Source of the DNA: a virus
IMG/VR virus record: IMGVR_UViG_3300037541_000360
Coordinates: 1 to 26,699 of that record
Strand: one strand, 5' to 3'
DNA: 26,699 nucleotides
Shown here: one piece after another, positions 1 to 26,699 of the stretch
How the letters are laid out: each line of letters begins with the position of its first letter
Numbering within the stretch: position 1 is the stretch's first letter
The notes under the pieces: model-generated
Databases searched by the model: none
What the model saw: the letters and a program-made list of their open reading frames with translations, nothing else
What the model was told of the DNA's origin: nothing
Position numbers and translations under genes: made by a program

Positions 1-1001
1 CCGGTCGTGCAGACGCGCGACCAATCACCGTTGATAATCCGAACGTGGCGAAGTCGGGCCGACAGCCACTGGAACCAGCGGATCAGTTCGGGCATCGCCA
101 TGGCGTGAAACTCGTTGCCGGGTTGGTCGGACAGGACGCCCGGCTCGCGGGCCTGCGGCCGGTTGACGCCTCGGCCGTTGTCGGTGAGTTGCGGCCGGTT
201 GCGGGCGACGCCCGGTTCGCGGGTGTTGGGGTGGTTGACGCCTCGGCCGTTGTCGTTGATGTCCGGCCGGTCGCGGGCGACGCCCGGTTCGCGGGTCTGC
301 GGGCGGTTGACGCCTTGGCTGCCGGTGAGGTGCGGCAGGTCGCGAAAGACGCCCGGTTCGCGGGCCTGCGGACGATTGACGCCCCGGCCGCCGCTGATGA
401 GTTCCGGCCGGTTGCGGGAGACGCCCGGTTCGCTTTCGGCTTGGATGTCTTTCCATTTGCGAATGCGGCCGGTAGTCGGGTCGCAAGTCCACGGGGCGTT
501 GCCATCGAATGCGCCGATCTGCACGCACGTCCCCCATAGCCACCAGCCCGCAATCAGCGGGTCGCAATAGTCATGCGTGCCCGCCAGGAGTTCGAAGTTT
601 TTGTCCTTCCGCCATTGCAAGACGTGAATTTGGCGGGCGTTCTTATCAAGTTCGCTTACCGGCCAGCTAGCGTGCCGGGCGGTCTCCTCAGGGTGATATT
701 GCATCGCCCGCCACGCATTGACGACGAGTCCGTCGAGGTCGTTGACGGTCTCCGAGTAATACGGGCGGTTGCACGGATGCGGGCGGTTGAGCAGGACCGC
801 GCCGCCGCCAAAAAACGGCTCTACGTAGTGGTGGCAATCGCCAAGCAGTTGCCACACAAGCGGCGCGGCTTTCGACTTGCCCCCGAACCACGGAAAGGGA
901 GTCTTTCGGTAGTTGATACGGCCGTCGTTGGCCATGCCGAAATCGTTGCCGTTGTCGTCGGGGTCAATCGTCAGGTCTTCGTCGTTCTCAAAATCACTCA
1001 C
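1..1001 (-). CDS. D12-class DNA adenine methyltransferase, partial (3' end beyond left edge), with internal tandem repeats
   Basis: This gene should transfer a methyl group from S-adenosylmethionine to adenine N6 in a short DNA site, probably to protect or mark phage DNA. I read 333 codons without a stop from GTG at 1001, which overlaps the previous stop as GTGA and has GAGGAG 8 nt upstream. Residues 36-42 (FPWFGGK) and 61-67 (EPFFGGG, the SAM-binding motif I) are typical of the Dam/D12 class. NDLDG (87-91), DPLIAGWWLWG (147-157) and INGDWSRV (323-330) match the phage branch of this family as I know it. The catalytic D/NPPY motif is expected just past the window edge and is not seen. Residues 191-289 (bases 135-431) are repeats of about 23-24 residues containing GVNRPQ and REPGV; EPGV occurs five times. 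The target sequence cannot be told. Confidence 0.88.
   Translation of the reverse strand, partial: MSDFENDEDLTIDPDDNGNDFGMANDGRINYRKTPFPWFGGKSKAAPLVWQLLGDCHHYVEPFFGGGAVLLNRPHPCNRPYYSETVNDLDGLVVNAWRAMQYHPEETARHASWPVSELDKNARQIHVLQWRKDKNFELLAGTHDYCDPLIAGWWLWGTCVQIGAFDGNAPWTCDPTTGRIRKWKDIQAESEPGVSRNRPELISGGRGVNRPQAREPGVFRDLPHLTGSQGVNRPQTREPGVARDRPDINDNGRGVNHPNTREPGVARNRPQLTDNGRGVNRPQAREPGVLSDQPGNEFHAMAMPELIRWFQWLSARLRHVRIINGDWSRVCTT
135..431 (-). repeat. Intragenic tandem repeat, unit about 69-72 bp, inside the methyltransferase
   Basis: Within the methyltransferase frame the cores GVNRPQAREPGV, GVNRPQTREPGV, GVNHPNTREPGV and GVNRPQAREPGV follow one another at 23, 24 and 24 residues, after a partial first unit EPGVSRNRPELISGGR. 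The unit is always a multiple of three bases, so the frame is kept. The repeats sit between the WWLWG segment and the INGDWSRV segment, where this family usually has a variable loop. Confidence 0.9.
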
Positions 1002-1162
1002 GCTCCACGCTCCTCGCCAATAGCCCGTAACAACTCAAACACCATCGCCGCCAACGTCCCGGTCGTCCCGGTCCAGCAGTTGGCCGGACCGTAACGCAAC
1101 ACCGCCTGACGCATCTCCGCCAAGCGTTCGGCGGAGATTGGTTGTTGTTGTCGATCGCTCAC
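998..1162 (-). CDS. Small hypothetical protein, 54 aa
   Basis: This is a short gene with a GTG start that overlaps the MazG-like stop as GTGA, and a TGA stop that overlaps the methyltransferase GTG in the same way. The double coupling is the main evidence that it is real. The product begins MSDRQQQPISAERLAEMRQA and looks mostly helical and soluble. It has one Cys (residue 29) and no membrane segment. No family is recognised. Its position between a MazG-like enzyme and a DNA methyltransferase suggests an accessory role in nucleotide or DNA metabolism, but this is only inference from context. Confidence 0.68.
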   Translation of the reverse strand: MSDRQQQPISAERLAEMRQAVLRYGPANCWTGTTGTLAAMVFELLRAIGEERGA

Positions 1163-1680
1163 GCCCGCTTCCCTCCGTGCCTATACGGCCGCGTCGAGTT
1201 GTAAGCCAGCTTTTCGCGGATCGTGGCCCACAGGTCGTGATTGTTCGCCTGTGCAATGCCAAAGCAATCGCTAACCGCTGTCCACCAACGAAACTGATCG
1301 ATCGCTCCGTGAAGAAACAAGACGTTCTTCGAAATAGTATGAAAAACAGGCTGCGAAACTGGCTCGTCACACTCAATCCGATGCGCTCCCGCCGCGTCCG
1401 CAATGCGAATCAGCAGGTCGGCCAGTTCAACGAAGAAACCTTCCGGCTTCGGCAATCGGCCTTCGAGGAACGATTTCATGTCGCTGTACCAAGTCGCCAT
1501 GCGTCCCGCCCGATATTCTTCCCACGCCTCGCTGACTTCGGCGTGGAAGTTATTGACGATGTCTTCCAGCGGCCGGCTGGCGATGCCGTCATCCCACCAG
1601 CCCTTTTCGAGTGCCATTCCGTGCGCTACGCGGACGAGTGATTGCCAGCTGTCGACCTTCGCGATGTCTTCTGATGTCAT
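1159..1680 (-). CDS. MazG-like nucleoside triphosphate pyrophosphatase
   Basis: All-alpha NTP pyrophosphatases of the MazG/dUTPase-like superfamily hydrolyse (d)NTPs to monophosphates. Phage versions are thought to adjust nucleotide or alarmone pools. The product has HAEVSEAWEEYR at residues 46-57 and ELADLLIRIAD at 85-95. This gives the superfamily's metal ligands E48-x2-E51 and E85-x2-D88. At 173 aa it is longer than a minimal MazG domain; residues 105-173 are an unassigned tail. I chose ATG 1680 because it overlaps the upstream stop as TGATG and has GGGAG 9 nt upstream. An ATG at 1689 is in frame but lies directly against that GGGAG. The gene is coupled to 998-1162 downstream. Confidence 0.8.
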   Translation of the reverse strand: MTSEDIAKVDSWQSLVRVAHGMALEKGWWDDGIASRPLEDIVNNFHAEVSEAWEEYRAGRMATWYSDMKSFLEGRLPKPEGFFVELADLLIRIADAAGAHRIECDEPVSQPVFHTISKNVLFLHGAIDQFRWWTAVSDCFGIAQANNHDLWATIREKLAYNSTRPYRHGGKRA

Positions 1681-1997
1681 CACTTGCATCTCCCATGTTT
1701 GCGAAGAAATGCCAAAACTGAAGATAGAACCTCGTGACTATAAGTGTTATGCCAAAGCACTTCCAGCCAGTGCAATGCCTCTTTGAATTCGTCCGATTGC
1801 GTCGGCGGCTTATGCGGCGGACTGAGCAACACGAATTCCATAGTTGCACCAGGATCAGTATTCGCGAATAAAGATCCGTCGCTTTCTACGATCGGCCCCG
1901 GATTTACCATCTTCCAAATTGAGCCATCCTCGCACAGAACGCGACGTCCGCTAATTTGTACTGGCTTAGAACTCAACACTAAAAATCGTTCTTTCAT
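1680..1997 (-). CDS. Hypothetical protein, 105 aa
   Basis: No family is recognised. The start is supported by a strong GGAGGA 9 nt upstream of ATG 1997. The N-terminal two thirds look beta-rich (KERFLVLSSKPVQISGRRVL, then GSIWKMVNPGPIVE). The C-terminus, about residues 67-105, looks helical (FKEALHWLEVLWH, VLSSVLAFLRKHG). It lies at the start of a three-gene translationally coupled run leading to the MazG-like enzyme and the methyltransferase, after a structured 121-bp intergenic stretch. Confidence 0.7.
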   Translation of the reverse strand: MKERFLVLSSKPVQISGRRVLCEDGSIWKMVNPGPIVESDGSLFANTDPGATMEFVLLSPPHKPPTQSDEFKEALHWLEVLWHNTYSHEVLSSVLAFLRKHGRCK

Positions 1998-2013
1998 TTC
2001 TCAATTCCTCCTC

Positions 2014-2113
2014 CAAAAAAATCCCATCCGCCGGCCTATCCAGGCACAACCGCGGCACCACGCCGACTACTGCCCCAAGCCGCTTACGCCAACGCTCGCG
2101 ACCGGCGGACGGG
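2014..2113 (-). terminator. Long-range stem followed by T7 on the minus strand (terminator or leader structure)
   Basis: On the minus strand CCCGTCCGCCGG (2113-2102) can pair with CCGGCGGATGGG (2034-2023): 12 bp with one G-T pair. The second arm is followed by ATTTTTTTGG (seven T, 2021-2015). The enclosed loop is about 67 nt and could hold further stems. The position directly after the DUF3310 gene stop and before a strong ribosome binding site suggests partial termination or a structured leader. The large loop makes a classical terminator less certain. Confidence 0.4.
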
Positions 2114-2118
2114 GTGAT

Positions 2119-2508
2119 TTACTTGCTCAGCGTCTTAACCAAACGATCCGCGTACCATGCACACTTACGGGCATCCTCCACCGCTTCACCCTTCAGCCCG
2201 AGACGCCAAGCGTATTTGATCACTTGACCGCGCAGGAAGCCGATGAATTGATCCGTCGACATTGCCGACTCAACGCCATCAATGCACTCGACAGGGCCTT
2301 GCGTGTAGTGGTCAGGATGATTGACCGGATCGCCTTCCGGCTTGTCGTCCTGCCATTCGGCAAGCGGCTTAAATGCGACCTTACATCCTCCAACAGATAG
2401 CCAACCAATAACATGATTGGCGTCTTGCTCTGTTTTGTAAATCGGGCTGTACATATCCGTCTCGCTGTCCCAAATCCGACGTTCTCGCACCTGATACCGT
2501 TCCGCCAT
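2119..2508 (-). CDS. DUF3310 family protein (SaV-like)
   Basis: The product is 129 aa. Its C-terminal half, residues 62-126, carries the DUF3310 signature NHPDHY (63-68), ECID (74-77), the RGQVIKYAWRLG block (93-104) and EDARKCAWYADRL (111-123). DUF3310 proteins are common, small, soluble phage proteins. A nucleotide kinase-like role has been proposed, but the function is not settled. I start at ATG 2508 because AGGAGG lies 9 nt upstream; an in-frame ATG 39 bp earlier has no such site. Residues 1-60 look beta-rich and are unassigned. It is the first protein gene after the tRNA-like element. Confidence 0.8.
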   Translation of the reverse strand: MAERYQVRERRIWDSETDMYSPIYKTEQDANHVIGWLSVGGCKVAFKPLAEWQDDKPEGDPVNHPDHYTQGPVECIDGVESAMSTDQFIGFLRGQVIKYAWRLGLKGEAVEDARKCAWYADRLVKTLSK

Positions 2509-2548
2509 CGCGTTTAGCCTCCTGTTAAACAACCGACCACAACTCAAA

Positions 2549-2659
2549 TGATGCGGGCAGGATTCGAACCTGCTGCGGACGTTTAACGGTGCTCAAAACC
2601 GTCCAAGGGGCAAGCCCGTCTGCAACGCTCCCTGCGTGTTCCCACCACGCCGCCGCATC
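2549..2659 (-). tRNA. tRNA-like element with a Ser(UGA)-type anticodon arm; atypical (insertion, or attP-like 3' half)
   Basis: The T arm is canonical: GCAGG-TTCGAAT-CCTGC on the minus strand (2573-2557), followed by CCGCATC and discriminator A. A 5-bp stem with a 7-nt loop, ACGGT-TTTGAGC-ACCGT (2602-2586), puts TGA at positions 34-36. A perfect 7-bp partner for the acceptor, GATGCGG, lies at 2659-2653. It is followed by a class-II-like D arm, GCG-TGGTGGGAACA-CGC (2650-2634). Between D arm and anticodon arm there are 31 extra nt (2633-2603), and the variable region is only about 12 nt, short for tRNA-Ser. Either this is a degenerate or interrupted tRNA, or only the 3' half is tRNA-derived, as in a phage attachment core. 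Confidence 0.42.
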
Positions 2660-2825
2660 ACAATCGCCGTCTCTCCGGCGTGTCACCGACTCCGTGCTAC
2701 GCATGTACGGTTCTGCTATCGTGGCTGTCACGGCCCAGTCGTGCATCAGTCACTAGCCTCCTGCACGCTCCCGCTTTTTCAAGCCGCTTTCGGCGGCTAA
2801 CACTAGTGCGGAACTCACTCGTGGC
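2660..2825. other. Intergenic stretch with one 6-bp hairpin
   Basis: The stretch 2509-2825 has no convincing protein gene. Besides the tRNA-like element, it holds a perfect small hairpin AGCCGC-TTTCG-GCGGCT (2782-2798) just after the SSB-like gene stop. No T-run follows the hairpin on the minus strand. I see no clear promoter here. Confidence 0.45.
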
Positions 2826-3338
2826 TCACATCCCAAACGGATCGACACCATCACCGCCAGCCGCTTCGACGTACACGGCGGGAACGTCCTTGCTGGCGTC
2901 GTGCCATTTCTTGATGTTGTTCCGCAACTCGCCGGCATTGTCTGGCTTGATCCCGATGGTTGCCACACATTCGCGGTCAATCAAATCGCTCGGACTTCTG
3001 GCTTGCGTGATGCCGCACGCCAAGCAGATGGCCTTAAGCTGTTGCTTTGCGATTTCTCGCACCTGTGCTGATGCGTGTTGCAAATTCAGGTTTTCGTAGT
3101 GCCGCTTCCCCTCGTATTCACTCGGCTCAGCCACGGTCAGCGTAAGTGCCAGCATGTTCGGACCGGCCTTCGATGCTCGCGTTTCCGCTTTGCTGATCCG
3201 CATTCGGTAGACGCCAGCCGGCAGCAGGTTCGACTTGACTTTCGACGTGTCGAACCCACCATCGCCGAACACTTCCGCGAACATCGCTTCGCCGCTGTCC
3301 GTCGTCTTTTCGTCTTCGATCCATTCGTTTTCGCTCAT
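2826..3338 (-). CDS. DUF669-type single-stranded DNA binding protein
   Basis: The 170 aa product fits the phage DUF669 family, which replaces SSB in many phages. Typical features are the LPAGVYRMRISKAE strand (residues about 40-53), LALTLTVAEPSEYEGKRHYE in the middle, and LKAICLACGI further on. The C-terminus ends in DGVDPFGM, resembling the acidic, Pro-Phe-ending SSB tail that recruits partners. It follows the Sak4-like ATPase by 11 bp, which is the usual pairing of annealing ATPase and SSB in phage recombination modules. The start ATG 3338 has TAGGAG 8 nt upstream. Confidence 0.8.
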   Translation of the reverse strand: MSENEWIEDEKTTDSGEAMFAEVFGDGGFDTSKVKSNLLPAGVYRMRISKAETRASKAGPNMLALTLTVAEPSEYEGKRHYENLNLQHASAQVREIAKQQLKAICLACGITQARSPSDLIDRECVATIGIKPDNAGELRNNIKKWHDASKDVPAVYVEAAGGDGVDPFGM

Positions 3339-3349
3339 TGCATTCGCTC

Positions 3350-4189
3350 CTAGAAAGTTTCAGCCTCAGATTCCGTCTTCAATTGCGCCGGTTTGCTGTC
3401 ATCCGGTTCCGGCTCCGGTTCGCTGGGCGGCGGAGTGTATCCGCTTCCCGGCCAGAATTTTTGATACGCCGACCACTCCAGCGGTAAGTCGGTCGTGATG
3501 CCGAGACGGTTTTTGGCCGCGATGGCTGGCGTCCCAACCGTGCGAACGCGGCGTCGTGTTCCGCCCTTCGCAATCGCTCGTCCAGCGTCCTTGCCTTTGG
3601 CATCGACTTCCTGAATGGCGATATCGGTCGTCGCAAAAAACATTTCGTCGCACCACTCACGCACCACCGCGGCCGCTTTGTCGTGCAGGTCGAGTTGCCA
3701 TTGCGTATATGATTGCCGCTCTGGATCGTCGATTCGCTGCGACTTCGCGTGCCCGAGAAGCACCACCGTCCATCGATGCTTTGCTTGGATGGCCGCCAGC
3801 ATGTCGAGCAAGCTCGATATCCTTGCCGCTGCCATCGTGTAGCCAGCACCATACCCGCCATTGACTTTCACAAGCTCGTGTTCTTGAACGCCGCCCTCCT
3901 TACACAGTTGGCGGTGGAGAAGCTTTTCCGCCCAATCGATCGAGTCCAAAACTAGCGTCTTGAAATCGCCACCATCAGCCAGCAATTGCCGCAGCGTTCC
4001 TCCGAGCGTTTGCCAGTCGCCTATCAGCTTCGTTCGAGCAACGTCAAGATCATTGCAGCCGTTCTCGATGTCGACAAACAACGGCTCCTGTGCTTTGCTC
4101 GCCCAGGTCGTTTTGCCGACGCCTGGCGGCCCGTAAAGCAGCACACGCCGAGGGCGTGGCTGTTTACCGCGTATTACTTCGATTGGCAT
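3350..4189 (-). CDS. Sak4-like RecA-fold ATPase (phage nucleotide-binding / recombination protein)
   Basis: Proteins of this type bind ATP and single-stranded DNA and promote annealing together with a phage SSB. Walker A is GPPGVGKT (residues 20-27) and Walker B is LVLDSID (79-85). VVLLGHAKSQR further on resembles the RecA-fold sensor segment. The fold ends near residue 240, and a Pro/Glu/Asp-rich tail follows (PPPSEPEPEPDD). The length of 279 aa is normal. GGAGG lies 7 nt before ATG 4189. The neighbouring DUF669 gene supports the assignment. A generic AAA ATPase of the same family (AAA_24) is the alternative description. Confidence 0.8.
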   Translation of the reverse strand: MPIEVIRGKQPRPRRVLLYGPPGVGKTTWASKAQEPLFVDIENGCNDLDVARTKLIGDWQTLGGTLRQLLADGGDFKTLVLDSIDWAEKLLHRQLCKEGGVQEHELVKVNGGYGAGYTMAAARISSLLDMLAAIQAKHRWTVVLLGHAKSQRIDDPERQSYTQWQLDLHDKAAAVVREWCDEMFFATTDIAIQEVDAKGKDAGRAIAKGGTRRRVRTVGTPAIAAKNRLGITTDLPLEWSAYQKFWPGSGYTPPPSEPEPEPDDSKPAQLKTESEAETF

Positions 4190-4192
4190 TTG

Positions 4193-4405
4193 TCATCCTC
4201 CCACATTGGACACAACGCCAGCCGCCTGCAATTTCACCCGCAGCGTCAGCCAGCTTTTGAACGCCGCTTCCAGGTCGATGCGCGATCGAGTCACTTCTTT
4301 TGTTGACCAGCCGATGATTTGCAGTCGTTCTTCCATTGCCCCAAGATTATGCGCCGCCATCCCCAGTCGCGATTCAATGTCTTCAATCAATTCACGCTCA
4401 ATCAT
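4193..4405 (-). CDS. Small hypothetical protein, 70 aa, helical
   Basis: No family is recognised. The product begins MIERELIEDIESRLGMAAHN. It is predicted to be helical throughout with heptad-like spacing, so a small coiled-coil or helical bundle is likely. I start at ATG 4405, which overlaps the upstream stop as ATGA; ATG 4417 in frame is possible and adds four residues. The stop lies 3 bp before the Sak4-like start, so the two are co-translated. Confidence 0.62.
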   Translation of the reverse strand: MIERELIEDIESRLGMAAHNLGAMEERLQIIGWSTKEVTRSRIDLEAAFKSWLTLRVKLQAAGVVSNVGG

Positions 4406-4509
4406 CTCATCACCCATGCCTTAATGATCGCCAGCAGGACGTCGCCAAAACATTCGACGACTAGTATTCCCGCCAGCACACACACCGCCACTAATCGTGC
4501 ATGATCCAC
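4402..4509 (-). CDS. Single-pass membrane micro-protein, about 35 aa
   Basis: GTG 4509 has AAGGAGG exactly 6 nt upstream, while an in-frame ATG at 4515 sits directly against that site. The product (MDHARLVAVC, then VLAGILVVECFGDVLLAII) is one hydrophobic helix of about 22-25 residues with a short positive C-terminus (KAWVMR). This predicts a single membrane span. The stop overlaps the next ATG as ATGA. Small membrane proteins in early phage operons can act on host envelope or defence functions, but nothing here shows which. Confidence 0.55.
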   Translation of the reverse strand: MDHARLVAVCVLAGILVVECFGDVLLAIIKAWVMR

Positions 4510-4511
4510 TG

Positions 4512-4724
4512 TCATCCTCCTTGCCGTTCGCGTTCTCGTCTCCGTAGCTGTGCCGCCTGTCGGCGGTCGTAAGATGTCGTCGGTCGGTCGACGTGATTCG
4601 TCGCGTATAGCTGCGTCAGAATCACGTCTGTCAAAGTGGTCTGCCACTTGTCGCGGATCGATTCGAGCCGAACCAATAGCGGATCGTCGAGCGACAAGCG
4701 GAATGTTATTTGTCGTGTTGTCAT
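4512..4724 (-). CDS. Ribbon-helix-helix-like small protein, 70 aa
   Basis: The N-terminus MTTRQITFRLSLDDPLLVRL has the pattern of a ribbon-helix-helix DNA-binding domain: a short basic strand followed by two helices (LLVRLESIRDKW and LTDVILTQLYA). The C-terminal 25 residues are rich in Arg and Gln and look disordered (RRQAAQLRRRERERQGG). ATG 4724 overlaps the upstream stop as ATGA, with AAAGGTGG 5 nt upstream. It is probably a regulator of phage or host genes; no target is suggested by the sequence. Confidence 0.65.
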   Translation of the reverse strand: MTTRQITFRLSLDDPLLVRLESIRDKWQTTLTDVILTQLYATNHVDRPTTSYDRRQAAQLRRRERERQGG

Positions 4725-4936
4725 TCGGCCACCTTTCGATAGTCGTTGATGTCGCGAAGGATGCCAGCCTCGAACATCCCTGTGCGAATATGAGTTGCCA
4801 TGCGTGCAACTGATACGCCATCTTCGGTCAGGCACTTGGCGTCGAGTGTTACTACATGCTCAAGCGCCGCTTTGCACATGGCAATCACGATGTCGCATTC
4901 TCGACGGATGGTTCGTTGTTCGGATTCGGTGATCAT
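4721..4936 (-). CDS. Small hypothetical protein, 71 aa
   Basis: No family is recognised. The product begins MITESEQRTIRRECDIVIAM. It looks helical, has two Cys residues in the first half (14 and 21) and a third at residue 35, and has no clear membrane span. It is coupled by ATGA overlaps at both ends, to 4933-5421 upstream and to the ribbon-helix-helix gene downstream. Confidence 0.65.
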   Translation of the reverse strand: MITESEQRTIRRECDIVIAMCKAALEHVVTLDAKCLTEDGVSVARMATHIRTGMFEAGILRDINDYRKVAE

Positions 4937-5421
4937 TCTCGGAACGCCTTAATTGTTTCGTCGAATGTAAGTTTTGCCGACTTCGCAGCGGCCACGGTTT
5001 CGATCTTTGCAACGATGCTCGGCCTTGCACACTCAGCCAAAATGCCAAGATGACTGGCCGCCGCGTCGTGTTTGGCTTTGGATGCGTTGTCGAGCTTGTC
5101 GTAGTCGGCACAGCCAAGCTTCTTCAGCGAGCGAACACTTGCCCGCCTGATGCGTTGAATGGCACCAGTTGCGACTTGGACAATCCCACTGTCGTTGAGC
5201 CGCGTTAGCGTGCCGTGTTCGCAGGCGACCACGATACGGCCCTCAGTCTGGACAATACGGCGGGCTGATGCCAACGCCGCGCGGAACTTTCCGCTGTTCT
5301 TGTCGAGCCGCAATTGATCGGCCAATAGATCGACAGACAGTGTGCCGCCAATTGCCATTTTCGCCAGGATGTCGACTAGCGTTTGCACGTCGTAGCCCCG
5401 CCTAAATTTGTCGTTCGCCAT
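4933..5421 (-). CDS. Hypothetical protein, 162 aa, first gene after the pentamer array
   Basis: No family is certain. The N-terminus (VQTLVDILAKMAIGGTLSVD, then LLADQL) looks like a helix-turn-helix or winged-helix start. A strand pair follows (EGRIVVACEHGTLTRLNDSG), and the rest is Arg/Lys- and Ala-rich and helical. A DNA-binding role is therefore plausible but inferred. ATG 5421 has GAGGAG 8 nt upstream. It is the first gene downstream of the cloverleaf/pentamer region in the direction of transcription, so it may be regulated by it or act on it. Confidence 0.7.
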   Translation of the reverse strand: MANDKFRRGYDVQTLVDILAKMAIGGTLSVDLLADQLRLDKNSGKFRAALASARRIVQTEGRIVVACEHGTLTRLNDSGIVQVATGAIQRIRRASVRSLKKLGCADYDKLDNASKAKHDAAASHLGILAECARPSIVAKIETVAAAKSAKLTFDETIKAFRE

Positions 5422-5448
5422 TGTGTTTGCTCCTCGTTAGTGTGTCGG

Positions 5449-5455
5449 AAAAAAA
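5449..5455 (-). other. T7 run at the downstream end of the pentamer array
   Basis: Seven consecutive T on the minus strand follow directly after the last pentamer and precede the ribosome binding site of the 162 aa gene. There is no strong hairpin immediately before the run, so it is not a typical intrinsic terminator by itself. Confidence 0.35.
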
Positions 5456-5544
5456 CGTCTCGTTTCGGGTCGATTCGCCTCAAATCGCGTCGGATCGGAT
5501 CGAGTCAGGTCACGTCGACTCGATTCGGATCGGTTCATCGCCAG

Positions 5545-5589
5545 AACCCGCCCGCAGTTGCGAACTGCCAGCCCGTTAGGCGGCGGGTT
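5545..5589. repeat. Cloverleaf element 1
   Basis: Outer stem AACCCGCC (5545-5552) pairs with GGCGGGTT (5582-5589). The inner hairpin is GCAGTT-GCG-AACTGC (5554-5568). The third hairpin is GCC-CGTTA-GGC (5571-5581). All pairs are Watson-Crick. Confidence 0.85.
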
Positions 5590-5660
5590 TCGTTTCGTTT
5601 CGTGTCGTGTCGGATCGATTCAAATCGGGTCGTTTCGAATCGCTTCAGCTCGGCACCAAT

Positions 5661-5703
5661 ACCCCACTGCCATTGCGAATGACTAGGTCGTTAGCCGTGG
5701 GGT
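5661..5703. repeat. Cloverleaf element 2
   Basis: Outer stem ACCCCAC (5661-5667) pairs with GTGGGGT (5697-5703), a compensated change from element 1. The inner hairpin is CATT-GCG-AATG with one mismatch further out. The third hairpin is GGT-CGTTA-GCC (5686-5696), closed by a G-T pair. Confidence 0.85.
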
Positions 5704-5768
5704 GCGTTTCGTGTCGTGTCGTGTCGTATCGCATCGAATCGCTTCGTGTCGGATCGCATCGTTGCCAG

Positions 5769-5814
5769 AACCCGCCTGTCATTGCGAATGACCAGCCCAT
5801 TACGGCAGCGGGTT
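5769..5814. repeat. Cloverleaf element 3
   Basis: Outer stem AACCCGC (5769-5775) pairs with GCGGGTT (5808-5814). The inner hairpin is GTCATT-GCG-AATGAC. The third hairpin is GCC-CATTAC-GGC (5795-5806). Confidence 0.85.
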
Positions 5815-5889
5815 ACGTTTCGTTTCGTATCGTTGCGTGTCGAATCGATTCAAATCGGTTCGCTTCGACTCGCTTCAGGTCGTCACCAG

Positions 5890-5933
5890 AACCCTGTCGC
5901 CATTGCGAATGGCAGGTCTTGCACCACAGGGTT
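5890..5933. repeat. Cloverleaf element 4
   Basis: Outer stem AACCCTGT (5890-5897) pairs with ACAGGGTT (5926-5933). The inner hairpin is GCCATT-GCG-AATGGC. The third hairpin is GGT-CTTGC-ACC (5915-5925). All three stems differ from element 1 and keep full pairing. Confidence 0.87.
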
Positions 5934-6048
5934 ACGTTTCGTGTCGGCTCGGCTCGAATCGTTTTGTTTCGACTCGCTTCAAGTCAGATCGAATCAATTC
6001 GGATCGACTCCACTCCACTCTGCTCAACTCGGGTCACGTCGATACCAG

Positions 6049-6093
6049 AACCCGCCCGCGATTGCGAATCGCCAGCCCGTTAGGCAGCGGGTT
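6049..6093. repeat. Cloverleaf element 5
   Basis: Outer stem AACCCGC (6049-6055) pairs with GCGGGTT (6087-6093). The inner hairpin is GCGATT-GCG-AATCGC. The third hairpin is GCC-CGTTA-GGC. The longest pentamer block, about 22 units, lies between elements 4 and 5. Confidence 0.85.
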
Positions 6094-6183
6094 ACGTTTC
6101 GCTTCACATCAAATCGTGTCACATCGTGTCGCATCGTCTAGGATCGTTTCAAATCGCCTCGACACGAATCGTCTCAGGTCGAC

Positions 6184-6747
6184 TTACTGTTCCGACCAAA
6201 CACACTTCTCAACGCGGAAGCGGCCATTCGTGCCGCCTTGGCTTGGCCGATATCGACCGACGCCAGCCAGCTTGCCGCATTCGTTTAGCACCCGCTCGAA
6301 AATGTCCTGCGGGATTTGATCGTCAAGGATGTAAACGGTCAGGTCGCCGCGCCACTTGGGCACCATCGGAAATGTCCGATCGACTCGGCTACCTCCACCG
6401 CGTTTACCTTGGGCGTGCATCGAGCCCGTCCAGTGCGGAACCGTGTCGCGGGTGTATTCCGTGACGATGCCATCAGTGATGAGAATGCCCGCCATGAACA
6501 GTTTGCCGTATTCGCTGTGCCCCTTGCCCTCGATGCGAATTCGCAACGTTCGCGCCATGTCTTTGATGGCGAACGAAAACTGCTCTGGCGGAATCACAAG
6601 CCGCCCGTCCTCTGTCCAGTGTGCCCGCTCTCGCCAGATGCGAGCTTCGAAGTCGGCATCAGCCTCTTTCGGCCGCTTCTTCTCTTGGATTTTCTTACCC
6701 TGACTGTAAGTCGAAATGCTCGATAGTGTCGCCACGCAAACTTTCAT
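6184..6747 (-). CDS. Hypothetical phage protein, 187 aa, with C-terminal GVGRYRP..GGTNGRF motif
   Basis: I do not recognise a named family with certainty. Residues about 10-50 are basic and charged (KKIQEKKRPKEADADFEAR). A middle section contains VIPPEQFSFAIKDMART. The C-terminus ends with GVGRYRPSQGGTNGRF and a final strand. A Gly-rich loop followed by GRF near the end recalls phage proteins that resemble ferredoxin-like/RAMP folds, but this is only a resemblance. I start at ATG 6747 because GAGGAG lies 7 nt upstream; the frame is open further up without a better site. It is the last gene before the pentamer array. Confidence 0.72.
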   Translation of the reverse strand: MKVCVATLSSISTYSQGKKIQEKKRPKEADADFEARIWRERAHWTEDGRLVIPPEQFSFAIKDMARTLRIRIEGKGHSEYGKLFMAGILITDGIVTEYTRDTVPHWTGSMHAQGKRGGGSRVDRTFPMVPKWRGDLTVYILDDQIPQDIFERVLNECGKLAGVGRYRPSQGGTNGRFRVEKCVWSEQ

Positions 6748-6785
6748 AACCCGCTCCTCGTTTCGAAAACCGCCATAACACAAAA

Positions 6786-7064
6786 CTACACCAATGGCCT
6801 GACATGTCTCCGCTTCATCGGCACAGGCTCCCAATCATCACGCTGATGATTGGCCTGTAGAGTCCACGCCAGGTAATCGCCCTTGAACAAACCGTCCGCT
6901 ACGGCATTGCGATGGGTTTCATCGTCAGTCAATCCCGTCGCCTCAGACACGATCCGCCGTCGCCCTGGGCGATGCAAAGCGGCTACAGCGTTGCGATAGT
7001 CCCAGCATCGTTTGATAACAGTCCACTTGCCGCCACGAATCGCCTCGATTGCATATCCGCTCAT
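6786..7064 (-). CDS. Small hypothetical protein, 92 aa
   Basis: The product begins MSGYAIEAIRGGKWTVIKRC. No family is recognised. The first 40 residues look like a small beta-hairpin and helix (KWTVIKRCWDYRNAVAAL), and a basic C-terminus follows (MKRRHVRPLV). ATG 7064 overlaps the upstream stop as ATGA and has GGAGG 7 nt upstream, which decides this start over an in-frame codon 39 bp earlier. Confidence 0.7.
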   Translation of the reverse strand: MSGYAIEAIRGGKWTVIKRCWDYRNAVAALHRPGRRRIVSEATGLTDDETHRNAVADGLFKGDYLAWTLQANHQRDDWEPVPMKRRHVRPLV

Positions 7065-7255
7065 TGCTTCGCCTCCAGTTTTTTCACGTAATGGCGGCAC
7101 CAATTCTGCATGACGAACAGTCGAGCATGTACCGCCGCTGCCTGCTCGTCCGCCGAGTCCTCGACTTCGCTTGCCGCTGTTGCTGCGTCGCGGATCGCTC
7201 GCGTCTGCTGCTCCAGGTCCGTCGCGATGTCGTCAAGTATTCGAATCAGCTTCAT
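7061..7255 (-). CDS. Small hypothetical protein, 64 aa, helical
   Basis: The product (MKLIRILDDIATDLEQQTRA...) is acidic and helical from end to end with coiled-coil-like spacing. It has one Cys near the C-terminus. It overlaps the upstream gene by 23 bp and the downstream gene by 4 bp (ATGA). No family is recognised. Confidence 0.65.
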   Translation of the reverse strand: MKLIRILDDIATDLEQQTRAIRDAATAASEVEDSADEQAAAVHARLFVMQNWCRHYVKKLEAKQ

Positions 7256-7439
7256 CGTCTTGCTCCCTCTTCTCGATTTCCAGCAGCGACCGCGACGCCA
7301 CGCGAATCAGGTTGACCAGCTCGATTTTTCCGCGCCTTGCGTTTTGCTGGTAATAGTTGTTCTTGATGTTGCTGACACACCCAGTAATTGCCGCCAACGC
7401 CTCACCAATTAACGCGTTGATTTCATTCGGTTTCTTCAC
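7233..7439 (-). CDS. Small hypothetical protein, 68 aa
   Basis: The product begins MKKPNEINALIGEALAAITG. It looks helical with an acidic C-terminus (EKREQDDEADSNT). No family is recognised. It overlaps both neighbouring genes (17 bp upstream, 23 bp downstream), consistent with the tightly packed early operon. Confidence 0.65.
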   Translation of the reverse strand: MKKPNEINALIGEALAAITGCVSNIKNNYYQQNARRGKIELVNLIRVASRSLLEIEKREQDDEADSNT

Positions 7440-7656
7440 GCTGCACCGCCTTTCCTCGCATCAACCAACGTCCGTTGTCCGCTCGCCATTCGTCGCCGAT
7501 GGCGGTTCCGAATTGATGGTCTCGACCATGCAGCCAGTGCAAGATTGTAGGTTCATCGGTCGTCGTTTCACCGTCGACAATCAATTCGACCGGATCAAAA
7601 TCGTTAATCCACAGCCACCACGTCATTAGGCTGCCAGGCATTGCTGGTGCGTTCAT
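7423..7656 (-). CDS. Small hypothetical protein, 77 aa, Trp-rich
   Basis: The product begins MNAPAMPGSLMTWWLWINDF. It has six Trp in 77 residues (WW, W, W, W, W) and two short acidic stretches. Segments such as DPVELIVDGETTT and GRWLMRGKAV suggest a small beta-rich domain. ATG 7656 overlaps the upstream stop as ATGA. No family is recognised. Confidence 0.65.
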   Translation of the reverse strand: MNAPAMPGSLMTWWLWINDFDPVELIVDGETTTDEPTILHWLHGRDHQFGTAIGDEWRADNGRWLMRGKAVQREETE

Positions 7657-7967
7657 TGGTCCTCCTCCACCTTAGCAAACTCGCAAAATTCCACGTCACC
7701 GCCCCGCGTCTGCCATACTCGCCACAGGATCGCCAGCTTGCCGAACGGCCGCAGCGATTCGTCCTCCAGCACGTCCAGCCGTTGAATCAATGCCTGTAGC
7801 ACGTTGGCTGCGTCGTCGGCGGCCATGGTTACGATGGCGTCGCCCAGCATCGCCCCGAGGACGTGTTGCGGATTGCGGTTGCCAATCTCGCAATGCCGAT
7901 GATGCCCGCCGATAATCTCGCCGTACTTCTTGGTTTCGACCAACGTCAATCGAAATTCACGTTCCAT
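7653..7967 (-). CDS. Hypothetical protein, 104 aa
   Basis: The product begins MEREFRLTLVETKKYGEIIG. I start at ATG 7967 because AAAGGGGA lies 6 nt upstream, and this start overlaps the CsrA-like gene by 11 bp. The N-terminus holds HHRHCEIGNR, a cluster of His and Cys that could bind a metal. The rest is helical (DDAANVLQALIQRLDVLEDE) and ends in an acidic tail. No family is recognised. Confidence 0.66.
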   Translation of the reverse strand: MEREFRLTLVETKKYGEIIGGHHRHCEIGNRNPQHVLGAMLGDAIVTMAADDAANVLQALIQRLDVLEDESLRPFGKLAILWRVWQTRGGDVEFCEFAKVEEDQ

Positions 7968-8334
7968 TTTCAATCCCCTTTCCTGCAATTTCTTCCCGCC
8001 ACAGTTCAAACGTGGCGGGTGCCTCGAACTCAACCCGGATGCGATCTTTGCCGCATATTTTGACGCCAAGCAAACCGCTAACCATCTTGCCGTTATCCTG
8101 TCGAACGCGTAGCACAAGCCGCTCACCAGATTTTCGAGTTAGCACTAGCATCCCGTTACGCTTTACCTCGATGCCAGACTCGATTGATTCTCCAGCTTGC
8201 TTTGCAACCGCTGCCAACAATGCGTCGGTAGCCCATTGCGTAAACGACTGGCCAGCACGGTCAGCAGCGTCTTTCATCGACTGCCATTTAGCGTCGCTTA
8301 CTCTGCCTATCTGGCGACATGTTGTACTGCTCAT
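7957..8334 (-). CDS. Fusion of a ribbon-helix-helix-like segment to a CsrA-like RNA-binding domain
   Basis: CsrA/RsmA binds GGA motifs in mRNA leaders, often over the ribosome binding site, to control translation. Residues 62-71 (MLVLTRKSGE) align with the CsrA start MLILTRRVGE. After a longer loop, VKICGKDRIRVEFEAPATFE and LWREEI (111-116) match the rest of the domain. The residues corresponding to CsrA L4, R6 and R44 are present (L65, R67, R113). Residues 1-50 resemble a ribbon-helix-helix unit (VSDAKWQSMKDAADRAGQSF, TQWATDALLAAV). Total 125 aa, against about 60 for CsrA. ATG 8334 has AAAGGA 7 nt upstream. It is probably a phage translational regulator; whether it acts on host or phage mRNAs is unknown. 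Confidence 0.75.
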   Translation of the reverse strand: MSSTTCRQIGRVSDAKWQSMKDAADRAGQSFTQWATDALLAAVAKQAGESIESGIEVKRNGMLVLTRKSGERLVLRVRQDNGKMVSGLLGVKICGKDRIRVEFEAPATFELWREEIAGKGIENGT

Positions 8335-8349
8335 TTCGATTTCCTTTCG

Positions 8350-8484
8350 TTACAACACCCAAAAAGCCCACATCTTTTCCGCCTCATGCCAAAAAATGCT
8401 GTGCGGACTATGGCCTAGCCGCTGGCATTCTCGCCACGCAACCTCCGCAGCGTGCAGCGTCGCAAGCGTTCGTAACACTGGCAT
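8350..8484 (-). CDS. Small protein, 44 aa
   Basis: A short gene from ATG 8484 to TAA at 8350. It is supported by a strong AAAGGA 6 nt upstream, in a 14-nt leader (ACGAAAGGAAATCG) that is repeated before the CsrA-like gene. The product begins MPVLRTLATLHAAEVAWREC and ends WHEAEKMWAFWVL. It is helical, rich in Trp and His, and of unknown function. Confidence 0.58.
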   Translation of the reverse strand: MPVLRTLATLHAAEVAWRECQRLGHSPHSIFWHEAEKMWAFWVL

Positions 8485-8497
8485 ACGATTTCCTTTC

Positions 8498-8541
8498 GTC
8501 AGATAGCCCGGACGCGTTGCGTCCGGGCGTGTGATGCGTCA
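8498..8541. repeat. Intergenic hairpin element A (44 bp)
   Basis: GTCAGATAG, a perfect 10-bp hairpin GCCCGGACGC-GTT-GCGTCCGGGC (8506-8528), then GATGCGTCA. It has the same frame and total length as element B, with a different stem sequence. It lies just after the 66 aa gene's stop. It has no T-run on either side, so it may be an RNA processing or stability site, or a weak terminator. Confidence 0.65.
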
Positions 8542-8546
8542 GCGGC

Positions 8547-8747
8547 CTAGCGATTGGCCAGATAGCCGAGCGCGAGCCGCAACGCGTTAGCGGGTCGATG
8601 GCGGGCATCCGCGACTTGATGCGGCGTCGACTGCCATGCATCGGGACGGCCCCAGCTTACTTCGATCGTGCTGGAGGCGTCGGCAAAGTTGGCCCGGATG
8701 TAGGCGACTTCGTTGTACCGGTTGCGGAATTTTCGGATCGTTGTCAT
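8547..8747 (-). CDS. Small hypothetical protein, 66 aa
   Basis: The product begins MTTIRKFRNRYNEVAYIRAN. A short basic start is followed by beta-like segments (NEVAYIRANF, TIEVSWG) and a basic helix (RHRPANALRLALGYLANR). ATG 8747 is chosen because of GGGAG 7 nt upstream within the CGCAAGGGAGCGA leader shared by three genes here. No family is recognised. Confidence 0.68.
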   Translation of the reverse strand: MTTIRKFRNRYNEVAYIRANFADASSTIEVSWGRPDAWQSTPHQVADARHRPANALRLALGYLANR

Positions 8748-8771
8748 GGTCTCGCTCCCTTGCGTTTTGGT

Positions 8772-8815
8772 GTCAGATAGCCTGCCAGCGACATGCTGGC
8801 AGGCGAGATGCGTCA
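8772..8815. repeat. Intergenic hairpin element B (44 bp)
   Basis: GTCAGATAG, a perfect 10-bp hairpin GCCTGCCAGC-GACAT-GCTGGCAGGC (8780-8804), then GATGCGTCA. The flanks are identical to element A while the stem is different but fully paired. It lies just after the stop of the 63 aa gene. Confidence 0.65.
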
Positions 8816-8822
8816 AAATGAA

Positions 8823-9014
8823 CTAGGCGGCCTCGATCGTCACACCCTTGAGCCCGCCGCACAGGCTATAGACATCCGAGCGTTGCCGCATCGAGAGGGC
8901 GGGCACAATCCATGCCTTGCGGTTGGCGTCCCACTTGCCACCCAGCAACTTGATCGCGTCGCGAATCGGGTAGGTGTTGCCGGTCCAGATGGTCTTTTGC
9001 TTGCAGATGCTCAT
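8823..9014 (-). CDS. DUF5710-like small protein, 63 aa
   Basis: The segment YPIRDAIKLLGGKWDANRKA followed by WIVP (residues 15-38) matches the small module found in many phage and plasmid proteins, with the pattern K-x-LGxxWDxxxKxWxxP. It is often appended to primases, relaxases and nucleases, and its role is probably DNA or RNA contact. Here it stands alone, with a short extra tail. ATG 9014 has GGGAG 7 nt upstream. It is transcribed from promoter P2 directly upstream. Confidence 0.7.
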   Translation of the reverse strand: MSICKQKTIWTGNTYPIRDAIKLLGGKWDANRKAWIVPALSMRQRSDVYSLCGGLKGVTIEAA

Positions 9015-9038
9015 GATTCGCTCCCTTGCGTTTGATTC

Positions 9039-9073
9039 CGGTCCGCGACATGCGTCCCGATGGTGGAATAGTA
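9039..9073 (-). repeat. 35-bp promoter-leader repeat, copy A
   Basis: This segment from the -10 box into the transcribed leader is identical to 9412-9446 at 34 of 35 positions. It contains ATAGTA (plus-strand view of -10) and CGGTCCGCGACATGCGTCCC. A shared operator or leader element is likely. Confidence 0.8.
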
Positions 9074-9096
9074 GTGATATCGTCGGACGATGTCAA
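9068..9096 (-). promoter_or_regulatory. Early promoter P2 (minus strand)
   Basis: TTGACA (-35, 9096-9091), 17 nt, TACTAT (-10, 9073-9068): a near-consensus sigma70-type promoter reading toward the 63 aa gene. The -35 box overlaps one arm of a 13-bp inverted repeat. Confidence 0.75.
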
Positions 9097-9126
9097 CCGG
9101 CTCGAATGTTTTTTTCGAGCCGGTTG
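9094..9126. promoter_or_regulatory. 13-bp perfect inverted repeat over the P2 -35 box (operator candidate)
   Basis: CAACCGGCTCGAA (9094-9106) and TTCGAGCCGGTTG (9114-9126) are separated by 7 nt. The repeat covers half of the -35 box of P2, so a repressor dimer could bind here. As a hairpin it is followed by a T6 run only on the plus strand, so it could also stop plus-strand transcripts. Confidence 0.6.
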
Positions 9127-9141
9127 GAATTTTTTGACCAA

Positions 9142-9387
9142 TCACACCGGACCGGCAACACCCAGAACGGTTTCCGTCCAACGGACAACGCCATCGACGG
9201 CATACCCAGTCGCTCGAATGAACATCTGACGGGTAACGCCGTCATCGCCGATATGCGACCCCAGCCAGGTCCGAACCAACCCGGGACGGTAAAGCTTGGC
9301 GTCCGCTATTTGGAGTGCCAACTGAAAATCCGCGAGCGATCCAGAAACGTCGACAGTCCACATCGGACAAACTTGAGAAGCAGTCAT
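9142..9387 (-). CDS. Hypothetical protein, 81 aa, first gene of the early operon
   Basis: The product begins MTASQVCPMWTVDVSGSLAD. It has a helix with FQLALQIADAKLY and beta-like segments toward the C-terminus (GVTRQMFIRATGYAV). No family is recognised. ATG 9387 has GGGAG 6 nt upstream in the same CGCAAGGGAGCGA leader as two downstream genes. It is the gene closest to promoter P1. Confidence 0.68.
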   Translation of the reverse strand: MTASQVCPMWTVDVSGSLADFQLALQIADAKLYRPGLVRTWLGSHIGDDGVTRQMFIRATGYAVDGVVRWTETVLGVAGPV

Positions 9388-9411
9388 TTTTCGCTCCCTT
9401 GCGTTAGTGTT

Positions 9412-9446
9412 CGGTCCGCGACATGCGTCCCGATGGTTGAATAGTA
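9412..9446 (-). repeat. 35-bp promoter-leader repeat, copy B
   Basis: Second copy of the -10 and leader segment described at 9039-9073, with one base difference (T for G). The surrounding sequence beyond the -10 box is not conserved, so the duplication or selection acts on the start and leader. Confidence 0.8.
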
Positions 9447-9469
9447 CGCTTATCGTCTGATTGCGTCAA
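9441..9469 (-). promoter_or_regulatory. Early promoter P1 (minus strand)
   Basis: TTGACG (-35, 9469-9464), 17 nt, TACTAT (-10, 9446-9441). It reads toward the 81 aa gene. The -35 box is inside the left arm of the 15-bp inverted repeat shared with the divergent plus-strand promoter. Confidence 0.72.
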
Positions 9470-9539
9470 TACACTTTCGGAAAAATCCGGGAAGATTTTT
9501 TCGGCCCAAAAAAATCCCGCTAACGTATTGACGCAATCA
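9458..9539. promoter_or_regulatory. 15-bp inverted repeat containing both divergent -35 boxes (switch operator candidate)
   Basis: TGATTGCGTCAATAC (9458-9472) is the exact reverse complement of GTATTGACGCAATCA (9525-9539). Each arm holds the TTGACG box of the promoter it faces. The 52-nt spacer has two A/T-rich tracts (AGATTTTTT and AAAAAAAT), which could allow looping between two bound dimers. Confidence 0.72.
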
Positions 9540-9555
9540 AACCCGATAGTATGAT
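9528..9555 (+). promoter_or_regulatory. Divergent promoter for the plus-strand operon
   Basis: TTGACG (-35, 9528-9533), 16 nt, TATGAT (-10, 9550-9555). It reads to the 70 aa gene at 9601, whose AAGGA (9588-9592) lies 8 nt before ATG. Confidence 0.7.
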
Positions 9556-9600
9556 TAGACACGTAACGCGAACGACAACTCAAACGCAAGGAATAACGCG

Positions 9601-9813
9601 ATGACGACGAACACGAAACGAGCTGCGAAGGGCGGGGAATTCGGTGCGAACATGGTCGAGTTGCCGACCACTGCGGCCCTGTGGCTTGCCAGTCACATCC
9701 TCGAAACAACCGGCCAAAACGTCTATCTGAAGATCAGTAAGCATCGGTATCGGTTTGGTCGCGACACTGCTTTCCCGGCCTATGGTTCGGAACTTTTCAA
9801 AGGACTGCGATAA
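9601..9813 (+). CDS. Small hypothetical protein, 70 aa, possible switch regulator
   Basis: The product begins MTTNTKRAAKGGEFGANMVE. The start is basic, a helix follows (AALWLASHILETTGQNVYL), and the end is basic and beta-like (KISKHRYRFGRDTAF). No family is recognised. It is one of only two plus-strand genes in the window and lies directly behind a promoter that shares an operator with the early promoter. By context it may help regulate that pair. Its stop overlaps the next ATG as TAATG. Confidence 0.72.
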   Translation: MTTNTKRAAKGGEFGANMVELPTTAALWLASHILETTGQNVYLKISKHRYRFGRDTAFPAYGSELFKGLR

Positions 9814-10031
9814 TGCCAAGCGGCGGAAAACGAGAAGGGGCCGGACGGAAGTCTGGCCCCTATGGCCCAAAAAAGATGGTTAGCTTGCGGTTAGCGGAAG
9901 ACGTCCGAAACTTCCTGGCGATTACCGCCAGTCAAGCGGACACAATCGAGACAGCGGTCCGCAAGTCGGCCGCGTTCAAGCGGTGGCGAGAGAAGCAATC
10001 CGAGAAAGGAAAGCTAATCAACATCCTGTGA
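9813..10031 (+). CDS. Small basic DNA-binding-like protein, 72 aa
   Basis: The product begins with GGKREGAGRKSGPYGPKKMV (residues 4-23), a start common to small phage and plasmid proteins. A ribbon-helix-helix-like stretch follows (VSLRLAEDVRNFLAITASQA) and then a basic helix (RKSAAFKRWREKQSEKGK). It is probably DNA-binding. It is coupled to the preceding gene and ends 18 bp inside the 3' end of the convergent glycosyltransferase gene, so late and switch transcripts collide here. Confidence 0.75.
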   Translation: MPSGGKREGAGRKSGPYGPKKMVSLRLAEDVRNFLAITASQADTIETAVRKSAAFKRWREKQSEKGKLINIL

Positions 10032-11375
10032 CAAGTAATCCAGCCAACTAGCGGCCATCCTGGCCGCCGATTGATCCAACGCCCATTGCCGGAGATTGTC
10101 CGGCAAGCCGCGACGGTGGGCGTCCAGGATTGCATCCGCAATATCTCGCGGCTCCGCTGGCTGCGGGATGATCGCCGCTCCAGCCGGCATCGTCTCGACC
10201 ACGCCAACGCGGGTAGACGCTAGCGGCTTACCGGCCGCGAGCGCCTCGACTGCCGCCAGGCAATAGCCCTCAGCGTCGCTAGCGACCACCGCGACGTCGC
10301 ACGCCCGCCACACATCGCCTACGTGCTCCACCGGCGGTAGGATCGTTACGCGATTGGATGGCGGCGGGACGTCAGCACCTCGACCGACTAGCACGAGCCG
10401 CCAGCCATCCGGCAGCAACTCGGCCGCCTTGGCAATCGAGCGTACTCGCTTCTCACCCGAGAACCGCCCGACATAGCCGACGATCCACCCAAGCGGCGAC
10501 AGCCCCAGGCGTTCACGGGCTTGCACCCGCGTTAGGTTCGATTGGCAACGCTCGATGTCGACACCGTTCTCGATGACTTTGGCGACTCGCGGGCATGGTA
10601 CAGCGGCCACATTGTGGACGGCCACCCAGCCCGTAACGTACGGATCGGCGGCCGACATCCACCAATCACCGCAGCCGTGCGACACGCCAACCGTAGGCGT
10701 GCCATTGCACGCCGCTAGCAGGTCCGGTGGCACGCTCCAGGCAATCACCCTGTCGACAGCCTGGGCCACCGTCGCAACCGCTAGTCGGGGCGACTGGACG
10801 CGTACGACGCCCGGTATTTCGGCACTGCTAACGATCGTTGCCCAACGCCCGAGGCGTTTGACCAACACGGGATCGGCACTAGCCGCCGTGCCAGTGTGGG
10901 CAACGATCGCTTCCGCCTTGCCGGATCGCGACCACTCCCGCGCCAAGCTGGCAATCCAGGATTCGACGCCGCCAACGAGAAGATTCGGCGTGACGATGCC
11001 GATACGCATTGTCGCGGGCTTGTCGATCGTCTCCGCCGTCCACTTGTCGATCGGGCAGTTCTCCGTTGCCATTCGGATCTTGTTCAGCAGCGGCCATTTG
11101 GAACTTGAAACGCGGCACCCGCACAGCTTGCACGTCCCGCGTTCCGCGTCGTAGCGTTCGCACGTCTGACAGATCGCGAATAGCCGGTCGGTGTCCGCGT
11201 CGCTACGCGTAGGACGTCCAGCACGTAGCCAACGAGCGACAGCGGCAGCGTATTGCGTGAGTTGCGCCCGTCGCTGTTCCTGCGGGGCTTGGCATTGCCG
11301 TTTGGTTTTCGGCTTGCGGGCTTGGTAGCCACAATAGATGCACCGCAAGCTGTCATCGAAGTCGCAAAGGCTCAT
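10014..11375 (-). CDS. Cys-cluster domain fused to a GT4-type glycosyltransferase, 453 aa
   Basis: GT4 enzymes transfer a sugar from a nucleotide-sugar to an acceptor. Residues 123-453 show MRIGIVTPNLLVGGVES (the N-terminal Rossmann start), GYVGRFSGEKR (300-310) and the GT4 E-x7-E motif in EGYCLAAVEALAAGKPLAST (369-388). Residues 1-120 are Cys-rich: C12, C15, C69, C72, C82, C85, C87 and C107, with ICQTCERYDAERGTCKLCGC as a zinc-binding pattern, followed by NKIRMATENCPIDKW, which recurs in phage proteins. ATG 11375 overlaps the upstream stop as ATGA. It is the last late gene, and may modify virion proteins or host surface glycans. Confidence 0.85.
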   Translation of the reverse strand: MSLCDFDDSLRCIYCGYQARKPKTKRQCQAPQEQRRAQLTQYAAAVARWLRAGRPTRSDADTDRLFAICQTCERYDAERGTCKLCGCRVSSSKWPLLNKIRMATENCPIDKWTAETIDKPATMRIGIVTPNLLVGGVESWIASLAREWSRSGKAEAIVAHTGTAASADPVLVKRLGRWATIVSSAEIPGVVRVQSPRLAVATVAQAVDRVIAWSVPPDLLAACNGTPTVGVSHGCGDWWMSAADPYVTGWVAVHNVAAVPCPRVAKVIENGVDIERCQSNLTRVQARERLGLSPLGWIVGYVGRFSGEKRVRSIAKAAELLPDGWRLVLVGRGADVPPPSNRVTILPPVEHVGDVWRACDVAVVASDAEGYCLAAVEALAAGKPLASTRVGVVETMPAGAAIIPQPAEPRDIADAILDAHRRGLPDNLRQWALDQSAARMAASWLDYLSQDVD

Positions 11376-12100
11376 GGGACGCCAGTAATCTTGATGGTTG
11401 CTGGTGGTTCGCAGATTGGCCGCCAATATGCATTGGGCAGGGCTTCGTATCGCTCGCCATGCGGGGGCGTGTCGGTGAGGTTGAAAATGTTGAACGTAGT
11501 AAACGGGTCCGGTCCAAACGGAGGAGACGTTGGGTTGTAAAACCACTGACGAAGATAGCTGGACCTTTCGTGATTCAGCACATAGTCTACCTGCTCATCG
11601 CAGATAAAATCAGTGAAGTTGACGAATCCTTCGTAGAGATGCTGATCTCCATAAATTCCGCGATAGGTGTCGACCCAATAATCCTGTTGAGTAAACGGAT
11701 TTTTTCGTTTTTCCTGACTGCTGGCATATTGTCGATTTAAGTTAATTGTCACAGTTATGCGATATTGTGTTTCCGTTACACACCGGACCTCCAGCGTAAC
11801 TGATTGATCATAAATGTAGTCGCCATAGGTCGCGTAGCCGATAACGCATTCAGGTTGCCACGATGGCTTTTTTCGCTCAAAATTCCAGCGGCAAATGATA
11901 TTGGAGATTCTGGAAAGCGTGAACACGCCGCCAGCCTCTTCGTCGCATGTTTGACACGCGCTATCCGCGAGCAGTATCTCGACGTCCCATTCCGTCGGGG
12001 CGTTGCCGTTGCAGCAGTCTTCGCAAAACTGCTCGCAGCAACATCGAGCCACGCTAAAACGATCTTTCACGGCGGGCACTCCGCACCGACAACCACCCAT
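11372..12100 (-). CDS. Cys-rich distal tail or virion protein, 242 aa
   Basis: The first 70 residues hold 11 Cys (for example GGCRCG, RCCCEQFCEDCC, ACQTC), which could form zinc sites or disulfides. Residues about 70-242 look beta-rich (YGDYIYDQSVTLEVRCV, QYRITVTINLN) with many aromatic residues and Pro near the end (NPTSPPFGPDPF). No family is recognised. Its position after the tape measure and two tail proteins suggests a tail-tip or receptor-contact component. It overlaps the upstream gene by 34 bp and the downstream gene by 4 bp (ATGA). Confidence 0.72.
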   Translation of the reverse strand: MGGCRCGVPAVKDRFSVARCCCEQFCEDCCNGNAPTEWDVEILLADSACQTCDEEAGGVFTLSRISNIICRWNFERKKPSWQPECVIGYATYGDYIYDQSVTLEVRCVTETQYRITVTINLNRQYASSQEKRKNPFTQQDYWVDTYRGIYGDQHLYEGFVNFTDFICDEQVDYVLNHERSSYLRQWFYNPTSPPFGPDPFTTFNIFNLTDTPPHGERYEALPNAYWRPICEPPATIKITGVP

Positions 12101-12786
12101 TTATCTTCGTCATGGAAGTATTCAATCAACAGGTCGCTGCCATTGACAATATTACCTGCCCCTGTCATCCAGTTGTATTCGACGGTGATGTTTCCTCGTG
12201 CCGATCCTTGAATGAACACGTCGGCCGATCCACTCCCGCCATCGGTGACGGTTGTTGTTGCTCTAGCCTTGCGTCGGACAGTACGCGTTTCGCCCACTTG
12301 AACCACGCACGTTTTCACGCCCGTGCCGCTTGGCTTGTAGATGATCCTAGCCCAGCCGCCAAAGTCCCCGCGTAATTGCGTCGATCCAGGCACGACGCGT
12401 GCATGTGTGTTGTCGGCGTCGATGATGTCGACGTCAGCCAGACAAACACCGCTCATCAACGCGGGCACGATGCCAAGCTGCGACACCGGATCAAGCACCA
12501 CGGCGCAAACCGGATCGACACCGGCCCGGACGATTCCATCGAGCCACAGAACACGGGGCGTTAGCGTGTCGACAATCGGCGTTGACACTTCGACAACAGC
12601 CCCACGACTAAGGCTGCCGCTCGTCGAATTGCGAATCCAAATCAGCCCGTGATTGATGGCTGGCGTGTCGACTTGACCGCCAACGCCAAGCCTGCGTTGA
12701 CGCATCCATTGCCGCCCAGCCTCGACGGCCGCGTTGTAATCGCTCGCGGAAATTTTGAGCGGATCGCCCGGCGCGGCAGGAAACAT
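12067..12786 (-). CDS. Hypothetical tail-tip-region structural protein, 239 aa
   Basis: The start MFPAAPGDPLKISASDYNAA is followed by a helix (VEAGRQWMRQRRLG). The rest is a beta-rich body with segments such as NSTSGSLSRGAVVEVSTP, PVCAVVLDPVSQLGIVPALM and DGGSGSADVFIQGSARGN. This pattern is common in virion or distal tail proteins, but I recognise no named family. The ATG overlaps the upstream stop by 1 bp. Confidence 0.75.
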   Translation of the reverse strand: MFPAAPGDPLKISASDYNAAVEAGRQWMRQRRLGVGGQVDTPAINHGLIWIRNSTSGSLSRGAVVEVSTPIVDTLTPRVLWLDGIVRAGVDPVCAVVLDPVSQLGIVPALMSGVCLADVDIIDADNTHARVVPGSTQLRGDFGGWARIIYKPSGTGVKTCVVQVGETRTVRRKARATTTVTDGGSGSADVFIQGSARGNITVEYNWMTGAGNIVNGSDLLIEYFHDEDKWVVVGAECPP

Positions 12787-13580
12787 CAGAACCCCATCAC
12801 GCTTGCAAAGTCAATTTCGTCATAGACGCGTTCGACGTAGATCCAGACTGCTGGCTTCACTGGCTTTCCGTTGTCAACGTCGTCAATTCGCGATTCCCAA
12901 GCCACATCCCAACCGCGTTTCGTCACGCCCGCAATTCCAGCAATGTTTGTTGGCGGAAGTTCTGGCGAATACTCAATGTCAAATCGCATGACCCGTTTTT
13001 GTGCCGATCCTTGCTCAACGGTATGTCCCGAGAACAAACCTTCTCCAGGCTTCATGCCATGCCAGTAGTTCGCGTTTGTCTTTCCGACTTGTTGGCTGAC
13101 AAATAAGATGTACGCTTCCGACACCACGCCGGCCGGCCACGTGATTTCATACGTTAGCCGAGTCGATGGCAGGATGATGTCCACGCCGCGAACCTCTCCG
13201 TTCTGGACGTCGATGGCGCCTTTGTTTCCTGCTGGCGGATTGGCAGGACCAAAAATCTTGACGGTGTTTTTACTCTGCGTAATCCGCTGCGTTCTTCCCG
13301 TCGTCGACGACGACACCCGCCACTCAACAGACTCCTTCGACTTGCGACCATAGGGAACCTCAACGCTCCACAGGTCATGCCCCTGATGCTCAATTTTGGG
13401 GTCTTGACGGAATAGGATTTGACCGGCCGCGACCACGAATAACGCCGTGTTCGCCAGCGTCGTGAAATAGGCCACTTCGCTATCGTTCGTGCCGCTAAGC
13501 GTAAACAGGTCAACACGGCTTCCACTCTCGCCGCCGACAGTGTTTCGGCTACCGGGCTTTTCGGTGAATCGAATGCTCAC
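12786..13580 (-). CDS. Distal tail-associated protein, 264 aa
   Basis: The product begins MSIRFTEKPGSRNTVGGESG and is beta-rich throughout (DLWSVEVPYGRKSKESVEWR, RLTYEITWPAGVVSEAYILF). No membrane span or catalytic motif is visible. Its place directly after the tape measure is usually taken by distal tail or baseplate-hub proteins, so this role is inferred. ATG 13580 overlaps the tape measure stop as ATGA. Confidence 0.75.
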   Translation of the reverse strand: MSIRFTEKPGSRNTVGGESGSRVDLFTLSGTNDSEVAYFTTLANTALFVVAAGQILFRQDPKIEHQGHDLWSVEVPYGRKSKESVEWRVSSSTTGRTQRITQSKNTVKIFGPANPPAGNKGAIDVQNGEVRGVDIILPSTRLTYEITWPAGVVSEAYILFVSQQVGKTNANYWHGMKPGEGLFSGHTVEQGSAQKRVMRFDIEYSPELPPTNIAGIAGVTKRGWDVAWESRIDDVDNGKPVKPAVWIYVERVYDEIDFASVMGF

Positions 13581-16282
13581 GCGGTAAACTCCAGCATACG
13601 GGCTTTATCGGCCGCTTGGCGTTGCTTTTCTAGGTCGATGAGAGTTTGCATTTTGCCCGGTAGCGTCTCGACAGCCTTGGCGGTTCGATCGGCAGCGGAT
13701 TCCCGTTTTCCACCGAGCGACATCAGCGTAGCCGCTGAGAACGTCGCACCGAACCCGCCACCGCCAGCCGTAGCGGCGGCTTCGAGCCGCTTTTTGCGGT
13801 CGGTTTCGGCCGCGTCGGCACGATCTTGAGCCGCGCGGAACGCCTCGATGGCGGCATCCGCCAATTGATTGTCGAGTTTCCCGGCAATCGCGACGCGTTG
13901 CCCGCCTGCGGCCATTTTTGCCGCGTCGGCTAGCTGCTGGCGCTGTCCGGCCATGGTCAGTTGACTCGCTAGCCGTGCCGCGTTGCGCAACGCCAAATCG
14001 GCGTCACGCTGCGTCTGGCGTTGTGCCGTATCGGCAGCCAGTTGCTTGTTGGCCGCATCTGGCGACGTCAACGCGGTAGACGCTAGGCCGCTTGTCGACG
14101 CCGCAAGCTGCATCGTTAGCCGCATGTCCTTAAGCTTGCCGGTCGGGTCATATTGCTCGATAGCTTTGCTCGCTTGGACCAGCTTATCGAGTCCAGCCAT
14201 CGCCAATCTGGCAAGCTCTTGAATTGCGATGTTGACCATTTGGCGGATTGCCGTTGTCACGTCGTCAAGCTTGTTCACGACGCCCGTCCAAATCGTGTCC
14301 AGATACCCGGCCGCTTGCGTCAGCCCCTCGCGGATCAGTGACAACGCTTGATCCAACGCCGATCGCCAATCGCCAGCCGCTAACGCGTTCAGGATGCCGC
14401 CTAACGCGTCTCCGGTGATGCTCGCCAAGTCATTCAAGCCAGCCGTCCACGCCTTTTTAGCGCCGCTCCAGGCGATTGCTACGGCCGCCTCTAGGTCGCC
14501 CGCGTAAATCGCGTCATAGATGCCGCCAAGCACTTCCTGCGTGCCTTTCCACATGTCGCCAAGATATTGCAACGCTGTGCCGGCCGCCGCTTGGATGCTC
14601 GCGCCGTAACGCTGCCACGCTAGATATCCGGCCGCAGCCGCAGCACCTAAGGCAATCAGTTGTGGCGTCGCCACAGCCAACACGCCGCCCAAACTGGCAA
14701 CGGCACTTGCCACCGCGACCACCCGCGATGCAATCGCGAACACTTGGCGGATTAGCTCGGGATTGGCCTTCACCCACGCCGTAACGGCTTGGATGACGTA
14801 TGCCATCTGCTCAGCCGCGTCAGTCAACGCGGGCGCGACGGCCGCTCCGAGTTGCTGCCACAGGCCTTGGTAGCTCTGCGACAGCGTTTGTTGGGCCTTG
14901 GTTAGCTCTTGTGCGGCCTTTGCTTGCGGACCGCTCATCAGCAATCCTAGCCGATCGGCCTGTGCGTAAAACTTGCCGATCCCGGCCGCCCCGCCGTCGA
15001 AAATCTTGAGCAGGTCGGACGCGTCACTGCCGAGGAGCGCCACGGATGCCGCCGATCGCTCAGCCGGGTCGGCTAGATCGCGGATCGCTTGACCGACGAC
15101 AATTAGACGCGTCTCCGCGTCCATGGCGGCCACTTTGCCGACGTCCAGCCCTAGACGCTGGATCATTCGAGACGCTTCGCCCGTGCCGCTAGCGGCTTGG
15201 ATGGCGGATTTATTGAGCGACGCCACAGCCGACGCCATAGCGTCAGCGGAAACGCCCGATCGCTCCGCAGCGTAGCCGAAAGCTTGCACAGCGCCCACGC
15301 TCAACCCGGTTGCCGCAGCCAGCGCCACCGCAGCCGTGCCAGCCGCCGCGAACTTCGCGCCCGCGTCCGTGAGCGGTCGGCTAATCCGGCTGGCAGCGGT
15401 AACAACTTGATCGCCAATGCCGGACATCACATTGCCAACCGCACTTACGCCAGCCGCCGCAGCGGATAGCCCGCGAAACGCACCAGCCGCCACGCTGCCG
15501 AGCGTTCGAGCGACGAGCGACCCAAACTTCACGACAGCCGCAGACGTCGCGATAAGGGCCTTCCCGACGTTTACGGGCAATAGGATGATTTGTCGTATCG
15601 TGCCAGTTACAGCCGACTGGATCAGATTCAGCCCGCCGATGAATAGCCGGATTGGAGCGGTGACAATCTTGAACGCGTTGACCAGGGCCCGCAGCAATCC
15701 CACCAGCGGAGACAATGCGAGCATCAACGCCTTGACGACGAACGGCAACTCGTCCCATTTGAACAGCGCGACATACACCACGCCGATAGCCGCAGCAATG
15801 GCAGTGAGTGGGAATAGCGCGGTCGCCAGCGTGGCGCCAAAAGTTCCCGTGGTTATCGTGGCCTTGGCGGCGGAGAACGACAGCTTCGAGAGCGCCGACG
15901 AACCAGTGAATCCAGCAATCTGGCTTGTGCCAGCAATCGCGGTGAATTGAGCGTTCAGCGTAGTCATCATCGGGATTAATGCGGCCATTCGCATATTCAT
16001 CCCGCTCAGCGATTCGTTGCAACTATCAATCGCGCCGACAGTTTCACGCAACGTATCCCGCACGCTGCCGAATGCGATAGCTAGACGTCCGACAGGCTCG
16101 ACCAACGCTTCGATCGTCGCGCCAAGCTTGCCATATGCCGCGTTAGCTTGCCCCGCGAATCCCTGCAAGCCACGCATAGCCCGCGACAGTCCGCGTTGTC
16201 CGCGTTGCTGGGCCTCTTGTTGCTTGTCGACGCTAGTCGTTCGAGCCATCGGCGGGCGCGGCCGCTCGGGTTGCTTCGCCAT
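13577..16282 (-). CDS. Tail tape measure protein, 901 aa
   Basis: The tape measure sets tail length and is ejected with the DNA. It is the longest tail gene here, rich in Ala (many AA and AAA runs), helical, with hydrophobic stretches at about residues 150-175 and 181-225. Further on are Ala/Gly segments (GLSAAAAGVSAVG, AAGTAAVALAAATGLSVGAV) typical of the family. The N-terminus is basic. With about 1.5 angstroms per residue the tail would be roughly 135 nm long; this is an inference. It follows the chaperone and its -1-frame extension, the conserved order in siphoviruses. Confidence 0.9.
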   Translation of the reverse strand: MAKQPERPRPPMARTTSVDKQQEAQQRGQRGLSRAMRGLQGFAGQANAAYGKLGATIEALVEPVGRLAIAFGSVRDTLRETVGAIDSCNESLSGMNMRMAALIPMMTTLNAQFTAIAGTSQIAGFTGSSALSKLSFSAAKATITTGTFGATLATALFPLTAIAAAIGVVYVALFKWDELPFVVKALMLALSPLVGLLRALVNAFKIVTAPIRLFIGGLNLIQSAVTGTIRQIILLPVNVGKALIATSAAVVKFGSLVARTLGSVAAGAFRGLSAAAAGVSAVGNVMSGIGDQVVTAASRISRPLTDAGAKFAAAGTAAVALAAATGLSVGAVQAFGYAAERSGVSADAMASAVASLNKSAIQAASGTGEASRMIQRLGLDVGKVAAMDAETRLIVVGQAIRDLADPAERSAASVALLGSDASDLLKIFDGGAAGIGKFYAQADRLGLLMSGPQAKAAQELTKAQQTLSQSYQGLWQQLGAAVAPALTDAAEQMAYVIQAVTAWVKANPELIRQVFAIASRVVAVASAVASLGGVLAVATPQLIALGAAAAAGYLAWQRYGASIQAAAGTALQYLGDMWKGTQEVLGGIYDAIYAGDLEAAVAIAWSGAKKAWTAGLNDLASITGDALGGILNALAAGDWRSALDQALSLIREGLTQAAGYLDTIWTGVVNKLDDVTTAIRQMVNIAIQELARLAMAGLDKLVQASKAIEQYDPTGKLKDMRLTMQLAASTSGLASTALTSPDAANKQLAADTAQRQTQRDADLALRNAARLASQLTMAGQRQQLADAAKMAAGGQRVAIAGKLDNQLADAAIEAFRAAQDRADAAETDRKKRLEAAATAGGGGFGATFSAATLMSLGGKRESAADRTAKAVETLPGKMQTLIDLEKQRQAADKARMLEFTA

Positions 16283-16589
16283 GTTTGGCTAGTATCCTTT
16301 CCGCGTCCTCAGGCATTAAAAATCGCCCGCCATTTAGCTCGATTGCCCGCATGTAGCGTGCCACTTCGGGCGTGTGCGTCCCGCTTGCGGCTTGCGGTTG
16401 TGGTGCGTCTAGCGTGCCATGCTCGATAAATGCGGCCACGTTTTTTACGTGCCCAAACAGCAAAGCCGACAAGCCAACCCACCGATCCCGCCACGCACGC
16501 TCAGCACCCTCGCACATCCAACGCAATTCGCGAAGCGTCACGCCATGGGGCGAAACGCCTAACGAGCCTGCACGTTGATAGCACTCGAT
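16233..16589 (-). CDS. -1-frame extension of the tail assembly chaperone (T-like part)
   Basis: This frame is open upstream as well but has no ATG, GTG or TTG near the end of the chaperone gene. Its first 118 codons after the chaperone stop encode ECYQRAGSLGVSPHGVTLRE and LRWMCEGAERAWRDRW, which matches the chaperone C-terminal part known from many tailed phages. It is probably joined by a programmed -1 frameshift. No perfect X-XXY-YYZ heptamer is present; GCGAAAATTCGG at 16609-16598 is the nearest A-rich site. Start at a non-standard ATC in the overlap TAATC (16591-16587) is the alternative. It overlaps the tape measure start by 50 bp. Confidence 0.7.
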   Translation of the reverse strand: MECYQRAGSLGVSPHGVTLRELRWMCEGAERAWRDRWVGLSALLFGHVKNVAAFIEHGTLDAPQPQAASGTHTPEVARYMRAIELNGGRFLMPEDAERILAKHGEATRAAAPADGSND

Positions 16590-17047
16590 TACTGGGTCCG
16601 AATTTTCGCGAACTCTTCGCGGATCGCTTTCACCGCCTTCGCTGTCATCGCTTCCAGCGTCAGCGGATCGTTCAGTTCTTCCCTCGCGACTTGATCGGCC
16701 GCCATCATCACCGATTGATTCTTCGCCAGCATCTCGCGGAGTAGAGACCGCTGGCGCGACGGGAAAAAATCGATGATCGCCTCGATGAGTGCGTTCCCAG
16801 CCGCCTCGCCGTCGTCGCCGGTAAGGTAGCCGAGGAACACATCGGTCCCGATGCCAGCCGCGTCGATGTCCTTGCGGAGTAACTCGCAAAGCACATCGCC
16901 AGCCAACACCGGATCGGCGGTCAGCGCGTCGAACTGCTTACAATCGCGGGCGCCCAAATCGACGTCGAGCGCTTCGCGAACACGTTTGATCTTTGGGGCG
17001 TCAATGGTCACGAGCCATTCACGGCCGCCAGCCTTGAACGATGGCAT
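16589..17047 (-). CDS. Tail assembly chaperone (G-like), 152 aa
   Basis: This protein binds the tape measure during tail assembly. The N-terminus MPSFKAGGREWLVTIDAPKI and the block VREALDVDLGARDCKQFDAL fit the chaperone family. Later helices follow (DVLCELLRKDIDAAG, AAGNALIEAIIDFFPSRQRS). Its position between tail tube genes and the tape measure is diagnostic. The ATG overlaps the upstream stop as TAATG. A -1-frame extension follows (16233-16589). Confidence 0.82.
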   Translation of the reverse strand: MPSFKAGGREWLVTIDAPKIKRVREALDVDLGARDCKQFDALTADPVLAGDVLCELLRKDIDAAGIGTDVFLGYLTGDDGEAAGNALIEAIIDFFPSRQRSLLREMLAKNQSVMMAADQVAREELNDPLTLEAMTAKAVKAIREEFAKIRTQ

Positions 17048-17670
17048 TACGGAGTGATGTCCTGTAGTCCTTGAAGTTTGAGCGTTGCCGCATTGCTGCC
17101 GTCGCCGTTGCTGGCGACGAAGGACAAAATCGGCGAACCCGTCAACGGGTTGCTAGCTCCGCCAGTGATATCGTACACGACAGGGGCGTTCGCGTCCAAA
17201 TCGATGCCGCTCCCGACGGCACTACCGCCCGCCGACACAGCATCGAAGAACGTCAGCCGCGTCCCAAACCCAGTCGATGCCGCGACGTCGATCAGTAGCC
17301 CAAGAATCGATAACGCGTCACCGTCGATTGCTTTGTTGATCACGACTTGCTTGCAGACGACGACAGCCGTCGACGACGCTGGCAGGTTGTCGCCCGAGCC
17401 TAGGTCAATCGAGATTGTGGTTGCGTCGGTGGCGGTGACGTCAACGCCGTAGCGTCGTCCCGTCGACCAATAGACGTCCACGGTGTCACTCGCAGTGATC
17501 CCGTGACCGCTGGCGACAGTAACGATGCCCGTATTGTCGTCGGTCCGCGTTGTCAGCGTTCCGCTCTTGCCGGCTGGCAACGTCACCTGCACGTCAATCA
17601 GATCGTCAGCCGTCCGAATGACGGCTTTGTTAATCGAGCCGAGAGCGACGGCATAGCTTAGCGATGGCAT
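17047..17670 (-). CDS. Beta-rich tail protein, 207 aa
   Basis: The product begins MPSLSYAVALGSINKAVIRT. It is Gly/Ser/Thr/Asp-rich with alternating beta strands (GIVTVASGHGITASDTVDVY, TTISIDLGSGDNLPASSTAV). It has no membrane span. It lies between the tail tube and the chaperone; a second tube-like or tail-decorating protein is plausible. I do not recognise a named family. Confidence 0.75.
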   Translation of the reverse strand: MPSLSYAVALGSINKAVIRTADDLIDVQVTLPAGKSGTLTTRTDDNTGIVTVASGHGITASDTVDVYWSTGRRYGVDVTATDATTISIDLGSGDNLPASSTAVVVCKQVVINKAIDGDALSILGLLIDVAASTGFGTRLTFFDAVSAGGSAVGSGIDLDANAPVVYDITGGASNPLTGSPILSFVASNGDGSNAATLKLQGLQDITP

Positions 17671-17689
17671 GGTTCAAATCTCCAGGAAA

Positions 17690-18121
17690 TTAGCTGTTGA
17701 GCAGCGGGGCGCGGTCCGAGTCATCCATCGCGACAACCGCAAAGTCAAAAGTGGACTCGCCACCGAGGGGCGCACCGTTCGAGACGCTGATGATGCAATC
17801 CGCATCGAGTCCCGTGCTGCCAGTGTGCGGAATATACCGCAACGCAACGGCCGCACCGGTTCGAGCCGCAGCCAGCAACGCCGTCAGCGTAGCATCATCG
17901 CTCTTGTTGACCATCGACCACGTGAGCGACGCTTCGAGCGCCACAGCCCGCCCGGTTCGAATCGGCGGAGACGCCCCGCTTCCACGCGTCGTAGTGTCGC
18001 CGGATACGGGATTCGTGTCGTATTTGATGTCGCGGGAATTGGTGATGAGCGTTGCGGCAGTCGATCCAGCCGCACCGTAGTACAGCTTGGCTTCGTAGCC
18101 CATTTTCTTAGTTGCTGGCAT
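17690..18121 (-). CDS. Major tail tube protein, 143 aa
   Basis: The short N-terminus (MPATKKMGYEAKLYYGA) precedes beta segments. The pattern ALEASLTWSMVNKSDDATLT followed by ALLAAARTGAAVALRYIP, and a C-terminal FDFAVVAMDDSD, fits siphophage tube subunits. It is 10 bp from the upstream completion protein and 19 bp from the downstream gene, so it is in the same operon. Length and position are normal for the family. Confidence 0.8.
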   Translation of the reverse strand: MPATKKMGYEAKLYYGAAGSTAATLITNSRDIKYDTNPVSGDTTTRGSGASPPIRTGRAVALEASLTWSMVNKSDDATLTALLAAARTGAAVALRYIPHTGSTGLDADCIISVSNGAPLGGESTFDFAVVAMDDSDRAPLLNS

Positions 18122-18131
18122 GTTGTTTCCT

Positions 18132-18605
18132 TTATGATGCTAGGGCTTTTCGAGCCTCGAAAGTTACCGTCACTTGTGCTTCAAACATGCCAGCCGATCG
18201 AAGGCGCTCCCGATCGAACAAGCTGTCAATTGTCGTCTGTTGCCAAGACGCGTCGACGTCCGCGAAAACGTCTGGAATCATGGCGTTAGCTATGCGTTCC
18301 ACCGCATCAACCAGCGAATCGAGTTGATGATTGGCAAGCAATCCCGTTTGTGCGTCCCTATCCTCGCCCGTAATGCGTTTTCGAATGCCAATCGACACAT
18401 CGATCAAGTAGGTCAGTCCGCCCCGCGTATCGAGCGATACGACAGGCTCAGCGGGCATCACAACCTCGACACGCAACACTTCTCGCAGTGCCGACTCGTC
18501 GTCGTAATCCGCGTACGACCGGACGGCCTCGAACTCCGTCCCTAGGTCGAGCGACTTAACGACCGTCAACACCGCGTCGCATACTTGGGCCACTACCGAT
18601 GCCAT
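18132..18605 (-). CDS. Tail completion / terminator-like protein, 157 aa
   Basis: The product begins MASVVAQVCDAVLTVVKSLD. A helix, beta strands (YADYDDESALREVLRVEVVM) and the segment LTYLIDVSIGIRKRI are followed by LVDAVERIANAMIP and a C-terminal strand pair (AQVTVTFEARKA). This is the typical arrangement of small tail-terminator proteins (gpU-like), which cap the tube and join it to the head. Position between the joining protein and the tube supports this. Confidence 0.72.
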   Translation of the reverse strand: MASVVAQVCDAVLTVVKSLDLGTEFEAVRSYADYDDESALREVLRVEVVMPAEPVVSLDTRGGLTYLIDVSIGIRKRITGEDRDAQTGLLANHQLDSLVDAVERIANAMIPDVFADVDASWQQTTIDSLFDRERLRSAGMFEAQVTVTFEARKALAS

Positions 18606-18958
18606 GCGGCCGCCTCAGACACAAACACCCGAATCAGTTCTTCGCCCGCGCTTTCGTACTGCCACAACGCTCCCGAGACGTCCGGCGTAACTTCCCAATA
18701 CACCGTCGATCCGTTCACCGTCTCCGCCAACAGGTCGCCGCGTTGTGGGGTTAGCGTCATGTCCACGGTGCGAAACAGGAACGACGTTTGCCGACTAACC
18801 ATGGTGGCGCCAGTCGTCGACTGGACGCGCACCAGTTCAGCCGATCGCGTACCGCGTAACGCAATCGTCGTTCCGCCTTGCGTGTAGGCTACGGCGTGGC
18901 TGGCATGATCAATGAGTTGATCGCCAAGCCACGCCGCCCCAGTGTCAAGCAGGCTCAT
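18593..18958 (-). CDS. Head-tail joining protein, 121 aa
   Basis: The product starts MSLLDTGAAWLGDQLIDHAS, followed by AVAYTQGGTTIALRGTRSAE and FRTVDMTLTPQRGDLL. This fits small phage head-tail joining proteins of the gpFII-like type. It should form a ring at the portal exit. ATG 18958 shares its A with the preceding stop (TAATG). The frame is open upstream, but those codons overlap the decoration gene and have no better start. Confidence 0.74.
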   Translation of the reverse strand: MSLLDTGAAWLGDQLIDHASHAVAYTQGGTTIALRGTRSAELVRVQSTTGATMVSRQTSFLFRTVDMTLTPQRGDLLAETVNGSTVYWEVTPDVSGALWQYESAGEELIRVFVSEAAAWHR

Positions 18959-19914
18959 TACTGCTGTCCCGTCCGCACGCGTAGCATGTCGCAATCGACA
19001 ATGCCCGGCGAATCGTTCGCGGTCTTTTCCACATGGAAAAGAGCCTTGAGCGGGCCCGTTGCAGCCGAAATGTTGAACGTCGTGCCGCTGAGCACCTGCA
19101 CGCCGTTTACGTAAAACTTCAAGCTCGCCGGATTGCGTCCGTCGATGCACACAAACACCGGCGTCCCCACCGCGAAATCAAGCGTAGTATCGGTGGCGGC
19201 CACTTCGTTCGTGCCGTCGTCCGACTCGGCAAAAATGTTCAAGCTGCCGCCCATGTCCAGATGGATGAAGGCGCTTTCCGTAATGCTGTCCGCGTCGCTG
19301 GCGTTCGTGGCGTTGGCCACGCCAATCGACAGGTCGGCAACGTCCGCGTCAGCGTTCGTGACCACCTCGAACACCCCCTCAAAAATCCAATTCGAGCCGA
19401 GCGCAAACGACCGCTTCGACAACCAGTCAAGCTTTTGAGCTTCGTTCGTGGCGCTGAACGCGGCGTGCAACGTGCCGCCCCGCGACACAATCGTTGGCGT
19501 GCCGGCAGTCAGAACGACAGCCGTATCGCCGCCGCTCGATTGCATGTCGATTTCGTAGGCGGGGCGAACATTCAGATTCACCTTGCCTTCGGTGGCGGCC
19601 GCCGCAACGTCGCCGACAGCCGTCCCCAGGAAGAAATCCCGATCGCCCAAGACAAGCGGCGGAATGCACGTTGCCGCGTTGGCGCTGTGATCCCAGTAGA
19701 TTTCGGCACCGTCAAGCCACACTTGGCTAGCCGTCTTGACGACGTTGTAGATGCCTTCGGCCTGCGCGCCGACCTTCTCGCCGTTGGCACAATCGACGGG
19801 AATCACAGCCGCTCGACCGTCCCGCAATTGGACCACTTCACCGCCAGTGATGGCGGCATCGGCCGTGTAATCCAGGGTGCATTCATCACCCTGATATAGT
19901 TCCGCTTCGCTCAT
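18958..19914 (-). CDS. Capsid decoration protein: DUF2190 domain fused to a lectin-like (ConA-type) domain, 318 aa
   Basis: Residues 1-120 fit DUF2190, a small barrel that decorates phage heads (for example GGEVVQLRDGRAAVIPVDCA, then WLDGAEIYWDHSA and FFLGTAVGDVAAAATEGKVN). Residues about 165-318 look like a concanavalin-type jelly roll: NWIFEGVFEVVTNADADVAD, ESAFIHLDMGG, PVFVCIDGRNPASLKFYVNG, ending in VDCDMLRVRTGQQ. Such domains bind glycans or host surface. The fusion would put a glycan-binding fold on the capsid surface. A typical DUF2190 protein has only about 110 residues. Confidence 0.8.
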   Translation of the reverse strand: MSEAELYQGDECTLDYTADAAITGGEVVQLRDGRAAVIPVDCANGEKVGAQAEGIYNVVKTASQVWLDGAEIYWDHSANAATCIPPLVLGDRDFFLGTAVGDVAAAATEGKVNLNVRPAYEIDMQSSGGDTAVVLTAGTPTIVSRGGTLHAAFSATNEAQKLDWLSKRSFALGSNWIFEGVFEVVTNADADVADLSIGVANATNASDADSITESAFIHLDMGGSLNIFAESDDGTNEVAATDTTLDFAVGTPVFVCIDGRNPASLKFYVNGVQVLSGTTFNISAATGPLKALFHVEKTANDSPGIVDCDMLRVRTGQQ

Positions 19915-19960
19915 GACACTCTCCTAAAATGTTGGTTTGTTGGTTGCTTCAATGGACGGC

Positions 19961-21595
19961 TTACGCCGCGCCCTTGCTCTTGATACCGGCCAAAGTTTCG
20001 AACTTGTCCACGCCAAAATCGTGGTAGCCACGGAATTGGATTCCGAGTTGATCGAAGTCCGCATCGGCAGTTTCAACCGTCGGCGTTTGCACGCCATCCA
20101 GGAACGAAACGACAATTGGAGCCATCGCCGAATTGGGGGCCCGGAACAAATACCAAGCGGTCGAGCTGTAGCCCGTGTAGGCCGAATCGCTCAGCCACGG
20201 CACCACAACCGGCCGATACTTGCCGGCGTGAATGTTGGCGTCGCCGGCCTTCACAGTGTTCACGTTTCGCGATTGGTAGAGCGCCTCGGCAATTGCTTCC
20301 AACTCCGGCGGAACAAGGAGGATCGTCGGAGGCGGTCCGCCAACCCGCTTGCGTCCGTCGTCGGACGGCGAACGCATTTCGCGGAACGCCTTGACGCCCA
20401 GCGAAAGCCCAACGCCATCGGCGCCGAGATTGGTCGTCGCACCGCTGATGTAGTTGGAGTTTCCCGAAGTAAAGAACGATCCGTTGTCGAGAAACGTCGT
20501 CCAAAAGATGTCATTCAGCTTCATCGCGGCACCACGGCCGATGACATCCCGCAGCGCGTCAAACGCGCCCAAGTCGTCATTGATAATGTCTTCACGCGTG
20601 ACCGAATACATCTTCGCGTACGTGCGAGCCTGACGAGTGAACGATTGCTCGCCCGTGGTGGCGTGCTTAATCCGTCCACCCTTGGGCAACAGTTCGTAAG
20701 CCATATCGTCGAGCATTCGATAGGACGTCACCTGCTTGAAATCCGGCACGCTCTTGACGGCCGCGATTTCGGTCCAAGCGTTGTCCTCCTGCATGTACCC
20801 TTCGAGCAGTTCCTTGTTCGCGATGTTCGACAGGATGCCCGGCAAGCTCAGCGTCGAAAAGCCAGCCGACGCGCGGATGTCGCGACGGGGCAAAGCGTAT
20901 TCGAGCGCCTCACGCAAGTTGCCAGCGTGAAGGCGTTCGCCTGGGCGGCACGTCCAGCCGTTCGAAGCGGCGGCCATGATGACAAGTTGCTGAATACCCA
21001 GCCGTCCCCGGAATTCGCGATGCGCGGAATCCAGCGTCTTCTCGCCAAACTGCTTGTCCAGGTCTTTCAGCCCGAGACGTTGGCACACCGCAGCCGCCAG
21101 CACGTCGCCGTTCGTGTCGCGTCCGCTGGCATGGATCGCGGGAGCGGTCGGGCGCGAACCGCGTACGATCGTCAGCTTGGCATTGGCGAGAATTTCGCCA
21201 GCCTTCGCCCGGTAGATTTCCGCGTTCCAGCGGCTTCGCGCGGCCTTGGCTTTCAGGTCGCCGAGTCCCTTGCGAGCCGACTTCTTCGCCTCAGCCAATA
21301 CGTTGGCGGGCGCGTCATCCTCGATGGCGAGCAGTTCGGCGTCGAGACTGTCCAACGCGTCAGCGTGTGCCGCTCGAATGTCAACGGCATCCCACGCGGC
21401 ACCGGCCTGCATGGTGTCTTGTTTGTACTCGGCTTGCATCGTGTCTTCAGCCGATTGTGCGGCCATCGTATCCGTCGGCGCACTTGGGGCGGTGCCTTGC
21501 AACGCTCCATAGGCCGACTTGAGTTGAGCGACTTGCTCAGCGCTCAACGCGTCCATCTGCAATCCAAGAGACGCAATCCATTCCTCGAAAGTCAT
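19961..21595 (-). CDS. Possible internal-start product: scaffold plus capsid without protease
   Basis: ATG 21595, residue 177 of the fusion (MTFEEWIASLGLQMDALSAE), has AAAGG 7 nt upstream. It lies exactly where the protease domain ends and the helical scaffold-like part begins. A 544 aa product would give more capsid subunits than protease, similar to the nested genes of lambda (C/Nu3). This is inferred from the site only. Confidence 0.45.
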   Translation of the reverse strand: MTFEEWIASLGLQMDALSAEQVAQLKSAYGALQGTAPSAPTDTMAAQSAEDTMQAEYKQDTMQAGAAWDAVDIRAAHADALDSLDAELLAIEDDAPANVLAEAKKSARKGLGDLKAKAARSRWNAEIYRAKAGEILANAKLTIVRGSRPTAPAIHASGRDTNGDVLAAAVCQRLGLKDLDKQFGEKTLDSAHREFRGRLGIQQLVIMAAASNGWTCRPGERLHAGNLREALEYALPRRDIRASAGFSTLSLPGILSNIANKELLEGYMQEDNAWTEIAAVKSVPDFKQVTSYRMLDDMAYELLPKGGRIKHATTGEQSFTRQARTYAKMYSVTREDIINDDLGAFDALRDVIGRGAAMKLNDIFWTTFLDNGSFFTSGNSNYISGATTNLGADGVGLSLGVKAFREMRSPSDDGRKRVGGPPPTILLVPPELEAIAEALYQSRNVNTVKAGDANIHAGKYRPVVVPWLSDSAYTGYSSTAWYLFRAPNSAMAPIVVSFLDGVQTPTVETADADFDQLGIQFRGYHDFGVDKFETLAGIKSKGAA

Positions 21596-22123
21596 AGCAC
21601 TACCTTTCATTTGGGCGGCTTTGGCCGCAATCCTAACGCTCGTCGATTCGTCCGCACCGCGCGGCACGAAAGCTACCCCATACAGATAACCGGTTCGAGC
21701 AATCACCGCCGGCCCGGTAATAGTCTGTCCATTCACGATTGCCGTCTGTCCGCTTGGCAATCGCTCGATAACATCCGGCGTCACCTCGACCGACGCCTGA
21801 AACGGGAACCCGCCACCCGTCGCGCTCTCAACAATCTGATCCCGCGATTCGCTCGCGTAGCTCAGCATACCGCTGAGCTCCAAGCTCGATCCGTCGTTGC
21901 CGATGTCCGTCACATGGCCAACGGGGTCTTCGCTGTCATGGTTGAGATTGGCGACAACGCTGGGAGCTACCTTTAGCCCGCTCAGGTCAATGACAATCGG
22001 GTCGTCGTAGCCGTCGACATACATCGGTCCGCCGTTGTAGGCGGTCATTGTGAACGACGGCACCTTACCGGCAGCGGCAGCCTTAATCGTCGGCTTTGTT
22101 CGCAATCGCATACGCTTAGCCAT
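19961..22123 (-). CDS. Prohead protease fused to major capsid protein, 720 aa
   Basis: Residues about 23-165 fit a prohead serine protease, with NLNHD (His62) and GFPFQASVEV (Ser111) as candidate catalytic residues, ending in GYLYGVAFVPRGADE. Residues about 177-330 are helical and acidic/Ala-rich and look like scaffold. Residues about 418-720 fit a Mu gpT-like major capsid protein (GFSTLSLPGILSNIANKELL, SVTREDIINDDLGAFDALRD, ILLVPPELEAIAEALYQSRN). ATG 22123 has GAGGTG 6 nt upstream; a GTG three codons earlier is possible. The protease should release capsid protein by self-cleavage. An internal start exists at 21595. Confidence 0.88.
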   Translation of the reverse strand: MAKRMRLRTKPTIKAAAAGKVPSFTMTAYNGGPMYVDGYDDPIVIDLSGLKVAPSVVANLNHDSEDPVGHVTDIGNDGSSLELSGMLSYASESRDQIVESATGGGFPFQASVEVTPDVIERLPSGQTAIVNGQTITGPAVIARTGYLYGVAFVPRGADESTSVRIAAKAAQMKGSAMTFEEWIASLGLQMDALSAEQVAQLKSAYGALQGTAPSAPTDTMAAQSAEDTMQAEYKQDTMQAGAAWDAVDIRAAHADALDSLDAELLAIEDDAPANVLAEAKKSARKGLGDLKAKAARSRWNAEIYRAKAGEILANAKLTIVRGSRPTAPAIHASGRDTNGDVLAAAVCQRLGLKDLDKQFGEKTLDSAHREFRGRLGIQQLVIMAAASNGWTCRPGERLHAGNLREALEYALPRRDIRASAGFSTLSLPGILSNIANKELLEGYMQEDNAWTEIAAVKSVPDFKQVTSYRMLDDMAYELLPKGGRIKHATTGEQSFTRQARTYAKMYSVTREDIINDDLGAFDALRDVIGRGAAMKLNDIFWTTFLDNGSFFTSGNSNYISGATTNLGADGVGLSLGVKAFREMRSPSDDGRKRVGGPPPTILLVPPELEAIAEALYQSRNVNTVKAGDANIHAGKYRPVVVPWLSDSAYTGYSSTAWYLFRAPNSAMAPIVVSFLDGVQTPTVETADADFDQLGIQFRGYHDFGVDKFETLAGIKSKGAA

Positions 22124-23603
22124 TGTTCGCACCTCGCTGCATGGCTAGCTGTGTCGCGCTCTGCGTCTGTGCGTTTTGCCGTTGCACATCCGCCTGGGCA
22201 ATCGATCCAATCTGATTCGTCGCGTTGAAGTTGGCGAGCAGCAGCGTTTCTTTGATCTTGTCAACCGTCACGCCGTAATCACGCGCCATCGTCTCTACGG
22301 CTTCGTCGTAGTCGTCGCCAGCGTCCGCGTAGACTTGTCGCAATGTCAACGTGCCATTGCGTAGCTTTACGTTAGTGGCACTGGCTTCAGTGCCAACATC
22401 CGCGACAGGATGATTGGGCCAGTCCCATTGATGCTCGGGGACGTCCCGAGGATCGCCAAACCCAAACACCAACGCGGCTTCACGCCACCATTGGCGGAAT
22501 AGCTTGTCGAGAACGCAATCCTCGCAATCGGCCCGCTCGATGTCGACGCCCGTAAAATACGGCTGAAAATCCAACCGACCGCTGGCGTAATTCGACTGCG
22601 AACTATCGCAAGCGGCCATGTTGTATGGCATGTTTTTGGGCCGCGCTAGCTCCGCAATCTGCGCCCGGTTGAACGAGTCGTAGCTGGCGTTCGGATGCTG
22701 CGCCTGCATCTGCTCGGCCTTGTAGCCCATGGGCAGCGCGGCCATCATTCGCCGTTCGATTTCGAGCGTAGAGAACGGGGCTACAGGCTCAGCGTCGCCC
22801 GGCGGCATTTCCGTATACAGCAATGCGGCAAAGCTTGCGGCGGTTTCAGCGGCGCTCACGGTGGCTTCCCGCCAACGTCGGCTACTGGCTCCAACTTGCA
22901 TCGTGCTCTTGCACTCGGGTACGCCTCGATGTTGCTGCGGTCGCCGGCAGTGAAACCAGTGCAGGACATATCGAGCCGCTACCGGCTTTGGATCTTGCCA
23001 GTAGACCGCCCATTGCGAGCCAGGATGCTGCGGCAAAATGTCGTAAATCAACGGATTGCCGTATTGGTCGAACGTCACACCATCGATGACACCCTCACGA
23101 CGATATGGAACGTAAGGCGTAGTCACTTGGTCGCACTCAATCATCACGACGTCAAGCTTCACCGGGTGATCGACAGACGGATTGGCCGTCGCAATTCCGA
23201 ACGATTCGCCGTCGACAAGCTTGGCATGCGCCGCCGTCCACAGCTTCCGCCGCAACTGGATCGCTTTCGCCCACTTCCGCCACTCGGCATTGATCCGCTG
23301 ATTCAATGCTCTGTCAGCCGTCTTGACCGAAAGCGTAGGTCCCAACCCGACGAGAAAATTGGCGTGCGTCTGCGCGATTCCGTCCGCGTAGCCATTGCTG
23401 CCGGCTTCATACCGACTACGCTTGACCAGCTTTTGACGGACGCCTTTGCTGTTCGCGCTGTCCGCATCGTAGGCGTCGACGTTGGCCCAATAGTTCTGAT
23501 ATTCAACGCTATCGCTTGCCGCGTCGTATCTGGCCCGGATGTCGGGCTTGACTGGCTGCGCTCGCCTGCGGCCCGTATAGAGCGCCACGGAGTCGATAGC
23601 CAT
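22116..23603 (-). CDS. Portal protein, lambda gpB-type family, 495 aa
   Basis: The portal ring is the DNA channel at one head vertex. The N-terminus (YDAASDSVEYQNYWANVDAY, followed by ADSANSKGVRQKLVKRSR) and the long body with YVLHWFHCRRPQQHRGVPEC near residue 220 fit the lambda-type portals, whose hRPGQxRGVP segment is characteristic. The C-terminus is Gln/Ala-rich (ADVQRQNAQTQSATQLAMQR). Length is normal. The ATG overlaps the upstream stop by 1 bp (TAATG). Confidence 0.9.
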   Translation of the reverse strand: MAIDSVALYTGRRRAQPVKPDIRARYDAASDSVEYQNYWANVDAYDADSANSKGVRQKLVKRSRYEAGSNGYADGIAQTHANFLVGLGPTLSVKTADRALNQRINAEWRKWAKAIQLRRKLWTAAHAKLVDGESFGIATANPSVDHPVKLDVVMIECDQVTTPYVPYRREGVIDGVTFDQYGNPLIYDILPQHPGSQWAVYWQDPKPVAARYVLHWFHCRRPQQHRGVPECKSTMQVGASSRRWREATVSAAETAASFAALLYTEMPPGDAEPVAPFSTLEIERRMMAALPMGYKAEQMQAQHPNASYDSFNRAQIAELARPKNMPYNMAACDSSQSNYASGRLDFQPYFTGVDIERADCEDCVLDKLFRQWWREAALVFGFGDPRDVPEHQWDWPNHPVADVGTEASATNVKLRNGTLTLRQVYADAGDDYDEAVETMARDYGVTVDKIKETLLLANFNATNQIGSIAQADVQRQNAQTQSATQLAMQRGANNG

Positions 23604-23824
23604 TAGCCACCGCCTTGCGGTTTGATCCGCTGGATACGGATTCCAAACCCGCGTTGCCCGCTCGATTGGCCTGCGGCCTTGGCCGCCAAATACCGATCGG
23701 CCTCAATTTGATCGCGAATCGATTGAGCGGTGACACTCTGCGAGCCAACGGTGACACTGGCCGGATTCTTAGCCGTGCTTTCGATTGCGTCGGAGATGCT
23801 TTGTGGCGTCGTCATTAACCCCAT
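23603..23824 (-). CDS. gpW-like head-tail connector, about 70-73 aa
   Basis: Small protein with two helices (SISDAIESTAKNPASVTVGS, QSIRDQIEADRYLAAKAA) and a short hairpin between them, ending in basic, Gly-rich residues. The size and position between terminase and portal fit the lambda gpW type. Two starts are possible: ATG 23824, and ATG 23815 with GGGG 5 nt upstream. The latter gives 70 aa. It overlaps the zinc-ribbon gene by up to 56 bp. Confidence 0.7.
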   Translation of the reverse strand: MGLMTTPQSISDAIESTAKNPASVTVGSQSVTAQSIRDQIEADRYLAAKAAGQSSGQRGFGIRIQRIKPQGGG

Positions 23825-24116
23825 CTAATCCAACGATACCTAGCCGCGTCAAGTTTTCGTCGGCGTCGGTACTATTAGCGGGATTTGGCGGCGAAAATTT
23901 CTCCGATTCAGCCTCGATTGGGATTTCTCGCGTATGTAGCACCTGCTTGCAATGTCTGCAGAATCGCCGGCGCATTCGCTCGTTGCGCCCGCGAACGAAA
24001 TAGCTGTCCTCAACCCGCCAATCACGGCATCCGCAACGCGGGCACTCCCAGCCGTCGCCGCCAGTGGCTTGTGATGCCAGTTCCCCGAGGGTCGGCCGTC
24101 GTTCGCGTTCCGTCAT
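23769..24116 (-). CDS. Zinc-ribbon protein, 115 aa
   Basis: Residues 25-56 contain CPRCGCRDWRVEDSYFVRG and then RRRFCRHCKQ, with C25, C28, C30, C53 and C56. The spacing and the Arg-rich stretch resemble the zinc ribbon of NrdR-type and phage Ogr-like regulators. A nucleic acid-binding role is likely. The C-terminus is acidic then basic and unassigned. ATG 24116 overlaps the terminase stop (ATGA). An accessory role in packaging or late control is possible but not shown. Confidence 0.75.
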   Translation of the reverse strand: MTERERRPTLGELASQATGGDGWECPRCGCRDWRVEDSYFVRGRNERMRRRFCRHCKQVLHTREIPIEAESEKFSPPNPANSTDADENLTRLGIVGLDGVNDDATKHLRRNRKHG

Positions 24117-26287
24117 TTTCGCCTCGCTAGCTGTGCCAAGCTGGGCCGCCCCGCCACGCCATTACGCTTGATCGATTCGACCACGGACTGACTGCCCGTT
24201 GCCAGCGTCACGCCCTTCAGTTGAGCCGCCACGGTCGCGTAAACGCTCGCGTCAAGAAAGTGATTGTATTCGCTGCGGGTCTTCCAGACTCGCCGCAAGT
24301 GGCCTTTGTGTAGCTCGTCCATTTCGCGTTCGTTGGTGATGTGGCGAGCGTAGATCGAGTGTGACGATTCATCGACCGTCATCCGCCCCGCGCCTTCGCT
24401 CGATACTCCCCACAAGGTAAACGCACCAGGATTGCCAATTGGCGTAAGCCATCGATCTTGCTCGTAGTTCTTCCAGCGGTCCGCATCCAAGCACGCCAAC
24501 CATAGTCCTTTTTGTCTCGACAAGAACCAACCGTCACCAGGCTTGATGTCAGCCGATCGGCGTCGGTATTCGCTGAAATTGGCCCCAGCCGTCCCGCTCG
24601 ATCGACCAAAGCCTTTCGAAGGCATGAAACCTCGAACAGCCGCGCACGCGGCATACACCGCGTCAGAGCGCCAACCACTATCCACCAGCGTCAACGCTAC
24701 GGGCACTATCTCGCCGTCATGGCGTTGCGGCGGATTTTCCAAGAGCGATTCCGCGAACCCGGTAATTGCTTTGCGAATCGCCTCATCAACGCCATCATCA
24801 GAGCCATAACGCGTCCCAACGACATCCCACGTGCCGTAATCCAGCGTGTGACCGCTGCCATCCTGGCGCCATGCCCGTAGCACCCAGTGCAATTCGATTT
24901 TTCGAACGTCAACGCCACATGTGACCAGCGTATAGCCTGCTGGCACAATACGCCGTTCTTCGCCATTTACCCGCCGCTGAATCATCTGCGGCGTTAAGCT
25001 CGAATCAATCGCCGCTTCCTCGGATGGCGGATCGTTGTCGTATTCCGTCGCGACATTGACCGGCCCCAAATCCGCGACCAAATTGAAATACGCCTGCAAC
25101 GCGTCCGCTTCCATCTGGCTTCCGTCGCTGGCTTTGGCGTCGTTGTGACGATTCGGATTCGCGACAACGGCCCCGCGTTGCATGTCCTCGCGATTGGCAA
25201 GATAGAACGCGTTCGAGCGCCGGCATTCAGGATCGACATTTTCACCGCTGGCGGTAACTAACTTTCCGTCCTCTTGACGCATCGACACATATTCGTCCCA
25301 CAGGTCCAGCCGGTCCGGTGGAGTGACGAGCCACCGATAGCGACGGCCCTTGAAGTTTGGCCGTTGCGTTCGATCGGTGAGAACAAACGACGCACTGACG
25401 CGGCTTTGGATCGTCGTAAGCACCACGCGGCCGATACGCTGCCTCTGTCCGCCTAGACCGCCAATTGTCGCGTCGATGCGTTTGAGCAGCTTAGCCGCCT
25501 GCTCTTCGCTTGCCGCCGTCTGTTCCGTGTCCGGGTCGTCAATGATCGCCAGCTTCGGACGTCGGCCCTTGCGGAGACCACGAACGGCGGCATCTAGGCC
25601 ACGGGTCGCGATGATTGCGCCAGCCGACGGACTTCCGGGAGTGTGCGGGAATGTCAACTCGTCACCGCACCAGGAATAGCGTAGCCGTGCCAGCGTATAG
25701 GGAACGCCGTTGTCATATTGCGTTCCGTTGGCCCGCTGGCTTCGCGCACGCTGAACGGCCCCTTCCAGGTTGCGGACAGGGATGCAGACCTCGGGATAGT
25801 CGGCCGCGAGTAGCTGATTCGTCTCACAGTAATTGGCGATGCTGTGCAAAATCGCTTGAGCCGCTGGCCCGGTTGCCGCGAAAATTACGACGTAATCACA
25901 ATCGCCCGTTAGGACGTATTTGGTCGCCAGCCGTTCGGCAATTAGCGTCTTACCCTCGCCACGACTAGCGGCAATCGATTGGTCGCCGCCGTTGCGCATC
26001 GCTTCGCCAACGGCCTTAATCATCTCCAATTGTTGCGGCACAAACTGATACGTGAACGGATCGTCGCAACCAGACTCGGGTCCGAAGTAATACATCAGCC
26101 AAGCAACGTCATCCGCTTCTAAACGCTTGCGGCGTTCCTTATCCGCGCACTCGGGAATGCGTATCACCGAGGCTGCGGCGCGTTGCTCGGCCTTCTGTCG
26201 GCGTTCGCGTTCGCGTAGCGTCTCGATGCCCGATGGCTTTCGCTTTGCGTTACTCTTCGTCGGCTTCGGGGTCTTTGTCGTGAACAT
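24113..26287 (-). CDS. Terminase large subunit, GpA-type, 724 aa
   Basis: This is the packaging motor: an N-terminal ATPase and a C-terminal RNase H-fold nuclease. The Walker A variant is SRGEGKT (108-114) and Walker B is LAIIDDPD (246-253). Nuclease candidates are VTCGVD (D460), TLVDSGWRSD (D536) and YNHFLDA (D679). The Lys/Arg-rich first 40 residues probably contact DNA or the small subunit. The length fits the lambda gpA class. ATG 26287 overlaps the upstream gene by 38 bp. GpA-type enzymes are usual for cos phages, but no cos site was identified here. Confidence 0.92.
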   Translation of the reverse strand: MFTTKTPKPTKSNAKRKPSGIETLRERERRQKAEQRAAASVIRIPECADKERRKRLEADDVAWLMYYFGPESGCDDPFTYQFVPQQLEMIKAVGEAMRNGGDQSIAASRGEGKTLIAERLATKYVLTGDCDYVVIFAATGPAAQAILHSIANYCETNQLLAADYPEVCIPVRNLEGAVQRARSQRANGTQYDNGVPYTLARLRYSWCGDELTFPHTPGSPSAGAIIATRGLDAAVRGLRKGRRPKLAIIDDPDTEQTAASEEQAAKLLKRIDATIGGLGGQRQRIGRVVLTTIQSRVSASFVLTDRTQRPNFKGRRYRWLVTPPDRLDLWDEYVSMRQEDGKLVTASGENVDPECRRSNAFYLANREDMQRGAVVANPNRHNDAKASDGSQMEADALQAYFNLVADLGPVNVATEYDNDPPSEEAAIDSSLTPQMIQRRVNGEERRIVPAGYTLVTCGVDVRKIELHWVLRAWRQDGSGHTLDYGTWDVVGTRYGSDDGVDEAIRKAITGFAESLLENPPQRHDGEIVPVALTLVDSGWRSDAVYAACAAVRGFMPSKGFGRSSGTAGANFSEYRRRSADIKPGDGWFLSRQKGLWLACLDADRWKNYEQDRWLTPIGNPGAFTLWGVSSEGAGRMTVDESSHSIYARHITNEREMDELHKGHLRRVWKTRSEYNHFLDASVYATVAAQLKGVTLATGSQSVVESIKRNGVAGRPSLAQLARRK

Positions 26288-26699
26288 TACGACCCTCCGT
26301 AATCATTGCCAACGTAGTCAATTCCTTCACGGCTTTGAGCGCGACGGACAAACCATCCTCAGCCGTCAACGCTTGTCGGTAAATTTCCCGATACGCTTCC
26401 ATTGCCCAGCCAATCACCACCGATCGATCACACTCGGCGCTCCGCGCGAAATGATCACCAGCCGCAACCATCGCTTGCTTCGCGATGTCCGGCCCGTGGT
26501 CGTTCGTCAAATACTGAAGGATCGCGGATTCCGAAACGCCATGCGTCAACATTTCAACGGCTTCGGCCGTAGCCTTAATCGCATCGACGGATTTTTTCGC
26601 GATGGCGTCGGACAAAATTTCACCGATAGAAGGACTGTCAGGGCAAGGCGCGGACTTTTGGCGGCGGTCCGCGCCTTGAATTTCCGGGGTAAGGACCCA
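26250..26699 (-). CDS. Terminase small subunit-like protein, 5' end beyond right edge
   Basis: The frame is open from the right edge; only about 149 residues are visible. A TTG at 26615 is not needed as a start, since coding continues upstream through PEIQGADRRQ and PSIGEILSDA. The C-terminal part has a helical segment, VVIGWAMEAYREIYRQALTA, followed by EDGLSVALKAVKELTTLA, as in several phage small terminase proteins. An acidic tail ends in DPEADEE. It lies immediately upstream of the large subunit and overlaps it. The small subunit should recognise packaging DNA. An unrelated packaging-adjacent gene cannot be excluded. Confidence 0.62.
   Translation of the reverse strand, partial: WVLTPEIQGADRRQKSAPCPDSPSIGEILSDAIAKKSVDAIKATAEAVEMLTHGVSESAILQYLTNDHGPDIAKQAMVAAGDHFARSAECDRSVVIGWAMEAYREIYRQALTAEDGLSVALKAVKELTTLAMITEGRNVHDKDPEADEE

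What the first reader, a model, noticed from the sequence alone, without database searches (positions are those of the whole stretch)
5456..6183. Phase-locked pentamer array with five covarying cloverleaf elements, function unknown
Seen: about 95 pentamers of form C-R-N-N-T on the plus strand in constant 5-nt register. Five structured elements interrupt them, each with an outer stem (AACCCGC/GCGGGTT type), an inner hairpin with invariant ATT-GCG-AAT or GTT-GCG-AAC core, and a third hairpin. Compensated changes occur in all three stems: AACCCGCC/GGCGGGTT vs ACCCCAC/GTGGGGT vs AACCCTGT/ACAGGGTT outside; GCAGTT/AACTGC vs GTCATT/AATGAC vs GCGATT/AATCGC inside; GCC/GGC vs GGT/ACC in the third. Covariation means structure is selected, on DNA or on RNA. 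The 5-nt register suggests a repeating protein contact at half a helical turn or a polymer on single strands. I know no described family with this layout. It lies in an early operon with recombination genes.
Basis: seen in the sequence. Interest (0 to 1): 0.9.

Follow-up and report, generated by a model that had tools for sequence, protein, structure and literature searches.

The report
Phage-encoded VIPR guide-RNA array
The strange 5-letter repeat array is a set of six guide RNAs of a VIPR system, a CRISPR-like RNA-guided weapon that phages use against rival phages and that was first described in 2026; this copy uses a different constant triplet and hairpin spacers that the main text of that first description does not mention.

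Summary
Read on the minus strand (the sense of the operon), window 5456-6183 holds six tracts of 11-21 pentamers YGA+NN, separated by five three-stem elements whose stems covary. The gene just upstream, 6184-6747(-), is phrog_4652. Its AlphaFold model matches only Cas7/RAMP proteins among the 50 best PDB hits, and profile comparison joins it to the Vipr protein of the phage SUSP1 clade (99.8%, 1.7e-28). The gene just downstream, 4933-5421(-), is a remote homolog of the SUSP1 accessory protein Vap (phrog_5926; 93%, 3.5e-7). This two-gene-plus-array layout is a VIPR locus (preprint, April 2026, PMC13142463): constant triplets hold the RNA and hypervariable NN dinucleotides read DNA. In a sister phage the NN positions are randomised (32% identical) while four-fold sites of the flanking genes are 73% identical and the elements nearly unchanged. 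The kind of system is therefore known. Not in that paper's main text are the YGA triplet after a single leading GGY unit and the 48-50-nt three-way-junction elements between guides; they are not hammerheads by Rfam. I could not read its supplement. Target prediction was inconclusive. Host: probably Planctomycetota.

The parts
6184..6747 (-). vipr gene (phrog_4652; 187 aa from ATG at 6747), Cas7/RAMP-fold guide-RNA-binding protein
   Evidence: phrog_4652; AF2 model pLDDT 81; 50 best PDB fold hits all Cas7 family, best E 7e-7; profile match to SUSP1-clade Vipr 99.8%, 1.7e-28
6094..6183 (-). guide tract W5, 17 YGA+NN units, begins at the vipr stop codon
6045..6093 (-). three-stem element E5
   Evidence: covariance model hit
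5934..6044 (-). guide tract W4, 21 units, the most degenerate one
5886..5933 (-). three-stem element E4
5815..5885 (-). guide tract W3, 13 units
5765..5814 (-). three-stem element E3
5704..5764 (-). guide tract W2, 11 units
5656..5703 (-). three-stem element E2 (its minimum-energy fold differs from the others)
5590..5655 (-). guide tract W1, 12 units
5541..5589 (-). three-stem element E1
5454..5540 (-). guide tract W0, 16 units, followed by a T run and no element
4933..5421 (-). vap gene (162 aa), predicted winged-helix DNA-binding accessory protein
   Evidence: profile match to phrog_5926 93%, 3.5e-7; AF2 model pLDDT 83.5; weak PDB fold hits, best E 0.026, mostly winged-helix regulators

Best explanation
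This is a VIPR locus carried by a phage, probably of a planctomycete. Transcription from right to left gives an RNA with six guide tracts between vipr and vap. Copies of the Vipr (Cas7-like) protein would assemble on each tract, one per pentamer, gripping the constant YGA triplet and exposing the variable NN dinucleotide. The exposed dinucleotides would together read a double-stranded DNA target at one-base skips (NNxNNx), repressing genes of rival phages, satellites or prophages, helped by the DNA-binding-like Vap protein. The three-stem elements would be the structured 3' tails and/or cutting points that separate the six guides. Shown here: protein fold and homology, gene order, code-like organisation, hypervariability of NN, conservation and covariation of the elements. 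Inferred from the SUSP1 work in the preprint: RNA expression, RNP assembly, the one-base-skip rule, DNA targeting and repression. Inferred by me: that YGA plays the part of GGY, one protein per pentamer, and the role of the elements.
For: Vipr: fold and profile homology to the SUSP1 clade, with SUSP1 itself in the same two-gene order. Vap. Arrays beside phrog_4652 genes in phages of unrelated hosts. NN 52/162 identical against 120/164 four-fold sites between sister phages, Fisher 1e-13. Second case: orphan tracts in L368/L423 have flanks 92% and 89% identical but NN only 5/26. TA depleted in NN, 5 seen and 22 expected, P 1.5e-5, as expected for codon positions 1-2. First unit after an element is GGY+NN in 10 of 11 copies. 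VIPR biology from PMC13142463.
Against: The triplet is YGA, not GGY. No convincing target was found. The last tract W0 has no element after it. Tract W4 has 21 units, more than the 9-16 quoted for SUSP1-type guides. No RNA data exist for this phage. Homology of 4933-5421 to Vap is remote. TA depletion could also come from avoiding UA in RNA.
Confidence: 0.92

Rival explanations
1. A double-stranded DNA site: an iteron, origin or partition (centromere-like) array bound every half turn by a DNA-binding protein, with hairpins extruded in DNA.
For: 5-bp phasing, palindromic elements, and a neighbouring gene with a winged-helix-like predicted fold.
Against: Arrays accompany a Cas7/RAMP-fold RNA-binding-type gene in many phages. 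Array strand is fixed relative to that gene where checked (window, L057, L387, L400, L427). Iterons would not have randomised NN with TA depletion.
Confidence: 0.03
2. A degenerate microsatellite: slippage of a TCGTT-like unit followed by drift, with no function.
For: Low-complexity look; unit number differs between sister phages.
Against: Drift would erode all five positions alike; here constant positions are kept at 64-78% and NN falls to chance, beyond four-fold sites. NN are close to uniform, not slippage-like. In 294 Planctomycetota genomes the pattern is no commoner than its reversed control (5 against 11 genomes).
Confidence: 0.01
3. A VIPR-derived decoy or scaffold RNA: Vipr coats the RNA but the RNA guides nothing; it may for instance sequester a rival's Vipr or a host type III CRISPR protein.
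For: Cas7-like protein and repeat RNA encoded by a phage; no target identified.
Against: A decoy needs no hypervariable NN and no TA depletion. SUSP1 and P. fulva relatives are shown to be guides (PMC13142463).
Confidence: 0.03

Closest known systems
VIPR system of Escherichia phage SUSP1 (preprint PMC13142463; locus L515)
   Same: Vipr and Vap homologs in the same order; several tandem guide tracts; constant triplet alternating with hypervariable NN; structured constant element next to each tract
   Different: Triplet YGA with one leading GGY unit instead of GGT/GGC throughout; the whole array lies between vipr and vap instead of flanking the pair; 48-50-nt three-way-junction elements instead of the SUSP1 pseudoknotted tail; six tracts in one gap
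Hammerhead-interspersed VIPR arrays (mentioned in PMC13142463)
   Same: Guides separated by small structured RNAs in one array
   Different: The elements here match no Rfam family, hammerheads included
Class 1 CRISPR-Cas type VII / III (Cas7, Csm3)
   Same: RAMP backbone fold; polymer on a guide RNA; repeat-like elements between guides (inferred)
   Different: No other cas genes noticed near by, no contiguous spacers, pentamer instead of 6-nt organisation
TRAP (trp RNA-binding attenuation protein) binding sites
   Same: Constant triplets with 2-nt spacers, 5-nt period on RNA (from memory, a lead only)
   Different: Unrelated ring protein; the 2 nt between triplets carry no message

Membership tests
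VIPR | Vipr: small RAMP homolog with one RRM core, glycine-rich loop and thumb | tested here: met
   187 aa; fold hits all Cas7 family; profile match to SUSP1-clade Vipr 1.7e-28; GRYRPSQGGTNGRF glycine-rich stretch near the C-terminus
VIPR | vap gene next to vipr | tested here: met
   4933-5421 is a remote homolog of phrog_5926, the family of SUSP1 gene ALH47068.1's clade (HHalign 93%, 3.5e-7); identity is remote
VIPR | vrRNA of 9-16 units, GGY (or a related consensus) alternating with NN | tested here: met
   Six tracts of 11, 12, 13, 16, 17 and 21 units YGA+NN; counted as a related consensus, since GGY itself is met only in the first unit
VIPR | NN positions hypervariable between relatives | tested here: met
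   52/162 against 120/164 four-fold sites, Fisher 1e-13
VIPR | Conserved structured 3' tail on each guide | tested here: inconclusive
   Conserved covarying element after five of six tracts; W0 has none; no RNA ends are known
VIPR | Targets DNA with one-base skip | tested here: inconclusive
   One lead for W0 in L466-L469, about one chance family expected; W1 none; W3 as chance
VIPR | vrRNA expressed and bound by Vipr; transcriptional repression | not testable with these tools
   Needs RNA and protein experiments
Hammerhead ribozyme (as separator) | Match to a hammerhead covariance model | tested here: not met
   cmscan of 5400-6250 at E up to 5 gives no hammerhead
CRISPR-Cas (class 1) | CRISPR array with near-identical repeats and unique contiguous spacers, plus other cas genes | tested here: not met
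   Elements differ from each other, tracts are pentamer-periodic; no cas genes noticed among the ORFs scanned; no PADLOC match for the two genes

The most novel reading that the evidence does not exclude
An undescribed VIPR type in phages of Planctomycetota: the guide code is GGY+NN once, then YGA+NN, showing that the constant triplet is set by the Vipr lineage and can change, and the guides of one long transcript are separated by a new small three-way-junction RNA that acts as tail and processing site.
Probability: 0.35. Interest if true: 0.65.

Novelty: new variant of a known kind. Interest (0 to 1): 0.55.

Why it matters
It identifies unexplained pentamer arrays in phage genomes as guide RNAs, gives a ready search rule (phrog_4652 plus 5-nt-periodic intergenic sequence), and shows that the constant triplet differs among Vipr lineages: GGT in wV8, GGC in LittleE, GCA in the Vibrio and Listonella phages, CGA/YGA here. 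That makes the match between protein and triplet directly testable. The sister-phage comparison also shows guides being rewritten faster than silent sites while the separators stay fixed, which asks how phages acquire new guides without any known adaptation genes.

Tried and rejected
Rfam on window and related loci: nothing. tRNA scan: nothing. GenBank phages and plasmids by DNA similarity: nothing useful. Coding-frame reading of the array: plus-strand ORFs exist but only as a by-product of the 15-nt period; rejected. Hammerhead: rejected. Target search in 3.8 Mb of held loci at skips 0-3: apart from the arrays themselves, no better than shuffled controls. Covariance model of the element finds only the window and L057 convincingly among held loci (one weak hit in L426) and nothing in 294 Planctomycetota genomes (with strict filters and no positive control). 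DNA-site, microsatellite and decoy readings are under rivals.

Full report
What was seen. The array is real. In 5456-6183 there are 94 CRNNT matches, 88 of them in two registers, and the self-match at lag 5 is 0.485 against about 0.25 in the neighbouring genes. The genes on both sides, 6184-6747 and 4933-5421, lie on the minus strand, so the RNA sense is the reverse complement: units YGA+NN.

A sister phage. IMG/VR contig 3300034072_000755 (L057) holds the same region with six elements. Five elements correspond one to one and differ by none to a few bases; one is extra. The flanking stretches align at 81-88% DNA identity. Position by position along the pentamers, the constant positions are 74, 78 and 64% identical and the two NN positions 37 and 27%. 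Pooled, NN is 52/162 identical against 120/164 at four-fold sites of the two flanking genes (Fisher 1e-13). Aligning whole units does no better than shuffled order for five of six tract pairs; W3 with its partner is the exception. So the triplet frame is kept while the dinucleotides are rewritten faster than silent sites.

The neighbour protein. A scan of viral contigs for (TCGNN)x7 brought further phages with diverse-NN arrays. All-against-all comparison showed homologs of window gene 6184-6747 directly beside several of them. All are phrog_4652, function unknown. L382/L361 and the contig of L423/L400 also carry it; short or partial contigs L352, L374 and L368 do not show it. GenBank phages with phrog_4652 (123-134 records by tblastn) have 5-nt-periodic gaps beside the gene with other triplets: GGC in Mycobacterium phage LittleE, GGT in wV8, GCA in phiHSIC and Vibrio phage 1.266. 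Trine showed no array in the short gap inspected. The AlphaFold model of the window protein (pLDDT 81) matches only Cas7-family proteins among its 50 best PDB hits, best type VII Cas7, E 7e-7. A second gene, phrog_5926, follows in most of these phages; window gene 4933-5421 is its remote homolog (HHalign 93%, 3.5e-7).

What it is. A preprint of April-June 2026 (PMC13142463, found, read) describes VIPR: a phage RAMP protein (Vipr), an accessory protein (Vap), and vrRNAs of 9-16 GGY/NN units with a structured 3' tail. The NN letters pair with double-stranded DNA at one-base skips, and the system represses rival phages and satellites. Its model phage SUSP1 carries the same two genes, and the window clade aligns with the SUSP1-clade Vipr at 99.8%, E 1.7e-28. 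The window is therefore a VIPR locus.

Anatomy in RNA sense. vipr stop - W5 (17 units) - E5 - W4 (21) - E4 - W3 (13) - E3 - W2 (11) - E2 - W1 (12) - E1 - W0 (16) - vap. After an element the first unit is GGY+NN in 10 of 11 copies over both phages; before each element stands a near-constant CGAAACGN. In 146 YGA units, taken from the tracts of both phages, the first base is C 115 / T 31 and NN are near uniform. TA is depleted among NN: 5 seen, 22 expected over six loci, P 1.5e-5, as expected if NN are codon positions 1-2 of coding targets; avoidance of UA in RNA is the alternative. Each element has an outer stem of 7-8 pairs, a short hairpin of 2-3 pairs and a hairpin around the invariant TTCGCAA; covariation is. 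Single-sequence folding is only mildly better than shuffles, and element 2 folds differently by minimum energy.

Targets. Under the one-base-skip rule, 3.8 Mb of held loci gave nothing beyond shuffled controls other than the arrays themselves. Nine dinucleotides of W1 have no exact match in IMG/VR. Nine of W0 have five; four are one family in which a tenth dinucleotide also matches and the skip falls on wobble positions of a 76-aa ORF. By my estimate roughly one independent chance hit is expected, so this is a lead, not proof. Eight of W3 gave 26 hits, in line with chance.

Host. Portal homologs, most at 37-44% identity, occur in 30 of 294 Planctomycetota genomes, while the terminase has only distant matches among GenBank phages. 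A planctomycete host is likely, but other phyla were not compared. Planctomycetota genomes also hold vipr-like genes (8 of 294); some have short tracts that look GGY-like.

Novelty. The kind is known. In the main text of the preprint the code is GGY 'or a related consensus' and the named array forms are type II arrays, staggered arrays, hammerhead-interspersed arrays and single guides. I therefore file it as a new variant, with that reservation.

Noticed in passing
L459 (Mycobacterium phage LittleE) about 5205-5252 and 5350-5396; L458 (Gordonia phage MakoManhole) about 2980-3025 and 3098-3142: The guide tracts of these actinophage VIPR loci are separated by elements with a tRNA T-arm-like hairpin (GGTTCGANTCC type) inside an outer stem, the same general layout as the window's elements. 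They could be tRNA-like processing sites (RNase P or Z); not tested.
   Followed up: partly
L423 7146-7235 and L368 4787-4856: Single guide tract between tail chaperone and tape measure genes, antisense to them; in L423's contig the vipr gene lies some 27 kb away (L400). Between the two contigs the flanks are 92% and 89% identical but NN only 5/26, a second natural case of guide replacement.
   Followed up: partly
L464 (phiHSIC), L459 (LittleE), L465 (Ecliptus), L462 (Medea1): The vipr-vap-array module sits inside head or tail gene clusters, on the opposite strand in phiHSIC and LittleE, so it behaves like a mobile cargo cassette.
   Followed up: no
L426 7700-8600: Array of several tracts in an NGA+NN code with short constant separators of the type AACCGCACAAAG, next to another phrog_4652 gene.
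   Followed up: no
L382 10044-10300 (same in L361): Four short TCGNN tracts separated by TACTG-type spacers right after a phrog_4652 gene; a further separator type.
   Followed up: no
window 10014-11546 (-): A glycosyltransferase gene (Glyco_trans_1_4) lies among the structural genes of the phage.
   Followed up: no

Follow-up and report, generated by a model that had tools for sequence, protein, structure and literature searches.

CsrA is a major regulator of translation in bacteria. Copies of its gene are also carried by phages, and a survey found csrA genes in 30 of 2517 of them (Sobrero and Valverde 2020, PMC7366521). No worked-out role for these phage copies was found in the literature searched. 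While phage CsrA proteins are thus already known, the gene described here, a single instance, is new in that it joins a CsrA-family domain to a predicted ribbon-helix-helix (RHH) segment; no published RHH-CsrA fusion was found in the open-access literature.

The window, by which we mean the whole stretch of DNA analyzed, is a 26.7-kb virus record that contains terminase (gpA nuclease), lambda-type portal, and capsid genes. The fused gene occupies positions 7957..8334 on the minus strand, exactly where the sequence-only reading had placed it, and encodes 125 amino acids. Its first 61 codons (8152..8334, minus strand) form an N-terminal module with a predicted RHH core at about residues 8–47, which is followed by a flexible linker at residues 48–60. 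The CsrA domain spans residues 62–117 (7984..8151, minus strand), and its strands 2 and 3 are separated by an 8-residue insert. The downstream gene, which encodes 104 amino acids (7653..7967, minus strand), begins before the fused gene has ended (ATGGAACGTGA), and this overlap suggests that the two are translated in a coupled manner. The architecture itself, in which a CsrA-family domain is joined in frame to an N-terminal RHH segment, is well supported at the level of the sequence, from this one instance. Through these two domains, the phage may regulate genes on DNA as well as on RNA.

The CsrA-like C-terminus, which had been recognized earlier by its retained L65, R67, and R113, is confirmed by several comparisons. 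Residues 62–117 match PF02599 with an E-value of 4e-6 and 27.1 bits, only just above the cut-off of 27, and in a PHROG profile scan the fused protein matches PHROG 9500, “CsrA-like regulator”. Across 21 aligned relatives, R67 and R113 never vary and L65 is at least 90% conserved; L65, R67, and R113 correspond to L4, R6, and R44 of E. coli CsrA, which make RNA contacts. A profile of the aligned CsrA family matches solved CsrA, RsmE, and RsmN structures with E-values down to 6e-24. The monomer model places CsrA strands at residues 61–68, 72–78, 84–90, 98–105, and 109–113 and a C-terminal helix at 114–122, with block pLDDT values of about 74–84 in the domain core. VIA-align groups this half weakly with RsmN/RsmF (Z of 3.5 and 3.2, 31% identity), and a Foldseek search with the whole monomer model returned nothing significant, an isolated CsrA monomer being a poor query. 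The score against the NCBIfam csrA equivalog TIGR00202 is 21 bits, far under its cut-off of 70.1, so the protein is a divergent member of the family and not CsrA proper. Its 8-residue insert is common to a sister phage, and at this position the insert is shorter in several copies from viruses and planctomycetes.

The signals from the N-terminus are weak singly, but jointly they point one way, to the RHH fold that the sequence-only reading had proposed and that profile searches and structural models likewise predict. Residues 11–45 match PHROG 6506, “Arc-like repressor”, with E-values of 4.4e-4 for the segment alone and 2.9e-4 for the first 50 residues, and ten composition-matched shuffles of the N-terminus gave no value below 0.07 in the same comparison. 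PHROG 6506 has no match in the rest of the window or in two related records, and the N-terminus matches none of the Pfam RHH families. Folded alone, the segment forms helices at residues 14–26 and 31–50, whose lengths and spacing fit an RHH domain; the monomer model assigns no RHH strand, and fold-match E-values are weak when taken singly. Counted from their titles, 44 of the 50 best PDB Foldseek matches are RHH proteins, among them TacA, KacA, AtaR, AmrZ, Arc, CopG, PutA, and MatP, and every one of these RHH matches is individually insignificant (E-values of 0.9 or worse). VIA Z-scores against RHH structures are 4–5.5. Searches of planctomycete genomes, phage records, and viral contigs with the RHH segment alone found no relatives, though 61 residues of a fast-evolving fold make a weak probe.

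How this segment came to be joined to CsrA can be approached through the sister phage (IMGVR_UViG_3300037541_000280, here L001), the only one found by a search with the neighboring gene. Its genome is syntenic with the window, and its flanks are mostly 79–91% identical. At the same locus it encodes a 64-residue stand-alone CsrA that is 67% identical over the domain and has no counterpart of the 61-codon module. The csrA ATG of L001 stands directly behind AACGAAAGGATATCGA, whereas in the window the ATG that comes after AACGAAAGGAAATCGAA is that of the RHH segment. Since the same leader precedes CsrA in one phage and the RHH segment in the other, the 61 codons were either gained here or lost there, in frame; because both flanks match the sister, a chimeric assembly is unlikely. 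Directly behind csrA, L001 has an extra gene (5210–5535 of its record) whose first residues, MEREF, are also those of the next gene, a possible duplication.

The earlier suggestion that the fusion is unusual holds, as the in-frame fusion is real and has no second example in the collections searched. With the whole protein as query, 392 genomes of Planctomycetota and 388 of Pseudomonadota gave none, and none was found in 33 viral contigs with CsrA, at 14 bacterial loci, or in the phages and plasmids searched. Longer matches at three loci (L061, L083, and L039) were considered as fusions and rejected as chance alignments of upstream frames.

The operon that contains the fused gene has repeated leaders, and here the first reading was correct: the window has exactly two copies of AAAGGAAATCG and exactly three of CGCAAGGGAGCGA, each of them on the minus strand and just upstream of a start codon. 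The leader of the fused gene, ACGAAAGGAAATCG (8337..8350), can be read as CGA-AAGGAAA-TCG, a possible 3-bp hairpin with GGA in its loop, and an identical leader lies upstream of a 44-residue gene (8486..8499). The second type, CGC-AAGGGA-GCG, with GGA in a hexaloop, precedes genes of 66 (8752..8764), 63 (9018..9030), and 81 residues (9391..9403). The copies at 9018 and 9391 lie within one 86-bp promoter-plus-leader duplication (81% identical) and are therefore not independent, and the five operon leaders comprise two independent sequences. Leaders of the same kind are present in sister phages.

The further claim that these leaders are sites of the type bound by CsrA stands only in part. As a motif, GGA is nothing unusual in a Shine-Dalgarno site: of the 26 starts considered, 21 have it within 24 nucleotides upstream. 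All five operon leaders, compared to 5 of 21 other starts, place GGA in the loop of a hairpin that covers the Shine-Dalgarno, and the count over all starts, which were hand-picked and of which three are approximate, is 10 of 26 against about 4.2 expected. The hairpins themselves have only 3–4 bp, and folding each of the five window leaders by itself gave energies like those of shuffled sequences (z of −0.84 to +0.39). RNA-level control of the operon is likely; that the fused protein exerts this control we infer, and CsrA control of the operon by this protein is plausible.

Other elements surround these leaders. Two perfect 10-bp intercistronic hairpins, one ahead of the leader of the 44-residue gene (8506..8528, minus strand) and one with another stem sequence at the same position relative to the next leader (8780..8804, minus strand), are clearly non-random (z of about −3). 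Their stems are unrelated, each is followed by TATCTGAC and then by a GGA leader, and both are kept in L001. A promoter-like TTGACA-17-TACTAT (9068..9096, minus strand) probably marks where the operon of the fused gene begins, and a similar TTGACG-17-TACTAT precedes the 81-residue gene (9441..9469, minus strand). Downstream of both lies the 20-nucleotide element GGGACGCATGTCGCGGACCG (9039–9058 and 9412–9431), which folds as a hairpin with facing GA/GA and has exact copies in just two further stretches of the viral collection. An 18-nucleotide inverted repeat (9455–9472 and 9525–9542, 94%) over the −35 boxes of divergent promoters is a probable operator of the early control region, and together with the promoter repeats it suggests transcriptional control. 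Divergent from the operon, on the plus strand, is a gene for a basic 72-residue protein (9813–10031) whose middle looks RHH-like by eye; it matched no RHH family. The sister and another related record share promoter and leader, and the sister gene has no RHH, so the promoter repeats and the inverted repeat are probably not specific to the RHH segment. No operator could be tied to the N-terminus.

As an explanation of the whole locus, we lean slightly towards a two-domain phage regulator, whose CsrA half acts on GGA RNA sites and whose RHH half acts on DNA. Such a protein would form a homodimer through both halves, an RHH dimer and a strand-swapped CsrA dimer, with about 12 flexible residues between them. 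The targets of the CsrA half would be GGA sites overlapping with ribosome-binding sites, most likely those in the leaders of the early operon to which it belongs, including that of the fused gene itself, and/or in host messages. The RHH half would add sequence-specific DNA binding, so that the protein could stay at a promoter of the phage during its action on the transcript, or could alternate between RNA and operator. Against this stand the single known fusion, the individually insignificant RHH fold matches, the short, shuffle-like hairpins of two independent leader types, and the sister, which has the same promoter and leaders without an RHH, so that the promoter repeats need not be RHH operators. 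A narrower version, in which one dimer would use its RHH half to contact its own promoter and its CsrA half to contact the GGA leaders of that operon, so that repression of transcription and of translation would be coupled on the nascent message, is a good deal more speculative and probably wrong. If true, it would represent a DNA-tethered CsrA.

A competing possibility, less probable than the two-domain regulator but the best of its rivals, is that the protein acts mainly on the host during infection, where it would displace or mimic host CsrA proteins on host messages or compete for Csr-type RNAs. The host is likely a planctomycete, since near full-length relatives of the terminase are found mainly in Planctomycetota: the terminase is matched in 65 of 392 genomes of this phylum, many matches being near full-length with E-values down to 1.6e-73, compared to partial matches in 388 Pseudomonadota genomes (best E-value 5e-11), and among the eight listed of eleven matching phage records none covers more than 38%. 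The two planctomycete genomes examined contain 8 and 11 CsrA matches, which, like the existence of other phage csrA genes (PMC7366521), fits an action on host targets; against it, the domain is divergent, at most 37–39% identical to the planctomycete copies compared. An Rfam scan of the window found no RNA. About 740 bp of odd, apparently non-coding DNA (5440–6180) is phased in 5-base TCGNN steps and has units of about 115/230 bp that carry AACCCGC...GCGGGTT inverted repeats, with no matching DNA at the same place in the sister. As a candidate CsrB-like decoy it was dismissed on visual inspection, as plus-strand GGA is not visibly enriched. Elsewhere, at 135–433, is a 72-bp tandem repeat of 4.2 copies (80% identical).

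It is rather unlikely that the RHH segment is only a module for dimerization or tethering, through binding of another protein or through avidity, with CsrA as the working part as in the sister. RHH folds serve also for dimerization and toxin binding, no operator was found, and CsrA alone suffices in the sister; yet RHH domains of this size usually bind DNA, and the PHROG family matched is one of phage Arc-like repressors. Less likely still are two products, the fusion and a CsrA made alone from an internal ATG at codon 62 (8151), like that of the sister: M62 corresponds to the start of the stand-alone CsrA in all relatives, but the nearest Shine-Dalgarno-like GAGG lies 14 nucleotides before this ATG, and a good site lies ahead of codon 1. 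The 61 codons might also have no function and be an extension that arose by chance or is decaying, as their single occurrence and flat codon-position G+C (0.54, 0.54, and 0.53) could suggest. This is very improbable for a segment that is open, in frame, and preceded by the ancestral ribosome-binding site of csrA, and that gives RHH signals in both profile and fold searches, the profile signal being absent in shuffles.

The two-domain regulator that we favor can be set beside four known forms. With Arc-like phage repressors (PHROG 6506; P22 Arc) it shares the size, helix spacing, and profile of its N-terminal segment; known Arc proteins stand alone, whereas this predicted RHH is joined to an RNA-binding domain and has no operator tied to it. 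RsmN/RsmF of Pseudomonas aeruginosa (PDB 4krw, 4k59), 31% identical by structural alignment, is likewise a divergent CsrA-family protein with an insertion, but it is stand-alone and without RHH, and its insertion is at most a putative equivalent of the insert found here. Like the CsrA/RsmA family (PF02599), including its phage-borne alleles (PMC7366521), the fused protein has the domain with equivalents of L4, R6, and R44 and is carried by a phage; it differs in its N-terminal RHH, its 8-residue insert, and a score far under the csrA equivalog cut-off. The closest form is the stand-alone CsrA of L001, a syntenic gene with the same leader, insert, and closely related domain, which lacks the RHH module and has an additional gene downstream. 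The fused protein and its unfused sister form at the same locus are a natural pair for testing whether CsrA is used by phages on operons of their own, and whether this changes when CsrA is tethered to DNA.
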